A stretch of 64,000 nt of DNA, from NCBI RefSeq assembly GCF_003367175.1, contig NZ_QRGA01000018.1, positions 124,001-188,000 of the forward strand. Reading direction: 5' to 3'. The notes below the pieces were generated by a model that did no database searches, was not told the DNA's origin, and saw only the letters and a list, made by a program, of their open reading frames with translations. The stretch comes from Trinickia dinghuensis (GTDB lineage: Bacteria > Pseudomonadota > Gammaproteobacteria > Burkholderiales > Burkholderiaceae). Below, piece after piece: positions 1 to 64,000 of the stretch. Numbering within the stretch: position 1 is the stretch's first letter; each line of letters opens with the position of its first letter. The translations under genes and the position numbers were made by a program.

Positions 1-111
1 TCAAAGCACGAGTGGCTGTGCCGTTAATGCAACAAAGCGTTAAAAAAAGATTCGGCGCTGGCACTTCGCAGGAACCGCGTCGGATAATTGTCACGTGCCA
101 GGAGATAAATC

Positions 112-261
112 ATGGAAGCCAAGCCCACCAAAATTCCGACCCCCGACAAAGTATCCAGCCCGGATCCGGAACCGGTAGGCGTCGAATTTTTGGCGACCGA
201 ACTGCCCGAACACGTACGCGCGTTTTTCGACGAGCAGCGCAAGCTGTGCGAACAGAAGTGA
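112..261 (+). CDS. small hypothetical protein (49 aa)
   Basis: A short reading frame of 49 codons preceded by GGAGAT at 101-106, six bases before the ATG, which is a good ribosome-binding site. The product is acidic and proline-rich at the N-terminus (lysine, threonine and proline repeats), then carries a segment ending in RAFFDEQRKLCEQK. No signal peptide or membrane segment is visible. It ends 37 bases before the chorismate mutase gene and could be co-transcribed with it. I do not recognise the family; the strong Shine-Dalgarno sequence is the main support. Confidence 0.55.
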   Translation: MEAKPTKIPTPDKVSSPDPEPVGVEFLATELPEHVRAFFDEQRKLCEQK

Positions 262-298
262 ACGCTGCGGCGGTTGCGGGCCTCGTCGCTCGCATCGA

Positions 299-895
299 AT
301 GACACCTCGCGTGCGCCGCTCGGCGCTGCCGGCTGTCGCCCTGTGCCTCGCCCTGTCGCTGGCGAGCGTGGGCGCGCGCGCGGATGGCGACGAGACGGCG
401 ATGACCAACCTCGTTGCACTCGTCTCCCAGCGCCTGGCATTGGCACTGCCCGTCGCTCAATGGAAATGGGCGAACCATCGCCCGATCACGGACGCGCCGC
501 GCGAAGCGCAATTGCTGGCCGACGTCGCACATCGCGCACAAGCGGCGGATGTCGACCCGGCCTACGCACATGCCTTCTTCCAAGATCAAATGGAAGCGAG
601 CAAGCAAATACAAACCGCATTATTTGAGCGCTGGCGCACATCAGCACCGCCATCGGGTGCGATCCCCGATCTGGCCACCAGCACCCGGCCCCAACTCGAT
701 CGCGTCACTCACGCGCTGATCAGGGCGCTCGCGCGCGTGCAGCCGTCGCGCGATGCCGACGATTGTCCGGCTCGGCTCGCGCAAAGCGTCGCTAATTGGA
801 AAGCGCTGACGCGTTACGGGGCGATCGACGCGCAAGCGCTGAACACGGCCCTCGCGCATGTCTGCAAGGCGGGCGGCGTCGGCGGCGAAGGCTAG
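299..895 (+). CDS. secreted chorismate mutase, AroQ gamma class
   Basis: Predicted periplasmic or exported chorismate mutase, converting chorismate to prephenate. Residues 1-29 form a signal peptide (arginine-rich start, then a hydrophobic run ending ASVGARA). The body has the AroQ helical signature: LVALVSQRLALALPVAQWKW, then a DAPREAQLL helix, then FFQDQMEASKQIQ, with the Arg, Lys, Glu and Gln positions expected in the all-alpha active site. At 198 aa it matches exported AroQ-gamma proteins rather than the short cytosolic domain, and there is no prephenate dehydratase or dehydrogenase domain. Neighbours offer no aromatic amino acid pathway, as is usual for this exported form. An ATG with no strong ribosome-binding site was taken as the start. 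The family call is from motif recognition. Confidence 0.85.
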   Translation: MTPRVRRSALPAVALCLALSLASVGARADGDETAMTNLVALVSQRLALALPVAQWKWANHRPITDAPREAQLLADVAHRAQAADVDPAYAHAFFQDQMEASKQIQTALFERWRTSAPPSGAIPDLATSTRPQLDRVTHALIRALARVQPSRDADDCPARLAQSVANWKALTRYGAIDAQALNTALAHVCKAGGVGGEG

Positions 896-912
896 AGCGC
901 TAGCCGGCGCTA

Positions 913-931
913 CAGCGCTGCTGCAGCGCTG
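913..931. other. paired 8-bp palindromes between convergent genes
   Basis: The palindrome CAGCGCTG occurs twice, at 913-920 and 924-931, separated by three bases, in the short gap between the convergent chorismate mutase and exonuclease genes. It can fold on either strand. There is no T-run, so it is at best a weak bidirectional terminator. Confidence 0.3.
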
Positions 932-948
932 AACGCATCACCCCGACC

Positions 949-2103
949 TCACAGGCTCGCCCCAACCGCCTCCCCCGCCACCGCTTCCAACGGCATCACG
1001 CGCAGCCCGCGCGCGAGGTGGGTCTGCAAAATCCGAAACGTCGACGGTTCGAACACCGGCTCCCCCCGCTCGGCCACGAGCGCGCGCGCGGCCTCGAGCG
1101 TCGGCGCGGCGCCCAGGTAGCACCAGCGGTCGACGACGTGAAAAACGCGCCCGAGCGCCCCATCCTCGCCGCACTCGTCGAACACGATCGCCGTTTGGAA
1201 CGGCCATGGCGAGCCCAGCGACTCCGTCCGGCCGACGCGCGGCTGCCGGTTATGCACCGGGCGCAGCGTACCGATCCATTGCGCTTCCGTCAGCATCGCG
1301 CCGATTTCGCCGCCCGTCGCGCGCCATTGCACGCGGCGCACTTGCTCGGCGATCCGCGTTTCACGCGCCGACCGCCGCTCGCCCGTCAGATGCGCGCGCA
1401 CGCGCTGCCGCAGGCGCACGCTGCGCCCGACGTAGAGCGGGACGTCCGACGCGTCGAAGAACGCGTAGACGCCGTGCCCGGCTGGCGCCGAGTCGATCAC
1501 GTCCTCGGTAATATCGCCCGCGATGCGATAGCGCCGCACGGTGCGGTCGATCTGCCCGCGCAGAACGTCGGGGGCCCAGGCGCCGTGCAACCGCTGCCAG
1601 AACTGCCAAAGCAAATCGGCGTCGGCTAGGGCGCGATGGCGCGCCAGCGGCTCGAGCGCGTGGCGTTGGATCAGCGCGTCGAGCCCGTGCCGCTTCTCGT
1701 GCGGCCAGAGCGCGCGCGAAAGTTTGACCGTGCAAAGGACATCGGGATTGAAGGCGAAATCGGCCCGGTGAAACTCGCCGCGCAAAAAGCCGCGGTCGAA
1801 ACTGGCGTTGTGGGCAATAAAAAGATGGCCGTCGAGCCGTTCGAACAGATCGGACGCCAGCGACGCGAACGTCGGCGCATCACGCACCATGGCGTCGGTG
1901 ATACCCGTCAACGACTGAATGAAAGGGGGAATGGCCTGCCCGGGATTGACCAGTGTGCTCCAGCGCGAGACACCGCCCGGCCCTACCTGCACGACGCCTA
2001 TTTCGGTAATGCGATGTTCCGCGACCGAGCCACCCGTGGTTTCGAGATCGACGAATGCGATGGGGGTGTCGATCAGCGGGGTCGGAAACGATGAATCTGA
2101 CAT
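949..2103 (-). CDS. DEDDh exonuclease fused to GIY-YIG nuclease domain
   Basis: A two-domain nuclease of 384 aa. Residues 14-170 are a DnaQ-like 3'-5' exonuclease: FVDLETTG with D19 and E21, the HNASFD motif at 98-103, and H156/D161 in RHRALADAD, so all DEDDh metal-binding positions are present. Residues 208-290 are a GIY-YIG domain (GHGVYAFFD and LYVGRS) of the kind found in UvrC and Cho. Proteins with this architecture are usually annotated as a DNA polymerase III epsilon-like or excinuclease Cho-like protein; a DNA repair role is inferred. It lies just downstream of cspA on the same strand. No Shine-Dalgarno sequence precedes the ATG; instead a strong hairpin ends five bases upstream of it. 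Confidence 0.85.
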   Translation of the reverse strand: MSDSSFPTPLIDTPIAFVDLETTGGSVAEHRITEIGVVQVGPGGVSRWSTLVNPGQAIPPFIQSLTGITDAMVRDAPTFASLASDLFERLDGHLFIAHNASFDRGFLRGEFHRADFAFNPDVLCTVKLSRALWPHEKRHGLDALIQRHALEPLARHRALADADLLWQFWQRLHGAWAPDVLRGQIDRTVRRYRIAGDITEDVIDSAPAGHGVYAFFDASDVPLYVGRSVRLRQRVRAHLTGERRSARETRIAEQVRRVQWRATGGEIGAMLTEAQWIGTLRPVHNRQPRVGRTESLGSPWPFQTAIVFDECGEDGALGRVFHVVDRWCYLGAAPTLEAARALVAERGEPVFEPSTFRILQTHLARGLRVMPLEAVAGEAVGASL

Positions 2104-2107
2104 GAAT

Positions 2108-2159
2108 AAGGGCGCTCGGGTGCTTCGATTGACGAAGTATGCACCACCCGAGCGCCCTT
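2108..2159 (-). terminator. 15-bp perfect hairpin between cspA and the exonuclease gene
   Basis: A perfect 15-bp inverted repeat (arms 2108-2122 and 2145-2159) with a 22-base loop that itself can pair (CTTCG with CGAAG). On the minus strand it lies after the cspA stop and ends five bases before the exonuclease ATG. No U-run follows, so it could be an mRNA 3' end that needs processing, an attenuator, or a translation-blocking structure. Confidence 0.5.
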
Positions 2160-2229
2160 GTAAGGATGCGTGCCGCGCCGTCGAGCGCCCTAACGAAGGC
2201 GGCTGGGCGCGGCCTGCCGGAACAACGTG

Positions 2230-2433
2230 TTACAGCGGGCGGATGTTCGCCGCTTGCTTGCCCTTCGGGCCCGTCTTCACATCGAACTGAACGCGTTGAT
2301 TTTCTTTCAGAGACTTGAAGCCATCAGCTTGAATCTCGGAGAAGTGCGCAAACACGTCTTCGTTGCCCTTGTCGGTCGTGATGAAGCCAAAGCCTTTAGC
2401 ATCGTTGAACCATTTGACGACACCGGTTTCCAT
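2230..2433 (-). CDS. cspA: cold-shock protein CspA family
   Basis: A 67-aa single cold-shock domain that binds single-stranded RNA and DNA. The RNP-1 motif KGFGFI (residues 13-18) and RNP-2-like VFAHFS (27-32) are both present, and the length is exactly that of stand-alone CspA proteins. The start METGVVKW was chosen because it begins the conserved fold and is preceded by GAGGGA; a longer frame upstream is non-conserved. A strong promoter lies about 120 bases upstream, leaving a leader of roughly 115 nt, which is typical of cold-shock genes whose leaders modulate translation. The exact paralogue letter cannot be decided from sequence alone. Confidence 0.95.
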
Positions 2434-2555
2434 AGTACTAATTCCCTCGAAATTTAATAGACGGGCAGCGCCCTCCGCCGTAAGCCCAGCCTCGGAAAAA
2501 CGACACCTCGGTCTCTCTCCCGCGGCGCCGCTCACTGGGTGATTCCGGCGCTGCT

Positions 2556-2585
2556 TTTATAAATGCTCAGATCAGCGGTCGTCAA
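2556..2585 (-). promoter_or_regulatory. cspA promoter
   Basis: On the minus strand TTGACG (2580-2585) and TATAAA (2556-2561) are spaced by 18 bases, a near-consensus sigma-70 promoter. Transcription would start near 2549 and give a cspA leader of about 115 nt. The stretch 2586-2808 further upstream is AT-rich compared with its surroundings and shows no convincing gene. Confidence 0.7.
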
Positions 2586-2808
2586 GGAATTTTTCATTAA
2601 ATGGCGCCTCCACTCGGAGGGCATGCACAACGCACTAAAAAATCGTGCCGGGAAAGTCACTATTACCTGTGAAGCGCAGATAAGAATCGGAAAACAGGAA
2701 AAAACTGCGCTGTTTGCAACAAGATATTTCTACGGTAAGTATTTTTCCGGGTTGCCTGGGCAGAACCGCCGTCTCATCATCAGATAGACGATTTGGTTGG
2801 AGACGGTC

Positions 2809-3081
2809 ATGCACGCAACCCCCATCAAGCGCTTCGTCTCCTGGCTCATCCGCATGCTTCGCCCCACGGCGGCATCGATTGGTCCGACGAATAGCGCGAC
2901 AGCCTCGGTTCTCGAGTTCGATCCCTTCTGGCACGGCGATCATTGGCAAAATCTATTGGCTTCGCCGATGGATGCACGCCATTACGTCATGGAAGATTGG
3001 GCCCTCCCGCTGGAGGACGACGAAGTCGACTACCGGCACGGATCGGACAAGCAAGGTGGACGGCGCCGCATGCGCGGTTAA
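2809..3081 (+). CDS. hypothetical protein (90 aa)
   Basis: A 90-aa frame starting at an ATG with GGAG six bases upstream; an in-frame TTG at 2797 is a less likely start. The product has a basic, hydrophobic N-terminus (HATPIKRFVSWLIRMLRP) that could be an amphipathic helix, then an aromatic acidic middle with FDPFWHGDHWQNLL and a charged tail rich in Asp, Glu and Arg. No known domain is recognised. The ribosome-binding site and codon use make it likely to be real. Confidence 0.55.
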   Translation: MHATPIKRFVSWLIRMLRPTAASIGPTNSATASVLEFDPFWHGDHWQNLLASPMDARHYVMEDWALPLEDDEVDYRHGSDKQGGRRRMRG

Positions 3082-3137
3082 GCCGCAAAAAAGATTCGCC
3101 ACTAAAAGATGCACGAGTAACGCACAAAATTAGGCGC

Positions 3138-3165
3138 AAAAAAAACGCGGCTGGAAGGCCGCGTT
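3138..3165 (-). terminator. intrinsic terminator of the candidate small RNA
   Basis: On the minus strand an AACGCGGC/GCCGCGTT stem (3144-3151 with 3158-3165) has a six-base loop and is followed by a run of eight T (A-run 3138-3145 on the plus strand). It has the right polarity only for a leftward transcript, yet no leftward protein gene lies upstream. Confidence 0.7.
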
Positions 3166-3251
3166 GACAAAGGTTTGGAGACGTCTTTTCCTTGATGAAA
3201 AAGTCTGCTTGGGCAAGCAGAACCGGCAGTATAGCGTCCGGCATATGGCCG
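3138..3251 (-). ncRNA. candidate structured small RNA
   Basis: A leftward transcription unit without a credible protein. A promoter-like pair (3281-3286 and 3258-3263) would start an RNA near 3251. The RNA would contain a CGGC/GCCG hairpin, a perfect TCTGCTT/AAGCAGA stem (near 3208-3225), a CTTTT/AAAAG stem, and an 8-bp GC-rich terminator followed by eight U residues. Length would be about 110 nt. The combination of promoter, stems and intrinsic terminator is what supports it; no known RNA family is recognised. Confidence 0.5.
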
Positions 3252-3257
3252 ATTATT

Positions 3258-3286
3258 ACTATAGGGCGCAAACCTCTTTTTCAAAA
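3258..3286 (-). promoter_or_regulatory. putative promoter of the candidate small RNA
   Basis: Minus-strand TTTTGA (3281-3286) and TATAGT (3258-3263) with a 17-base spacer. A TTGACG also sits just upstream (3288-3293) but at too long a spacing. The remaining intergenic stretch up to the porin, 3294-3627, holds no gene that I can support. Confidence 0.4.
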
Positions 3287-3627
3287 TCGTCAATAATTAG
3301 TCACAAAGACGACCAACGCCGATATTCATTCGAAATCACGTGTCGTAAACACAACGTCACACGTTATCCGTATTTGATCAGCCCCCTTTAAAATCCTCAG
3401 ACAGCCTTACCCAGCAAGGCTTTGACGGATTTTTCAGCCCATTTCCGATCGCTCAATACTTTATTGCGCTTTTCGAAAGTCGATCGCGAAGGAGCCGCTA
3501 TTTACACTCAACCCAGTTCGGAAAAACGGACCCTGTTGCTGTGGTTTCCCGCATCGCCGTGCGGACGGTCCAGTGCGGCAGTGAATGCGCTGCGGCCGGC
3601 GCCTCGGGCGACAGCCAAGAAAACTTC

Positions 3628-3648
3628 CTGATACTGATACTGATACTG
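3628..3648 (+). repeat. hexanucleotide tandem repeat at the porin ribosome-binding site
   Basis: Three perfect copies of CTGATA followed by CTG; the last base runs straight into the GGAG ribosome-binding site (3648-3651) of the porin gene. A change in copy number would alter the sequence immediately upstream of the Shine-Dalgarno sequence but not its distance to the ATG. Confidence 0.7.
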
Positions 3649-3657
3649 GAGTGAAAG

Positions 3658-4803
3658 ATGAAGAAGACGCTTCTAGTCGGCGCTCTCGCAGGCGCGTTCG
3701 CGACGATGGCGCACGCTCAGAGCAGCGTGACGCTGTATGGTCTCATCGACGCCGGCATCACCTATACGAATAACCAGCACGGCAGCCACAACTTTCAAGA
3801 GACGACAGGCTCGGTCAACGGCAGCCGTTGGGGCTTGCGCGGGTCCGAGGACCTCGGTGGCGGCCTGAAGGCCATCTTCACGTTGGAAAACGGGTTCGGC
3901 ATCAACGACGGCACGCTGAAGCAAAGCGGCCGCGAATTCGGCCGCCAAGCCTTCGTCGGCTTGAGCAGCGACCAATTCGGTACCGTCACGCTCGGCCGTC
4001 AATATGACGACGTCGTTCAATACCTCGGGCCGCTGTCGCTGACGGGCACGCAGTACGGCGGCACCTACTTCGCGCATCCGTTCGACAACGACAACCTCGA
4101 CAACTCGTTCCGGATCAACAACTCGGTTCACTTCCAGAGCGCGAACTACGGCGGCTTCAAGATGGGCGCGTTGTACGGGTTCTCCAACACGGCGGGCCAG
4201 TTCTCGAACAACCGGGCGTTCAGCGTCGGCGCGTCGTATACGTACATGGGGTTCAATGTCGCCGCGGCCTACTTGCAGCTCGACAACGATCTGAACGCGC
4301 TCAATCAAGCCGCGAGCGGCCCTGGCGCCGTGACCGGCGACGCCACCTTCGTCGCAAGCCGTCAGCGCACTTGGGGCGCGGGCCTGAACTACACGTTCGG
4401 CCCGGCAACGGCGGGCTTCGTCTTCACGCAGACGCACCTGAACGATGCGACGGGCGTCAACGCATCGAACGCCGGCACGACGGGCACGCTCGCCCTGCCG
4501 GGCGGCACGGCTCGCTTCAACAACTTCGAACTGAACGGGCGCTACGCTCTGACGCCGGCGGTCAGCCTGGCCGGCGCCTATACGTACACCGATGGCGCGA
4601 TAGGCGGCACGAGTCCGAAGTGGAATCAGTTCAGCCTGCAAGCGGACTACGCTTTGTCCAAGCGCACGGACGTCTACGTCGAAGGCGAGTACCAGTTGGC
4701 GGTCAACAAAGGCTTGCCGCTCACGGCCGACATCAACGGCTTGGCCGCGTCGTCGAACAACAAGCAAGTGGCTGCAACGGTCGGCCTGCGCCACCGCTTC
4801 TAA
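3658..4803 (+). CDS. outer-membrane porin, Gram-negative trimeric type
   Basis: A 381-aa general diffusion porin of the betaproteobacterial OmpC-like family. The signal peptide MKKTLLVGALAGAFATMAHA is cleaved before [13 protein letters not shown], the hallmark first beta strand of Burkholderia porins. Typical motifs follow: SRWGLRGSEDLGGGLKA, REFGRQAFVGLSS and FGTVTLGRQYD. The last residues RHRF end in Phe, needed for outer-membrane assembly by the BAM machinery. GGAG lies six bases upstream of the ATG. It is monocistronic, ending in a strong terminator. It is paralogous to the porin at 60.3 kb, with the same N-terminal architecture. Substrate specificity cannot be read from the sequence. Confidence 0.93.
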   Translation: MKKTLLVGALAGAFATMAHAQSSVTLYGLIDAGITYTNNQHGSHNFQETTGSVNGSRWGLRGSEDLGGGLKAIFTLENGFGINDGTLKQSGREFGRQAFVGLSSDQFGTVTLGRQYDDVVQYLGPLSLTGTQYGGTYFAHPFDNDNLDNSFRINNSVHFQSANYGGFKMGALYGFSNTAGQFSNNRAFSVGASYTYMGFNVAAAYLQLDNDLNALNQAASGPGAVTGDATFVASRQRTWGAGLNYTFGPATAGFVFTQTHLNDATGVNASNAGTTGTLALPGGTARFNNFELNGRYALTPAVSLAGAYTYTDGAIGGTSPKWNQFSLQADYALSKRTDVYVEGEYQLAVNKGLPLTADINGLAASSNNKQVAATVGLRHRF

Positions 4804-4846
4804 GCTCGAGCGGCCGGAATCCGGCCCAACGCTTCAATGCATGACG

Positions 4847-4875
4847 AAGGCGCCGCACTCGCGGCGCCTTTTTTT
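4847..4875 (+). terminator. intrinsic terminator after the porin
   Basis: A 10-bp perfect stem (AAGGCGCCGC with GCGGCGCCTT) around an ACTC loop, followed by T residues to 4875. It sits 43 bases after the porin stop codon. Confidence 0.9.
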
Positions 4876-4964
4876 CGTCTCGGCGAATTCGGCGAAAAAC
4901 CAACGCATCGAACCGTCAGAGGGCCCCCCTCACGCGCACGAGCACCAACCACAAGGCCCGCGAA

Positions 4965-5525
4965 TCAGCCGCCCGTTGGATACCGCACCTCGAGCACGTC
5001 GATCTGCTCCGGCCCGGCTGGCGTATGCAGCGTGACGGTATCGCCGATGCGCGCCTTGAGCAGCGCACGCGCGACCGGCGAGATCCAGCTCACGTGTCCT
5101 TGATCGAGATCGACCTCGTCGACGCCGACGATCGTGACCGTATGGGTTTCGCCGTCTTCGGTGGCGTATTCGATCGTCGCGCCGAAGAACACCTGGTCGA
5201 CGTTCTCCTGCCTGCTGGCATCGACCACTTCGGCCAAATCGAGCCGTTTGGTCAAGAAGCGGATGCGCCGATCGATCTCGCGTAAGCGGCGCTTTCCGTA
5301 GATGTAATCGCCGTTCTCCGACCGATCGCCGTTCGAAGCCGCCCAGGACACGAGCTTGACGACGTCGGGACGCGCCTCGTCGATCAGATGGAGGAGTTCG
5401 TCCCGCATGCGCTTATGGCCCGCGGGCGTCATGTAGTTCTTGGTGCCGGCCGGAATTTCCGGCTGGACTACGTCGAGATCGTCGTCGTCGCCGTCGCTCG
5501 ACTCTTTGACAAATGCTTTGTTCAT
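4965..5525 (-). CDS. greB: transcription elongation factor GreB
   Basis: Cleaves backtracked RNA in stalled RNA polymerase so that elongation can resume. The protein has an acidic N-terminal tail, then the Gre coiled coil (YMTPAGHKRMRDELLHL) with the two tip acidic residues in SNGDRSENGDYIYGKRRLRE, then the C-terminal FKBP-like domain with the DEVDLDQGHVSWISPVARAL segment, which fits GreB rather than GreA. Length is 186 aa from the chosen ATG (MNKAFVKESS). A GTG four codons upstream is possible; neither start has a clear ribosome-binding site. It is transcribed away from the tRNA-Arg genes. Confidence 0.93.
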   Translation of the reverse strand: MNKAFVKESSDGDDDDLDVVQPEIPAGTKNYMTPAGHKRMRDELLHLIDEARPDVVKLVSWAASNGDRSENGDYIYGKRRLREIDRRIRFLTKRLDLAEVVDASRQENVDQVFFGATIEYATEDGETHTVTIVGVDEVDLDQGHVSWISPVARALLKARIGDTVTLHTPAGPEQIDVLEVRYPTGG

Positions 5526-5633
5526 GGTACGAATCACTGCGGGGAATCAATGTTCAAGCGTACACGATCAGGCCCGCTATAAGAAAGATTGAAGAAACCC
5601 GCCCCGATGTCTTCCCTTTTCTCGGAAGTTTGC

Positions 5634-5639
5634 TATAAT
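5634..5639 (+). promoter_or_regulatory. -10 box for the tRNA-Arg pair
   Basis: TATAAT 14 bases before the first tRNA-Arg. The -35 region is weak (CTTCCC at the 17-base spacing). A small inverted repeat CTTCC/GGAAG lies between the two elements. Confidence 0.55.
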
Positions 5640-5652
5640 TTCGCTTCTGCGT

Positions 5653-5729
5653 GCGGCTGTAGCTCAGTTGGATAGAGTACTTGGCTACGAACCAAGGGGT
5701 CGTGGGTTCGAATCCTGCCAGCCGCGCCA
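5653..5729 (+). tRNA. tRNA-Arg (anticodon ACG), copy 1
   Basis: Full cloverleaf of 77 nt with the CCA end encoded. The acceptor arms GCGGCTG and CAGCCGC pair perfectly, the anticodon loop is CTACGAA giving ACG, and the T loop is TTCGAAT. ACG arginine tRNAs are normally read as ICG after deamination. Confidence 0.97.
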
Positions 5730-5737
5730 CTCTTTTC

Positions 5738-5769
5738 AAGAGCCTTCTTCACGGAAGGCTCTTTTGTTT
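5738..5769 (+). terminator. terminator after tRNA-Arg copy 1
   Basis: Stem AAGAGCCTTC/GAAGGCTCTT with a six-base loop, followed by TTGTTT. Because it separates the two tRNA copies, the second may depend on read-through or its own promoter. Confidence 0.75.
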
Positions 5770-5798
5770 CACCGAAGTCCGGTTTGAAGTTTTAGCGT

Positions 5799-5875
5799 GC
5801 GGCTGTAGCTCAGTTGGATAGAGTACTTGGCTACGAACCAAGGGGTCGTGGGTTCGAATCCTGCCAGCCGCGCCA
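5799..5875 (+). tRNA. tRNA-Arg (anticodon ACG), copy 2
   Basis: Identical over all 77 nt to the copy at 5653-5729, including encoded CCA. The six bases of 5' flank (GCGTGC context) and the 3' CC are also shared, which suggests a tandem duplication. Confidence 0.97.
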
Positions 5876-5881
5876 CCTATG

Positions 5882-5915
5882 AAGGGCCTTCCATTCGGAA
5901 GGCCCTTTGTTTTTT
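5882..5915 (+). terminator. terminator after tRNA-Arg copy 2
   Basis: An 11-bp stem (AAGGGCCTTCC with GGAAGGCCCTT), loop ATTC, then TGTTTTTT. It resembles the first terminator in its CCTTC/GAAGG core. Confidence 0.85.
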
Positions 5916-6004
5916 CCGGCGCCCCTTTTTCCGTATCGATCGCTTTGCGCGCATCGATCGGGCCCGCCGCCGCCCGGCGCCCCCCCCGCTTTCCGCAAAT
6001 CAAA

Positions 6005-8401
6005 TCAATAATCGCCGCGCTCGCGCTCGATTCGCATACCGCCGTCGTGGCGATGATGGCCGTCCTCGCTCGGGCGCTCGCGCGCAATGCGCATGACGTC
6101 CGGGTTCGTCCTGACACGTCGCATGACGTTCGCCAGATGAACGCGGTCGCTGACCTGAATCACGAACCGCAAGACCGTCGACTCCTGCGACAAGTCCTCA
6201 TCCATCGCGATATGGACGATGTTCGCGTCGGCGGACGTGATATCGGCCGCCACGCGGGCGAACACGCCCTTCACGTTGCGCACGAGGACCTTGACGGCCA
6301 CGTCGAACAACCGGCCCGGCTGCGGCGCCCACGCGACATCGATCCAGCGCCCCGGATCGCGCCGATGAATGCGCTGAGCGACGCGGCAGTCGGTCGTGTG
6401 AATCGCCATGCCGAGCCCGATGCCGATATAGCCCATGATGTCGTCGCCCGGAATCGGCCGGCAGCAGGCCGACAACTGCACCGACATGCCTTCCGTACCC
6501 GTGATGACGACAGGCGGCGCAGCCGGCGCGGCCGGATGATGGCCCCCGCCCGCCGCTTCGCCGCGCTCGTCGTCGGCGTCGCGGCCGCTGACCAGCACCT
6601 CGATCCGCTTGGCCATGACCGCCGCCACACGACGGCCGAGCCCGATGTCGGCAAAAATCTCCTGGCGATTCTTGTTGCCCGTCCATTGCACGAGCTTGTC
6701 CCACACTTCCGGCTCGATATCGGCAAGCGCCAGCCCATAACCCTTCAGGCTTTGATCGACCAGCCGCTCGCCGAGCTGGACCGACTCGTTCAGCCGCATC
6801 GTCTTCAAGTAGTGCCGAATGGCCGAACGTGCCTTGCCCGTGCGCACGAAACCGAGCCACGCAGGGTTCGGCTTCGAGTACGGCGCCGTGATCACTTCGA
6901 CGATGTCGCCGCTCTTGAGCTCGGTGCGCAGCGGCAGGAGTTCGTTGTTGATCTTCACGGCGACGCATTGATTGCCGAGATCGCTGTGGATCGAATACGC
7001 GAAATCGAGCGCGGTCGAACCGCGCGGCAGCGCCATGATCTTCGACTTCGGCGTAAACACGTAGACCGCATCGGGGAACAGGTCGATCTTGACGTGCTCG
7101 AGGAACTCGCTCGAATCGCCGGCCTCGCTCTGAATGTCGAGCAACGACTTCAGCCATTGGTGCGCGCGCTTTTGCACGTCGTTCAGATCCGCACCGCCGT
7201 TCTTGTACAGCCAGTGCGCAGCCACGCCCGCTTCGGCGATCTCGTGCATCTTGCGCGTGCGCACCTGAAATTCGATCGGTGCGCCGAACGGACCGACGAG
7301 CGTCGTGTGCAGCGACTGATAGCCGTTGACCTTCGAAATCGCGATGTAGTCCTTGAACTTGCCGGGCACCGGCTTGTAGAGCGCGTGCAGCACCCCGATG
7401 CACGTATAGCACTCGAGCGCGCTGCCGACCACGACACGAAAGCCGTAAACGTCGAGCACCTGCGAGAACGAGAGCTGCTTGTCGCGCATCTTCTTGTAGA
7501 TGCTGTAGATCGTTTTCTCGCGGCCCGTCACTTCGGCGTCGATCTGCGCATCGGCGATCGAACGCTGCACCGACTCCAGAATCTTGCCGACCACCTCGCG
7601 CCGATTTCCGCGCGCCGCCTTCACGGCTTTTTCGAGCGTGGCGTAGCGATGCGGGTTGAAGTTCTCGAAGCTCAGGTCCTGCAGCTCGCGATAGGTATTG
7701 TTCAGACCAAGGCGGTGCGCGATCGGCGCGTAAATATCGAGCGTTTCGCGTGCCACGCGCCGGCGCTTCTCGGCCGGCACCGCGCCGAGCGTGCGCATGT
7801 TGTGCAGACGGTCGGCCAGCTTGACGAGGATGACACGCACGTCGCGCGCCATCGCGAGCAGCATCTTGCGGAAGTTTTCCGCCTGCGCTTCCTCGCGATT
7901 GCGGAATTCCATCTTGTCGAGCTTCGACAGGCCGTCGACGAGTTCGGCCACTTTCGGGCCGAAACGCTCGGCGAGCTCCGTCTTCGTGACGCCCTGGTCT
8001 TCCATGACGTCGTGCAACAGCGCGGCCATGATCGACTGCGCGTCGAGCTTCCAGCCGGCGCAGGTTTCGGCGACGGCGACGGGGTGCGTGATGTACGGTT
8101 CGCCGCTATGGCGATATTGGCCGAGGTGCGCTTCATCGCTGAAGTGGAACGCGGCCTTGACCTCTTTGATTTCTTCGGGGCTCAGGTAGCCGGCGAGCAT
8201 CGACGTGAGTTTCGCGATCGAAACGACGTCATGCTTGCGAGGCTGCTCCGGCGTGGCGGTCGGCCCGAACAGGTGGCGAAACGACTGTTCGAGAACCGCG
8301 TCGATGTATTTGCGCGCGGGGCCGGTTGCTTCGACGTCGTGCTCGTGCTCGAGATGCACGGCATCGTCGGAAGCGGAGGCGGACGATGGGGTAGCGCTCA
8401 T
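6005..8401 (-). CDS. spoT: bifunctional (p)ppGpp synthetase/hydrolase SpoT
   Basis: Long RelA/SpoT homologue of 798 aa that makes and degrades the stringent-response alarmone (p)ppGpp. Domain order: HD hydrolase (RHSGEPYITHP, then LLHDVMED with the intact His-Asp pair, and KLADRLHNMRTL); synthetase (VYGFRVVV and KVNGYQSLHTTL); TGS (IDLFPDAVYVFTPKS); conserved-Cys region; C-terminal ACT domain (VKVLVRNVKGVFARVAADI). The intact HD motif marks it as SpoT/Rel rather than a hydrolase-dead RelA. It is the last gene of the leftward yicC-gmk-rpoZ-spoT operon, in its usual order. The C-terminal tail is rich in His, Arg and Glu and looks lineage-specific. Confidence 0.97.
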   Translation of the reverse strand: MSATPSSASASDDAVHLEHEHDVEATGPARKYIDAVLEQSFRHLFGPTATPEQPRKHDVVSIAKLTSMLAGYLSPEEIKEVKAAFHFSDEAHLGQYRHSGEPYITHPVAVAETCAGWKLDAQSIMAALLHDVMEDQGVTKTELAERFGPKVAELVDGLSKLDKMEFRNREEAQAENFRKMLLAMARDVRVILVKLADRLHNMRTLGAVPAEKRRRVARETLDIYAPIAHRLGLNNTYRELQDLSFENFNPHRYATLEKAVKAARGNRREVVGKILESVQRSIADAQIDAEVTGREKTIYSIYKKMRDKQLSFSQVLDVYGFRVVVGSALECYTCIGVLHALYKPVPGKFKDYIAISKVNGYQSLHTTLVGPFGAPIEFQVRTRKMHEIAEAGVAAHWLYKNGGADLNDVQKRAHQWLKSLLDIQSEAGDSSEFLEHVKIDLFPDAVYVFTPKSKIMALPRGSTALDFAYSIHSDLGNQCVAVKINNELLPLRTELKSGDIVEVITAPYSKPNPAWLGFVRTGKARSAIRHYLKTMRLNESVQLGERLVDQSLKGYGLALADIEPEVWDKLVQWTGNKNRQEIFADIGLGRRVAAVMAKRIEVLVSGRDADDERGEAAGGGHHPAAPAAPPVVITGTEGMSVQLSACCRPIPGDDIMGYIGIGLGMAIHTTDCRVAQRIHRRDPGRWIDVAWAPQPGRLFDVAVKVLVRNVKGVFARVAADITSADANIVHIAMDEDLSQESTVLRFVIQVSDRVHLANVMRRVRTNPDVMRIARERPSEDGHHRHDGGMRIERERGDY

Positions 8402-8494
8402 TTTCGCCTCCTATCGATCGCTAAGCGGGCTGTGCGCGAGATGGCATGGCTCGAGACGGCGCCGGGCGCGATGCACCCAGCGCGTCCGACAACT

Positions 8495-8698
8495 TTAGAC
8501 GGGGACCTTCTTCAGCATCTCGAGACCGACTTGGCCCGCCGCGATCTCGCGCAGCGCGACGACGGTGGGCTTGTCGCGGCTTTCGATCTTCGGCGTGTGG
8601 CCTTGCGCGAGCTGACGCGCACGATACGTCGCGGCGAGCGCCAGCTCGAAACGATTCGGGATTTGCTTCAGGCAGTCTTCGACGGTAATGCGGGCCAT
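8495..8698 (-). CDS. rpoZ: RNA polymerase omega subunit
   Basis: A 67-aa protein that helps assemble and stabilise the beta' subunit of RNA polymerase. It begins with the family signature [19 protein letters not shown] and continues [11 protein letters not shown], typical of proteobacterial omega. Omega also contributes to the ppGpp-binding site on polymerase, which fits its place 93 bases upstream of spoT. Length is in the short range common in Burkholderiales. Confidence 0.97.
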
Positions 8699-8758
8699 GT
8701 TTCGAAATTCCTTCTCAATATGTTGCTCATTCTACCTTATGTACGCAAGGACCCGCCT

Positions 8759-9454
8759 TCACTCGGCCTGCGGCAGATGAATGCCGAGCTCGACGAAAAG
8801 CTCGGCATGGCGCGCGTATTGCGAGGCAAAGCGCAAACGCGTCGCGTCGACCACGCACTGCAGCTCGGAGAGTGCGCGCTCGAAGTGCTCGTTGATGATG
8901 ACGTACTCGGATTCGGCCGCATGCGCGATCTCACTGCCGGCCGCCAGCAGCCGGCGCGTGATGACGTTCGGCTCGTCCTGCCCGCGCTTTTTCAGTCGAT
9001 CTTCGAGCGCCGCGAGCGAAGGCGGCAAAATGAAAATCTCCACCGCATTGCGGAAGCGCTTCTTCACTTGCTGCGCGCCCTGCCAGTCGATTTCGAGCAG
9101 CACGTCATGGCCGCTTTTCATCTGCTGCTCGATCCACAAGCGCGACGTCGCATAGTAGTTGCCGTGCACCTCCGCGCTCTCGAGGAATTCGCCGTGGCCG
9201 TGGCGCGAGAGAAAATCGTCGACGGTCGTGAAGTGATAGTGCTGGCCGTCTTGCTCGCCCGGGCGCGGCTTGCGGGTCGTGTACGAAATCGATAGACGGA
9301 TTGCCGGATCGCGTGCGAGCAGCGCGTTCACGAGCGTCGACTTGCCCGCGCCCGAGGGCGCGACCACCATGAATAGATTGCCGGGATAGGAGCCGGCGTA
9401 GGGATTGCGCGGAGCGTCAGACGCCGCATGCGATTCGTGCGTGGACTCGGTCAT
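8759..9454 (-). CDS. gmk: guanylate kinase
   Basis: Phosphorylates GMP to GDP with ATP in the cytoplasm. The P-loop APSGAGKST is at residues 32-40, followed by [19 protein letters not shown] (GMP-binding), the [15 protein letters not shown] segment and [12 protein letters not shown]. The start at 9454 gives 231 aa with a non-conserved N-terminal extension of about 25 residues, as in other Burkholderiaceae. The gene follows yicC by eight bases. GMP kinase sits upstream of (p)ppGpp synthesis, consistent with sharing an operon with spoT. Confidence 0.96.
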
Positions 9455-9462
9455 GGTTCTCG

Positions 9463-10386
9463 TTACTCCAGGTTCTGCACTTGCTCGCGCATCTGCTCGA
9501 TGAGCAGCTTGAGCGTCATCGACGCATCGGCAAGCTCCTTGGCCGCCGCCTTCGAGCCGAGCGTGTTCGCTTCGCGATTCAGTTCCTGCATCATGAAGTC
9601 GAGGCGCTTGCCGACCTTGCCGCCCTTCTCGATCACGTGGCGCGTTTCGTTCAGATGCGCGGTGAGCCGCGACAGCTCTTCCGCGATGTCGATGCGAATA
9701 CCGTACATCGTCACTTCCTGGCGAATGCGCTCGGCGATTTCCTCGCGCGAGACGATCGTAGCCGCCGCATCGGGCGCCGCGATGCCGAGCGCTTCCTGCA
9801 GCCGCTCGACGATCTTTTGCTGATGCTTCGCGATGAGCTCCGGCACGAGTGGCGTGATGCGCGCAACGATCGCTTCCATTTCGGTCACGTTGTTCAGCAG
9901 CATCGTCGCCAGTTGCGCGCCTTCGCGCGCCCGCACGTCCACCAGTTCGCCGATCGCCTGCTTGCCGCACGCGAGCACCGCGTCGCGCAACGCCTCGGGC
10001 GGCACGTTCGTTTCGGCGAGCACGCCGGGCCAGCGCAGAATCTCGCCCGTGCGCATGCGCTCGCTGCCGGGAAATGCATCAAGCACCGCGCGCTCGAGCA
10101 CGGCCAGCTGCGAGAGCGCATCGCGATTGAGGGAGCCGACCGTCGCCGTCTGCTCGCTGCGCTGGAAGTTCACGCGGATGTCGACCTTGCCGCGCGAGAG
10201 CTTCGTCATCAACATTTCGCGCAGCGTCGGCTCGCACGTGCGGGCCTCTTCGGGCATACGAAAATTCAGGTCGAGAAAACGCGAATTCACGGTGCGCAGT
10301 TCGACCGATACGCTCATGGCTCCGGTACCGCTTGCAGCCGCGAGTTCGCGTGTCGCGCTCGCGTAGCCTGTCATGCTGTAAATCAT
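9463..10386 (-). CDS. yicC: YicC family endoribonuclease-associated protein
   Basis: A 307-aa YicC/YloC protein. The N-terminus [11 protein letters not shown] and the C-terminus with [22 protein letters not shown] are the two conserved family blocks. YicC has been linked to RNA turnover (endoribonuclease activity or an adaptor role in sRNA decay), so its neighbourhood with the divergent RNase PH gene may be meaningful. It is the first gene of the leftward operon. ATG at 10386 was chosen because MIYSMTGY starts the fold; a much longer open frame upstream overlaps rph and has no coding character. Confidence 0.93.
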
Positions 10387-10602
10387 CGTCCGTCTCGCGA
10401 TTGGGGCCGTCGCCGGCCGGTTGTTCGAGCCGCTTCGCGCGTCGACCCGGCGCGAAAGCGTTGAACACGCATTATCCCATTTTTGCGGAGCACGCCCGGC
10501 GCGGCGGCACGGCACCCGGCACAACGCATGCTTCGCGTTCGGAGCGGTAAAATTGCAGTTTCCTCTCTTTCCATGCGGCCCGCGCCGCTTCCCATGCCCA
10601 CC

Positions 10603-11343
10603 ATGCCTGATACCGTTCAACGCCCTAGCGGCCGCACCGTCGACGCACTGCGCAACGTGCGCATCACGCGCCACTACACGAAGCATGCCGAAGGCTCGGT
10701 GCTCGTCGAATTCGGCGATACCAAAGTGATCTGCACGGCGAGCATCGCCGAGCGCGTGCCGGAGTTCCTGCGCGAGCGCAACCAAGGCTGGCTCACGGCC
10801 GAATACGGGATGCTGCCGCGCGCGACGCATACGCGCAGCGATCGCGAAGCCGCGCGCGGCAAGCAGACGGGGCGCACACAGGAAATTCAGCGGCTCATCG
10901 GCCGCGCGCTGCGCGCCGTGTTCGATCTCGAGCGGCTCGGGCCGCGCACGCTGCACATCGACTGCGACGTGATCCAGGCGGACGGCGGCACGCGCACGGC
11001 CAGCATCACGGGCGCATTCGTCGCCGCGCACGATGCCGTCTCGAAGCTCGTCGCCGCGGGCCGTATCGCCGCATCGCCGATCACCGATTACGTCGCCGCG
11101 ATTTCGGTCGGCGTCTACGAAGGGGTGCCCGTGCTCGATCTGGACTACGACGAGGATTCGCGCTGCGACACCGACATGAACGTCGTCATGACGGGCGCGG
11201 GCGGCTTCGTCGAAGTGCAGGGCACGGCCGAAGGCGCGCCGTTTTCGCGCGACGAAATGAACGCGTTGCTCGATCTCGCGCAACAAGGCATTCGCACGCT
11301 CGTCGAAAAGCAAAAAGCGGCGTTGGGAGCCCACGATGAATGA
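10603..11343 (+). CDS. rph: ribonuclease PH
   Basis: Phosphorolytic 3'-5' exoribonuclease trimming tRNA 3' ends. Recognised by [54 protein letters not shown] and [19 protein letters not shown]. The start at 10603 gives 246 aa, close to the usual 240; ATGs at 10594 and 10573 are in frame and possible. No clear ribosome-binding site. It is the first gene of the rph-rdgB-hemW operon and overlaps rdgB by eight bases. Confidence 0.95.
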
Positions 11344-11962
11344 GCCGGTAGGCACCGCGCCGGCGCGCGTCGTACTCGCGTCGAACAACGCCGGGAAACT
11401 GCGCGAGTTCGACGCTCTGCTCGGCGCGGCGGGCATCGCCCTCGTCCCTCAAGGCGAACTCGGCGTGCCCGAAGCCGAGGAGCCGCACGTGACCTTCGTC
11501 GAAAACGCGCTCGCGAAAGCGCGCCATGCGGCGCGGCTGACGGGTTTGCCCGCGCTGGCCGACGATTCCGGCCTGTGCGTGCGCGCGCTCGGCGGCGAGC
11601 CCGGCGTCTATTCGGCGCGCTACGCGCAACGTGCCGGCGGAGAAAAGAGCGACGCGGCCAACAACGCGCATCTCGTCGATCGGCTGCGAGGCCATGCCGA
11701 CCGTCGCGGCTATTACTTCTGCGTGCTCGTGCTCGTGCGGCACGCCGACGATCCGGAACCGCTGATCGCCGAGGGCCGCTGGCCCGGAGAAATCTTGGAG
11801 GCCCCGCGCGGCGCGAACGGGTTCGGCTACGACCCGTACTTTCTGTTGCCCAATTTGAACGCGACCGCGGCCGAGCTCGAGCCCGCCGTGAAAAATGCGT
11901 GCAGCCACCGGGCGATTGCGCTTGCCGCATTGCTGGCCCGGCTCAAGGAGGAAGAACGATGA
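11336..11962 (+). CDS. rdgB: XTP/dITP pyrophosphatase (RdgB/HAM1)
   Basis: House-cleaning enzyme removing non-canonical purine triphosphates such as dITP and XTP. The N-terminus [18 protein letters not shown] holds the substrate-binding SNNxGK motif; [13 protein letters not shown] and [25 protein letters not shown] follow, with the catalytic Asp in DDSGL. The C-terminal GFGYDPYF motif is present. 208 aa. It starts inside the 3' end of rph (8-base overlap) and its TGA overlaps the hemW ATG, so translation is probably coupled. Confidence 0.95.
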
Positions 11963-13170
11963 TCGGCACCCGCGCCGGCGTCGTACAGGCGTTCACCGCC
12001 CCCGGCGCCATTCGGCTCACCTCGCTGCCGCCGCTTGCGCTTTACGTCCACTTCCCGTGGTGCGTGCGCAAGTGTCCCTACTGCGATTTCAACTCGCACG
12101 AGTGGAAAGGCGAGCGCTTTCCCGAAGACGACTACCTCGATGCCTTGCGCGCCGACCTCGAGCAGGCGCTGCCGCTCGTCTGGGGACGGCAGGTGCATAC
12201 GGTGTTCATCGGCGGAGGGACGCCGAGCTTGCTTTCGGCGAAGGGGCTGGATCGATTGCTGTCCGACGTGCGCGCGCTGCTGCCGCTCGATGCGGATGCG
12301 GAAATCACAATGGAGGCCAACCCGGGCACGTTCGAAGCCGAGAAGTTCGCGCAATTTCGCGCGAGCGGCGTGAACCGGCTGTCGGTCGGGATTCAGAGCT
12401 TCAACGAAGCGCATCTGAAGGCGCTCGGGCGCATTCATGACAAGGGCGACGCGCACCGTGCCGTCGAGATCGCGGCGCGCCACTTCGAGAACTTCAATCT
12501 CGATCTGATGTTCGCGCTGCCGCGGCAAACGTTGGACGAATGCCGCGCCGACATCGAAACGGCCCTCTCGTTCGCGCCGCCGCATTTGTCTCTCTATCAC
12601 CTGACGCTCGAACCCAATACGCTGTTCGCAAAGTTTCCGCCGGCATTGCCCGACGACGATGCCTCGGCCGACATGCAGGAGTGGATTCACGAGCGGACGG
12701 CTACCGCCGGCTACGAGCGCTACGAGGTTTCGGCTTACGCGCAGCCGAATCGGCAGTGCAAGCACAACCTGAACTACTGGCGCTTCGGCGACTATCTCGG
12801 CATCGGTGCCGGGGCGCATACGAAACTCTCGTTTGCACATCGTATCGTTCGACAGGCCCGGTACAAGCACCCGGCGACGTTCATCGAGCAAGCGCGCGCG
12901 GGCACGTCGGTGCAGGAAGAGCACGAGGTCACGGCGCACGAACTTCCGTTCGAGTTCATGCTGAACGCGCTGCGGCTCGTCGAGGGCTTCCCCGTGCACC
13001 GCTTCATCGAGCGAACGGGATTGCCGATGACCTCGATCGAGCCCGCTTTGCAGGAGGCCGAGCGGCGCGGGTTGATCGAACGCACGTATGAAAAGATCGC
13101 GCCGACGCCGCTGGGTCAGCGCTTCTTGAACGATTTGCAGGAATTGTTCTTGAACGATCGCGAGGGGTGA
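11959..13170 (+). CDS. hemW: radical SAM protein HemW (heme chaperone)
   Basis: A 403-aa radical SAM protein of the HemN-like family without coproporphyrinogen oxidase function; HemW is thought to deliver heme. The [4Fe-4S] motif C35-x3-C39-x2-C42 lies in HFPWCVRKCPYCDFN, followed by FIGGGTPSLL and RLSVGIQSFNEAHLKALGR. The ATG overlaps the rdgB stop (ATGA) and AGGAGGAAG precedes it, so this start is secure; the upstream open frame is not translated. The RdgB-HemW linkage is common in proteobacteria. Confidence 0.93.
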   Translation: MIGTRAGVVQAFTAPGAIRLTSLPPLALYVHFPWCVRKCPYCDFNSHEWKGERFPEDDYLDALRADLEQALPLVWGRQVHTVFIGGGTPSLLSAKGLDRLLSDVRALLPLDADAEITMEANPGTFEAEKFAQFRASGVNRLSVGIQSFNEAHLKALGRIHDKGDAHRAVEIAARHFENFNLDLMFALPRQTLDECRADIETALSFAPPHLSLYHLTLEPNTLFAKFPPALPDDDASADMQEWIHERTATAGYERYEVSAYAQPNRQCKHNLNYWRFGDYLGIGAGAHTKLSFAHRIVRQARYKHPATFIEQARAGTSVQEEHEVTAHELPFEFMLNALRLVEGFPVHRFIERTGLPMTSIEPALQEAERRGLIERTYEKIAPTPLGQRFLNDLQELFLNDREG

Positions 13171-13250
13171 TCGACGAAACGATGCGCGTTCGCTCAAGTT
13201 CGTTCGAGTTCGCGGGCGGCGCCTCGTTTCGGGTTACAATCGCGCCTCTC

Positions 13251-13340
13251 GGAGGGCTGGCAGAGCGGTTGAATGCACCGGTCTTGAAAACCGGCAAGGC
13301 TTTACGGCCTTCGTGGGTTCGAATCCCACGCCCTCCGCCA
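13251..13340 (+). tRNA. tRNA-Ser (anticodon TGA)
   Basis: A 90-nt class II tRNA with a long variable arm (GGCAAGGCTTTACGGCC region) and encoded CCA. The acceptor arms GGAGGGC and GCCCTCC pair perfectly and the anticodon loop is CTTGAAA, giving TGA. A TACAAT element lies at 13235-13240 as a possible -10 box. Confidence 0.97.
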
Positions 13341-13353
13341 CCTATTGCATGAG

Positions 13354-13377
13354 AACGGGCCTCCTGGCCCGTTTTTT
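13354..13377 (+). terminator. terminator after tRNA-Ser(TGA)
   Basis: Stem AACGGGCC/GGCCCGTT with TCCT loop and six T residues. Confidence 0.88.
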
Positions 13378-13418
13378 CATTTCCGCACGCCTCATCGCCC
13401 ACGATTGACGTCGCATGC

Positions 13419-13988
13419 TTACCAAGGCTCCCGCGTCAAGTGCGGCCACTCTCGCTGCCAGCGCTCGGTCTTTTCCGCGTATACAGATTCGATCGGCAAA
13501 GCGCGATTCGGCCGCAACACGCCTTCGAACAGCGGCTTCAGACCAAACGGCGCATAGACGTCGAACCCGTCGTGCACGCACTTGAGCCCAACGCAAACCG
13601 TCGCACACGGAAAGCGATCGATCCCATCGGATGCCCGGTTGACGACACCGAACGGGATGCCGAATTTCTCCTCGTACCACAGCGGAACGCGGGCCTGATT
13701 GCGGATCTGCACCTCGATAGGCAACCCCGCGAAGAGCGACCGGCCTCGGCGAATCACATCGTCCTCCGCCGCCCACGACGTATTGGGATCGTAGTAGATG
13801 AGATCGTAGTCTCGTATGCCCGAGTGCATGTCGCGGCCGCAAGCAGCATTCCAGACGGATTGCGCAACGCAGCCGGAAGTTAGCCACCAATCGGACAACC
13901 CAAGTTGCGGAGCCGCCGACAAGATCAACGCGTTCCACCGGTTCCGTAAAACAATTCCGATAAGATCCTGTTCCAACTCGGCACGCAT
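13419..13988 (-). CDS. nucleotidyltransferase family protein (NTP_transf_6-like)
   Basis: A 189-aa protein resembling the family of stand-alone nucleotidyltransferases with unknown substrate (DUF925-like). The middle has WWLTSGCVAQSVWNAACG followed by GIRDYDLIYYD, in which the two Asp residues fit the metal-binding DxD of the polymerase-beta fold. The C-terminal half has FGVVNRASDGIDRFPCATVCVG and a FGLKPLFEGVLRPN motif. The ATG at 13988 has GGGGA five bases upstream, so it is preferred over the GTG at 14039. It is divergent from chrA with a 70-base gap. Substrate is unknown. Confidence 0.75.
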   Translation of the reverse strand: MRAELEQDLIGIVLRNRWNALILSAAPQLGLSDWWLTSGCVAQSVWNAACGRDMHSGIRDYDLIYYDPNTSWAAEDDVIRRGRSLFAGLPIEVQIRNQARVPLWYEEKFGIPFGVVNRASDGIDRFPCATVCVGLKCVHDGFDVYAPFGLKPLFEGVLRPNRALPIESVYAEKTERWQREWPHLTREPW

Positions 13989-14058
13989 GCTTTCCCCCAA
14001 CGGTTGGCAAGTATGATCGTAGCTCGCATCGCTTTTCACTCATCACTACATCAGCGCC

Positions 14059-15294
14059 ATGGAAGCCAGTACGTCGACGTCGCATCGAGGTCGAGCAAAG
14101 TCCGCGGTCGAAGTACTTTCGGTGTTTCTGAAGCTCGGCCTGACGTCTTTCGGCGGTCCCATTGCCCACCTCGGATACTTCCGGCGCGAATTCGTCGAGC
14201 GACGACGCTGGCTTAGCGAGGAGACATTTACCGACCTCGTCGGTCTCTGCCAGTTTCTTCCCGGCCCCGCCAGCAGCCAGGTCGGATTTTCCGTCGGTTT
14301 GCTTCGCGCGGGCTGGCTGGGCGGATTGGCCGCATGGTGCGGGTTCACGCTGCCGTCGGTTGCACTGCTGATCGCGTTCGCCATGGTAGCGCCCGAATTG
14401 GGCGGTCCGGTTGGGAACGGTGTCGTTCACGGACTCAAGCTCGCCGCGGTTGCCGTCGTGGCGCAAGCAGTGTGGGACATGGCGCGCCGCTTCTGCCCCG
14501 ACCATCGCCGGACCGGCATCGCACTCGCGACGGTCGTCATCTTAGCTGTGTTGACGACCGTCTATGCCCAATTGATCGTCATCGTGTTGGGCGCGTTGCT
14601 CGGCATCGCGTTTTGCCGATCGGATTCATCGGCGAGCATGGCCGGTACACGGCAGCATGCAAGCGAGTTCCGCGTGCCGCGCGCCGTGGGGACAATCGCC
14701 CTCGTTCTATTCTGCGTACTGCTGTTTGGGCTTCCGGCCGTTGCAGCGCTCGACTCGACCCATGCCGTCCGCTTGTTCGACGCGTTTTACCGCTCGGGTG
14801 CGCTCGTGTTCGGAGGTGGTCACGTCGTGCTTCCCTTGCTGCAGCACGCAACTGTCGCTACCGGCTGGGTGTCGCCGAACGACTTTCTTGCCGGCTATGG
14901 GGCCACGCAGGCCGTACCCGGGCCGCTATTCACGTTTGCCGCCTTCCTCGGATGGATCATGAGTAGCCCGCCCAATCATGGTTTGGGGGCACTGCTGGCG
15001 TTGATCGGCATCTTTTTGCCCGGTTTGCTGCTCGTCCTTGCGGCGTTACCGTACTGGCAAGCGCTTCGCGCACACCCATCGATGGCGGCTGTCTTAGCGG
15101 GGGTGAATGCCGCCGTGATTGGGCTATTGGCGACCGCCCTGTATTCGCCCGTGTGGACGAGCGCCGTTCACACCTCTATCGACTTCGCGGTCGCTGCCGT
15201 CGGCTTCTTTCTGCTGACGCGCTGGCGAATCCCGCCCCTTGCGGTCGTCACGTTCGCGGCGCTGGCCGGTGTGGCGGAAGCGATTTTGCACTGA
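14059..15294 (+). CDS. chrA: chromate transporter ChrA
   Basis: Long-chain (411 aa) CHR family inner-membrane protein, two repeated CHR domains of about five to six membrane segments each. The first domain has FLKLGLTSFGGPIAHLGYF, RRRWLSEETFTDLVGLCQFL and PGPASSQVGF; the second has FYRSGALVFGGGHVVLPLL and DFLAGYGATQAVPGPLFTF, both with the family FGG and PGP motifs. ChrA exports chromate by a proton-motive-force mechanism and gives chromate resistance; members also move sulfate-like oxyanions. No chrB regulator is next to it. No clear ribosome-binding site precedes the ATG. Confidence 0.93.
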   Translation: MEASTSTSHRGRAKSAVEVLSVFLKLGLTSFGGPIAHLGYFRREFVERRRWLSEETFTDLVGLCQFLPGPASSQVGFSVGLLRAGWLGGLAAWCGFTLPSVALLIAFAMVAPELGGPVGNGVVHGLKLAAVAVVAQAVWDMARRFCPDHRRTGIALATVVILAVLTTVYAQLIVIVLGALLGIAFCRSDSSASMAGTRQHASEFRVPRAVGTIALVLFCVLLFGLPAVAALDSTHAVRLFDAFYRSGALVFGGGHVVLPLLQHATVATGWVSPNDFLAGYGATQAVPGPLFTFAAFLGWIMSSPPNHGLGALLALIGIFLPGLLLVLAALPYWQALRAHPSMAAVLAGVNAAVIGLLATALYSPVWTSAVHTSIDFAVAAVGFFLLTRWRIPPLAVVTFAALAGVAEAILH

Positions 15295-15334
15295 CACGTG
15301 ACGTCTTGCGCTGGCCCGGCCTCGCTCGACGAGA

Positions 15335-15712
15335 CTACTCAGGGGCTCCGCTCTTCTGACGAAGCAACAACTCGACGATCCCTCGTGTCGGCACGCTCGT
15401 AATGAGCTTTGACACCTGCTCGGGACGGAACCAGCGACACCGGAGAATCTCGTTCGAGGCCTCGGGCACAACCTCGCGTGGCAGGTCGACGAGATAAACG
15501 TGATGCCGCTTGTTGAAGCCGCCGAATTCGAACAGATACATGAAACCATCCACGACGAGAGTCGTTTCCTCTTCGAGTTCTCTGCTAGCAGCCTCGAGCG
15601 GCGATTCGAGGCGCCGAATCGTGCCGCCCGGTAACGACCAGCGCGACCGCTCGCGCGTGACAAGCAAGATCTTGTCACGCCGCCTACATACGATCGTGGC
15701 TCTTTCTTTCAT
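15335..15712 (-). CDS. NUDIX hydrolase
   Basis: A 125-aa NUDIX-fold pyrophosphohydrolase. The NUDIX box reads GGTIRRLESPLEAASRELEEE, matching GX5EX7REUXEE, but the usual glycine near the end is replaced by threonine. The catalytic REXXEE glutamates are all present. The substrate is not predictable. The start MKERATIVCRRRDKILLV was chosen; a TTG twelve codons upstream is possible but has no ribosome-binding site. Gene is convergent with chrA. Confidence 0.85.
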   Translation of the reverse strand: MKERATIVCRRRDKILLVTRERSRWSLPGGTIRRLESPLEAASRELEEETTLVVDGFMYLFEFGGFNKRHHVYLVDLPREVVPEASNEILRCRWFRPEQVSKLITSVPTRGIVELLLRQKSGAPE

Positions 15713-16059
15713 GTCTAATTGATGTTTTCTCGCACGGCTACCGATCAACGTCGAGTCATCTTAGCGGCTAGCGCCACGGTGGAAGCAGCGCTCGTCGAGC
15801 GATCGACGGCTTGCGAAGTCTTGTTGGCCCCGCACACAGAAATGCATACTGCCATAACCGTGCCCGGTACCTTTCCGGGCACTCGCGCACCGCATGGCGA
15901 TGTCAAAACTAAATTATCGACGCCATGGAAAATCGTTAAATGAGACGGTGTAGCATTCAGACAAACGGAGCCGCCAACAGAGTAGACGGCTCTCCAAGAG
16001 GTACTGCGCCAGCCGCAGAATGACCAGGAAAGAGCAACCAATTTTCTGCGGAGCACCAT
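15713..16059. other. intergenic stretch with no supported gene
   Basis: About 350 bases between the NUDIX gene and the foreign-looking cassette. By eye it is less GC-rich than the flanks. A leftward open frame crosses it, but it begins inside the next gene and shows no recognisable motif. I see no tRNA, repeat or attachment site. Confidence 0.4.
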
Positions 16060-16482
16060 TTGGAACCACGCGACCTTGCGAGCCACAAGGCAGCACCCAA
16101 ACGTCTGCAAGAGACGCCAACGTTCAAGTCATTGAAGCGCGGGAAACTGCCGAAGCCCTTCCATAAGATGGGCGGCCCGAGGACCTTTGCAACTGACCTC
16201 ATCGAAGTCTCAAGCGAACACGTCGTGGTCTTCATCTGGCGAGATGGAGAGATCCTCACCGATAGAGCATTCTTTGGGCATTTGCTTTGCAAGTTGCCCA
16301 CCGGCGCGCTCTACCCTCTTTTTGAATTCCATTGGCACCCAAGCCACAAAGGACTGCACGCCAAGCTGCCTTGCCGGACGGAATACGACTACACTAACAG
16401 GCAACTGCCAGGGGCGCCGGAGCTGGCCCTTAAAACCGACGGAAGCTTGACCCAAGAAACGAGGTTGACAGGTTGCGGTTGA
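16060..16482 (+). CDS. uncharacterised protein of the foreign-looking cassette (140 aa)
   Basis: A 140-aa protein of unknown function. Its C-terminal half has a compact, probably conserved core: FEFHWHPSHKGLHAKLPC, then YTNRQLPGAPELAL, with two His and two Cys residues that could form a metal site. The N-terminal half includes TDLIEVSSEHVVVFIWRDGE. Translation probably starts at TTG 16060, because GGAG is located six bases upstream. Codon use is less GC-rich than in the flanking genes. It lies 52 bases before the DUF1828 gene in the same direction, so the two are likely one unit. It is not a known enzyme to me. Confidence 0.65.
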   Translation: MEPRDLASHKAAPKRLQETPTFKSLKRGKLPKPFHKMGGPRTFATDLIEVSSEHVVVFIWRDGEILTDRAFFGHLLCKLPTGALYPLFEFHWHPSHKGLHAKLPCRTEYDYTNRQLPGAPELALKTDGSLTQETRLTGCG

Positions 16483-16534
16483 TCGCGGCGTTCTGCGATG
16501 CATGCGGCATTGTTCTTGGGGGGGCCAACTCGTT

Positions 16535-17305
16535 ATGGAACGACTAGCAACGAACCTGAAGCGCGCGATTTGCGGCCTTTTTGAAGTGCACGACGATGAA
16601 GCCGGAGTGCAGCGGGTCGTCACGCCCTTGGAGTACCCTGGCAGCGGCGATCGGGTCGTTGTTCGGGTGCGGTCACGGGATGACGGCTACTCCATCGACG
16701 ACAACGGCGAAGCTGCGCTCTATGCGGGCATGGCTGGCGGAGACGTCGATTCGGAGAGCGTGGCGCGCTGGGTCGAAGACCTCGCGCGGTATTCACCAGC
16801 GCGGTTCGATAGTGCAGACGAAGCCATCAAAGCATATACCAACGACGTCCGCCTGACTGCGCCCTATGTCTTCCGAGTCGCCGAGGCAGCTCAACAGTTG
16901 TTTGCGATCGCTACATCTCGCACAGAGCGGCAAGCATGGGACTTTAAGCAGCGCCTAGCAGAGGTGATGATTCGTACCGCCAAGGATCTGGGAGTCAACT
17001 TGCAGTCGGAAGTCGAACTTCCTATCGCTGGCGGACTGGTCGCTGACCATGTGATTGATCATCGGACGCCTTTGATTGTGGTTGCTGCAACGAACGCAAC
17101 CCGGCTGCTCGAGGCAGAAATCATTCATATGCAGTACCGCTTGGCGAACATGTCGGGTTTCGTGCTGGCGATTGCAGAAAGTCAGACGACAGTTGGGAAG
17201 CGTCAGTTTGAGCGGGCGAATTACTATACTGGCACGACAGTCACGTTCAGCGAGCCGGATCTCCCAAAGCTTGTCGAAAACCAATTGAGATACCAATTGC
17301 AGTAA
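16535..17305 (+). CDS. DUF1828 domain protein
   Basis: A 256-aa protein. The N-terminal half has the DUF1828 pattern VVTPLEYPGSGDRVVVRVRS followed by RDDGYSIDDNGEAALYAGMA. The C-terminal half (EVMIRTAKDLGVNLQSEVEL onward, then ADHVIDHRTPLIVVAATNAT) looks like the DUF1829-type domain that often accompanies it and could be a degenerate nuclease-like fold, but this is inference. The ATG at 16535 has a GGGGGG tract ten bases upstream; an ATG at 16502 is in frame but lacks a ribosome-binding site. Together with the preceding gene it forms a compact cassette of lower GC than its surroundings. Function is unknown. Confidence 0.7.
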   Translation: MERLATNLKRAICGLFEVHDDEAGVQRVVTPLEYPGSGDRVVVRVRSRDDGYSIDDNGEAALYAGMAGGDVDSESVARWVEDLARYSPARFDSADEAIKAYTNDVRLTAPYVFRVAEAAQQLFAIATSRTERQAWDFKQRLAEVMIRTAKDLGVNLQSEVELPIAGGLVADHVIDHRTPLIVVAATNATRLLEAEIIHMQYRLANMSGFVLAIAESQTTVGKRQFERANYYTGTTVTFSEPDLPKLVENQLRYQLQ

Positions 17306-17452
17306 ACGTCGACTGAAGCCCGCCCCGTGCGGGCCCTTCGCCCTTCCCTTTCCGAGCCCCGACCGGCACGCACATCGCGCCGTTCCTTCTAGAACCGATC
17401 ATGCTGGCTCACAGCTCGACAGCGTGATCGCGCTCACTTCGGAGGAACATCC

Positions 17453-17655
17453 ATGGCGACCGAATCGAACACATCACTCCCGCAGTTCGACCGCCCCTTG
17501 CGCTTGTTCGCGTGCTTGCTCAAAACGCACCCGGCAAGCTGATCGACATCGGTGAAATTACTTGCCTGCGCGACGGCGCCGGCCAGATCAAACTCGACGT
17601 CGATGCCATCGACTTGGGACCGCAAGCGGACGCAAACGAGGCCTACGCGCACTAG
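17453..17655 (+). pseudogene. small gene interrupted by a -1 frameshift at a C-run
   Basis: GGAGGA at 17442-17447 precedes ATG 17453 with good spacing, and the frame begins MATESNTSLPQFDRP but then stops early. Shifting by -1 at the CCCC run (17494-17497) restores a sensible 67-aa protein continuing LALVRVLAQNAPGKLIDIGE and ending DLGPQADANEAYAH at TAG 17653-17655. The gene therefore looks like it has lost one C from a run of five, or it is a sequencing error, or it uses programmed slippage. The product family is not recognised. Its stop overlaps the GTG start of the next small gene (TAGTG). Confidence 0.55.
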
Positions 17656-17813
17656 TGCCCGAGCTGACCTTCGACTATCTCGACGGGTTGTTCACGAGCG
17701 AAGCGGACGCGAAGTTCGATGGCGCACTCGACGCACTTCCGCACATCGGCTTCACGCTGGCCGAAACCCTGCCGCGCGAGTTCGTCGACAAGAAGCCTCC
17801 CGAACTCTTTTAG
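17655..17813 (+). CDS. small acidic hypothetical protein (52 aa)
   Basis: A 52-aa acidic frame starting at GTG 17655, which shares its G with the preceding TAG stop, an arrangement typical of translational coupling. The product begins PELTFDYLDGLFTSEADAKF and ends PREFVDKKPPELF. No signal peptide, membrane segment or known domain. If the upstream gene is truly frameshifted, coupled translation of this one would be lost. It is convergent with the DUF4142 gene and overlaps it by four bases. Confidence 0.45.
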   Translation: MPELTFDYLDGLFTSEADAKFDGALDALPHIGFTLAETLPREFVDKKPPELF

Positions 17814-18352
17814 CGCCCCGCCTGCTGCTCCTTCAAAAGCAGCGCCTGCGCGAGCTGCAGATGCTCGACGCCGACCGGCGCATTCTTCGCCGCGAACGCC
17901 TTCACGTCGGCATCCTCGCCGGCCTGCGCCTCGCTTTCGTAAAGCCCGTTGCCCATGCGGTGAATGTTGATCTGAGCGCGCAGATACTCGCGGTCGAAGA
18001 GCTTGCCGTTCAGGTTGGTCAACTCCTCGTAGAGCGTTCGGTTGGCCGGGTCCATTGCGTTGATCAGATTCACACGCTTGCGATCGGCCAGTTGAGACAG
18101 CTCCGCGTTGATATGCGTGTACTCCTGCGCAAGCCGATGTCCATACGCTTTCACCGCAGGATCGCCCGCGTGACGCTCCGCGAGTTCCGCCATGTCTACC
18201 TCGGCAATCTCCTCGCTCGCAGCCGTCAGCATGAATTGCTGATCGACCGGCGTGACTTCCGCACTCGATTGCAAAAATGAGCAGCCTGAGGCGATCAACG
18301 CTGTGCATCCCATCACAGCGGCCGCGGCGCGACAAAATGAATTGAGCATCAT
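17810..18352 (-). CDS. DUF4142 lipoprotein
   Basis: A 180-aa predicted periplasmic lipoprotein. The start has two adjacent ATGs (18352 and 18349) after a GGGG-rich site. A hydrophobic leader ends ALIASGC, with Cys 24 the likely lipidated residue. The mature part is all-helical: VDQQFMLTAASEEIAEVDMA, LAERHAGDPAVKAYGHRLAQ, then QLADRKRV, the signature of DUF4142 (ferritin-like four-helix bundle). Members are often linked with stress or envelope maintenance; no enzyme activity is established. Confidence 0.85.
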   Translation of the reverse strand: MMLNSFCRAAAAVMGCTALIASGCSFLQSSAEVTPVDQQFMLTAASEEIAEVDMAELAERHAGDPAVKAYGHRLAQEYTHINAELSQLADRKRVNLINAMDPANRTLYEELTNLNGKLFDREYLRAQINIHRMGNGLYESEAQAGEDADVKAFAAKNAPVGVEHLQLAQALLLKEQQAGR

Positions 18353-18707
18353 CCGTCCCCCCAACAGAGGTCGCCGCGATGGTTCCACCTGTTCGCGGCT
18401 CCCGTTCCATCAGACGAGACGCCGCATAAAAGATGCCAGCGGCTACCGCATGCCGACTATGAAACGCTGCGCAAGCGTTGGCGTATCGGGCAGCGCAGCG
18501 TCGTGTTCAATCGCCTCACACACCGTCGCGCGAAGCACATCGCCGCGCGAGCCTGCGAACCAGTCCGAATCTGCGGAGTGAATCGCACCGAAGCACCCTG
18601 CTCAGGCGACCATGGCCTCCCGCGCCCGTATCCACGACCGGCGTGGCGTCATCGATACTCGGCGACGTCACGCATGCGCGGCGGTCGCTCACCAGGAGGG
18701 CAACGTC
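18353..18707. other. intergenic region between divergent genes
   Basis: About 355 bases upstream of both the DUF4142 gene (leftward) and the next rightward gene. Several overlapping open frames exist but none has a ribosome-binding site or recognisable product. It probably holds the two promoters, though I cannot pick a convincing -35/-10 pair. Confidence 0.4.
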
Positions 18708-19112
18708 ATGACCAACCCTGTCGTACGCGTATCGAATAAAACCGATCACCCCGTGTGCATCGCACGCGATCCGAACTGGGACGATCAGGTGCTTCTCGTC
18801 GGCGGACGCGCAGCCGAGAAAGCGCGCTGCCTGCGGCCGGGCGCCAGCACCAGCTTCGGCATTCGCCTAGGCGCCGATACGGAGCCCGACGAGAATCTGA
18901 TGGGTGTCATTTTCGGCGACGGCAAAGTCTTCGGCTTCGGCATGAAGTTCGACTATGAAAACGCGGGGGCATACCAGTCGACGCTCGGCCATCATCCCGA
19001 TACGGGCCTGCTCGCCGTGACCGATGAAACCAAGCTCGGTACGCCCTCGTTCAAGTATTCCGTCACCGATCAAACGCAGTGGTCGATGAAGATGACGTTC
19101 GAGGACGCGTAA
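18708..19112 (+). CDS. hypothetical protein (134 aa)
   Basis: A 134-aa protein preceded by AGGAGGG (18694-18700), seven bases from the ATG, the strongest ribosome-binding site in this region. No signal peptide is seen. The sequence looks like an all-beta sandwich: VVRVSNKTDHPVCIARDPNW, DDQVLLVGGRAAEKARCLRP, GASTSFGIRLGADTEPDENL, then VFGFGMKFDYENAG. Such proteins can be lectin-like or carbohydrate-binding, but that is a guess from pattern. It lies 211 bases upstream of the secreted pair that includes a protease. Confidence 0.6.
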   Translation: MTNPVVRVSNKTDHPVCIARDPNWDDQVLLVGGRAAEKARCLRPGASTSFGIRLGADTEPDENLMGVIFGDGKVFGFGMKFDYENAGAYQSTLGHHPDTGLLAVTDETKLGTPSFKYSVTDQTQWSMKMTFEDA

Positions 19113-19323
19113 CGTTCGATTGCGCTACTGCGGAAAGCCGGGGGCAACTCGCCCCGGCGAATGACTGACGAACTCAAGAAAAGAATGCCGCATCGATACC
19201 GGCTTTACAAAGGGTGCACGCGGTGATTTGCTTGGCACATGAGATCGTCGCGCGTGGTCGGCTCTGTTCGAACACAACGAGCACTACGATCGCATCGGTT
19301 GCGCGTCTCGGCGGGGGTGAGTC

Positions 19324-20076
19324 ATGCAAGATCGTCGGTTGCGGGTCGCGGTGCTTTGCTTGGTGGCAGCGGCGGCCACTTTGTCGTCGCTCGTTTGCGC
19401 CCAGTCGATCCCGGCGCCCGGGCAGTCGAACGACATCGGGGTGCTGTCGCCGGCCGGCGGGTCCGCCCAGCGTCAAGCAGCCGAACAGGGCTTGGCGACA
19501 CTCGCCAGGCGCTTGCCCGCGTCGGCATCCGGCGTCGGCGCGAATCACATCTTCGACATCGACGATCGACAGCTCGGCAGCGCTAAGATCGGCGACGGGT
19601 TCGAGACCTATCTCGTCGATCCGAAGAGACTGCTGGCAGGCAAGCTCCTCGGCCAAAGCCTCTACGGCAGCGGCGAATGGCGGTTCGTCGTCGTGGCAAA
19701 CGGCAAGGGCATCGGCCTCATCACGGTCGCACTCATGAACAGCAAGTGGACCATGGTCGAAGCCGGTGCCAGCGAACTGGCCAGCGAAATCGTGTCGGTC
19801 GCCGCGCGCTACGCGCAGCAAAATCCGGGCGCTCGTCTACGTTTCGTGCGCAGCCCTCAAGCGGTCGCCGACTTCATCGAGGTTTCCGCGCCTAGCGGCG
19901 CCGGCGCCGCGAGTGCGCCCGTCTACGTTCCGCTCGCGAGTGCTCGCGCGACGCTCGCCCCCAATCGCGCCGAGCCCATCACGCCGCGATCCGCACTCTC
20001 CGATACCGAACTCGACGGTGCATTGCGGCAACGCGCGCGGCTCGGCATGCGCGATTTACGAATCGGACATGATTGA
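19324..20076 (+). CDS. secreted hypothetical protein, partner of the downstream protease
   Basis: A 250-aa exported protein. The signal peptide covers residues 1-26 (hydrophobic run, then SSLVCA before QSIPAPG). The mature part includes a segment DDRQLGSAKIGDGFETYLVD, then GEWRFVVVANGKGIGLITVA and a short amphipathic helix before RFVRSPQAVADFIEV. I do not recognise the family. GGGTGAG precedes the ATG closely. It ends 27 bases before the papain-like protease gene, so the two are almost certainly co-transcribed; an inhibitor, chaperone or co-secreted substrate role is inference only. Confidence 0.6.
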   Translation: MQDRRLRVAVLCLVAAAATLSSLVCAQSIPAPGQSNDIGVLSPAGGSAQRQAAEQGLATLARRLPASASGVGANHIFDIDDRQLGSAKIGDGFETYLVDPKRLLAGKLLGQSLYGSGEWRFVVVANGKGIGLITVALMNSKWTMVEAGASELASEIVSVAARYAQQNPGARLRFVRSPQAVADFIEVSAPSGAGAASAPVYVPLASARATLAPNRAEPITPRSALSDTELDGALRQRARLGMRDLRIGHD

Positions 20077-20103
20077 CTCGGGCGGATATTCGGGAGATTG
20101 GCC

Positions 20104-20691
20104 GTGAACAAAAGAATCGCCGCTCGCTTGTTGAGCGAGTTCGCTATCGTTGCCGCACCCGCGTTCGTCACCGTCAGCGCGCAGCAGATCGGCATCCCTC
20201 AAGTCACGCAGCAATACAGCGAATGGTGCTGGGCCGCCGACGCCGATGCCGTCCTCGCCTATCGTGGCGTATCGAGCACTCAATGCGGTATCGCGAACTG
20301 GGTCGAATCGATCGGATATGCCTGCGAAGACGCGCCATTCGACTGGAACGACGCAGCCAACTCGCCCAATTCGATCGCAGGCACGACGGGTATCAGCGGG
20401 ATCCTCTGGTCGCTAGGCCGGCGCGACTCGCGGTATTACGACGGTGCGCTCTCTTTCGGCACGATCGGCAACAACATCGATCAGGGCGACCCGGTCGTCG
20501 TCCTTTGGACCTGGCGCGACGGCGGAGGTCATTTCATCGTCGTCGACGGCTATGACGACCAAGAAGGCGCGCTCTACTTCATGAACCCGTGGCCCGGCGA
20601 GGGGGCCGGCTACGGGGACTACGAATGGATGCTGAACGGCTCCGGCAGCATGGGCACCCACGCGTGGGCGGAATCGCTAGTCGTCTATTGA
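20104..20691 (+). CDS. secreted papain-like cysteine protease (C39/C70-like)
   Basis: A 195-aa exported cysteine protease. The signal peptide ends near residue 26 (AFVTVSA before QQIG). Active-site residues can be placed: the oxyanion Gln in QVTQQYSE, nucleophile C42 in WCWAAD, H143 in GGGHFIVVDGYD, and N161 in FMNPWPGEG. This order and spacing match papain-fold peptidases of the AvrRpt2/C39-like group. GTG 20104 is preferred (GGAG seven bases upstream) over TTG 20098, which abuts the ribosome-binding site. There is no ABC domain or double-glycine leader gene nearby, so it is not a bacteriocin exporter. Target unknown. Confidence 0.8.
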   Translation: MNKRIAARLLSEFAIVAAPAFVTVSAQQIGIPQVTQQYSEWCWAADADAVLAYRGVSSTQCGIANWVESIGYACEDAPFDWNDAANSPNSIAGTTGISGILWSLGRRDSRYYDGALSFGTIGNNIDQGDPVVVLWTWRDGGGHFIVVDGYDDQEGALYFMNPWPGEGAGYGDYEWMLNGSGSMGTHAWAESLVVY

Positions 20692-20891
20692 GGCCAAGGT
20701 TCGCCCTCGCCGTCCGCCATTTCTGCAACGGGTGCAGACATCCCCGCCTGCGCGCTCGAACAGGCACCCCTGTGCTGTGGGCACGCGCACGATCGTCGCG
20801 CGAATCGGGATGCAGGCACGCGTGCCATTGACTACGCTTCATGCACATCGCCTCGCGCTCGATCTAGCGCGCAAGTTGCATCGCGACAGCC

Positions 20892-21401
20892 ATGACCCCC
20901 GATCTCGTGCGCTACCCCGCATTACGCGCCTGCGGACTGACCCGCCTCGCCGCACTCGGCGCATTGTTCCTCGCCTCTGCCTGCACTTTCACGCCACCGA
21001 CTCGTCCCCCCGCCGCCGCGCTGCCCCCGCCGGCGGTCGCCAACAGCCTGACGGTCGATCAATACCGGCAAGCCGTCGCGCGACGGATTGCCGAACGCAG
21101 CCCGTCGTATGTCGAGCATCGCGCTCCGCAAGCGATGCTGCGCTCGCTCGTGGTCGTCGCGTTCACGATCGATCGCAACGGCACGGTCGTCCGCTCGTCC
21201 ATCTATCGCACCAACGGGGACGACGAAGCCGAAGCGACGGCGCTCGCCGCGCTGCGTCGCGCGTCGCCGCTGCCGCCGCCGCCGGCCAAGCTGCTCAACG
21301 GCCGCGGTCAAGTCGAACTGATGGAAGACTGGCTGTTCAACGACGACGGCAAATTCCAACTGCGCGAACTCGCGGCCCCGCAAGCGCTGACCTTCGACTG
21401 A
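20892..21401 (+). CDS. TonB C-terminal-like lipoprotein
   Basis: A 169-aa exported protein. The leader LGALFLASAC suggests lipidation at Cys 31, followed by a proline-rich stretch (TPPTRPPAAALPPPA) like the flexible arm of TonB. The C-terminal part, MLRSLVVVAFTIDRNGTVVR followed by AEATALAALRRASPLPPPPA, matches the TonB C-terminal domain that contacts outer-membrane receptors. There is no N-terminal membrane anchor as in classical TonB and no exbB/exbD nearby, so an energy-transducing role is uncertain; a stand-alone TonB-fold lipoprotein is more likely. Confidence 0.7.
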   Translation: MTPDLVRYPALRACGLTRLAALGALFLASACTFTPPTRPPAAALPPPAVANSLTVDQYRQAVARRIAERSPSYVEHRAPQAMLRSLVVVAFTIDRNGTVVRSSIYRTNGDDEAEATALAALRRASPLPPPPAKLLNGRGQVELMEDWLFNDDGKFQLRELAAPQALTFD

Positions 21402-21430
21402 GTCGAGCCTCGCAAGCACGGCTTGGAGCG

Positions 21431-21459
21431 TTGCCGCCCGGCGCGCACGCTCCTATAAT
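21431..21459 (+). promoter_or_regulatory. putative promoter upstream of the MFS gene
   Basis: TTGCCG (21431-21436), 17-base spacer, TATAAT (21454-21459). The only rightward gene it can serve is the MFS transporter 310 bases downstream, giving an unusually long leader. The leader 21630-21690 has imperfect repeats of GCGATTGC/GATTGC type. Confidence 0.55.
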
Positions 21460-21770
21460 TTTCCGCACCGCGCAGCCGGACCTTCCGGTCACGCTCGCGG
21501 CGCCCCGCTTACCCGGCGGAGCGCCGGTGAGCCCAACACCGCCTCGCCCGCGCCATTCGCGCGTCACGCCGGTCGAATCGCACTTCCGTTTTTTCTCGCT
21601 GCTTGCTCAGTATGCGAGTGTTCTAGTATTCGCGATTGCGTTTTTGTTTGCGATTGCATTTTCGATTGCGATTACGCTTGCGCAATCGTGCCGTAGCTCC
21701 CCGATCACACCATGGATGCCGCCGACGCTCGCGCGGCCCGGCAACCGTCATAACCACCGGAGACCCTTAT

Positions 21771-23087
21771 ATGTCCGCTTCGCCGTCATCGCCTTCCGTG
21801 ACTTCCGTGTCCGACCCGGCGACCGAGACGAGCCGCGCCCGCATCGTCTTCGCCAGCTTCATCGGCACGGCGATCGAGTTCTACGACTTCTACGTCTATG
21901 CCACCGCCGCCGCGCTGGTCATCGGGCCAGTGTTCTTCCCGCACGGATCGGCAACGGCCCAAGCTTTGTCGGCGTTCGTCACGTTCGGCATCGCGTTCAT
22001 CGCGCGGCCGATCGGCTCGTTCATATTCGGCCACTTCGGCGATCGCATCGGGCGCAAGTCCACGCTCGTCGCCTCGCTGCTCGTCATGGGGCTGTCCACG
22101 ACACTGATCGGCTTCCTACCGGGCTACGACTCGCTCGGTTCGCTGGCGCCGATCCTGCTGTGCATCCTGCGCTTCGGGCAAGGCATCGGGCTTGGCGGAG
22201 AATGGGGCGGCGCCGCGCTGCTCGCTACCGAGAACGCGCCGGCGGGCCGCCGCGGCTGGTTCGGCATGTTTCCCCAACTTGGGCCGTCGGTCGGTTTTCT
22301 GGTTTCGAACGGTTTGTTCTTCGCGCTGGCAATGGGGCTCTCCGACGCGCAGTTTCGTTCGTGGGGATGGCGCGTGCCGTTCCTGGCGAGCGCCGTGCTC
22401 GTCGCGCTCGGCCTGTACGTCCGCTTGAAGATTGCCGAAACGCCCGCCTTCCGCGCTGCAATCGAACGCGCCGAACGCGTGCGCGTGCCGCTCGTTTCGC
22501 TGTTCGCGCATCACGGCCGGGCAACGCTCGCCGGCTCGTTCGCGATGGTCGTCTGCTACACGCTGTTCTATATGTCGGCTGTGTTCACGCTTTCGTACGG
22601 CGTGTCGACGCTGCATATCGCGCGGCAAACCTTCCTGGGCATGCTGTGCTTCGCCGTGCTGTTCATGGCGCTCGCAACGCCGCTGGCCGCCTGGGCCAGC
22701 GACCGCTTCGGGCGGCGCCCCGTGCTCATCGCGGGCATGCTCGCGGCGATCGCATCGGGCTTCGCCATGGCGCCGCTCGTCGGCAGCGGTTCGCCGGCGC
22801 TCATCACGCTGTTCTTGACGCTCGAGCTGTTCCTGATGGGCATCACGTTCGCCCCGATGGGCGCGTTGCTGCCCGAGTTGTTCCCGACCGCCGTGCGATA
22901 CACAGGTGCCGGCGTCTCCTACAACCTTGGCGGCATTCTCGGCGCATCGATCGCACCGTACATCGCCCAGATGCTCGCGGCGCGCGGCGGATTGACGTGG
23001 GTTGGCGCCTATGTGTCGTTGGCCGCGGCAGTCAGCCTAGTCGCCGTCCTCGCGATGCGCGAAACGCGCGACGTTCCGTTGTCCTAA
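21771..23087 (+). CDS. MFS transporter, metabolite:H+ symporter type
   Basis: A 438-aa inner-membrane transporter of the major facilitator superfamily, MHS subfamily (ProP, ShiA and KgtP relatives). It begins with RARIVFASFIGTAIEFYDFY, the family signature in helix 1, and continues with the loop 2-3 motif GHFGDRIGRKSTL. The second half repeats it in WASDRFGRRPVLIAG. Twelve membrane segments are expected. GGAG lies eight bases upstream of ATG 21771; an in-frame upstream extension is arginine-rich noise. MHS members carry organic acids, proline, betaine or shikimate; the substrate here is not predictable. Confidence 0.93.
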   Translation: MSASPSSPSVTSVSDPATETSRARIVFASFIGTAIEFYDFYVYATAAALVIGPVFFPHGSATAQALSAFVTFGIAFIARPIGSFIFGHFGDRIGRKSTLVASLLVMGLSTTLIGFLPGYDSLGSLAPILLCILRFGQGIGLGGEWGGAALLATENAPAGRRGWFGMFPQLGPSVGFLVSNGLFFALAMGLSDAQFRSWGWRVPFLASAVLVALGLYVRLKIAETPAFRAAIERAERVRVPLVSLFAHHGRATLAGSFAMVVCYTLFYMSAVFTLSYGVSTLHIARQTFLGMLCFAVLFMALATPLAAWASDRFGRRPVLIAGMLAAIASGFAMAPLVGSGSPALITLFLTLELFLMGITFAPMGALLPELFPTAVRYTGAGVSYNLGGILGASIAPYIAQMLAARGGLTWVGAYVSLAAAVSLVAVLAMRETRDVPLS

Positions 23088-23100
23088 GTTGTCCTGCCCG

Positions 23101-24204
23101 TCACCGTTCGCTCGGCGAACGGTTGTCGGAACTCACGCGGACGAGCCGCGTGGCAGGCGCCGCCGCGATACGCGCCATCGCCAGCAGCGCCGAGACGGCA
23201 ACGATATCGCCGGCGAGCCGCGCGAACCAGTTCGTGTCGGCGTGCGCGAGGCGAATGCCGGCATCGACGACGATCGACACGGCCGTGCCGCCGACGAAAC
23301 AGACCAGTCCTTGCTTTCCCACCGTCACGACCGCGGGCAGGCGTTCGGCCAGCGTCCGAATCCAGCCCAGCCGAGCCGCCTGTGCGCACAGCCAAGCAAG
23401 CGCCAGAAAACTGACGATACGCACGCTAGCCAAGTTCTGCTTCATATACCCGGGCGACGGGTGGCTATCGATACAGACCTTCACGAACATGAACGTCAGT
23501 ACCACGGCGAAGGCGGCAGCCGTCAACGCATGGCCGACGTTCGACGTCTGCGTCCGCGCGGGCACGGGATGCAGGCGGCACAGCACGCCGAGCATGAACA
23601 GCATCTGCCAGGCGAACGGGTTGAACGGCCAATCGGCGACGTTCAGCACGCCGGCCGCAAGCCAGGGCGCACCCAGCCACACGGCGAGACTCCCCGCAAA
23701 CAAGGCGACGGGCATGCGACGCGCCAGCGGCACCACCACCGATACACTCAGCGCATAGAGCAAGTACATCGGCAGCACGGCGGACAGAAACGGCTGCCGG
23801 CGCAGCGTGGCGATTTCGACGATGCCTTGCAGAGGGCGATGCGCGAAACCGGGCCACCCCGATTCGGCGACCAGCGGCGACGCGATGGGCAAGCTCGCGA
23901 CGACGGCACCGCACACGAGCATCAGCGCAGCCGTCAGCAAGTAGGCGCGATAAATTTCCCACGCACGCTTGAGGAAGCGCCGGCGCGCGGCCCCTTCGCC
24001 ACGACGCGCGGCGATATTGGTATACCCCGCCGCCGACGCGTAGCCGCCGAGAAACACGAAAACCTCGGCCGCATCGCAGTACGCGTAGTTATGCAGCGTG
24101 GCGTGCGACAGCACGCTCACGGAAATATGATCGATGGCGATCGCGATCAGGACGATCCCGCGCAGCAAATCGACCTCGATCGACCGTCCAGCGGACGAAT
24201 TCAT
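23101..24204 (-). CDS. opgC: OpgC family membrane protein (glucan modification)
   Basis: A 367-aa polytopic inner-membrane protein of the OpgC/acyltransferase-3-like family. It opens with GRSIEVDLLRGIVLIAIAID, the family signature including the catalytic-type acidic and His residues near ID-H, and shows VFVFLGGYASAAGY in the first loop. About ten membrane segments are visible. OpgC transfers succinyl groups to osmoregulated periplasmic glucans in enterobacteria; no opgGH genes are adjacent, so its acceptor is uncertain. It is convergent with the MFS gene, 13 bases apart. Confidence 0.85.
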   Translation of the reverse strand: MNSSAGRSIEVDLLRGIVLIAIAIDHISVSVLSHATLHNYAYCDAAEVFVFLGGYASAAGYTNIAARRGEGAARRRFLKRAWEIYRAYLLTAALMLVCGAVVASLPIASPLVAESGWPGFAHRPLQGIVEIATLRRQPFLSAVLPMYLLYALSVSVVVPLARRMPVALFAGSLAVWLGAPWLAAGVLNVADWPFNPFAWQMLFMLGVLCRLHPVPARTQTSNVGHALTAAAFAVVLTFMFVKVCIDSHPSPGYMKQNLASVRIVSFLALAWLCAQAARLGWIRTLAERLPAVVTVGKQGLVCFVGGTAVSIVVDAGIRLAHADTNWFARLAGDIVAVSALLAMARIAAAPATRLVRVSSDNRSPSER

Positions 24205-24442
24205 TGAGCACCCTTATTTTTATGGCCGCTCCCGGCCCTCGCCGGTTGGTGCATCGAGCCCGCCAAAAATTCCTCGCCCGCGCGATTTTTATCGGGGATT
24301 TCCCGATGCCACCCTTGCGCGCGGCGAAAGCATCGGGATTATTCCCGGGTTGTCCGGGCAAACCGTGCGTCTATACTGGGCTCGACGCACCGTTTCACGT
24401 CAATTTTCTGCACATCCGCACGTTTGCGCATGGGAGACGACG

Positions 24443-24622
24443 ATGGACATCCGCATCGATAACGCCGACATTGTCGCCATCCTCGCACTTGCGCTACTGA
24501 TAGCACTGTTGCTTGCCATGCGCTTCCGCCCGAAAACGTGGCTGGCGATCGTCGTCGAAGCCTTGCTGGCGAACGCCGCGGCGTTCGCCGCCGTGCTCGC
24601 CGTCGAAGCGCTGCTGGCCTAG
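24443..24622 (+). CDS. small membrane protein (59 aa)
   Basis: A 59-aa protein with two hydrophobic segments, IVAILALALLIALLLAMRF and WLAIVVEALLANAAAFAAVL, linked by RFRPKT, giving a helical hairpin in the inner membrane. GGGAGA precedes the ATG by five bases. The acidic start MDIRIDNAD suggests a cytoplasmic or periplasmic cap. It has no recognised family. Confidence 0.6.
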   Translation: MDIRIDNADIVAILALALLIALLLAMRFRPKTWLAIVVEALLANAAAFAAVLAVEALLA

Positions 24623-24665
24623 TCTCGAGCCGAGTCCGCCCCCAGCCGGCTCAGGGGGCGCAATC

Positions 24666-24803
24666 TCAGCGGTCGTAATAATACCCGTGATGGTGGTAGC
24701 CGCCGTAGTACCCGTAATAGCCGGGTGCCGGCGCGATGACACACCCGCCGAGCAGTAGCGCAGCCAACGAGCCTGCAATCAAAAGTACGGTCGAGCGTTT
24801 CAT
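24666..24803 (-). CDS. small Tyr/His-rich lipoprotein (45 aa)
   Basis: A 45-aa lipoprotein too short for usual gene finders. AGGAG precedes the ATG. The leader MKRSTVLLIAGSLAALLLGG is cut before Cys 21 (lipobox LLGGC). The mature 25 residues are a low-complexity Tyr, Gly and His stretch, GYYGYYGGYHHHGYYYDR. It may coat or bind metal at the envelope, but no function is known. A similar short lipoprotein lies at 26630-26740. Confidence 0.7.
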   Translation of the reverse strand: MKRSTVLLIAGSLAALLLGGCVIAPAPGYYGYYGGYHHHGYYYDR

Positions 24804-25075
24804 GTTTTTCTCCTAACGTCGCTGTTCATCGATTCGACGGCATGTCGAACTCGAATGAGTGGCATTGAACCGCACGCCAGGCACGCTCGTCGTTGCAATT
24901 TGTAAGCATCGGACTGCCTGTATTACAACGATTCACCTTGATCCCTACCGGCCCTTTGCCACGGCACCGCCACGACGTTTTCTCGGCAACACGCGGGCAC
25001 AGATTTAACAGAGTCGTAATCGAATCGAACGGCCCGGCAAATGAGTCGGCGGGCCGCGTTCGTCTGCTTCCGCTC

Positions 25076-25104
25076 TTGGGGCGTGCGGGTTACACATCTA
25101 TAAT
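25076..25104 (+). promoter_or_regulatory. promoter of the CLC gene
   Basis: TTGGGG (25076-25081), 17-base spacer and perfect TATAAT (25099-25104), 24 bases before the ATG. The leader is only about 17 nt. The stretch 24804-25075 shows nothing else. Confidence 0.6.
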
Positions 25105-25127
25105 TTCCGCTTTGCCCGTCGAGCATC

Positions 25128-26582
25128 ATGACCGTGGCCCCGCCCTTCCAGTCATCCCACGTCGCACGCCGAGCCCGGCAGATATGGCGCCGATACGGCA
25201 TCTTTTGGTTGGGCGCGATTGCGGTCGGCCTCGTCGCCGTCTTCTACGCGAAGCTCATCGATTGGGGCTACGACGCTTTCCGTGTCATGCAGCATCGCCA
25301 TGCGTGGCTGCCGCTCATCGTGACGCCGGCGATCACCGCCGCGTGCGTTTGGCTCACGCGGCAGTTCTTCCGCGGCTCTGAGGGCAGCGGGATTCCGCAA
25401 GTCATCGCGGCCCTTCACGAAGGCACGGCGACGCTCGGGCCGCGCACGCTGACGCTGCGGCTGATGGCCGGCAAGATACTCGTCTCCCTGCTTGCGATTC
25501 TCGGCGGCTTGACAATCGGCCGCGAAGGCCCGACCGTGCAGATCGGCGCGGCGTTGATGTACAACTTGCGGCGATTCTATCCGCGCTCGAACGCGCTCAT
25601 CGAACGGCAGCTGGTATTGGCCGGCGCGGCCGCCGGGCTGTCGGCCGCCTTCAACACGCCGCTCGCGGGCGTCGTCTTCGCCATCGAGGAACTGACGCGC
25701 AGCTTCGAGGCGCGCGCCAGCGGCGTGCTGATCACGGCGATCATCGTCGCGGGGGTGATCGCGCTCGGCCTGAATGGCAACTACACCTACTTCGGCACGA
25801 TTCAAATCGGTTCGCACTTCCCCGATCTGCTTGCCGTCGCGGTCATCCTCACGGGGATCGTCACGGGCGTCGCTGGCGGCGTTTTCGGCTGGCTGCTGCT
25901 CCATACATCGCGCTGGCTGCCGCCTCCGGTCTCGCGGCTGCATCGCGAACGGCCCGTCGTCTTCGCTGCGCTATGCGGGTTCACGATCGCCGTCATCGGT
26001 CTCGTGTCGGGCGGCACGACATTCGGCAGCGGCTACGCGGAGGCGCGCGGCCTGCTCGACGGGCACGAGCAACTCTCGATGTTCTATCCGTTCTTGAAGA
26101 TGGCGTCGATGGTGGGCTCCTATTTGCCGGGCATTCCGGGCGGGATATTCGCCCCGTCGCTGTCGATCGGCGCTGGCTTCGGTAATCTGCTGCATTCCGT
26201 CTTCAGCAGCATGCAACTGCCGATGCTCATCGCGCTGGCGATGGTCGGCTACCTGGCGGCCGTGACGCAATCGCCGATCACCTCGTTCGTGATCGTCATG
26301 GAAATGATCGACGGCCACGCGCTCGTGATCTCGCTGATGGCGACGGCCCTGATTTCAAGCCGTGTCGCACGCTTGTTCGCGCCACCGCTATACGAAGCAC
26401 TGTCCGAGCGCTACATGACGCCCCACGGCGCAGCCGCGCCCGAGCCCGAGCCCGATTCCCCGAAAACGCTCGAGCCGCTGTTCGAAGACGAGAAGGCCGA
26501 AGAAAACGAAGCGCGGCGCAAACCGATGCGCCGCGATGAAGATGAAGATGGAAACGGGGGTCGAACTGATTCGCAGTCCTAA
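25128..26582 (+). CDS. CLC-family chloride channel/transporter
   Basis: A 484-aa CLC protein of the inner membrane. Selectivity-filter motifs are all visible: GSEGSGIPQ (residues 83-91), GREGP (131-135, holding the gating glutamate) and GGIFAPSLSIGAG near residue 345. Ten or more hydrophobic segments. No CBS domains follow; the C-terminus is a charged tail rich in Glu, Asp and Arg. Whether it is a Cl-/H+ exchanger (as E. coli ClcA) or a channel cannot be settled. An acid-resistance or osmotic role is usual for the family. It has its own promoter. Confidence 0.94.
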   Translation: MTVAPPFQSSHVARRARQIWRRYGIFWLGAIAVGLVAVFYAKLIDWGYDAFRVMQHRHAWLPLIVTPAITAACVWLTRQFFRGSEGSGIPQVIAALHEGTATLGPRTLTLRLMAGKILVSLLAILGGLTIGREGPTVQIGAALMYNLRRFYPRSNALIERQLVLAGAAAGLSAAFNTPLAGVVFAIEELTRSFEARASGVLITAIIVAGVIALGLNGNYTYFGTIQIGSHFPDLLAVAVILTGIVTGVAGGVFGWLLLHTSRWLPPPVSRLHRERPVVFAALCGFTIAVIGLVSGGTTFGSGYAEARGLLDGHEQLSMFYPFLKMASMVGSYLPGIPGGIFAPSLSIGAGFGNLLHSVFSSMQLPMLIALAMVGYLAAVTQSPITSFVIVMEMIDGHALVISLMATALISSRVARLFAPPLYEALSERYMTPHGAAAPEPEPDSPKTLEPLFEDEKAEENEARRKPMRRDEDEDGNGGRTDSQS

Positions 26583-26586
26583 CTAT

Positions 26587-26625
26587 GCTGGAATCGAGAA
26601 TCGGGATTCGGTTCTCGATTCCAGC
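26587..26625. terminator. 14-bp inverted repeat between convergent genes
   Basis: Arms GCTGGAATCGAGAA (26587-26600) and TTCTCGATTCCAGC (26612-26625) are perfectly complementary; the loop carries a second palindrome, GAATC-GG-GATTC. It sits five bases after the CLC stop and five bases before the end of the next leftward gene. Lacking a T-run, it may be a bidirectional terminator or protein-binding site. Confidence 0.5.
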
Positions 26626-26629
26626 CCCC

Positions 26630-26740
26630 TCAATAGATGACGACGGGCGCTGGCCGGATATAAACGGGCCGCGCCGGTACGACGACGCAACCCGCCAGAA
26701 CGATGGCCACGAGCGCCGCCGCAAGCAGCGTTTTTTTCAT
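26630..26740 (-). CDS. very small lipoprotein (36 aa)
   Basis: A 36-aa frame, MKKTLLAAALVAIVLAGC, with lipobox VLAGC (Cys 18), then a short mature peptide rich in Val, Pro and Tyr (VVVPARPVYIRPAPVVIY). GAGG lies upstream of the ATG. It lies 13 bases after the WXXGXW-repeat gene, on the same strand, so the two may be co-transcribed. It resembles the first part of longer Burkholderia lipoproteins but is complete here. Confidence 0.6.
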   Translation of the reverse strand: MKKTLLAAALVAIVLAGCVVVPARPVYIRPAPVVIY

Positions 26741-26753
26741 CGCTCGCCTCGCC

Positions 26754-27071
26754 TCAACGTGCCCAGTGACCGCGCACCCAAACCCAGTTCGGGCCGCGGC
26801 GTGCCCAGTGGCCGGTCACCCAGTGATAGCCGATCCGCACACGCTCCCAATGGCCTGCTACCCAGACGTACCGGCCGCCCTGCCAGCGCCAGTGCCCGTG
26901 ATCCCAAACGTAGCCGGTACGCGCCGCGGGAACGGCTTCGTAGCGCACGGGCGGCGGGGCGTTCGGCGCGACGACGACGACTTCCTGCGCGGATGCGGAA
27001 GCGGCGGCGGCAAACGTGCCGGCGGCGGCCAATGCCAATTGCGCGATCAGTAAGCGGGTGGACAGTTTCAT
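26754..27071 (-). CDS. YXWxxGHW repeat exported protein
   Basis: A 105-aa exported protein. Signal peptide 1-28 (LIAQLALAAAGTFAAAASAS then AQE). The mature part is a run of short repeats ending in GHW: YVWDHGHWRWQGGRYVWVAG, then HWERVRIGYHWVTGHWARRG and NWVWVRGHWAR, the tryptophan-rich WXXGXW/BcpO-like repeat family. Each unit forms a small beta hairpin. Function is not established; members are common in Burkholderia envelopes. The true start at 27071 is preceded by GAGG. Confidence 0.8.
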   Translation of the reverse strand: MKLSTRLLIAQLALAAAGTFAAAASASAQEVVVVAPNAPPPVRYEAVPAARTGYVWDHGHWRWQGGRYVWVAGHWERVRIGYHWVTGHWARRGPNWVWVRGHWAR

Positions 27072-27211
27072 GAGAGCCTCTTGATTTTGGTGAGCAGCGC
27101 CGTTTGGCGGCGTTACTCCCATAATGCGCGAGACCCCGATTGCGACGACAACGGCCGTGTTACCGAGAGGCCGAAAGTGCAACCGAATATTTTCGAGGAG
27201 GGGGGGACGAG

Positions 27212-27250
27212 GCCGCGGCCGGCGTTCGAACGCCAACCGCGGCCGGCCGG
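27212..27250. other. GC-rich palindromic block after minE
   Basis: Contains the perfect palindrome GGCGTTCGAACGCC (27222-27235) flanked by two copies of CCGCGGCCGG. It lies ten bases past the minE stop on the minus strand and can fold as a long hairpin, though without a T-run. It is probably the 3' boundary of the min operon. Confidence 0.4.
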
Positions 27251-27260
27251 CTTGCGCCGG

Positions 27261-27515
27261 TCAGGCTTGCGGGATTTCGATCTTGACCTCGAGCACCTCG
27301 AGATCGTCTTGCCGCTCGAGACTGACGCGGATGTCGTCGTCCGAAATCTTCACGTACTTCGAAATGACTGCGACGAGTTCGCGCTGCAGCGCGGGCAGGT
27401 AATCGGCCGGCGGATGGCCGCCGGCACGCTCGTGCGCGATGATGAGCTGCAGGCGTTCCTTCGCAACCGCCGCAGACTTCTTCTTCTCGCCGAGCAAGAA
27501 CGACAGAATCGACAT
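27261..27515 (-). CDS. minE: cell division topological specificity factor MinE
   Basis: An 84-aa protein that stimulates MinD ATPase and drives pole-to-pole oscillation of MinCD. The N-terminal amphipathic segment [20 protein letters not shown] and the anti-MinCD helix [12 protein letters not shown] are clear, followed by the dimerisation domain with [26 protein letters not shown] is eight bases upstream. It is the last gene of minCDE, 14 bases after minD. Confidence 0.97.
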
Positions 27516-27529
27516 AACGTGCGCCCTCC

Positions 27530-28345
27530 TTAGCGAGTGCCGAAGAGGCGCTGCAACAGACCCGGCTTCTGGTAGTCGGTAAAGCGCAGCTCCTTGTCTT
27601 CACCGAGGAATCGGGAAACGATGTCCTTGTACGCTTCGGCCACGTCGGTGCCGTCCATGTGCACGGCAGGCAGACCTTGGTTCGATGCGTGCAGCACGGC
27701 TTCCGATTCGGGCACGACGCCGATCAGGTCGATCCGCAGAATCTCCTGGATGTCGGACAGCGAGAGCATTTCGCCTTCGCTGACGCGCTTCGGGTTGTAA
27801 CGCGTGATGAGCAGATGCTCCTTGACCGGATCCTTGCCGTCGATCGCACGCTTCGTCTTCGACGAAAGAATGCCGAGAATGCGATCGGAGTCGCGCACCG
27901 ACGACACCTCGGGATTCGTCACCACGAGTGCTTCGTCGGCAAAGTGCATGGCGAGCAGCGCGCCCGACTCGATGCCGGCCGGCGAATCGCAGACGATGTA
28001 ATCGAAGCCCATGCCGGCCAGATCCGTCATCACCTTCTCGACGCCTTCGAGCGTGAGCGCATCTTTATCGCGCGTTTGCGAGGCCGGCAGGATGAACAGG
28101 TTCTCGCACTTCTTGTCCTTGATCAGCGCCTGATTCAGGTTCGCTTCGCCTTGGATCACGTTGATGAAATCGTAGACGACGCGGCGCTCGCAACCCATGA
28201 TGAGGTCGAGATTGCGCAGGCCGACGTCGAAGTCGATCACGACCGTTTTGTTGCCGCGCAGCGCGAGACCCGAAGCGAAGCTCGCGCTCGTCGTGGTTTT
28301 ACCCACGCCGCCCTTGCCCGAAGTCACCACAACGATTTTCGTCAT
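27530..28345 (-). CDS. minD: septum site-determining ATPase MinD
   Basis: A 271-aa membrane-associated ATPase that recruits MinC. The deviant Walker A motif [12 protein letters not shown] includes the signature Lys 11; the switch region with [14 protein letters not shown] and [11 protein letters not shown] follows. The C-terminus ([14 protein letters not shown] then [10 protein letters not shown]) holds the amphipathic membrane-targeting helix. The start [13 protein letters not shown] has AGGGGAA close upstream. Confidence 0.97.
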
Positions 28346-28424
28346 TTCCCCTAACCCTGTATTCGTCAAATTCGTCAATTGAGCGGCGCGGCATGCAGCG
28401 CGGCGCCTCTTCGCTCGGCTCGGC

Positions 28425-29204
28425 TTACGTGAGCCGCAGCGGTTCGATCATCAGTTTTTCGTCGGACAGCCGGATCTGCACCGACTTGCCGATCACGTCG
28501 GCCGGCAACGGATTCTCCGTTGTGCGATAGATGCCAGCGATCGAAATCAGTTCCGGCTCGAGGCACGTACAGAAGATTCGCGCATCGTGATTGCCGTGCA
28601 CCCCTGCCAGCGCGCGGCCGCGCAGCGGCGCATAAATATGGATATTGCCCTCGGCGATGACTTCCGCGCCGTAGCTCACTAGACCGAGCACGACGAGATC
28701 GCCTTTCGCGTAGATCTGCTGCCCCGAACGCAACGGCTTGTCGACGATGAGCGTTTGCGGGGGAACTGCCACGCGCGCGCTCGCGTTCGGCTCGACCGTG
28801 GAGGCCGCGGCGGGTGCCGGCTGCGCTTGCGCGGCCGCCGTATCCGCCGCGCTTGCCGAAGCTTCCGACTTGCTGCCGGCGCCGCGCCGATCGCGCGCTT
28901 CGACGATCGGCAATCCGCCGTCCGTCGCCCAGGCACGCTGCGCTTCCGCCGCGACGACGCCGATCGGGCGCATGCGCACGCTGCCCAGCAACTGTGCGAT
29001 GTCGGCCACCGATGCGCGCTCGTTCTCGCCGAGGCGGCGCAGGTCGATCGTCACGACCTCGCCGGAGAAGAACTCGGGTGTCGCTTCGAAGCGGCGCGTC
29101 AGCTCGTTCTTGAGCGCATCGAGGTCCGTCGTCTTCACGACGAACTGGAGTGCGTCGACGGAGCCGCTGCGAAGTTCGAAAAAAGGCGTTTTGTTCAGCG
29201 ACAT
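28425..29204 (-). CDS. minC: septum formation inhibitor MinC
   Basis: A 259-aa FtsZ assembly inhibitor. The N-terminal FtsZ-binding domain ([20 protein letters not shown]) is joined by an Ala-rich linker to the C-terminal beta-helix ([20 protein letters not shown], then [18 protein letters not shown], then [10 protein letters not shown]) that dimerises and binds MinD. The linker (about residues 115-155, rich in Ala, Ser and Pro) is longer than in E. coli. It is the first gene of the min operon. No clear ribosome-binding site precedes ATG 29204. Upstream, CGATCTGAAC is repeated in tandem at 29331-29350. Confidence 0.96.
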
Positions 29205-29440
29205 GAGGGGTTGGCAAAAAATTTTGCGTATTTTACAGGGGTCTACGCGACCGGCCAGATTTTTTCCTCGCGGCGAGCCCGTGCGCGACGGATGCGCCGC
29301 GTGGACGTATCGTCGAAATCGCGTTGAAATCGATCTGAACCGATCTGAACGAACGCGCTCGGCACGGGCCAAGCGCGCGAACAGATATGAGGAAAGGCGG
29401 GATGCGATGCGCCCCGGCGGCTGAGCGCCGGCCTTCACCT

Positions 29441-29971
29441 TCAATGCGGCGCGGTATGCCCGGGCTTGACGCTGCGCACGAGTAGCGTCTGCCACTCTTG
29501 AGGTACACGCGCGATCGGTTGATGCTCGCCGCCTGGGCCGAAGCCCAGCGCCGAATAAAAGCGCATTGCGTTGCGATTGGCGTCGGCGATCCAGGCGTGG
29601 ATTTCGCTCGCGCCGCCCTCGGCGAGCCAAACGCTCGCCGTGTTCACGAGCAATTCGCCGCCGCGCAAATGGCGTACGGCCGGGGCGACCCACAGGGCGC
29701 AAACGAACGCTTTATGTTCAGGTGTTTCGTCAAAATAGGCGCCGATGAGTCCGGCCGGATGACCTTCGGTATAGAGGATGAACGTAGCCGCCGCTTCGGA
29801 CTCGGCGTATCGCGCCGCGGCTGCGTCAAACGTTTCCGCCTTTTCCGACAAGGCTTCTTCGAGCGTTTCGTCGAAGGCATAGGGTGCATCGCGCAAAGAG
29901 GCGGTGCGCAACTCGCGCAGCGTTGCGCCCTGATCGGCGGCTATACGGCGAACAGTCAGAGATGAACTCAT
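29441..29971 (-). CDS. GNAT family N-acetyltransferase
   Basis: A 176-aa single-domain GNAT acetyltransferase. The acetyl-CoA binding region includes [20 protein letters not shown], where the usual Q/RxxGxG/A turn reads RHLRGG; the later [19 protein letters not shown] is the conserved motif B with the Tyr general acid. GGAG precedes the ATG. Substrate unknown; the gene stands alone, downstream of nothing related. Confidence 0.88.
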
Positions 29972-30240
29972 GAGGCTCCGAATTTCGCTGATGGGTGGCT
30001 AACGGGTAGCTTCGTCCGAACCGGCGGGCGAGTCAAACCCCGTATTAAAACGGGAGACGAATGGCACGTCCACTCTCGGGCATTGTGCAGAGCACAATAA
30101 ATGAATTCGTAAGCCGCGGATCCTTCGGTGTCCTTATGATCAGGATACGGCTTGGCGGGGGCCGCGATTCTCGGCATGCGAGCCATGCGCAAACGCTTGC
30201 GCTTTCAGTTTCGCTTAAGCCTAGCGAAGCGCTCCCCTTC

Positions 30241-30246
30241 TATACT
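30241..30246 (+). promoter_or_regulatory. -10 box of a candidate small RNA
   Basis: TATACT at 30241-30246. No good -35 is seen at 16-18 bases upstream (AGCCTA at 17), so the promoter may need an activator or be weak. The preceding intergenic stretch 29972-30240 holds no supported gene. Confidence 0.4.
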
Positions 30247-30252
30247 TTGATC

Positions 30253-30319
30253 GCCGCTCCGTAGCGGTCTTTCTTCATCCAAGTCTCCTTATATGCGCGG
30301 ATTCGTCCGCGCTTTTTTT
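30253..30319 (+). ncRNA. candidate Hfq-type small RNA with anti-Shine-Dalgarno stretch
   Basis: About 67 nt from the inferred start to the terminator. It has a 5' hairpin (CCGCT/AGCGG, 30254-30267), a pyrimidine-rich single-stranded stretch with TCTTTCTTCATCC and TCTCCTT (30284-30290, complementary to AAGGAGA ribosome-binding sites), then an intrinsic terminator (GCGCGGA/TCCGCGC) with seven T. This is the plan of many trans-acting, Hfq-dependent RNAs. No open frame of note and no adjacent gene in the same direction. Confidence 0.5.
30295..30319 (+). terminator. intrinsic terminator of the candidate small RNA
   Basis: Stem GCGCGGA/TCCGCGC, loop TTCG, seven T residues. A canonical terminator with no rightward protein gene before it. 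Confidence 0.85.
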
Positions 30320-30517
30320 CGTCTGTACTTCATCGTCGTGCGCCCGCGCGCGGGTAGCACATTCTCTTCGAGGAAATTTCTTGGAGCCCAACTCAAGGGG
30401 GCAACGCTGGCGCTACGAACGGAAGCGAGGAGGTTACGGCGGGTAAATGCACGAGTTGCGACCGGCGTCGCCAGTGTGAGCACTAAATAGCGACCACGAC
30501 AGGCGACTGAGGCCGAA

Positions 30518-30931
30518 TCACTTGCGGTTGGATAGAACCGCCCTTCCTTCCGGCGGCGATCGTCGCTGCCCGATTACGAATGCCGAAACGAGGCCTACAA
30601 CGGTGATCCCACCGATCACGCCAGCCACCCAATCGTGTTCACGCATCGCAAGATAAGCTGATAACGTCAATGCGAAGCAGCCTATGATCAGCCCGACCAA
30701 CATGCTTCCGATCCGTTCGATTCCCACGAGCGTATTCACTCGCTTCGTCTCGGTTCGACGGAACCGTCCTTCGTCGGCTGCTTGGTCAAACACCCAATCG
30801 ACCTTCTCCGGAAGGATCTCTTTGAGGCGCTCGATCTGCGCCATGGGCAACAACGGCGCGTCCGACTCATGATGGGATAGCGTTAGGCTGCGGTCTTTCT
30901 CCTTAACGTGCGCGGTTGTATGCGCGCCCAT
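30518..30931 (-). CDS. DUF2335 predicted membrane protein
   Basis: A 137-aa protein with a soluble N-terminal part (LPMAQIERLKEILPEKVDWV, a coiled-coil-like helix, FRRTETKRVNT) and two C-terminal membrane segments (GSMLVGLIIGCFALTLSAYL and VAGVIGGITVVGLVSAFVIG) separated by a short charged loop, the pattern of DUF2335. The start at 30931 has GGGGA four bases upstream. It begins inside the 3' end of the upstream small gene (29-base overlap), so translation is likely coupled. DUF2335 proteins occur on mobile and defence-rich DNA as well as in cores; no function is known. Confidence 0.75.
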   Translation of the reverse strand: MGAHTTAHVKEKDRSLTLSHHESDAPLLPMAQIERLKEILPEKVDWVFDQAADEGRFRRTETKRVNTLVGIERIGSMLVGLIIGCFALTLSAYLAMREHDWVAGVIGGITVVGLVSAFVIGQRRSPPEGRAVLSNRK

Positions 30932-31115
30932 GCTTCCCCGCCATCGCTTGACGTGATTTCCTCTCAACGCGAGCAGTGACGCGCTGCATGTCGACGCCGA
31001 TCATCCCAAAATCGCGCGCTTGATCACCGACGCACGGGCGTTCATATGCTGGGGCAGTACCCAGCGCGTTTAGTGCGGACCCCATGCCAGCCAGCATGCG
31101 CAGCAGATGTTTCAT
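30903..31115 (-). CDS. small hypothetical protein upstream of DUF2335 (70 aa)
   Basis: A 70-aa frame with GGAGAG six bases before its ATG and an overlap with the DUF2335 gene, which supports translation. It begins MKHLLRMLAGMGSALNALGT, an amphipathic or weak signal-like start, then AYERPCVGDQARDFGMIGVD, and ends with a basic tail. No known domain; the overlap suggests partnership with the membrane protein. Confidence 0.5.
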   Translation of the reverse strand: MKHLLRMLAGMGSALNALGTAPAYERPCVGDQARDFGMIGVDMQRVTARVERKSRQAMAGKHGRAYNRAR

Positions 31116-31317
31116 GGCGCTCTCCACGGAAGTAAAGGGAGCCATTTCCGCCTATTTGCGGAGTTCTAGCAAGCAAGGTTGGCAAAAATCGGACCGATTG
31201 AATGTAACGATCCCGAGACTAGGTTCGCGGCAAGCTTCGTCGCCGCGCTTTCCTTTCTTGTGGCCAGCATTTTTCGATGCCGTATGAATTCGGCACGCGG
31301 ATGCAGGCGATGCAGGA

Positions 31318-31346
31318 ATAAAAAACGGGCCCCGAAGGGCCCGTTT
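31318..31346 (-). terminator. terminator after tRNA-Ser(CGA)
   Basis: On the minus strand a 10-bp stem AAACGGGCCC/GGGCCCGTTT with a four-base loop runs into a T-run (A-run on the plus strand at 31319-31325). It follows the tRNA by nine bases. Confidence 0.85.
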
Positions 31347-31354
31347 CAATATCC

Positions 31355-31445
31355 TGGCGGAAAGGGTGGGATTCGAACCCACGGTACGGTATAACCGTAC
31401 ACCGGATTTCGAGTCCGGCGCATTCGACCACTCTGCCACCTTTCC
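31355..31445 (-). tRNA. tRNA-Ser (anticodon CGA)
   Basis: A 91-nt class II tRNA with long variable arm (GTGTACGGTTATACCGTAC) and encoded CCA. The acceptor arms GGAAAGG and CCTTTCC pair and the anticodon loop is CTCGAAA, giving CGA. It lies 128 bases downstream of serS on the same strand, so the synthetase and one of its substrates may share a transcript. Confidence 0.97.
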
Positions 31446-31573
31446 GACTTCGTGAACTGGGTTTCCCCGGCTCATTCACCAAACCGGTCGTTGTTTGGCG
31501 AAGCGAAGATTATAGAATAACCCTCGCAACATTCCAAGCCCCTTTTCACAGAAAAGTTGAGGCGCCGCTCGGC

Positions 31574-32881
<1,308 letters not shown>

Positions 32882-32981
32882 CTAGTGGTGTCGAGGGGAA
32901 GTGACGATTTTAACGCACCGGCTCGCCGCGCCGCGCAGCGGCGCCCACCAAGCCGCTGAAATAGGACGAAGCGAAGCCCGC

Positions 32982-34295
32982 TTACTCGTCCTTCGTCTTG
33001 TTTTCTCGCCGCCAAGCCGCGTCGAGGTCGGCAAGCCGCGACAGCTTCTCGCCGATCTTACCCTCCAACCCGCGCGGGGTCGGCCGGTACCAGTGCGGCT
33101 CGCGCATGCCGTCGGGCAGGTAGGTTTCGCCCGCCGCATAGGCTTCGGGCTCATCGTGCGCGTAGCGGTATTCGTGGCCGTAGCCGAGTTCCTTCATCAG
33201 CTTCGTCGGCGCATTGCGCAGATGCACCGGCACCCCGCGCGAACGGTCTTTGCCGACGAAGCGCCGTGCTTCGTTGTAGGCCATGTAGCCTGCGTTCGAC
33301 TTCGGCGCCACGGCCAAGTAGATCACCGCCTGCGCCAACGCCAATTCCCCTTCGGGCGTCCCGAGCCGTTCGTACGTCTCGGCGGCGTCCAGCGCGATGC
33401 GCGGTGCGCGCGGATCGGCCAGCCCGATGTCCTCCCATGCCATCCGCACGATACGGCGCGCGAGGTAGCGCGCGTCCGCCCCGCCGTCGAGCATGCGGCA
33501 AAACCAATAGAGCGCACCGTCGGGGTTGCTGCCGCGCACCGACTTGTGCAGCGCGCTGATCTGATCGTAGAACGCGTCGCCGCCCTTGTCGAAGCGGCGC
33601 AGATTCTCCGTCAACGCGCTGGCGATCAACGCGCCGTCGATGCTCTCCGCCTTTTGCGCCTTCGCCGCGCGCGCGACGATCTCAATGTTGTTCAGCAGCT
33701 TGCGCCCGTCGCCGTCGGCCGAATCGACCAGCGACTCCTTCGCTTCGTCGGTCATCTCGACGCTGCCGAGCGTCGCCAGCGCGCGGTCGAGCAGTTCGCG
33801 CTGATCGTCGTCGTCCAGACTCTTCAGCACGTACACCGCCGCGCGCGAAAGCAACGCGCTGTTCACCTCGAACGAAGGATTCTCGGTGGTCGCGCCGATG
33901 AAGACGAACAAGCCCGATTCGACATGCGGCAAGAACGCGTCCTGCTGGCTCTTGTTGAAGCGATGCACTTCGTCGACGAACACGAGCGTGCGCCGCCCAT
34001 GCGCGCGATGCGCCTGCGCGAGATCGACCGCCTCGCGAATGTCCTTGACACCCGACAACACGGCCGACAACGCGATGAACTCCGCATCGAACGCGTTCGC
34101 CATGAGCCGCGCAAGCGTCGTCTTGCCGACGCCGGGCGGCCCCCATAGGATCATCGAATGCGGCTCGCCCGATTCGAAGGCCACGCGCAACGGCTTCATC
34201 GGCCCGAGCAGATGCTTTTGGCCGATAACGTCGTCGATCGTGCTGGGCCGTAGCTGCTCGGCGAGCGGCATCCCGGCGCGGGTCTCTTCAAACAT
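32982..34295 (-). CDS. rarA: replication-associated recombination ATPase RarA
   Basis: A 437-aa AAA+ clamp-loader-like protein (MgsA/WRNIP1 family) acting at stalled replication forks. Walker A is GPPGVGKTT (residues 52-60), Walker B is LVFVDEVHRFN, with sensor 1 in IGATTENPSFEVN. The C-terminal domain includes KSNAGYMAYNEARRFVGKDR and VPVHLRNAPTKLMKELGYGH, the conserved tetramerisation region. Opening LAEQLRPSTIDDVIGQKHLL is the family signature. It lies between lolA and serS in the usual order. Confidence 0.96.
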   Translation of the reverse strand: MFEETRAGMPLAEQLRPSTIDDVIGQKHLLGPMKPLRVAFESGEPHSMILWGPPGVGKTTLARLMANAFDAEFIALSAVLSGVKDIREAVDLAQAHRAHGRRTLVFVDEVHRFNKSQQDAFLPHVESGLFVFIGATTENPSFEVNSALLSRAAVYVLKSLDDDDQRELLDRALATLGSVEMTDEAKESLVDSADGDGRKLLNNIEIVARAAKAQKAESIDGALIASALTENLRRFDKGGDAFYDQISALHKSVRGSNPDGALYWFCRMLDGGADARYLARRIVRMAWEDIGLADPRAPRIALDAAETYERLGTPEGELALAQAVIYLAVAPKSNAGYMAYNEARRFVGKDRSRGVPVHLRNAPTKLMKELGYGHEYRYAHDEPEAYAAGETYLPDGMREPHWYRPTPRGLEGKIGEKLSRLADLDAAWRRENKTKDE

Positions 34296-34394
34296 GGCGT
34301 GGTTCCAATCGTGACTGCGCGCCCAGCCGGCAAGCCCGGGCGCGCGAGCGCTAATGCCTAGGCAGCCTCGCTGGCAGGCTGCCTCGTTCGTCGA

Positions 34395-35156
34395 TCATCC
34401 GCTGATCACGTCGGCACCCTTGGGCACCGAGAACTTGAACGAACCGGGCTTCATCGGCGGGTTCTTTTGAATGTTCGAGAACGTGAGCAGCGTCACGTTG
34501 CCGAACACGTCGTGCAATTCCATCGCTTCGAGGTTGCCGTCGCGAAAGCCGATGCCGATGCTCTGAAACTGCGTGTCGCGCGCCTTCGGCTTCAGTTCGA
34601 GCCAGTCGATGCCGCCCTTCACGCCGGCATCGCTCAGCGTGAAATTCTTGTCGAGGTCGTTGCTGCCGAACAGGATCGCGGCCGGGCTCGCGCCGAGCGC
34701 GCCGCCGAGCTTGCGGATCGTGACTTGGTTCAGATCCTTGTCGTAGACGTAGAGATTGTCGCCGTCGGCCTGCAATACCTGCACATACGGCTTCTCGTAC
34801 GTCCAGATGAACTTGCCCGGGCGCGCGAACACGAACGTGCCGCTCGAGGTGCCGCTGATCGTCGGCACGACCGAGCCGCTCGCCGGCATGTTCTTCGGCG
34901 GCGCCTTGACTTCCCGCTGAACGAAGTCGCCCCGCGCCGACTGCACCTGCGCGACGAACGCCTTCAACTGCTCGGTGCCGCTCGCAAACGCGGCCGGCGT
35001 CGACATGAGGAGCGCCGCGCCGAGTGCGGCCGTGCCCAGGGCATGAACGAACGAACGCCAAGTGGAGCCGACGCGGCTCGCGCTGACGCTGAGCGACTGC
35101 GAACGAGAAGACGGCGAACGCTCGCCGAATCGGAACGAGTACTGCTTCGAATTCAA
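34395..35156 (-). CDS. lolA: outer-membrane lipoprotein carrier LolA
   Basis: Periplasmic chaperone that takes lipoproteins from LolCDE to LolB. The best start is a TTG at 35156 with GGAG seven bases upstream, giving 253 aa with an unusually long n-region before the hydrophobic core ([20 protein letters not shown]). The mature part shows [35 protein letters not shown] and the C-terminal strand [20 protein letters not shown], all typical of LolA. No in-frame ATG lies before the signal core, so a shorter form is unlikely. It sits between ftsK and rarA. Confidence 0.9.
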
Positions 35157-35229
35157 AATGACTCTCCGTGATGGGTCGGAAAACACGCGGCGAAGGCGGC
35201 GGACGAGCGGCGAGCCCCGCGGCCGATCG

Positions 35230-37539
35230 TCAATCGCCTTCGCGCGACGGGACGAGAATCTCGCGATTGCCGTTCGACGACATCGTCGAGACCAGCCCCG
35301 ATTGCTCCATTTGCTCGAGCAGCCGTGCTGCCCGGTTGTAGCCGATGCGCAGATGACGCTGCACCAGCGAAATCGATGCGCGCCGATTCTTGACGACGAC
35401 CTCGACGGCCTGATCGTAGAGCGGATCGGATTCCTCGCCGGCCTGCCCACCGCTGGCCGCGGTGCCCTCGTCGCCCTCGCCCGCGAGGCCGCCTTCGAGC
35501 AAGCCTTCGACATAATTGGGCTCGCCCTGCTCCTTGAGCTTTTCGACGACGCGGTGCACTTCGTCGTCGGACACGAACGCGCCGTGCACGCGCACGGGCA
35601 ACCCGGTGCCGGGCGGCAGATAGAGCATGTCGCCCATGCCGAGCAGCGATTCGGCGCCTTGCTGATCGAGGATCGTGCGCGAATCGATCTTCGACGAGAC
35701 CTGGAACGCCATCCGCGTCGGCACGTTGGCCTTGATCAGGCCCGTGATGACGTCGACCGACGGCCGCTGGGTCGCCAGGATCAAGTGGATGCCGGCCGCG
35801 CGCGCCTTTTGCGCGATCCGCGCGATCAGCTCTTCGACCTTCTTGCCGACCACCATCATCAAATCGGCCAACTCGTCGATGACGACGACGATGTGCGGCA
35901 GACGCGTGAGCGGCTCGGGCGCCTCGGGCGTCAGGCTGAACGGATTGGGCAGCTTTTCCTCGCGCTTGGCCGCGTCGTCGATCTTGTTGTTGTACCCGGC
36001 CAGGTTGCGCACGCCGAGCTTGCTCATGAGCTTGTATCGGCGCTCCATCTCGGCGACGGCCCAGTTGAGCGCGTGGCCCGCTTGGCGCATGTCGGTCACG
36101 ACCGGACACAGCAGATGCGGAATCCCCTCGTAGACGCTCATTTCGAGCATCTTCGGATCGATGAGGATCATGCGGACGTCTTCGGCTGCAGCCTTGTACA
36201 GCAGCGAGAGGATCATCGCGTTGATCCCCACCGATTTGCCCGAGCCCGTCGTGCCGGCCACGAGCAAGTGCGGCATCTTCGCCAAATCGGCGCACACGGG
36301 ATTGCCGGCGATGTCCTTGCCGAGGCCCATCGTCAATTTCGAGGACCCGGCGGCATACACTTCGGAGCCGAGAATTTCCGAGAGGCGCACCGTCTGCCGC
36401 CGCTGATTCGGCAGTTCGAGCGCCATGTAGTTCTTGCCCGGAATCGTTTCGACGACGCGGATCGACACGAGCGAGAGCGAGCGCGCGAGGTCCTTGGCGA
36501 GACCCACGATCTGGCTGCCCTTCACACCGGTAGCCGGCTCGATCTCGTAGCGCGTGACGACGGGCCCCGGATAGGCCGCGACCACGCCGACGTCGACCCC
36601 GAAATCCTTCAGCTTCTTCTCGATCAGCCGCGAGGTGAACTCGAGCGTATCGGCGGAGATCGTCTCTTGCGCGGCCGGCGCCGGGTCGAGCAGCGCGATC
36701 GGCGGCAGCGTCGAATCGCCGGGCAGATCGGCGAACAGCGGCACCTGCTTTTCCTTCTCGACGCGCTCGGACTTCGGGGGCGACGTCACGGGCGGCACGA
36801 TCATCACGGGCTCGTGATCCTCGAGGCGTACCCGGCTTTGCTCCACCTTGCCTTCGCGCTTGACGGCCGCGGCCTCGCCGAGCTTGCGGTCGCGTCCGGC
36901 TTCGCGCCGCAGCTGAGCGAACGTCACGGCCGAGATGATCGAATCGCCGACGCGCTCGGCCACCGACAGCCACGAGAAGCGGAAATAAAGCGACAGACCG
37001 ATCGCCAGCCCGAGCAGCAGCGCGAGCGTGCCGCCGGTGAAGCCGAGCGCATGCGAGACGCCGCGCGCGACGGCGTCGCCGACGATGCCGCCCGGCGCGC
37101 GCGGCAGCGGCACGCGCAGCGACCACATCCGCAGCGCTTCGATGCCGTCGCTGGCCAGCAGCACGAGGACGAACGAGAAGGCATCGGCAATCCAGGCGCC
37201 GTCGCGCGGCGCGTCTTCCTCGATCGCGCGGTGGCTGTTCAAGCGGCGGTAGTTCGCGGCGATGCGGCGCACGAGCAGGACCACCCACCAATAGGTGGAC
37301 AGCCCGAACAGGAGCAGCAGGATGTCGGAGGTCCAGGCGCCGACACGGCCGGCCCAATTGGAGATGCGATCGACTTGCGCGGCGTGCGTCCAGCTCGGGT
37401 CGTGACGGCTGTAGCTGACGAGCGCCATCACGAGGAACACGCAGAGCGCGACCTGCAAGATCCAGCGGATTTCGGTGAACAGGCGCGACATGCGATGCGG
37501 TAACGCTTGCGCAGGCGCCGAATAGGGAGCTTTGGCCAT
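35230..37539 (-). CDS. ftsK: DNA translocase FtsK
   Basis: A 769-aa septal DNA motor coordinating chromosome dimer resolution and division. Four N-terminal membrane segments (residues 25-190) anchor it, the linker is short, and the RecA-like motor has Walker [14 protein letters not shown] and Walker [14 protein letters not shown]. The C-terminal gamma domain, [20 protein letters not shown] then [21 protein letters not shown], is the winged helix that reads KOPS and activates XerD. The short linker is usual for betaproteobacteria, which often have a second FtsK-type gene. It heads the ftsK-lolA-rarA-serS group. Confidence 0.97.
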
Positions 37540-37768
37540 GAATCCGTAGCAGCGTGGCGGGCACTACCCGCCAGGAGTTCGATGCGGGCTATTGTAAACG
37601 TTGCGTCGCACCGCAGGCTGTAAATGACCGTAACGGCGTCCGATCGCGCCCGGTGGCGCCCGGTGACGCCCGATTGGCTCAAACCGCCGGCAAGGCGGTC
37701 ACCCCCCAATCTGCCGAACGCTATCGCGGCGATTGATCACGCGGTCAGCGACGTGGCGAGCAGCCCTT

Positions 37769-38886
<1,118 letters not shown>

Positions 38887-38942
38887 AATAGCGTTCGCCG
38901 GCATCGCTCCGCGTTAAAACCGAACGCCTTGGCGTTCGGATG

Positions 38943-38975
38943 AGGGCCGCGGCCGCCAAGCCCGCGGCCCTTTTT
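38943..38975 (+). terminator. terminator after trxB
   Basis: Stem AGGGCCGCGG/CCGCGGCCCT with a nine-base loop and five T residues. A smaller CGAACGCC/GGCGTTCG hairpin lies just before it. Confidence 0.85.
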
Positions 38976-39037
38976 GCGCGGGGCATGCCGAGGTGCAAGC
39001 GCGGGTGAGCCGTCGTCCTGGCAGTCTCCCGGCATTC

Positions 39038-39064
39038 GTTTCTCTGTTTCTCTGTTTCTCTGTT
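39038..39064 (+). repeat. octanucleotide tandem repeat upstream of the Smr gene
   Basis: Three perfect copies of GTTTCTCT plus GTT, ending 31 bases before the Smr gene start, inside its probable leader or promoter. Confidence 0.7.
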
Positions 39065-39095
39065 GCACTAGTTCTAGTCGTCGCCGGTATCCATC

Positions 39096-39833
39096 ATGTC
39101 GAAGAATCGTCCCCGTCAGAGCGAGACCCAGCGCCCCGTGGCCGGTGCGCGCGCGTCGGGTCTCGCCGATCTTTCCAAGCTGCGCGATGCATTGAAGCAA
39201 GACGCGGCCGAGCGCGAACGCGAGCGTATCGCGGCGGCCAAGGCCGCCCGCGAGGCGGCGGCGGACGCCGACCTGTTCCGGCGCGAGGTCGGCGACGTCG
39301 CGCCGATCGCCGCCGCGGCGCGCGCCGCCCACGGCCGCACGCCGCCGGAGGCGCTGCCGCTGCAGACCCGGCGCGACGAGCAAGCCGTGCTCAGCGAAGC
39401 GATCTCCGACGAATTCGATCCCGAAGTGCTGCTCGATACCGACGAGTCGCTGTTCTATTGCCGGCCCGGCATCAGCCATGAGGTCGTGCGCAAGCTGCGG
39501 CGCGGACATTGGATCGTGCAGGCGCAGCTCGACTTGCACGGCATGCGTCGCGACGAGGCGCGCGAGGCGCTGGCCGATTTCATCCGCGAAACGGTCAAAC
39601 GCGGGCTGCGCTGCGTGCGCGTGATTCACGGCAAGGGGCTCGGCTCCGTCGGCAAGGAACCCATATTGAAGGGCAAGGTGCGCGCGTGGCTCGTGCAAAA
39701 GGCCGAAGTCATAGCGTTTTGCCAGGCCCGGCCGCATGACGGCGGCGCGGGCGCCGTGCTCGTGCTGCTGCAGCCGGGTTCCGCCCGGCCAGGCACCACG
39801 CGCCCCGACCATGGGCCCGCCAGTGCACCCTAG
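39096..39833 (+). CDS. Smr domain protein
   Basis: A 245-aa protein with a charged N-terminal helix (DALKQDAAERERERIAAAKA) and a C-terminal Smr domain, QLDLHGMRRDEAREALADFI then CVRVIHGKGLGSVGKEPILK, which includes the DLHG and HGKG motifs of Smr nucleases. Stand-alone Smr proteins (SmrA/SmrB type) nick DNA or cleave mRNA on collided ribosomes; the N-terminal helix and length fit that group. The last 25 residues overlap the start of the next gene by 23 bases, so the two are coupled. Confidence 0.85.
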   Translation: MSKNRPRQSETQRPVAGARASGLADLSKLRDALKQDAAERERERIAAAKAAREAAADADLFRREVGDVAPIAAAARAAHGRTPPEALPLQTRRDEQAVLSEAISDEFDPEVLLDTDESLFYCRPGISHEVVRKLRRGHWIVQAQLDLHGMRRDEAREALADFIRETVKRGLRCVRVIHGKGLGSVGKEPILKGKVRAWLVQKAEVIAFCQARPHDGGAGAVLVLLQPGSARPGTTRPDHGPASAP

Positions 39834-40443
39834 GCTCACGTTCGCGCTCGCCATCATCGAGGGCCTCGCGATCCTCGCCTACGCCTTCTCCGGCTTCATC
39901 GAAGCGCGCAAACACCGGCTCGACGCCGTCGGCACGTTCCTCGTCGCACTGGCTACCGCATTCGGCGGCGGCACCGTGCGCGACGTGCTGCTCCAGCGGC
40001 GGCCGTTCTATTGGGTCGAGCACGAGACCTACGTCCTCGTCATCTTCGTGCTGTCGCTGTTCGCGCCGTTCGTGCTACGCATGGCCTCGCGCGTGTTCAA
40101 CGAGCGCGCATTGCTCATCGCCGATGCGATCGGCCTCGGCCTCTTCAGCATCTCGGGCACGTCGATCGCGCTCGACACGGGCATGCCGGCATTCATCGCC
40201 GTGATGATGGGCGTCGTAACAGGCGTATTCGGAGGCATCATTCGCGACGTCGTCTGCAACGAAATGCCGCTGTTGCTGCGCGACTCCCGCCCCTACGCGA
40301 CGTGCGCCTTCGTCGGCTGCTGGTTCTATCTGCTGCTCGACCATCTTCAACTCGATCCGGTCTACAGCGTCATCGCCGCCAGCGCCTTCATCCTCATCGC
40401 GCGGCTCGTCACGTTCAAGCTGAACGTTCGTCTGCCGCATTGA
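39811..40443 (+). CDS. trimeric intracellular cation channel family (UPF0126) protein
   Basis: A 210-aa inner-membrane protein with seven hydrophobic segments and an internal duplication of the TRIC fold. Each half has the GGGTVRDVLL / GGIIRDVVCN glycine-arginine-aspartate signature (FGGGTVRDVLLQRRPFYWVE and FGGIIRDVVCNEMPLLLRD). Bacterial members (YicG/YadS) form cation channels, with glycine transport proposed for some. The ATG at 39811 lies inside the 3' end of the Smr gene; the longer upstream frame is not conserved. Confidence 0.88.
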   Translation: MGPPVHPRLTFALAIIEGLAILAYAFSGFIEARKHRLDAVGTFLVALATAFGGGTVRDVLLQRRPFYWVEHETYVLVIFVLSLFAPFVLRMASRVFNERALLIADAIGLGLFSISGTSIALDTGMPAFIAVMMGVVTGVFGGIIRDVVCNEMPLLLRDSRPYATCAFVGCWFYLLLDHLQLDPVYSVIAASAFILIARLVTFKLNVRLPH

Positions 40444-40488
40444 CGAAGCACGCGGCAGGCGGCAGGCGGCGCGCGAATCGACACCCGC

Positions 40489-41385
40489 CTAGACGGCCGT
40501 CACATTGACCGCCACGTCGACGACGTGCTCGCCGCCGCCGAGGATGATCCCGCGCAGCAGCGACACGTCACCGTAGTCGCGCCCCACCGCTAGCGTGACG
40601 TGGTCGAGATCCGCAAGCACGTCGTTCGTCGGATCGAGGTCGACCCAGCCCGTGCCCGGGCAGTACACCGATACCCAGGCGTGCGAGGCATCCGCGCCGA
40701 CGAGATTCGGCGTGCCCTCCGGCCGCACCGTACGGAGGTAGCCGCTCACATAGCGCGCCGCCAGCCCGAGCGAACGCAGCGCGCCGATCATCACCTGCGC
40801 GAAGTCCTGGCACACGCCCTGGCGCAGGCGAAAGGCACGCAGCGCGGGCGTGTCGAACGACGTCGTCTGCGGCTTGTAGGCGAAATCCGCGTGAATCCGA
40901 TGCATAAGGTCGATCGCGCCCGCGACGAGCGGCCTGCCCGGCGGGAAGCTCGGCAGCGCGTATTCGCGCAACTCGGGCGCCAGCGAGATGTTCGGCGAGG
41001 CGAAGACAAACTCGCTTTCGGGCATATACGTGCCGACCGCGCGATAACGCAGCGCATCCGCGACACCATCCCATGCCGGTGTCGCTGACGGCACGAGGCT
41101 GCCCCAGCGCCGCGTCAGCTCGACCGTGGTCTCGCTCGTCACCTGCAGGGACCCGTGCGGCGCATCGAAGGAAAAATAGCGCACTTCATTGCCGAAGGCG
41201 TCGACGTGCGACGTCTCGTACGACGGTGAAGGATCGATCCGCCAACGATAGGACATCACACGCTGCCAGGGACAATCGAGCGGACGGATCGTCGCAAGAT
41301 GCTGGGCCGTCTCGACGGGCATCGAATAGCGATAGGTCGTCTCGTGCGACACCGAGAGTCTGACATCGGCAACGTCGGCGCTCAT
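40489..41385 (-). CDS. transglutaminase-like protein, last gene of the ATP-grasp cluster
   Basis: A 298-aa cytoplasmic transglutaminase-fold protein (COG1305-type), probably a peptidase or amide-forming enzyme. The N-terminal beta-rich region (LSVSHETTYRYSMPVETAQH) is that of the family; the catalytic triad is C192 in RQGVCQDFAQVM, H235 in ADASHAWVSV and D251 in WVDLDPTND. No signal peptide. Its ATG overlaps the stop of the ATP-grasp/alpha-E fusion gene (ATGA), so the two are translationally coupled. It is the fifth gene of the leftward cluster. Confidence 0.9.
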   Translation of the reverse strand: MSADVADVRLSVSHETTYRYSMPVETAQHLATIRPLDCPWQRVMSYRWRIDPSPSYETSHVDAFGNEVRYFSFDAPHGSLQVTSETTVELTRRWGSLVPSATPAWDGVADALRYRAVGTYMPESEFVFASPNISLAPELREYALPSFPPGRPLVAGAIDLMHRIHADFAYKPQTTSFDTPALRAFRLRQGVCQDFAQVMIGALRSLGLAARYVSGYLRTVRPEGTPNLVGADASHAWVSVYCPGTGWVDLDPTNDVLADLDHVTLAVGRDYGDVSLLRGIILGGGEHVVDVAVNVTAV

Positions 41386-44033
41386 GACGACACCCTCGAG
41401 GCAAGCGCGTTATCCGCGTGAATGAAATAGCGCGCACTGATCTCGTTCGCCGCACCGGCGACATGCGAAGCAAGCTCGGCGCACAGTTCGGCGAGCGTCG
41501 CGTAGCGTCCCGCCACATCGGTACCGCAGAGACGTTCGAGCGAAGGCAGCGCCGACACCGGCGGCATCGCCTCGCCGAACGGCCGTCGCGACGCACCGCC
41601 CGCGACGGCGGCGATCTCGTCGAGCTTTTTCGCGAGGCGTTCGTACACGCCGTAGAGCCCGCGCGGATTCATCGGATCGACGACGACGAGATCGAGCAGC
41701 GCCGGCACCTCGAGCCGCCCGGGATAGAGCGACCGATAAGTCAGGGTGCTGTCGAACAGTTGCAGCAAGAGATCGAAGCCGGCCGGCGTGGCCAGAACGC
41801 CCGCATCGGCCACGACGTGCAGGAACGTCGTCATGCCGATCACGCGTTCGATATGGCGGCCCGCGAAGAGCAGCCGCCATGCCTCGTCCCGCACCATGCG
41901 GTCGCCCTGCGCGCCGCTGATGGCGGACAGCTGCATGGCCAGTGTCTCGAGCGCGCTCATCAGCGCGACACGATCGTACGATTCGTAGCGCTCGCCGCGC
42001 TGCGCGTCGTCGCCGTTATGCTCGGCGCCCCCACCCATGCACGGAGCAAGCGAAAGCGCATGCAGCGCATCGCGGAAATCGTTGCGTGCCGCGAGAATGG
42101 TGCGCCAGTGATCGTTCGAGAGCCGCGCGCGAATCTCGCCGCACGCGCGCGCTTGGCTCGCGATGATCCGGCCCACGCTCGCTGTGCCGGAGTGCTCGTG
42201 CAGACCGGCTGCAAGCGCGCGTTCGAACGCATGGCGCGTGCCGCGCGCGGCCGGATCGACGGCCGGGATCAGTTCGAAGCGCGCGGCCAGCTCGGCGAGC
42301 GTCGAGAGCATGTCCTCGGAATCGTGATTGTCGAGCGAGCCTAGGATCAAGCGCGCGAGCCGCACGCTGTTTTCCGCTCGCTCGCAATAGCGCCCCGCCC
42401 AAAAGAGATTCTCGGCCGCACGGCTCGACACAGTGCGTCGGCGATGCGCGAAATCGCCGGGTTTCATCGGCGAAGGCAGCAATGAGAACGTCGAACCGGG
42501 CCGGCTCGACAACACCCACGTATCGACGCTGCTGCCGCCCGATTGCATCGAGACGCTCGTTTGCCGCTCGCCGGCCATGCGCGTGAACGCGCCCGGCAAC
42601 ACGTGCCAGCCGCCCGACACGCCGGCGATCGCGTAGACGCGCAGCGCACAGGGCCGGTGGGTCAAGGCGCCGTCCTCGTAGCGCGGCGTGCACGAGTGCG
42701 GCAGCGGAGCTTGGATGGTGAACGCGTCGGGTGCCGCCTCGATGCGCGCGCGCCAGTCGGCGAGCGGCTGCGGGCCGGCCGCGAGACCCGGCGGCATATC
42801 GGACGATACGGGGTGAGGCAATCCGGTCCACGTCGGCACGAGCCACCCTTGTTCAAGCTGGGCCAGCGCGTCCTCGCGCACGGCCGCTTCGCCGCACCAC
42901 CAACTGGCGACGCTCGGCAATGCGAGCGTTTCGCCGAAGAGCGCATCGGCGATGCCAGGCAGAAACCCATGCAGCGCGGGCGACTCGACGACACCGGCGC
43001 CGGGCGCGTTCGAGACGACCACGTTGCCGGCGCGCATGACCTGCAGCAGGCCGGGCACACCGATCGTGGAATCGGCCCGCAGTTCGACCGGGTCGCAAAA
43101 ACTATCGTCCAGCCGGCGCAGCAGGCCATGCACGCGCTCGAGGCCAGCCAGCGTCTTCAGATAAAGCTTGTCGCCGCGCACCGTGAGATCGGTGCCTTCG
43201 ACGAGCGTGAGGCCGAGATAGCGCGAGAGAAACACATGCTCGAAGTACGTCTCGCTGAAAGGGCCGGGGCTCAGCAAGGCGATGTGAGGAGAGCCGGCGC
43301 GCGCGCGGCGCTCGTCGTCGGTCATCGTCGTGCGCGCCGCCTGCGCGAGCGTGGCGATCAGTTGCGAATACGACGGCGCGAGACGCTGCACGCCGAGCGA
43401 GCGAAACGGCTCGGCAAACAGGCCGGCGACGATCAGCCGGTTCTCGAGTGCATAGCCGAGCCCCGACGGCGCCTGCGTGCGGTGTCCCATGACGGTCCAC
43501 GCGCCGCCCGGCCCGCGCGCCAAGTCGACGGCGACGATCTGCAAGTAGCGTCCGCCCGGCGGCACGCAGCCTTTCATCGCGCGCAGATAGCCGGGGTGCC
43601 CGAATACTAGCGCCGGCGGCAGCAGCCCTCGTGCCAGGACCGCTTGCTGCCCGTAGATGTCCGCGACGAGCGCTTCGAGGAGCCGCGCGCGCTGCGCGAC
43701 GCCGCGTTCGATCACGGCCCATTCGTCCTCGTCGATGATGAACGGCAGCGGATCGAGCGCCCATGGCCGAGACTCGCCGTTGTCGGCATAGGCGTTGTAT
43801 GTGATGTCGTTGTCGCGGACCTGCCGCGCAACCGCGGTCGCGGCCTGCTCGAGGCCGGCCACGCCGTCTTCGCCGAGCAGGCCGAAAAAGCGCCGCCACG
43901 GCGCGCGCAGCGCACCCGCGGCATCGCGCAGTTCGTCCCAGTGGCCCTCGCGCGCCGGAACGTCGGCGAGGCGCGCGAGAACATCGGTGACATCGGCCGC
44001 GGCACCGAACGGCAGGGTCGATTGGAAAGGCAA
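41382..44033 (-). CDS. circularly permuted ATP-grasp and alpha-E fusion protein
   Basis: An 883-aa two-module protein. Residues 1-490 are a circularly permuted ATP-grasp ligase (COG2308-type): GHRTQAPSGLGYALENRLIV, then SDPVELRADSTIGVPGLLQV-like segment CDPVELRADSTIGVPG, and VVVSNAPGAGVVESPALHGF. Residues 510-860 are an alpha-E helical domain (DUF403/COG2307): RTVSSRAAENLFWAGRYCER and AENSVRLARLILGSL, then MVRDEAWRLLFAGRHIERVI. The same two modules exist as separate proteins two genes upstream. ATP-grasp enzymes join a carboxylate to an amine with ATP, so a peptide or amide ligase role is expected; the substrates are unknown. Confidence 0.9.
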   Translation of the reverse strand: MPFQSTLPFGAAADVTDVLARLADVPAREGHWDELRDAAGALRAPWRRFFGLLGEDGVAGLEQAATAVARQVRDNDITYNAYADNGESRPWALDPLPFIIDEDEWAVIERGVAQRARLLEALVADIYGQQAVLARGLLPPALVFGHPGYLRAMKGCVPPGGRYLQIVAVDLARGPGGAWTVMGHRTQAPSGLGYALENRLIVAGLFAEPFRSLGVQRLAPSYSQLIATLAQAARTTMTDDERRARAGSPHIALLSPGPFSETYFEHVFLSRYLGLTLVEGTDLTVRGDKLYLKTLAGLERVHGLLRRLDDSFCDPVELRADSTIGVPGLLQVMRAGNVVVSNAPGAGVVESPALHGFLPGIADALFGETLALPSVASWWCGEAAVREDALAQLEQGWLVPTWTGLPHPVSSDMPPGLAAGPQPLADWRARIEAAPDAFTIQAPLPHSCTPRYEDGALTHRPCALRVYAIAGVSGGWHVLPGAFTRMAGERQTSVSMQSGGSSVDTWVLSSRPGSTFSLLPSPMKPGDFAHRRRTVSSRAAENLFWAGRYCERAENSVRLARLILGSLDNHDSEDMLSTLAELAARFELIPAVDPAARGTRHAFERALAAGLHEHSGTASVGRIIASQARACGEIRARLSNDHWRTILAARNDFRDALHALSLAPCMGGGAEHNGDDAQRGERYESYDRVALMSALETLAMQLSAISGAQGDRMVRDEAWRLLFAGRHIERVIGMTTFLHVVADAGVLATPAGFDLLLQLFDSTLTYRSLYPGRLEVPALLDLVVVDPMNPRGLYGVYERLAKKLDEIAAVAGGASRRPFGEAMPPVSALPSLERLCGTDVAGRYATLAELCAELASHVAGAANEISARYFIHADNALASRVSS

Positions 44034-44060
44034 ATTGCTCTCTGGCTTCGGTCAGTGCAG

Positions 44061-47000
44061 TCAGTCGTCGAGCCCGGCACGCCGCAGATCGAGAGTAAAA
44101 GGCATCTCGAGGCTGCGCTCGCGCGTCTTCACGGGCATCGGTCCGGGCGTATGGCCGATTGTGAAGAAGCGCGCACGCCGCCGGCTCTGCGCTTCATAAG
44201 CGTTGACGGGAAACGTCTGATAATTTCGTCCACCCGGATGGGCGACATGATACTGGCATCCGCCGAGAGAGCGCGCGGCCCAGCTATCGAAAAGATCGAA
44301 CGTGAGCGGCGCATGTGCACCGATGGTCGGGTGCAGCGATGCGGCCTGCTGCCACGCGCGAAAGCGCACGCCGGCCACATACTCGCTTGCGCGGCCCGTC
44401 GGCTGCAGCGGCACCGGCACGCCATTGACCGTCACCCTATGGCGGTTTTCGTTGAGGCCGAGCGCGCGTACCTCGATGCGCTCGAGCGACGAATCGACGA
44501 AGCGCACGGTGCCTCCCGGCGCCCCCTCCTCGCCCATCACGTGCCAAGGCTCGAGCGCATGACGCAGCGTCAGCGTGACGCCGCTCGCGTCGAATTCGCC
44601 GACGAGCGGAAAGCGGAACTCGAAGTGCGGCGCGAACCAGGCACGGTCGAACGCATAGCCGGCCGCGCGCAGATCGGCCAGGACATCGTCGAAGTCCATC
44701 TGCACGAACGTGCCGAGCATGAAGCGATCGTGCAGTTCGGTGCCCCAGCGGGTGAGCCTCGTCTGATAGGGCGTGTGCCAGAAGCGCGCCACGAGCGCGC
44801 GCAGCAGAAGCTGTTGCGCAAGGCTCATGCGCGCGTGCGGCGGCATCTCGAAGCCGCGCAGCTCGAGTAGCCCGAGCCGGCCCGCTGGGCCATCGGGCGA
44901 GTAGAGCTTGTCGACACAGAACTCGGCGCGGTGCGTGTTGCCGGTCACGTCGATGAGAATGTTGCGCAGCGCGCGGTCGATGAGCCAAGGCGGCACCCGC
45001 TGCCCCCCTTCGCCGAGCGCCCCCAACCCATCCAGCTGCCGCTGCAGCTCTCGAAACGCGATCTCGAGTTCGTAGACCTGGTCGTTGCGGGCTTCGTCGA
45101 CGCGCGGCGCCTGGCTCGTCGGGCCGATGAACAGCCCCGAAAACAAATACGACAACGAAGGGTGGTTATGCCAATAGGCGATGAGACTCGCAAGCAAATC
45201 GGGGCGGCGCAGGAGCGGACTGTCCGCGGGCGTCGCCGCGCCGAGAACCATGTGATTGCCGCCGCCCGTGCCGGTATGGCGCCCGTCGAGCATGAACTTC
45301 TCCGGCCCGAGATACGACTCGTGCGCGGCGCGGTAGAGAAACTCGGTGTTATCGACGAGGTCGCGCCAGGTCGAAGCCGGATGAATGTTGACTTCGACGA
45401 CACCCGGATCCGGCGTGACCTGCAGCATCTTCAGGCGGGCATCGCGCGGCGGCGGATAACCTTCGATGACGATCTTGACCCGCAGCTCCGCCGCCGTCGC
45501 CTCGACGGCCGCCAGCAGATCGAGGTAATCGTCGAGTGCGGCAAACGGCGGCATGAAGACATAAAGCGCCCCGCCCTTGCGCCCCGCCACTACCGCATCG
45601 GCCTCGGCCTGCGGCCCGGCCGCGCGCGCGGGATCGCGCGCCTCCACGCAAAGCGCCGTGCGCCGTACCGACGACGCCGATTCGCCGCGCTCGGGCACGC
45701 GCGCGTCGGATGAGGCGGCGCGCCGGCTTGCCGCCCGGTCTCGCTCCCGATCCGCTATGGGCTCGCCGCCCGCGTCGCGCGACCCATACTGCGCGCGCAG
45801 TTGCGCGGCGCCGCGCAAGGCCGGCGGCGGAGCGAACGGGTCGTGCTCGTGCAGCCATGGATAGTCGGCCGCGCTCACCCAAGGCAGCGAATCGAGCGGC
45901 AGACGATAGCCCATCGGCGAATCGCCGGGAATCAGATACATGCGCTCGTCGCGGAAGAACCAGGGCCCCGTGACCCAGCGCGGCCCGGCGAGCGTGGCCG
46001 CCGTATCGCGTTCGCGGGCAAGCGGCAGCGCATAGCCCGTCACCGCCGAGAGCCCGGCGTCGAAGACGCGCCTGAGCCGCAGCCGCTCGAGTTCGTCGTT
46101 CAGGCGCGAGTCGAACGGATCGACGTTGACCGGCAGGCGCCGCTCGCGCCAGAGGTAATACCAGACATCTTCGTAGCCGGGCTGCACCTGGCCGGCGTCG
46201 ACCGCGAGCTTATCCGCGAGACGGCGAATGAATCGCTCGGCATCCTCCGCCGTATAGCTCATCGGCTCGCGTTCATCGGCGAAGCGGGTCGGGTCGTGCC
46301 AGCACGGCTCGCCGTCCGCGCGCCAGAAAAGCGACAGCGCCCAGCGCGGCAGTTGCTCGCCCGGATACCACTTGCCCTGCCCCACATGGAGGAACCCGTT
46401 CGCACCGTAGCGTGCGCGCAGCTTGTCCATCAGCGAGACCGCATAGCCGCGCTTGGTCGGCCCGAGCGCATCGGTGTTCCACTCGGGCGCATCACGGTCG
46501 CGCACGGAAATGAAAGTGGGCTCGCCGCCCATCGTGAGGCGCACGTCCATCGACGCCAGATCGTCGTCGACCTTAGCGCCCATGCACTCGATGTCGCGCC
46601 AAACCGCTTCGTCGTAAGGCTTCGTCACGCGCGGCGTCTCGAGTACGCGCGTAATCGACATGGCGTGCGCGAATTCGACCTCGCACTCGTCGAGCGCCCC
46701 CGAGACGGGCGCGGCGCTGCCGGGCTGCGGCGTGCAGGCCACGGGAATATGCCCTTCTCCGGCCATCAGCCCCGACGTGGGATCGAACCCGATCCAGCCG
46801 GCGCCCGGCAGATAGACCTCGCACCAGGCATGCAGATCGGTGAAGTCGACCTCCGTGCCGCTCGGGCCGTCGAGCGCCTTCTCATCAGGGGCGAGCTGCA
46901 ACAGATAGCCCGACACGAAGCGCGCGGCGAAGCCGAGCTGACGCAGCGTTTCGACGAGCAGCCATCCCGTGTCGCGGCACGAGCCCGAGCGATTCTCGAG

Positions 47001-47519
47001 CGTCTCCTCCGGCGTCTGCACGCCGGGCTCCATGCGAATCAGATACCGGACCTCGCGCGCGAGCCGCTGGTTGAGCGCGACGAGAAAGTCGACGGTGCGG
47101 CACGACGCGCGGTCGATGCTTTCGACGAAGGCGGCAAACCGCGATGTCGGTTCAACCGTGCGCGCGAGATACGGAGCGAGCTCGGCGGCCAGCGCCGGCG
47201 CATAGTCGAACGGGAAGGTCTCCGCCTCGGGCTCGAGGAAGAAATCGAATGGGTTATAGACCGACATCTCGGCCACGAGATCGACGGTGACCGTGAACTC
47301 GCGCGTGGGCTCGGGAAAGACGAGACGTGCCTGGTAGTTCGCAAAGGCATCCTGCTGCCAATTGACGAAGTGATTGGCCGGCTCGACGCGCATCGAATAG
47401 CTGAGGATAGGCGTGCGGCAGTGCGGCGCCGGCCGCAGCCGGACGATTTGCGGCCCTAGCGTAACGAGGCGGTCATAGCGGTACTGCGTGACATGATTCA
47501 GCGCGACGCGGATCGACAC
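44061..47519 (-). CDS. large transglutaminase/DUF2126 protein
   Basis: A 1152-aa protein. The N-terminal 300 residues are a transglutaminase domain with C181 in [13 protein letters not shown], H230 in [17 protein letters not shown] and D246 in [11 protein letters not shown]. The rest is the DUF2126 region: [40 protein letters not shown] and [20 protein letters not shown] early, and [20 protein letters not shown] later, a His-rich motif reminiscent of glutamine-synthetase-type amidoligases. Thus it may couple peptide cleavage with amide bond formation. A variable, Arg- and Ser-rich stretch (about residues 575-640) separates the two halves. Third gene of the cluster. Confidence 0.88.
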   Translation of the reverse strand: [1152 protein letters not shown]

Positions 47520-47569
47520 GGGGGAACCTCGATGCGATGAGCGAAACGATTCGATTCAAGCCGCGGCAC

Positions 47570-48685
47570 TCAGGCCGCGTGCGGTTGCGAGGGCGACTGC
47601 GACTGCGATTGGGATTGGGATTGGGATTGGGATTGGGATTGGGATTGGGATTGAGACTGCGATTGAGAGGTAGACGGAGGTTGCGAGGACGCTTGCGAAC
47701 CCGCTTGCGCTTCGTCGGACGCCGGCTCGGGGGCGAGCGGCACGAGGAAGTCACGGCTGATGCAACTGCCGAGTTCGTTGATGCGCACGAGAAACTCGGT
47801 CAGCCAAACATGTAGGCCGCCGCGCAGAATGTTGCCGATCTGCGAAGCGCGCACGTCCGCATGCAACTGCGCGGTCATCGCTTCGGCCTGCGCGGAGCGG
47901 GCGTTGCGCACGTGCGTGATGATCTGCCTCAATTCGTCGAGGCTTGCCGCGAGCGAGCGCGGCCAGTCGGCGAACAAGATCAGCAGATTGGCGACGCGCT
48001 CGGGCACGATGACGTCGCGATAGACCTTCCGATATACCTCGAACCCGGAGACCGAGCGCAGCACCGCGGCCCAGTGATAGTAGTCGAGCGACTGCGCGAG
48101 CGGCTGCGCCAGTGCACTGCCGCGCTGCTCCAGCATTTCGTATTTCACGTCGAGAATGCGCGCGGTGTTGTCGGCCCGTTCGAGAAAAGTGCCGAGCCGC
48201 ATGAAGTAAAACGCTTCGTCCCTCACCATCGTGCCGAGCTGCACGCCGCGCGACAAATGGGAGCGGAATTTGACCCACTCGAAGAACTCGCACGGATCGC
48301 GCTCGAGCACGCCGTCGGCGAGCATACGCTGCGCATCGAGCCACGTTGTGTTGATCGTCTCCCAGAGTTCGGTCGTGATCGAGCCGCGCACGGCTCGCGC
48401 GTTTTCGCGCGCGGCCCGCAAGCAGTTGATGATCGAGGAGAGATTGTCGCGGTCGCTCGCCATGAAGGCGATCACCTCGCGGCTCGTCAGGCTCGGATGC
48501 GCGGCCGCGTAGATACCGGCGAGCTCCGAGATCGACAGCATCGCGCGCCAGCCGAGCGCCGCATACTCGTCCGACTGCGGCAAGAGCGCGAGCTGATAGT
48601 TGGCATCGAGCATGCGCGCCGTGTTTTCGGCGCGCTCGGTATAACGTGCCATCCAGAAGAGATGGTCGGCGGTGCGGCTCAGCAT
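47570..48685 (-). CDS. alpha-E domain protein with Ser-Gln repeat tail
   Basis: A 371-aa all-helical alpha-E protein (DUF403/COG2307). The start MLSRTADHLFWMARYTERAE and the repeat ADNTARILDVKYEMLEQRGS are the family signature; FVKFRSHLSRG-type EWVKFRSHLSRGVQLGTMVR follows. GGAG precedes the ATG. After about residue 320 the fold ends and a low-complexity tail of Ser-Gln repeats (PSTSQSQSQSQ and so on) runs to PSQPHAA. The tail is encoded by a perfect hexanucleotide repeat and so is likely variable in length between strains. Alpha-E proteins always accompany the ATP-grasp partner; function unproven. Confidence 0.9.
   Translation of the reverse strand: MLSRTADHLFWMARYTERAENTARMLDANYQLALLPQSDEYAALGWRAMLSISELAGIYAAAHPSLTSREVIAFMASDRDNLSSIINCLRAARENARAVRGSITTELWETINTTWLDAQRMLADGVLERDPCEFFEWVKFRSHLSRGVQLGTMVRDEAFYFMRLGTFLERADNTARILDVKYEMLEQRGSALAQPLAQSLDYYHWAAVLRSVSGFEVYRKVYRDVIVPERVANLLILFADWPRSLAASLDELRQIITHVRNARSAQAEAMTAQLHADVRASQIGNILRGGLHVWLTEFLVRINELGSCISRDFLVPLAPEPASDEAQAGSQASSQPPSTSQSQSQSQSQSQSQSQSQSQSQSQSPSQPHAA
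47607..47648 (-). repeat. hexanucleotide microsatellite in the alpha-E gene
   Basis: Seven perfect copies of GATTGG on the plus strand (CCAATC on the coding strand, read as Ser-Gln codons), followed by degenerate copies GATTGA, GACTGC and GATTGA. Because the unit is six bases, gain or loss keeps the frame and changes only the number of Ser-Gln pairs. Confidence 0.95.
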
Positions 48686-48770
48686 GATGGCTCCGGCGTG
48701 GCGTGTTCCGTGTTCCGTTTTCAATAGCAATGTCGATCGGTGCAAGCGCACGTATGCACGTATGCGCGGA

Positions 48771-50243
48771 TTACCGTTCGAGCACCCACGTATCCTTGGT
48801 GCCGCCTCCTTGCGAAGAGTTGACGACGAGCGAGCCCTCGCGCAAGGCGACACGCGTGAGACCGCCCGGCACCATGCGCACTTCGCTGCCGGAAAGCACG
48901 AACGGGCGCAAATCGATATGGCGCGGGGCAATGCCGCTTTCGACATAGGTCGGGCACGTCGACAGCGCGAGCGTGGGCTGCGCGATGTATTTCTCGGGCT
49001 GCGCGACGAGCACGGCGCGAAACGCCTCGATCTCGGCCGTCGTCGAAGCGGGCCCGACCAGCATGCCGTAGCCGCCCGCGCCGTGCGTTTCCTTGACGAC
49101 CAGCTCTGGCAAATGGTCGAGCACGTAGCGAAGATCGTCCGGCTTGCGGCACATCCAGGTCGGCACGTTGTTGAGGATCGGCTCCTCGCCGAGATAGAAC
49201 CGGATCATGTCCGGCACGTACGGATAGATGGACTTGTCGTCGGCCACGCCGGTGCCGACCGCGTTCGCCAGCGTCACGTTGCCGGCGCGATACGCCGACA
49301 GCAAGCCTGCCGCGCCGAGCGTCGAGTCGGAGCGAAAGACCTCGGGGTCGAGGAAGTCGTCGTCGACTCGCCGGTAAATGACGTCGACGCGCTGCGGCCC
49401 CTGCGTGGTGCGCATGTAGACGAAGCCGCCGTCGACGAACAGGTCCTGCCCCTGGACCAGCTCGACGCCCATCTGCTGCGCGAGAAACGCATGCTCGAAA
49501 TAAGCCGAGTTGTACATGCCCGGTGTCAGCACGACGATCGTCGGATTTTCCGTGCCGTGCGGCGCGGCCGCTCGCAACGTATCGAGCAGCAGGTCCGGAT
49601 AGTGCGCAACGGGTGCGACGCGGTTCCGCGCAAAGAGATCGGGGAACAGCCGCATCATCATCTTGCGGTTTTCAAGCATGTACGACACGCCGGACGGCAC
49701 GCGCAGGTTGTCCTCGAGCACGTAGAACTCGCCCTCCCCCGCGCGCACGATGTCGATGCCGGCGATATGCGCGTAGATGTCGCGCGCCACGTCCACCCCT
49801 TGCATCTGCGGCCGGTACTGCCCGTTGGCGAGAATCTGCTCGGCGGGAATGACGCCCGCGCGCACGATCGCCTGCTCGTGATAGATGTCGTGAATGAACC
49901 GATTCAGCGCGCCCACACGCTGGCGCAGCCCCTGCTCGAGGGCGGCCCACTCGTGTGCCGGAAAGATGCGGGGGATGACGTCGAACGGGATTGTCCGTTC
50001 CGTGCCGACACCGTTTGTGTCCTTGGCGCCGTAGACGGCGAAGGTGATGCCGACGCGGCGGAAGTTCAGATCGGCTTCCGCGCGCTTGTTGCTCATCTGC
50101 CGCTCGCTCTGCGCGCACATCCACGCGAAGAACTGGCTATAGTGCGCGCGGGCCTCGCCGCACCCGTGGAAGTCGGCGGCCGGTACGCCCGCGATAGCGG
50201 GCCCGTCGCGCTCGAACATCTCGCTGAAGAAAGCTTGCTGCAT
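48771..50243 (-). CDS. circularly permuted ATP-grasp protein, first gene of the cluster
   Basis: A 490-aa stand-alone circularly permuted type 2 ATP-grasp ligase (COG2308-type). Conserved segments: FYVLEDNLRVPSGVSYMLEN, VDVIYRRVDDDFLDPEVFRS, DSTLGAAGLLSAYRAGNVTL, LPELVVKETHGAGGYGMLVG (Lys and Gly-rich ATP loop) and SGIAPRHIDLRPFVLSGSEV. No alpha-E domain is attached, unlike the paralogue at 41-44 kb. The start MQQAFFSEMFERDG is weakly supported by GGGAA upstream. It leads the leftward cluster, with 85 bases before the alpha-E gene. Confidence 0.9.
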   Translation of the reverse strand: MQQAFFSEMFERDGPAIAGVPAADFHGCGEARAHYSQFFAWMCAQSERQMSNKRAEADLNFRRVGITFAVYGAKDTNGVGTERTIPFDVIPRIFPAHEWAALEQGLRQRVGALNRFIHDIYHEQAIVRAGVIPAEQILANGQYRPQMQGVDVARDIYAHIAGIDIVRAGEGEFYVLEDNLRVPSGVSYMLENRKMMMRLFPDLFARNRVAPVAHYPDLLLDTLRAAAPHGTENPTIVVLTPGMYNSAYFEHAFLAQQMGVELVQGQDLFVDGGFVYMRTTQGPQRVDVIYRRVDDDFLDPEVFRSDSTLGAAGLLSAYRAGNVTLANAVGTGVADDKSIYPYVPDMIRFYLGEEPILNNVPTWMCRKPDDLRYVLDHLPELVVKETHGAGGYGMLVGPASTTAEIEAFRAVLVAQPEKYIAQPTLALSTCPTYVESGIAPRHIDLRPFVLSGSEVRMVPGGLTRVALREGSLVVNSSQGGGTKDTWVLER

Positions 50244-50709
50244 GGCCGATATTCCCGTTCGTTGTTCGGGGCCGTCGGCGCGAAAGCGCACGGCCCCCGG
50301 TCGAGCCCGGCTGCCGTCCGTTCAGGGCGCAGCCGTTCGGTATCAAGCATTCTTCGATCGAGGCGGCGGCACGCGGCGGCCGACCTCGGCAGTCCGATCC
50401 GAACCTCGAATACGGACTCCCCGTCAAGGTAGCTGGCGGCGAAGCGTTGCGCGATACGGGGAAAACCCGCGTCACCGCTCGGCCTGCATCCAATCAGGGG
50501 TTGGAACGAATTTACGCAACTTGTATGCCGATGCCGGCGTGGCGGGCTTGAGCGGGCATCGAATCGCGTGGAGCCACGGATCGGGCCGGTCGTCGCGCAC
50601 TCGAATGGAGCATGGCCAGCAACGCAAAAATCTGCGCGCACCGAGCGAGAGCAAGTTGGGGAAGAAGCGGAGGGACAACCAGGACGGAGGAAAACGCCCC
50701 AAACGACGC
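50244..50709. other. intergenic region upstream of the ATP-grasp cluster
   Basis: About 465 bases between the ATP-grasp gene and the end of the sugar ABC operon. It should hold the promoter of the cluster. I see no tRNA, no repeat and no convincing open frame; several long overlapping frames lack ribosome-binding sites. Confidence 0.4.
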
Positions 50710-50728
50710 GGGGCGCATGAAGCGCCCC
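50710..50728 (-). terminator. hairpin after the ABC transporter operon
   Basis: Stem GGGGCGC/GCGCCCC with a five-base loop, 28 bases past the ATPase stop on the minus strand. The following minus-strand sequence (GCGTCGTTTGGGGCGTTTT) has only short T-runs, so termination may be partial. Confidence 0.55.
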
Positions 50729-50756
50729 GTTTATATAGCAATTGCTTAATTAGCGT

Positions 50757-51875
50757 TTAGGCGATGCGTGCTTCCGTCGACGGATCGAACAGCACGGCCT
50801 TCGAGACGTCGGCGAGCAGCGTCATGTCTTGCTGCGCTTGCGGATTCGAGGCCGGGTGCACGCGGCTGACCGTGCGCTTGCCGTTGATCTGCGAGAAGAC
50901 GAGCGTGTCCGGGCCCGTCGGCTCGATCACGTCGACCCGCACCTTCAACGGCTGCAGATCGCTGCTATTGGCGTCGTGCGCGCCACGCGCATCGGTGAGA
51001 CGCTCGGGGCGCAGGCCGAGAATGACCTTTTGCCCGATGCTCGGCTTCACGCGATTGGCTTCGAACGGCAGCTTCAAAACCCCGCGCTCGACACCCGTAT
51101 CGACTTCGATCCCGACGCCCGCGCCCTGCTCCACGAGCTTGCCTTCGATGAAGTTCATCGGCGGCGCGCCGATGAAGCCGGCCACGAACAGGTTCGACGG
51201 CGAATCGTAGATATCCTGCGGCGCGCCGAACTGCTGAACGATGCCGTCCTTCATCACGGCGATGCGATCGCCGAGCGTCATCGCTTCGATCTGGTCGTGC
51301 GTCACGTAGACGATCGTCGTGCCCAAGCGTTGATGCAGTAGCTTGATCTCCGAGCGCATCTCGATCCGCAGCTTCGCATCGAGGTTCGAGAGCGGCTCGT
51401 CGAACAGGAACATCACGGGATCGCGCGCCAGCGCACGGCCCATCGCCACGCGCTGACGCTGGCCGCCCGACAACTGCCCGGGCTTGCGGTCGAGCAGGTG
51501 ATCGATCTGCAGCATCTGCGACACGCGATCGACGATCTGCGCCTGTTCCTGCTTCGGCACCTTGCGGATGTTCAAGCCGAACGAGATGTTCTGGCGCACC
51601 GTCATCGACGGATAGAGCGCGTACGACTGGAACACCATGGCGATGTCGCGATCCTTCGGCGAGAGGTCGTTGACGACCTTGCCGCCGATTTGGATCTCGC
51701 CCTTCGTCACGGTTTCCAGCCCCGCGATCATATTGAGGAGCGTCGACTTACCGCAGCCGGAGCCGCCGACGAGAATCAGGAACTGACCGTCCTCGATCTC
51801 GATGTCGACGCCCTTGAGAACGGGCACGCCGTTCGGGTAAGTCTTGTACACGTCACGGATGGAAAGGCTTGCCAT
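50757..51875 (-). CDS. sugar ABC transporter ATP-binding protein
   Basis: A 372-aa ATPase of the MalK/UgpC (CUT1) class. Walker A GGSGCGKST at residues 37-45, signature LSGGQRQRVAMGRALARDP near 135, Walker B VMFLFDEPLSN. The C-terminal regulatory domain (GAPPMNFIEGKLVEQGAGVG, VILGLRPERLTD) of the MalK type is present. It is the fourth gene of a leftward operon with a solute-binding protein and two permeases, next to the divergent glucose catabolic operon, so glucose or a related sugar is the probable cargo. Confidence 0.93.
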   Translation of the reverse strand: MASLSIRDVYKTYPNGVPVLKGVDIEIEDGQFLILVGGSGCGKSTLLNMIAGLETVTKGEIQIGGKVVNDLSPKDRDIAMVFQSYALYPSMTVRQNISFGLNIRKVPKQEQAQIVDRVSQMLQIDHLLDRKPGQLSGGQRQRVAMGRALARDPVMFLFDEPLSNLDAKLRIEMRSEIKLLHQRLGTTIVYVTHDQIEAMTLGDRIAVMKDGIVQQFGAPQDIYDSPSNLFVAGFIGAPPMNFIEGKLVEQGAGVGIEVDTGVERGVLKLPFEANRVKPSIGQKVILGLRPERLTDARGAHDANSSDLQPLKVRVDVIEPTGPDTLVFSQINGKRTVSRVHPASNPQAQQDMTLLADVSKAVLFDPSTEARIA

Positions 51876-51908
51876 GCTGTGAATCCCTTTGTCTCAATGT
51901 CTGTCTGA

Positions 51909-52766
51909 TTAGCCCTTCACCGCGCCGGCCGTCAGGCCGCGGACGAAGTAGCGGCCGGCCACCACGTAGACGAGCAGCGTGGGCAGTGCGGCGATGATCG
52001 CGCCGGCCATGTCGACGTTGTATTCCTTCACGCCGGTGGACGTGTTGACGAGGTTGTTCAACGCCACGGTGATCGGCATCGAGTCGACGCCGGAAAACAC
52101 CACGCCGAACAAGAAGTCGTTCCAAATCTGCGTGAACTGCCAAATGAGGCAGACCATGAAGATCGGCAGCGAGATCGGCATCATGATCCGCGTGAAGATC
52201 GTGAAGAAGCCCGCCCCGTCAATGCGCGCCGCCTTGACGAGTTCGGCCGGCACGCTCACGTAGAAGTTACGGAAGAACATCGTCGTGAAGGCGATCCCAT
52301 ACACGACGTGAACGATGACCAGGCCGGTGATCGTGTTCGACACGCCGAGCATCCCTTCGAGCCGTGCCATCGGCAGCAGGATCGCCTGGAACGGGATGAA
52401 GCAACCGACCAGCAGCATCGTGAACAGCGCATCGGCGCCACGGAAACGCCAGTGCGTGAGCACATAACCGTTGAAAGCGCCGACCGCGGAGGACAGCAGC
52501 ACCGCCGGGATCACCATCTTCACGGAGTTCATGAAGAACGGCTGCATGCCGTCGCAGCGCACGCCCGTGCAAGCCTGGCTCCACGCCTTCACCCACGGCG
52601 CGAAAGTCCAGTGCGTGGGCAGCGTGAGCAAGTCGCCCTGCGCGAGCTGATCGAGGCTCTTGAACGAGGTCGCGAGCATCACGTAGATCGGGAACAGGAA
52701 GTACAGCGCGAACAGCAGAAGCGCCGCGTAGATGAACGCGCGTCCGATCGTCATCTTAGGCTGCAT
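51909..52766 (-). CDS. sugar ABC transporter permease (MalG type)
   Basis: A 285-aa CUT1 permease with six membrane segments. The EAA loop reads ELVKAARIDGAGFFTIFTRI, the contact site for the ATPase, and the C-terminus is FVRGLTAGAVKG, typical of MalG/GtsC-type proteins (mobile C-terminal GxxxGAxKG). Start MQPKMTIGRAFIYAALLLFA; overlaps the previous permease gene by 11 bases. Confidence 0.93.
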   Translation of the reverse strand: MQPKMTIGRAFIYAALLLFALYFLFPIYVMLATSFKSLDQLAQGDLLTLPTHWTFAPWVKAWSQACTGVRCDGMQPFFMNSVKMVIPAVLLSSAVGAFNGYVLTHWRFRGADALFTMLLVGCFIPFQAILLPMARLEGMLGVSNTITGLVIVHVVYGIAFTTMFFRNFYVSVPAELVKAARIDGAGFFTIFTRIMMPISLPIFMVCLIWQFTQIWNDFLFGVVFSGVDSMPITVALNNLVNTSTGVKEYNVDMAGAIIAALPTLLVYVVAGRYFVRGLTAGAVKG

Positions 52767-53658
52767 TGCGGGTGCTCCTCGATTCCATATACATGAGCGG
52801 CACGAGCACGGCCACGACGGTTGCGAGCATCATCATCGACGACGCCGCGCCGACGCCGAGCTCGCCGCGATTGAACGAGAACGTGTACATGAAGATGGCG
52901 GGCAGGTAGGTGGAATTGCCCGGCCCTCCCGACGTCATGGCGATCACGAGGTCGAAGGTCTTGATCGTCAAGTGGCACAGAATCAGCAGCACCGAGAAGA
53001 ACACCGGCCGCATGCTCGGAATCACGATCTTGCGGTAGATGGTCACGAGCCCGGCACCGTCCACCTGCGCGGCCTTGAAGACTTCGCTGTCGACACCGCG
53101 CAAACCCGCGAGGAAGAGCGCCATCACGAAGCCCGTCGATTGCCACACGGCGGCGATCACGATACAAAAGATCGCCTTGTCCGGATCGTCGATCCACGAG
53201 AACGAAAAGCCCTTCCAGCCCCAATCCTGAATGATCTTCGGCAAGCCCAGGTCGGGATTCAAAATCCATTGCCACGCCGTGCCCGTCACGATGAACGAGA
53301 GCGCCATCGGATAGAGAAACACGGCGCGCAGCGCACCTTCGTTGCGGATCTTCTGATCGAGCAGGATGGCGAGCAGAAGGCCCAGCCCGACGCAGATAGC
53401 GATGAACGGAATGCCGAACCAGCCGAGGTTCTTGGCAGAGCGCCACCAGACGTCGTTGTCGAACAGCTGCACGTAGCGATCGAGGCCCGCGAACGTGTAG
53501 TTCGGCATGAGCCGCGACTTCGATATCGACAAGTAGCCCGTAATCGCGATGAAGCCGTAGACGAATACGAGGCTCACGAGAATGCTCGGCGACAACACGA
53601 GCTTCGGAATCCAGCGGTCGGCAAGCGCCGCTAGCGAGGAGGTACGACGCGGCGTCAT
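52756..53658 (-). CDS. sugar ABC transporter permease (MalF type)
   Basis: A 300-aa CUT1 permease. It begins with a short cytoplasmic end and a membrane segment (LSPSILVSLVFVYGFIAITG), and the EAA loop SEVFKAAQVDGAGLVTIYRK is visible, followed by RPVFFSVLLILCHLTIKTFD. GGAG precedes the ATG at 53658; longer starts add non-conserved residues. It pairs with the MalG-type permease that follows. Confidence 0.92.
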   Translation of the reverse strand: MTPRRTSSLAALADRWIPKLVLSPSILVSLVFVYGFIAITGYLSISKSRLMPNYTFAGLDRYVQLFDNDVWWRSAKNLGWFGIPFIAICVGLGLLLAILLDQKIRNEGALRAVFLYPMALSFIVTGTAWQWILNPDLGLPKIIQDWGWKGFSFSWIDDPDKAIFCIVIAAVWQSTGFVMALFLAGLRGVDSEVFKAAQVDGAGLVTIYRKIVIPSMRPVFFSVLLILCHLTIKTFDLVIAMTSGGPGNSTYLPAIFMYTFSFNRGELGVGAASSMMMLATVVAVLVPLMYMESRSTRNAA

Positions 53659-53773
53659 GTTTTCTCCGGCACCGCTTTGAATGGCATTCACAACTCGACT
53701 CCTGAAAACTGCCCCGTGCGATGCAGTGCAGTGCATGTCGCACCGCACGGGGAACATTGCGGGTCGCGCGCGC

Positions 53774-55018
53774 TTACTTCGTTTGCGCAGCCTTCGCGAG
53801 CGCTTCGAGTGCGCTCTTCGTATCTTCGTTCGAGTTCATGAAATGCGTGACGACGTCGGTGATCGCGCCGGCCGTGGCATCGTTCTGCGCCATGCCGTGC
53901 GTGAGCGACGGCAGATAGGTGTGAGCCTTGATGGCGGCCTGCTCATCCGAGTACGACTTCTTCGCGCAAGCGTCGAACTTGTCCATCGATACGCCGAGAC
54001 GCACCGGGATCGAGCCCTTGTAGAGGCTGAATTGCTCTTGGAACTCGGGGCTCATGATCGTCTTCGCCAGTGCGATTTGACCTGCCGTAGCCGCGCTTTG
54101 GCCCTTCTCCTTGAAGAACACGAACGAATCGACGTTGAACGTGTAGCCCGTGCCCGCACCCGGCGTCGGCGCGCAAACATAGTCGACGCCCGGCTTCTTG
54201 TTCGCGTTCGAGAACTCGCCCTTCGCCCAATCGCCCATGAACTGCATGCCGGCCTTGCCGTTGATGACCATGGCGGTTGCGAGGTTCCAGTCGCGGCCCG
54301 TGCGCGCGTTATCCATATACGACTCGATCTTGCGCGTCGTATCGAACACTTGCGCCATCTGCGGCGACGTCAGCGTCTTCTGGTCGAGATCGACGAGCGC
54401 CTTCTTGTAGAAAGCCGCCCCCTGCGACAGCACGACGTCTTCCCACAGCGTCATGTCCTGCCACGGCTGACCGCCCGCCGCCACTGCCTGCACGCCCGCT
54501 GCCTTGAACTTGTCGGCCAGCGCGAAGAACTCGGGCCACGTGGTCGGAGCCTTGCCGCCCACCTTGTCGAGCAGTTGCTTGTTGATGTACAGCCAGTTCA
54601 CGCGGTGCACCGAGAACGGCGCCGCGACGTAATGGCCATCCGCCTTCATGATCTTATCGATTTCCGGCGGCAGATCCTTGCTCCAGCCTGCGGCTGCCGC
54701 GTCGATCGGCACCAGCACGTCCTGCGATGCCCATTCCTGGATCAGCGGGCCCTTGATGTCGGCCGCCGACGGAGCGTTGCCGGCGATGACTTGCGTCTTG
54801 AGCGCCGTCATCGCGGCTGCGCCGCCGCCGCCCGCGACCGCGTAATCCTTCCACGTATAGCCTTGCTTCTGCATATCGGTCTTGAGCACGCCGACCGCCT
54901 TTGCTTCCCCGCCCGAGGTCCACCAGTGCAGCACCGTGAGATCCTCCGCATGCGAGGCGGTGGTGCCGAACATCAGACCTGCAGCGCACAGCGCGCCCAT
55001 GATCGCGCGAACTTTCAT
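53774..55018 (-). CDS. sugar ABC transporter solute-binding protein
   Basis: A 414-aa periplasmic extracellular solute-binding protein (family 1). Signal peptide 1-24 (IMGALCAAGLMFGTTASHA then EDLTVLHWW). The body has LTVLHWWTSGGEAKAVGVL and PFSVHRVNWLYINKQLLDKV, a pattern seen in glucose/mannose-binding proteins of the GtsA group, with several Trp residues fit for sugar stacking (WTSGGE, WPEF, QPWQDMTLWED). It is the first gene of the importer operon, divergent from zwf. Confidence 0.92.
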   Translation of the reverse strand: MKVRAIMGALCAAGLMFGTTASHAEDLTVLHWWTSGGEAKAVGVLKTDMQKQGYTWKDYAVAGGGGAAAMTALKTQVIAGNAPSAADIKGPLIQEWASQDVLVPIDAAAAGWSKDLPPEIDKIMKADGHYVAAPFSVHRVNWLYINKQLLDKVGGKAPTTWPEFFALADKFKAAGVQAVAAGGQPWQDMTLWEDVVLSQGAAFYKKALVDLDQKTLTSPQMAQVFDTTRKIESYMDNARTGRDWNLATAMVINGKAGMQFMGDWAKGEFSNANKKPGVDYVCAPTPGAGTGYTFNVDSFVFFKEKGQSAATAGQIALAKTIMSPEFQEQFSLYKGSIPVRLGVSMDKFDACAKKSYSDEQAAIKAHTYLPSLTHGMAQNDATAGAITDVVTHFMNSNEDTKSALEALAKAAQTK

Positions 55019-55392
55019 TCTTTATCTCCTCCAGACAGCTAACAAGAAACGGTTGCTCCCCGTTTTGAGTTTTAGGGGGAACGGCGGTGGGTGAAACACA
55101 ACGACACTGAATGGCCAAGCCGCGGACAACGCGCTCGCACGCAGGGCTCAGCCGGTAAAAGCCAAGTCAGTACAGCGTTAGACGACACTCAACGACTGTC
55201 TCCTTTTTTGGAATTCGGCTTGCCCGCATCGCGCGGCATCAAGCTCGCAGAGGCAGCGCTGCTCGTAGCGCGCTGCTAACATCGCATGCGCGATGCGACC
55301 CCGCTTGAGCATCACATCGCGCCGATCGGGCTCGAAACGCTGTCTCGTACCCTTGCGAGCCAAGCTTTTTGCATCCGATCGACGATCACCTC

Positions 55393-55420
55393 TTGATTTG
55401 GATTGTAGTTAAACTACAAT
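55393..55420 (+). promoter_or_regulatory. zwf promoter overlapped by a HexR-type operator
   Basis: TTGATT (55393-55398), 16-base spacer, TACAAT (55415-55420). A perfect inverted repeat, ATTGTAGTT-A-AACTACAAT (55402-55420), covers the spacer and the -10 box. It fits the HexR operator pattern TTGT-N7/8-ACAA known from Pseudomonas. Since the downstream operon ends with a HexR domain, autorepression relieved by KDPG is the likely control. The leader to the zwf ATG is about 108 nt. Confidence 0.75.
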
Positions 55421-55534
55421 TCAGTGTCAAAATTATTTTTATCGCGCTACAAGACGTCGCAACTTCGAGCAGCCACCCCGAGCAGAACGTTCCTCGAACG
55501 CGCCCAGCAACCCTTTGACTTCGGCTTACGACTC

Positions 55535-56998
55535 ATGCAAATCGACTCAGGCTTCACCTTCGTTCTCTTCGGCGGGACCGGCGATCTGTCGATGCGAAAG
55601 ATCCTTCCCGCGCTGTACGAGGCTCACCGCGCGGGAATGTTGTCCGAGCACGGCAAGATCGTCGCAGTGGCTAGACACGCGGCAGACCGCGACGGCTATA
55701 TCGAGTGGGTCAACGGCAACGTCAAGTCGCACGTCTCGAAAGGGGGCAAGTTCGACGAAGCCGTATGGCGCGGCTTCCTGGAGCGCATCGAGTACGTCAA
55801 GCTCGACCTGGGCAAGCCCGAAGACTTCGCGTTGCTGCGCGACGCGCTCGACAACCACGCCGGCACGCGCGTGTTCTATCTCGCGACGGGGCCGTCGCTG
55901 TTCGTGCCGATCTGCCGCGCCCTCGCCTCCGTAGGCTTGAACGAGAACGCACGAATCGTGCTCGAGAAGCCGCTCGGCTACGATTTGCGTTCGTCGAATG
56001 CGATCAACGATTCGGTCGGCGAAATCTTCGCCGAAGAGCAGATCTACCGGATCGACCACTACCTCGGTAAAGAGCCCGTGCAGAATCTGCTCGCGCTGCG
56101 TTTCGGCAATGCGCTGTTCGAGCCGCTGTGGCGCCGCGAGTGGGTGGAGAGCATTCAGATCACGATCGCCGAGGAACTCGGTGTCGAAGCCCGGGGCGAC
56201 TTCTACGACAACACGGGCGCGCTGCGCGACATGGTGCAGAACCACCTGTTGCAGCTGCTGTCGATCGTCGCGATGGAGCCGCCGCATTCGATGGATTCCG
56301 ATTCGGTCCGCGACGAAAAACTGCGCGTGCTGCGCGCGCTCAAGCCGATCGATACGCGCGACATCTCCAAGATCGCCGTGCGCGGGCAGTACCATGCGGG
56401 TGTCATCAAGGGCACGTCGGTGCCGGCGTATGCGACCGAGCACGGCGTGAAGCCGCAAAGCACGACCGAGACGTTCGTCGCCCTGAAGGTCGAGATCGAA
56501 AACTGGCGCTGGGCGGGTGTGCCGTTCTTCCTGCGTACAGGTAAGCGGCTCGCCGATCGCGTGGCCGAGATCGTCGTCAATTTCCGGCCCGTGCCGCATT
56601 CGGCGCTCGGTCCCACGGCGCTGCGTCCCGGCTCGAACCGGCTCGTGATCCGGCTGCAGCCGAACGAATCGATCCGCCTGTACTGCCTGGCCAAACAGCC
56701 GGGCGAAGGGATGAACCTGTCGAGCGTGCACCTCGATCTCGCCTTCGATCAGTTCTTCAAGGAAGGACAGATGGAGGCGTATCAGCGCCTGCTGCTCGAC
56801 GTCATCAACGGGCGCCTCGCCCTGTTCGTGCGCCGCGACGAACAAGAAGCCGCGTGGACGTGGGTCGAGCCGATCCTGAACGAATGGGCCGCCTCGAACA
56901 AGCCGCCGAAGCCTTACGCGGCGGGCACTTGGGGCCCGGCCGCCGCGAGCGCCATGCTCGCGCAGCACGGCACCTGTTGGCTCGAAGAAGAGAACTGA
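55535..56998 (+). CDS. zwf: glucose-6-phosphate dehydrogenase
   Basis: A 487-aa enzyme oxidising glucose-6-phosphate to 6-phosphogluconolactone with NADP. The coenzyme motif FTFVLFGGTGDLSMRKILPA and the active-site signature RIDHYLGKEPVQNLLALRFG are both intact. ATG 55535 (MQIDSGFTFVLFGG) starts the conserved fold; a GTG at 55424 would start inside the promoter-operator region and is rejected. First gene of the zwf-pgl-glk/hexR operon. Confidence 0.96.
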   Translation: MQIDSGFTFVLFGGTGDLSMRKILPALYEAHRAGMLSEHGKIVAVARHAADRDGYIEWVNGNVKSHVSKGGKFDEAVWRGFLERIEYVKLDLGKPEDFALLRDALDNHAGTRVFYLATGPSLFVPICRALASVGLNENARIVLEKPLGYDLRSSNAINDSVGEIFAEEQIYRIDHYLGKEPVQNLLALRFGNALFEPLWRREWVESIQITIAEELGVEARGDFYDNTGALRDMVQNHLLQLLSIVAMEPPHSMDSDSVRDEKLRVLRALKPIDTRDISKIAVRGQYHAGVIKGTSVPAYATEHGVKPQSTTETFVALKVEIENWRWAGVPFFLRTGKRLADRVAEIVVNFRPVPHSALGPTALRPGSNRLVIRLQPNESIRLYCLAKQPGEGMNLSSVHLDLAFDQFFKEGQMEAYQRLLLDVINGRLALFVRRDEQEAAWTWVEPILNEWAASNKPPKPYAAGTWGPAAASAMLAQHGTCWLEEEN

Positions 56999-57157
56999 AG
57001 AATTAAGTTATTGGTTAGTGGCTATTGGTGCGACGAAACGACGAAGCGGCAACGCGGCGCCCGAGCGGCGCAAACGACGACAATGACGCAAGCGGCGCTC
57101 GACAGCGCGCGGCGTTGCCGACGATGGTGAACATACAAAAAGCAGTATGGAGGAGAA

Positions 57158-57850
57158 GTGATCGAGCTTCACGCTTTTGACGACCCGCGCGCCCAGGCAA
57201 GCGCGCTGGCCAAGGCCGTGAGCGGTGCGCTCGGCGCATCGCTTGCCGCGGCCCCCGGTACGCGCGCGACGCTTGCCGTTTCCGGCGGCACGAGCCCGCG
57301 CCCCCTGTTCGAGGCGCTCGCGCTCGAGCCGCTCGAATGGTCGCGCGTGAACGTCACGCTCGTCGACGACCGCTGGGTGCCCGAGACCGACAACGCGAGC
57401 AACGCGCGTCTCGTGCGCGACACCCTGCTCACGCAGGCCGCGGCGGCGGCCCGCTTCGCGCCGCTCGTCGACGTGTCGGCCGCGCTCGACGCTCACATCG
57501 CCACGCTGAACGGCGATCCCTCCTACGCGCTGCCCACGGTCGCCGTGCTCGGCATGGGTGAAGACGGCCACACGGCGTCGCTGTTCGCCGACGCCCCGCC
57601 GGACGAATGGGCCCACGGACTGCAGACGGCCGACCGCTATGTCGCCATGCATCCCGGTGCCGCACCGCACGCGCGCGTGAGCTTCTCGATGTCCGCGCTC
57701 AAGGGCATCGAGCGGCTATTCCTATTGATCTCGGGCGAACGCAAGCTCGACGTCCTCAAAGCGGCCGCATCAGCACCGCAAGAAAACGCCATCTCGAAGC
57801 TGGCAAACGACAAGGGAGTCAGACTCGATGTCTACTGGTCTGCAAAATAA
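57158..57850 (+). CDS. pgl: 6-phosphogluconolactonase
   Basis: A 230-aa hydrolase opening 6-phosphogluconolactone. Motifs: [16 protein letters not shown] (substrate-binding), [20 protein letters not shown] and [19 protein letters not shown], typical of bacterial Pgl (DevB type). It starts at GTG 57158 with GGAGGAG directly upstream. It overlaps the downstream glucokinase-HexR gene by 23 bases. A 159-base gap separates it from zwf, with no terminator seen. Confidence 0.95.
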
Positions 57851-59750
57851 AGCTGTTTCGGTACCCGGCGCACGCCAGCACGCCGACGGTCCGCGCCTGC
57901 TCGCCGATATCGGCGGCACCAATGCGCGCTTCGCGCTCGAAACGGAACCCGGGGACATTTCGCAGATTCGCGTCTACCCGTGCGCCGACTATCCGACGAT
58001 CGAAGACGTGCTCAAGAAGTATCTGAAGGATACGAAGATCGGTCACGTCAATCACGCGGCGATCGCAATCGCGAATCCCGTCGACGGCGATCAAGTCAGC
58101 ATGACGAACTTCAAGTGGGCGTTCTCGATCGAGGCGACGCGGCGCGCGCTCGGGTTCGACACGCTGCTCGTCGTCAACGATTTCACGGCGCTCGCGATGG
58201 CGCTTCCGGGCCTGACCGACGCGCAGCGCATGCAGGTGGGCGCCGGCTCGCGCCGGCAAAGCAGCGTGATCGGGCTGCTCGGGCCGGGCACCGGCCTCGG
58301 CGTCTCGGGGCTGATTCCGGCCGACGACCGCTGGATCGCGCTCGGCAGCGAAGGCGGCCATGCGACGTTCGCGCCGATGGACGAGCGCGAAGACATCGTC
58401 ATGCAGTACGCGCGCAAGAAGTGGCCGCACGTCTCGTTCGAGCGCGTCGCGGCGGGGCCCGGCATCGAACTGATCTACCGTGCACTTGCCGGCCGAGACA
58501 AGAAGCGTGTCGCGGCGACGGTCGATCCGGCTTATGTCGTCGACCGCGCCCATGCCGGCGACGCGCTCGCGCTCGAAGCCGTCGACTGCTTCTGCGGCAT
58601 TCTCGGCACGTTCGCCGGCAACCTGGCGGTGACGCTCGGCGCGCTCGGCGGTATTTATATTGGCGGCGGCGTCGTGCTCAAGCTCGGCGATCTGTTCTTG
58701 CGCTCGTCGTTCCGCGAGCGCTTCGAGGCGAAGGGGCGCTTTCAGCCCTATCTCGCCAATGTGCCCACCTACGTCATCACGGCGGAATACCCGGCGTTCC
58801 TCGGCGTCTCGGCGATTCTGCACGAGCAGTTGTCGAATCGCGCGGGCGGCGGCTCGTCAGCCGTGTTCGAGCGGATCCGCCAGATGCGCGATGCGCTGAC
58901 GCCGGCCGAGCGCCGCGTGGCCGATCTCGCGCTGAACCATCCGCGCTCGATCATCAGCGATCCGATCGTCGACATCGCCCGCAAGGCCGACGTGAGCCAG
59001 CCGACGGTCATCCGTTTCTGCCGGTCGCTCGGCTGCCAAGGCCTGTCGGATTTCAAGCTCAAGCTCGCGACGGGTCTGACCGGGACGATTCCCGTCAGCC
59101 ACAGCCAGGTGCATCTCGGCGATACGGCCACCGATTTCGGCGCGAAGGTACTCGACAACACGGTATCGGCGATCCTCCAGCTGCGCGAGCATCTGAATTT
59201 CGAGCACGTCGAGCGCGCGATCGAGCTGCTCAACGGCGCCCGGCGTATCGAGTTCTATGGGCTCGGCAACTCGAATATCGTCGCGCAGGACGCGCACTAT
59301 AAGTTCTTCCGCTTCGGCATCCCGACGATCGCCTACGGCGATCTCTATATGCAAGCGGCTTCGGCCGCGCTGCTGGGCAAGGGCGACGTCATCGTGGCCG
59401 TGTCGAAGTCGGGCCGGGCGCCCGAACTGCTGCGCGTGCTCGACGTGGCGATGCAGGCCGGCGCTCAGGTGATCGCGATTACGTCGAGCAATACGCCGCT
59501 CGCCAAGCGTGCCACCGTGGCGCTCGAAACCGACCACATCGAAATTCGCGAATCGCAGTTGTCGATGATTTCGCGAATCTTGCATCTGGTGATGATCGAC
59601 ATCCTGGCCGTGGGCGTGGCGATCCGCCGCGCCGTACCAACCGACGAAATGACGCAGGCCGTGGCGAAGGCTAGATCGGCCGGCACCGACGACGCCACCG
59701 CGGTGCTCGATTGGCTGAGCCACGGGGCGGCATCGTCGGCGGCGGACTAA
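57828..59750 (+). CDS. bifunctional glucokinase / HexR transcriptional regulator
   Basis: A 640-aa fusion known from Burkholderia genomes. Residues 20-335 are a glucokinase of the Glk family: [16 protein letters not shown] (phosphate loop), [29 protein letters not shown], and [20 protein letters not shown]. Residues 345-420 are an RpiR-type helix-turn-helix ([20 protein letters not shown], then [20 protein letters not shown]), and residues 455-620 an SIS sugar-phosphate domain ([20 protein letters not shown], then [20 protein letters not shown]). It should phosphorylate glucose and also regulate the operon, including its own zwf promoter. The start ATG 57828 lies inside pgl. Confidence 0.94.
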
Positions 59751-59823
59751 CGCCGGCCGGAGGCGAAAGCCGCCCCCCAACCCAAGCCGGCATCGTCCGT
59801 GCAGTGCAGTTGCTTCGAAGACA

Positions 59824-59858
59824 AACCCGCGTGCTCCCTTAGGAGCCGCGGGTTTTTT
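59824..59858 (+). terminator. terminator of the zwf operon
   Basis: Compound stem AACCCGCG + GCTCC / GGAGC + CGCGGGTT with a CTTA loop, followed by a T-run. Confidence 0.85.
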
Positions 59859-60318
59859 GTCGTTTGTGCACCCCGATCTCGGGGTCGCACCACATTTCAT
59901 TAGATGAATCGAATCGACAACCATCGTGCCTTGCGGCCGCTGTCAAGAGGGATACGAGCCGAACATCGCCACAAAACGTCGATTTTTCTTCAACGTATTC
60001 GCAACAATGGTGCATCCGAAAGTGTCGCTCTCGCGCAACAGTTCAAATTTGTAATTAAATACATACTTTCATTCAGCGCCTTGTGTGTCAAGGCACAGCG
60101 CGATCCGTCTGCCGAATCAGTCCGTTTCAATATTCGCAATAATCGGCGGCAACTAGTGTTTCTACTAATGAGGATACGGGGGCTAGATGCCTAGTATCGC
60201 CTCGACTGCCTGGACCCCGCCGTGGCGCCAACTGCCCAAGAGGCGGCGAAGTCCGCGGCAACGAAATACTTAATCCCGGTTGCTCACACTGCAACTCAAC
60301 GTCTCGGAGACCTATTTG
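59859..60318. other. AT-rich intergenic region upstream of the second porin
   Basis: About 460 bases, more AT-rich than the flanks (for example around 60040-60080). It presumably holds the porin promoter and leader. A CCTTG/CAAGG inverted repeat lies near 60081-60095. No gene is supported. Confidence 0.45.
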
Positions 60319-61485
60319 ATGAAAAAGTCGCTTCTCGCACTGGCAGTATTGGGCGCCTTCACGGCACCGGCATTCGCACAAAGCAGCGTCACGCTGTACG
60401 GCATCATCGATGCCGGCTTGACGTACGTGAACAACGCCGGCGGCCATTCGAAATTCGCAATGCAAAGCGGCATCGTTCAGGGCAGCCGCTGGGGCATGAA
60501 GGGTACGGAAGACCTGGGTGGCGGCACGAAGGCCATCTTCCAATTGGAAAACGGCTTCAACGTGTTCAGCGGCGGTCTTAGCCAAGGCGGCCGTGAATTC
60601 GGCCGTCAAGCCTACGTCGGTCTGACGAACGACCAGTTCGGTACGCTGACTCTCGGTCGTCAATACGACCCGGTGGTCGACAACGCGCAACCGACGACGT
60701 TCAACGGCCAATGGGGCGCGTTCTTCTCGCACCCCGCCGATATCGACAACACGGATAACGGCTTCCGCGTGAACAATGCGGTCAAGTACATGTCGCCGCG
60801 CTTCGGCGGCGTTCAAGGCGAATTGTTCTACGCGTTCGGCGGCGTGGCTGGCGGATTCGGTGCACAGAGCACGATCGGCGCAGGCTTGAACTACACGGGC
60901 GGCCCGCTGTACATCGGTGCAGGCTACTTCTTCGCGAAGAACCCGCTCGGTATTAACGCGGCCAATGCAGGCTCGGCCACGGTTGGCAACGACTCGAACT
61001 TCATCGGCAACCAAAACCCGGCAGCTGTCTCGGCTACGTCGGGCATCTGGGGCCTGGTCGGCACGCCGACGAACATGCAATCGATCAGCGGTGGTGCAAC
61101 GTTCACGGCCGGCCCGGTTGTGGTCGGCGGCAACATTTCGGACGTTCGCTTCAACAATGCCAACGGCGTTGCCGGCAACACGGTCCATTTCGACAGCTTC
61201 GAAGGATGGGCTAACTACAGCCTGACGCCGGCAACGACGCTGGGTGGCGGCTACACGTTCACGGTCGGCAAGGTCGACGCAACGGGCCAGAAGCCGAAGT
61301 ATGGCCAGCTGAACCTGATCGCCGACTACCGTCTGTCGAAGCGCACGGACGTCTATGCTATGGGCGTCTACCAGCACGCGATGAGCGGCGGCGTCACGGC
61401 CGACATCTACTCGGGCATCATCGGTGCTGCCAGCACGAACAGCAACCAAGTGCTCGGCCGCGTCGGCATCCGCCACAAGTTCTAA
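60319..61485 (+). CDS. outer-membrane porin, Gram-negative trimeric type (second copy)
   Basis: A 388-aa paralogue of the porin at 3.7 kb. Signal peptide [20 protein letters not shown] precedes [40 protein letters not shown] and [20 protein letters not shown] follow, and the C-terminus is RVGIRHKF with terminal Phe. The pore-lining loops differ from the first porin, so permeability may differ. GGAGA lies nine bases before the ATG. It follows the glucose operon but has its own intergenic region and a strong terminator, so it is probably independent. Confidence 0.94.
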
Positions 61486-61548
61486 GCACAACAACCCCTC
61501 ACCCGGCTGGGCCTCGGCCCGCCGGCGAAAGGTTGGAGCAGTACTCTC

Positions 61549-61575
61549 AAAGCGCCCCTCGTGGGCGCTTTTTTT
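61549..61575 (+). terminator. terminator after the second porin
   Basis: Stem AAAGCGCCC/GGGCGCTTT with a five-base loop and a T-run of at least five beyond the stem. Confidence 0.88.
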
Positions 61576-61732
61576 ATTCGCGCTTTATCCGCGCCCCTCA
61601 CCCGCCCCATCGCCCTTACCCGGCCCCTCCGCCCCGCTTTCGGTACAATTGGCGCAATCCTGCCAGCCCGCGTCCGCCGCGCTCGCGCGAGCGTTCGACC
61701 CGGCCGGCCCATCGTCGAAACCCATTCCATCC

Positions 61733-63016
61733 ATGTCCAGCAACCAAGCCCTGTTCGAACGCGCCCAACGCACCATCCCCGGCGGTGTCAATTCGCCCGT
61801 GCGCGCCTTTCGCTCCGTCGGAGGCACGCCGCGCTTCGTCAAGCGCGCCCAAGGCGCCTACTTTTGGGATGCCGAAGACAAGCGGTACATCGATTACATC
61901 GGCTCGTGGGGCCCGATGATCGTGGGCCATGTGCACCCGGAAGTGCTCGAAGCCGTACAAGGGGTGCTCGCCGACGGCTTCTCGTTCGGCGCGCCGACCG
62001 AAGCCGAAATCGAAATCGCCGAGGAAATTTGCAAACTCGTGCCGTCGATCGAGAAAGTGCGCCTCGTCTCGAGCGGCACCGAAGCGACAATGAGCGCGCT
62101 GCGGCTCGCGCGCGGCTTCACGCAGCGCAACCGCATCGTCAAGTTCGAAGGCTGCTACCACGGCCATGCCGACAGCCTGCTCGTCAAAGCCGGCTCGGGC
62201 CTGCTGACGTTCGGCAATCCGACCTCGGCCGGCGTACCGGCCGACATCGCCAAGCACACGACCGTGCTCGAATACAACAACACGCAGGCGCTGGAAGAAG
62301 CCTTCGCCGCCTTCGGCGACGAGATCGCCGCCGTGATCGTCGAGCCGGTCGCCGGCAACATGAATCTCGTGCGCGGCAATCCCGAATTCCTGCAAGCGCT
62401 GCGGCGCCTCTGCACGCATCACGGCGCCGTGCTGATCTTCGACGAAGTCATGTGCGGCTTCCGCGTGGCGCTCGGCGGCGCGCAAGCGATGTACGGCATC
62501 GCGCCCGACCTCACCTGCCTCGGCAAGGTGATCGGCGGCGGCATGCCGGCCGCGGCGTTCGGCGGCCGGCGCGACATCATGTCGCTGCTCGCACCGGAAG
62601 GCGCCGTCTATCAGGCGGGCACCCTGTCGGGCAATCCGGTCGCCGTCGCGGCCGGGCTGAAGACGCTCGAGTTGATTCAAGCGCCGGGCTTCTACGATCG
62701 TCTGGCGGCGAGCACGGCACGGCTCACGAACGGCCTTACCGCCGCCGCGAGCGATGCGAGCGTGCCGTTCTGCGCCGATGCCGTGGGCGGCATGTTCGGT
62801 CTTTACTTCACCGAGCAGATACCCGCGAGCTTCGCCGACGTCTCCCGCAGCGACATCGCGCGCTTCAACGTGTTCTTCCATCAGATGCTCGACGCCGGAG
62901 TGTACTTCGCGCCTTCGGCCTACGAGGCCGGCTTCGTGTCGAGCGCGCACGACGACGCCGTGATCGACGCGACGATCGAAGCGGCGCGCGGTGCGTTCGC
63001 GGCGCGCGCCGCTTAA
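61733..63016 (+). CDS. hemL: glutamate-1-semialdehyde 2,1-aminomutase
   Basis: A 427-aa PLP enzyme making 5-aminolevulinate for heme in the C5 pathway. The N-terminus [20 protein letters not shown] is a family signature, and the PLP-binding Lys sits in [36 protein letters not shown] holds the conserved Asp. ATG 61733 starts the conserved fold; an upstream frame reaching into the porin is not translated. It is followed 18 bases later by ribD on the same strand. Confidence 0.96.
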
Positions 63017-63034
63017 GCCCTAAGCGCACCGCTC

Positions 63035-64000
63035 ATGTTCTCCGAAGCCGATTTCATCCATATGCAGCGCGCGCTGACGCTCGCGGCGCGCGGCATGTAC
63101 ACGACGACACCGAACCCGCGCGTAGGCTGCGTGCTCGTCAAGGACGGCGTGGCGATCGGCGAGGGCTTCACGCAGCCGGCCGGCCAGGATCATGCCGAGG
63201 TGCAGGCCATGAAGGACGCACGCCGGCGCGGCCACGATCCGCAAGGCGCGACGGCTTACGTCTCGTTGGAGCCGTGCAGTCACTTCGGCCGCACGCCGCC
63301 GTGCGCGCACGCGCTGATCGATGCGCGCGTCAAACGCGTGATCGCGGCGATGGAAGATCCGAATCCGCAGGTGTCGGGGCGCGGCTTGGCGATGTTGCGC
63401 GACGCGGGCATCGACGTGCGCTGCGGCCTGCTCGCCCATGAAGCACGCGAGTTGAACATCGGCTTCGTGTCGCGCATGACGCGCAAGCGGCCGTGGGTGC
63501 GGATGAAAGTCGCGGCCTCGCTCGACGGGCGCACCGCCCTGCCGAGCGGCGAAAGCCAATGGATTACAGGCGAAGCCGCGCGCGCCGACGGCCACGCGTG
63601 GCGCGCACGCGCTTGCGCGATTTTGACGGGCATCGGTACCGTGCGCGAGGACGACCCTCAGTTGACGGTGCGCGACTTCGCGACGCCGCGGCAGCCGCTG
63701 CGCGTACTCATCGATAGCCGGCTCGACGTACCGTTGACTGCGCGGCTGCTCGACGGCGTGCCTCCGCTCGTGTTTTGCGCGGGCATCGACGAGCGCAATG
63801 CCGCGCATGCCGAGGCGCTAGCGGCACGCGGCGTCGAAGTCGTGCCGCTGGCCAATTCACACGGCAAGGTCGATTTGCCCGCCATGTTGAAAGTGCTTGG
63901 CGAACGCGGCATCAACGAATTGCACGTGGAAGCCGGGCATAAGCTGAACGGCTCGTTGATACGCGAAGGGTGCGTCGACGAACTGCTGGTCTATTTGGCG
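63035..64000 (+). CDS. ribD: bifunctional riboflavin biosynthesis protein RibD (3' truncated by window)
   Basis: The first 322 codons of RibD, which deaminates and reduces the early riboflavin pyrimidine intermediate. The N-terminal deaminase has HAEVQAM and SLEPCSHFGRTPPC, supplying the zinc ligands His, Cys and Cys. The reductase follows from about residue 150 (RPWVRMKVAASLDGRTALPS, ITGEAARADGHAWRARACAI). The C-terminus lies outside the window. Upstream is hemL, with no FMN riboswitch visible between them. Confidence 0.95.
   Translation, partial: MFSEADFIHMQRALTLAARGMYTTTPNPRVGCVLVKDGVAIGEGFTQPAGQDHAEVQAMKDARRRGHDPQGATAYVSLEPCSHFGRTPPCAHALIDARVKRVIAAMEDPNPQVSGRGLAMLRDAGIDVRCGLLAHEARELNIGFVSRMTRKRPWVRMKVAASLDGRTALPSGESQWITGEAARADGHAWRARACAILTGIGTVREDDPQLTVRDFATPRQPLRVLIDSRLDVPLTARLLDGVPPLVFCAGIDERNAAHAEALAARGVEVVPLANSHGKVDLPAMLKVLGERGINELHVEAGHKLNGSLIREGCVDELLVYLA

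What the first reader, a model, noticed from the sequence alone, without database searches (positions are those of the whole stretch)
40489..50243. Five-gene ATP-grasp / alpha-E / transglutaminase cluster, a predicted peptide-ligase system
Sequence shows five leftward genes with short gaps or overlaps: ATP-grasp, alpha-E, transglutaminase with DUF2126, ATP-grasp fused to alpha-E, and a second transglutaminase. Established knowledge: these families co-occur and were predicted by comparative genomics to make and recycle peptide or amide products. Inference: the doubled set here could run two steps, or make two different products, from a modified peptide. There is no obvious precursor peptide or transporter in the cluster, so the substrate is open. 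This is the best candidate for a poorly described pathway in the window.
Basis: partly seen in the sequence, partly recalled or inferred. Interest (0 to 1): 0.7.

Follow-up and report, generated by a model that had tools for sequence, protein, structure and literature searches.

The report
Amide-ligase gene cluster with dead subunit
Five neighbouring bacterial genes look like a machine that joins an acid to an amine and can undo the bond, and the second copy of one of its bond-making enzymes appears to have lost its working parts while still being kept by evolution.

Summary
Five leftward genes (40489-50243) encode a circularly permuted (CP) ATP-grasp, an Alpha-E protein, a transglutaminase-like (TG) domain fused to DUF2126, a CP ATP-grasp fused to Alpha-E, and a second TG. 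The same five-gene order occurs in 25 of 129 distinct neighbourhoods examined. Within the window's genus the block lies at different sites, and its flanking genes are adjacent where it is absent.

The system type is already predicted in print, usually with the proteasome-like peptidase Anbu. First, the fused gene's ATP-grasp is not a second canonical ligase: 94 of 94 free-standing ATP-grasps keep six key positions, 115 of 115 fused ones keep at most one. The fused branch is one clade (support 1.0), found in isolates of three phyla, and is under purifying selection: a conserved pseudo-ATP-grasp. Second, DUF2126 is the likelier second ligase: its conserved charged residues are intact and its fold weakly resembles glutamine synthetase. 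No Anbu match was found in 11 of 11 genus genomes.

Best reading: a reversible amide ligase/thiol-amidase unit with two active ligases of different folds and one non-catalytic partner. Substrate and product remain unknown.

The parts
48771..50243 (-). P0005: free-standing circularly permuted ATP-grasp, predicted active amide ligase
   Evidence: PF14403 566.5 bits, PF04174 511.8 bits; nearest solved chain 3n6x, E 1.7e-213; E193/N195/R197/K353/K400/D460 kept in 94 of 94 free homologues
47570..48685 (-). P0004: Alpha-E protein with two ERA[E/D]NTAR motifs (residues 104 and 256 of the long ORF)
   Evidence: PF04168 308 bits; motif positions; best sequence match in the PDB has E 0.37, i.e. none credible
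47607..47665 (-). 6-bp tandem repeat (9.8 copies) coding for the Ser-Gln tail of P0004
   Evidence: translation
46710..47519 (-). P0003 N-terminal transglutaminase-like thiol enzyme, triad C181/H230/D246
   Evidence: triad 125 of 125 (124 distinct sequences); fold match to 3isr, E 8.8e-12
44082..46691 (-). P0003 DUF2126 domain, predicted glutamine-synthetase-like carboxylate-amine ligase
   Evidence: PF09899 1308.9 bits; E333, K383, E388, E709, N711, H756, E809, H863, R864 in 125 of 125; weak fold matches to glutamine synthetases, best E 5.5e-3
42510..43940 (-). P0002 N-terminal pseudo-ATP-grasp domain
   Evidence: PF14403 423.8 bits; at most 1 of 6 canonical residues in 115 of 115 fused proteins; fold kept, 3n6x E 2.1e-30; residues 405-420, where the Gly-rich loop would be, pLDDT < 50
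41424..42428 (-). P0002 C-terminal Alpha-E domain
   Evidence: PF04168 177.9 bits
40489..41385 (-). P0001: transglutaminase-like thiol enzyme, triad C192/H235/D251
   Evidence: Cys and His 118 of 118, Asp 117 of 118 (exception L218); nearest solved chain 6g49, E 1.3e-11
50244..50756 (-). Leader between the upstream ugpC-like gene and P0005; a GC hairpin seen by eye at about 50728-50710 might separate the transcription units
   Evidence: the hairpin is read by eye and was not called by the terminator scan, which found 7 sites against 7.0 in shuffles

Best explanation
One operon-like unit for reversible amide-bond chemistry. Step 1 (inferred from fold and intact residues): P0005 activates a carboxylate with ATP and joins it to an amine. 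Step 2 (inferred): the DUF2126 domain of P0003, a glutamine-synthetase-like ligase, makes a second such bond on the same or a related substrate. Step 3 (inferred): the papain-fold thiol domains, the N-terminus of P0003 and P0001, hydrolyse or transfer the amide, so P0003 is a ligase and amidase in one chain, laid out like glutathionylspermidine synthetase/amidase. Step 4 (residue loss shown by sequence, role inferred): the ATP-grasp half of P0002 is a conserved pseudoenzyme that keeps the fold but not the canonical residues and most likely acts, with its Alpha-E half, as a docking or activating partner. This version occurs without Anbu. Substrate, product and direction are not shown.
For: Residues: free ATP-grasp 94 of 94 with all six positions, fused 115 of 115 with one or none; six duplicates and two partial ORFs dropped first. 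Of 108 positions invariant in the free set (93 or more of 94), 32 are kept in under 10% of fused proteins, including E193, N195, R197, D351-K353, G406, Y408, G409, H458, D460 and N491, while 45 are kept in over 90%, including D180, R183, R462 and D500, so the fold is held but the active centre is not. Fused forms are one clade (FastTree support 1.0, branch 0.92, read from the raw tree). dN/dS 0.07-0.145 for the pseudo-domain against four genus members, versus 0.05-0.09 for the free enzyme. An actinobacterial isolate (L213), an acidobacterial isolate (L214) and acidobacterial and verrucomicrobial metagenome bins (L208, L210) show the same loss. P0002's model matches 3n6x, glutathione synthetases and glutathionylspermidine synthetase/amidase. 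DUF2126 model: weak matches to glutamine synthetases, prob 1.00 for 9n4x; its family was placed among carboxylate-amine ligases (M. tuberculosis Rv2566; PMC2588565, passage seen). A free ATP-grasp from an Anbu operon releases phosphate from ATP in vitro (PMC6376114, section 8 read). Order TG-DUF2126, ATP-grasp-Alpha-E, TG in 105 of 129 distinct neighbourhoods. The block has moved within the genus.
Against: I found no activity, substrate or phenotype for these five proteins. The reading of E193/N195 as metal ligands rests on recalled analogy to other ATP-grasps (ExN motif); no coordinates were inspected. K400 is kept in 69 of 115 fused proteins, and D180, R183 and R462 in over 90%, so nucleotide binding, or even unusual chemistry, is not excluded. 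The glutamine-synthetase match of DUF2126 is weak (best E 5.5e-3) and its model only moderate (mean pLDDT 71.4). More distant pairs gave higher dN/dS for the fused protein (0.21-0.23 with L094, 0.55-0.85 with L091); there dS no longer grows with divergence, so I do not use them, but they are not evidence for constraint. TG-DUF2126 occurs without a fused gene nearby in some neighbourhoods, and in G046, G052, G058 and G059 the whole genome has only one ATP-grasp match, so the pseudo-domain is not always needed. The published test of the Anbu-operon proteins found no stable complex.
Confidence: 0.55

Rival explanations
1. Protein-tagging system: the ligases attach a small group or peptide to proteins and the thiol domains remove it, as proposed for Anbu operons.
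For: Published hypotheses for the Anbu operon (PMC6376114 and PMC5666114, passages seen); an Anbu match in 24 of 26 non-genus Burkholderiales genomes with a strong free ATP-grasp.
Against: No Anbu match in 11 of 11 genus genomes, 8 of which have the ATP-grasps and DUF2126; no small ORF conserved over its length in the leader; published pull-downs found no specific interaction of the operon proteins and no Anbu peptidase activity.
Confidence: 0.2
2. Biosynthesis of a small bioactive amide or peptide released to the outside.
For: A review table lists a metagenomic clone (jj117) with ATP-grasp, alpha-E, transglutaminase and protease genes among anthelmintic or nematicidal activities, citing a PhD thesis (PMC7764037, table passage and reference seen; thesis not seen). 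The block lies at different sites and is missing from 3 of 11 genus genomes, and one copy lies on an Enterobacter plasmid.
Against: The compound is given as unknown and the causal gene is not stated in what I read; no exporter appeared among the recurrent neighbours; the core pair is in 132 of 249 genomes of the phylum sample, broader than I would expect of a specialised metabolite cluster.
Confidence: 0.18
3. Nitrogen-scavenging route: amide and isopeptide bonds are mainly broken, with the ligases working in salvage.
For: Published: Anbu is raised under nitrogen limitation in Pseudomonas putida (PMC5666114, passage); the same domains are co-abundant with urea-metabolism domains in marine metagenomes (PMC3597751, passages); a table of predicted RpoN sites lists a CP_ATPgrasp_1 gene (PMC13207237, table passage).
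Against: In the window the sigma-54 pattern search gave 61 hits against 68.7 expected by chance, and the one in the leader (50516-50530) has two mismatches. Two ATP-consuming ligases are odd for a purely degradative route.
Confidence: 0.12
4. P0002's ATP-grasp domain is still an enzyme that uses different residues.
For: Purifying selection within the genus; 45 of 108 positions are kept, including D180, R183, R462 and D500; new residues are themselves fixed, e.g. G in place of S203 in 115 of 115 and R in place of N195 in 108 of 115.
Against: All 115 fused proteins keep at most one of the six scored residues, and the glycine-rich loop is lost in most; the loop region has low confidence in the model.
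Confidence: 0.12

Closest known systems
ATP-grasp / Alpha-E / transglutaminase / Anbu operon (Iyer et al. 2009, Valas and Bourne 2008, as cited in PMC6376114 and PMC5666114)
   Same: Free CP ATP-grasp, Alpha-E and TG families in one operon-like block.
   Different: No Anbu match in this genome; the block adds TG-DUF2126 and a pseudo-ATP-grasp fused to Alpha-E. Whether Iyer et al. noted the lost residues could not be checked (paper not held).
TG-fused carboxylate-amine ligase family (DUF2126, PF09899; M. tuberculosis Rv2566)
   Same: P0003 has the same architecture and a full-length profile match.
   Different: Nothing tested separates it; it looks like an ordinary member.
Glutathionylspermidine synthetase/amidase
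   Same: Related ATP-grasp fold (matches) paired with a papain-type thiol amidase; ligase and amidase in one chain is also the layout of P0003 (the enzyme's domain layout is recalled).
   Different: The amidase family and the ligase fold of P0003 differ; substrate unknown. Analogy only.
Methylobacillus flagellatus 3n6x 'putative glutathionylspermidine synthase'
   Same: Closest solved relative of P0005 by sequence (E 1.7e-213).
   Different: Its title is an annotation; I know of no tested function (recalled).
Pupylation (PafA)
   Same: Ligase of the same carboxylate-amine/ammonia ligase superfamily that makes amide bonds (PMC2588565, passages).
   Different: That paper reports no small Pup-like ORF beside the TG-fused family; I did not search for Pup.

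Membership tests
ATP-grasp/Alpha-E/TG peptide-synthesis system (broad sense) | CP ATP-grasp with canonical active residues | tested here: met
   P0005; 94 of 94 free homologues keep all six scored positions
ATP-grasp/Alpha-E/TG peptide-synthesis system (broad sense) | Alpha-E protein in the same block | tested here: met
   PF04168 308 bits; co-occurrence with strong ATP-grasp matches 132 of 132
ATP-grasp/Alpha-E/TG peptide-synthesis system (broad sense) | TG-like enzyme with Cys-His-Asp triad | tested here: met
Anbu operon (narrow sense) | Anbu gene | tested here: not met
   PF00227 finds one match in G000, taken as HslV; the Anbu protein query finds none in 11 of 11 genus genomes
DUF2126 putative amidoligase (PF09899) | Full-length profile match and conserved charged residues | tested here: met
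   positions 1-826/826, 1308.9 bits
DUF2126 putative amidoligase (PF09899) | Amide ligase activity | not testable with these tools
   needs protein
Glutamine synthetase fold | Fold match of the DUF2126 domain | tested here: inconclusive
   Foldseek best E 5.5e-3, prob 1.00, target TM 0.30; model pLDDT 71.4
Active ATP-grasp ligase (P0002) | ExNxR, Gly-rich loop, K353, D460 | tested here: not met
   115 of 115 fused proteins keep at most one of the six scored residues
Graspetide / RiPP cluster | Conserved precursor peptide ORF | tested here: inconclusive
   only the 515-nt leader was examined, against five relatives: no small ORF conserved over its length, best partial match 44% over 88 of 133 residues in L099; precursors elsewhere not searched
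Pupylation | Pup and a proteasome | not tested
   Pup was not searched; PF00227 and Anbu searches only

The most novel reading that the evidence does not exclude
The pseudo-ATP-grasp/Alpha-E protein is an obligate non-catalytic activator or substrate-holding partner of a ligase (P0005 or the DUF2126 domain). It arose once and spread, by descent or transfer, to at least three phyla: an old, widespread bacterial ligase pair made of one live and one dead ATP-grasp, which in this genus runs without the proteasome-like Anbu.
Probability: 0.3. Interest if true: 0.72.

Novelty: new variant of a known kind. Interest (0 to 1): 0.5.

Why it matters
The core pair of this system is in about half of the sampled genomes of its phylum (132 of 249), yet none of the listings and passages I saw names a substrate or product. 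Showing that one of the apparent ligases is a conserved pseudoenzyme, that the second ligase is most likely DUF2126, and that the block persists where no Anbu is found turns a loose 'doubled set' into specific tests: which two proteins turn over ATP, and which one only helps. A metallopeptidase family that tends to travel with the system gives a further handle.

Tried and rejected
Two canonical ATP-grasps: rejected by residue counts. P0002 as a decaying pseudogene: rejected by within-genus dN/dS and one long-branched clade. RiPP precursor in the leader: the stretch of about 130-240 nt next to the gene matches three of five relatives as DNA (L101, L099, L100); small ORFs match only in part (best 44% over 88 of 133 residues, L099), so not convincing but not excluded. 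Sigma-54 or sigma-70 promoter: no signal above shuffles. Known fold for Alpha-E: no credible sequence relative in the PDB (best E 0.37); in the fold search of the two-domain model the 48 best matches are 3n6x, glutathione-synthetase and glutathionylspermidine- or trypanothione-synthetase-type chains, E. coli YgiC and one chain titled Ligase Cp1B, and the next have E 0.46 or more (50 of 318 rows shown); Alpha-E was not folded alone. Neighbours that recur mainly within one lineage (ComEC in 21 loci, radical SAM and lysine-decarboxylase-like genes in 9-10 loci) were not followed. NCBIfam gave no match for the five proteins at E <= 0.001. Iyer et al. 2009 could not be read; what I say of it comes from papers that cite it and from recall.
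Full report
WHAT IS THERE. Five minus-strand genes fill 40489-50243, each with Pfam matches far over cut-off. From 5' to 3' of the transcript they are P0005 (CP ATP-grasp), P0004 (Alpha-E), P0003 (TG + DUF2126), P0002 (CP ATP-grasp + Alpha-E) and P0001 (TG). The longest ORF of P0004 overlaps P0005, but its Pfam match begins at residue 88, where an ATG lies (48685), so the likely gap is 85 nt. Upstream on the same strand is a ugpC-like ABC ATPase (50757-51875); downstream and convergent is a PF03458 membrane protein (39736-40443).

SOURCE. The window lies in G000, 7.37 Mb in 49 contigs. In the one named scan the best DUF2126 relatives are Paraburkholderia and Caballeronia (77-79% identity), and records very near the window may be left out there. 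No bench test is proposed in the window's organism.

ONE UNIT. I compared 130 neighbourhoods: 40 that I picked from DUF2126 hits, 80 from the named scan, 9 plasmid stretches out of 117 plasmid records with a match, and the window. One is a duplicate record (L161 = L130). Of 129 distinct ones, 105 hold TG-DUF2126, ATP-grasp-Alpha-E and TG in that order on one strand, and 25, the window included, hold the five-gene order. Nearly all were chosen through DUF2126 or P0002 and some are cut by contig ends, so these are not prevalences. Inside the genus, 8 of 11 genomes have two ATP-grasps and DUF2126, and three (G003, G007, G009) have neither. All five genes were seen in the window and in the four genus neighbourhoods fetched (G001, G002, G005, G008: L099, L101, L102, L100); in G004, G006 and G010 only the ATP-grasps and DUF2126 were located. 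In the three genomes without the block, the matches to ugpC and to the PF03458 gene lie 49-114 bp apart. In G005, G008 and G010 they also lie 49-52 bp apart and the block is elsewhere. In G001, G002 and G004 the block lies between them as in the window, though G001 has about 3 kb more between ugpC and the ATP-grasp; G006 looks the same as G001 but is split by a contig end within DUF2126. So the block has been gained, lost or relocated; where it was fully seen, the five genes stayed together in order.

CO-OCCURRENCE. In 249 genomes of the phylum: Alpha-E 132, strong CP-ATP-grasp 132 (the same genomes), DUF2126 71, all inside that set. Four genomes with weak ATP-grasp matches were set aside; by Pfam's cut-off the ATP-grasp tally is 133, one more than Alpha-E. 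Relatedness was not corrected for.

THE PSEUDO-ATP-GRASP. I collected 211 ATP-grasp ORFs after removing 6 duplicates, dropped 2 partial ones, and aligned 94 free and 115 fused. All 94 free proteins keep E193, N195, R197, K353, K400 and D460 (P0005 numbering). Among the 115 fused, 74 keep one of these and 41 keep none; K400 is kept in 69. N195 is R in 108. The alignment is anchored by kept neighbours (P199, S200, G201, Y204, R209). E-x-N as a metal-binding pair and the glycine-rich loop as the ATP lid are recalled from other ATP-grasp enzymes, not computed here. Of 108 free-invariant positions, 45 are kept, 31 partial and 32 lost. The fused proteins form one clade with support 1.0 in the raw tree (rerooted trees also gave a label of 0.175 for the same branch, an effect of rerooting). 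Beyond Pseudomonadota the fused set holds isolates of Tsukamurella (Actinomycetota, L213) and Granulicella (Acidobacteriota, L214); L208, L210 and L186 are metagenome bins, whose labels may be wrong. dN/dS of the domain against four genus members is 0.07-0.145 (free enzyme 0.05-0.09); with L094 it is 0.23 and with L091 0.55 (Alpha-E half 0.21 and 0.85), where dS no longer grows with divergence. The AlphaFold model (mean pLDDT 82.6) keeps the fold, but residues 405-420 have low confidence. Foldseek: 3n6x, then eukaryotic glutathione synthetases and glutathionylspermidine synthetase/amidase.

THE OTHER PARTS LOOK ALIVE. TG of P0003: C181, H230 and D246 in 125 of 125; DUF2126 positions E333, K383, E388, E709, N711, H756, E809, H863, R864 and E866 in 125 of 125, while R771, R772, D808 and N861 vary in 1 to 10; P0001-type TG: C192 and H235 in 118 of 118, D251 in 117. 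These two sets hold 124 and 117 distinct sequences. The DUF2126 model is moderate (pLDDT 71.4); its solid matches are to the TG half, and glutamine synthetases follow with E 5.5e-3 and worse.

ANBU AND A METALLOPEPTIDASE. An Anbu protein query finds a match in 25 of 61 relatives. Among 26 non-genus genomes with a strong free ATP-grasp, 24 have Anbu; G021 and G039 do not. In the window's genus it is 0 of 11, including the 8 with the block. This is probably one loss event, so no p-value is claimed. Separately, a Peptidase_Mx (PF15887) gene recurs near the system in 13 of 121 neighbourhoods clustered and occurs in 33 of 249 genomes, 32 of them with the system (Fisher p = 4.9e-9, uncorrected for relatedness). 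No match in the window's genome.

LITERATURE. For each paper only passages or the named section were seen. PMC6376114 (passages, section 8): the four-gene Anbu operon; its ATP-grasp releases phosphate from ATP; no Anbu peptidase activity; no specific interaction detected. PMC5666114 (passages): same operon, nitrogen limitation. PMC2588565 (passages): Rv2566 as TG fused to a carboxylate-amine ligase. PMC3597751 (passages): co-abundance with urea domains. PMC7764037 (table passage and reference): antinematode clone, thesis not seen. PMC13207237 (table passage): predicted RpoN site. PMC12239564 (passages): a different ATP-grasp/inactive-TG system. PMC8665760 (term search): the terms operon, ATP-grasp, alpha-E and transglutaminase do not occur. 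'DUF2126' occurs in no paper of the library. In the listings and passages of my searches I saw no statement that the fused ATP-grasp is inactive, but the key 2009 paper was not readable, so this is no claim of priority.

VERDICT. Real, conserved, and a variant of a predicted but, as far as I could find, uncharacterised system. The new content is the pseudo-ATP-grasp, the reassignment of the second ligase to DUF2126, the absence of Anbu, and the evidence that the genes move together.

Noticed in passing
L215:6153-15344 (NZ_CP116251.1, Enterobacter roggenkampii IncFII plasmid): The complete five-gene block sits on a 90-kb plasmid, in a stretch with transposase genes (IS6/IS26, IS110) on both sides; no other plasmid record and no E. 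coli genome matched it in megablast.
   Followed up: partly
L095:10891-12387 and 33 of 249 genomes: Peptidase_Mx with a zinc ribbon recurs near the ATP-grasp/Alpha-E system (13 of 121 neighbourhoods) and co-occurs with it in 32 of 33 genomes.
   Followed up: partly
window 47607-47665: A 6-bp tandem repeat (9.8 copies) gives P0004 a Ser-Gln tail that could vary in length between strains.
   Followed up: no
P0004 residues 104-114 and 256-266: Alpha-E holds the motif ERA[E/D]NTARxLD twice, suggesting an internal duplication; 66 of 102 free Alpha-E ORFs show two or more ERx[ED]N motifs.
   Followed up: partly
L213 (Tsukamurella plasmid), L216 (Sphingomonas plasmid): Fused pseudo-ATP-grasp-Alpha-E plus TG without a DUF2126 gene in the fetched stretch; it may lie elsewhere in the genome.
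   Followed up: no
G033 contig C1 574330-575366: Genome with Anbu matches (in two pieces) and an ATP-grasp broken into three pieces with a stop.
   Followed up: no
window 39038-39064: 8-bp tandem repeat (3.4 copies) just upstream of the Smr-domain gene.
   Followed up: no
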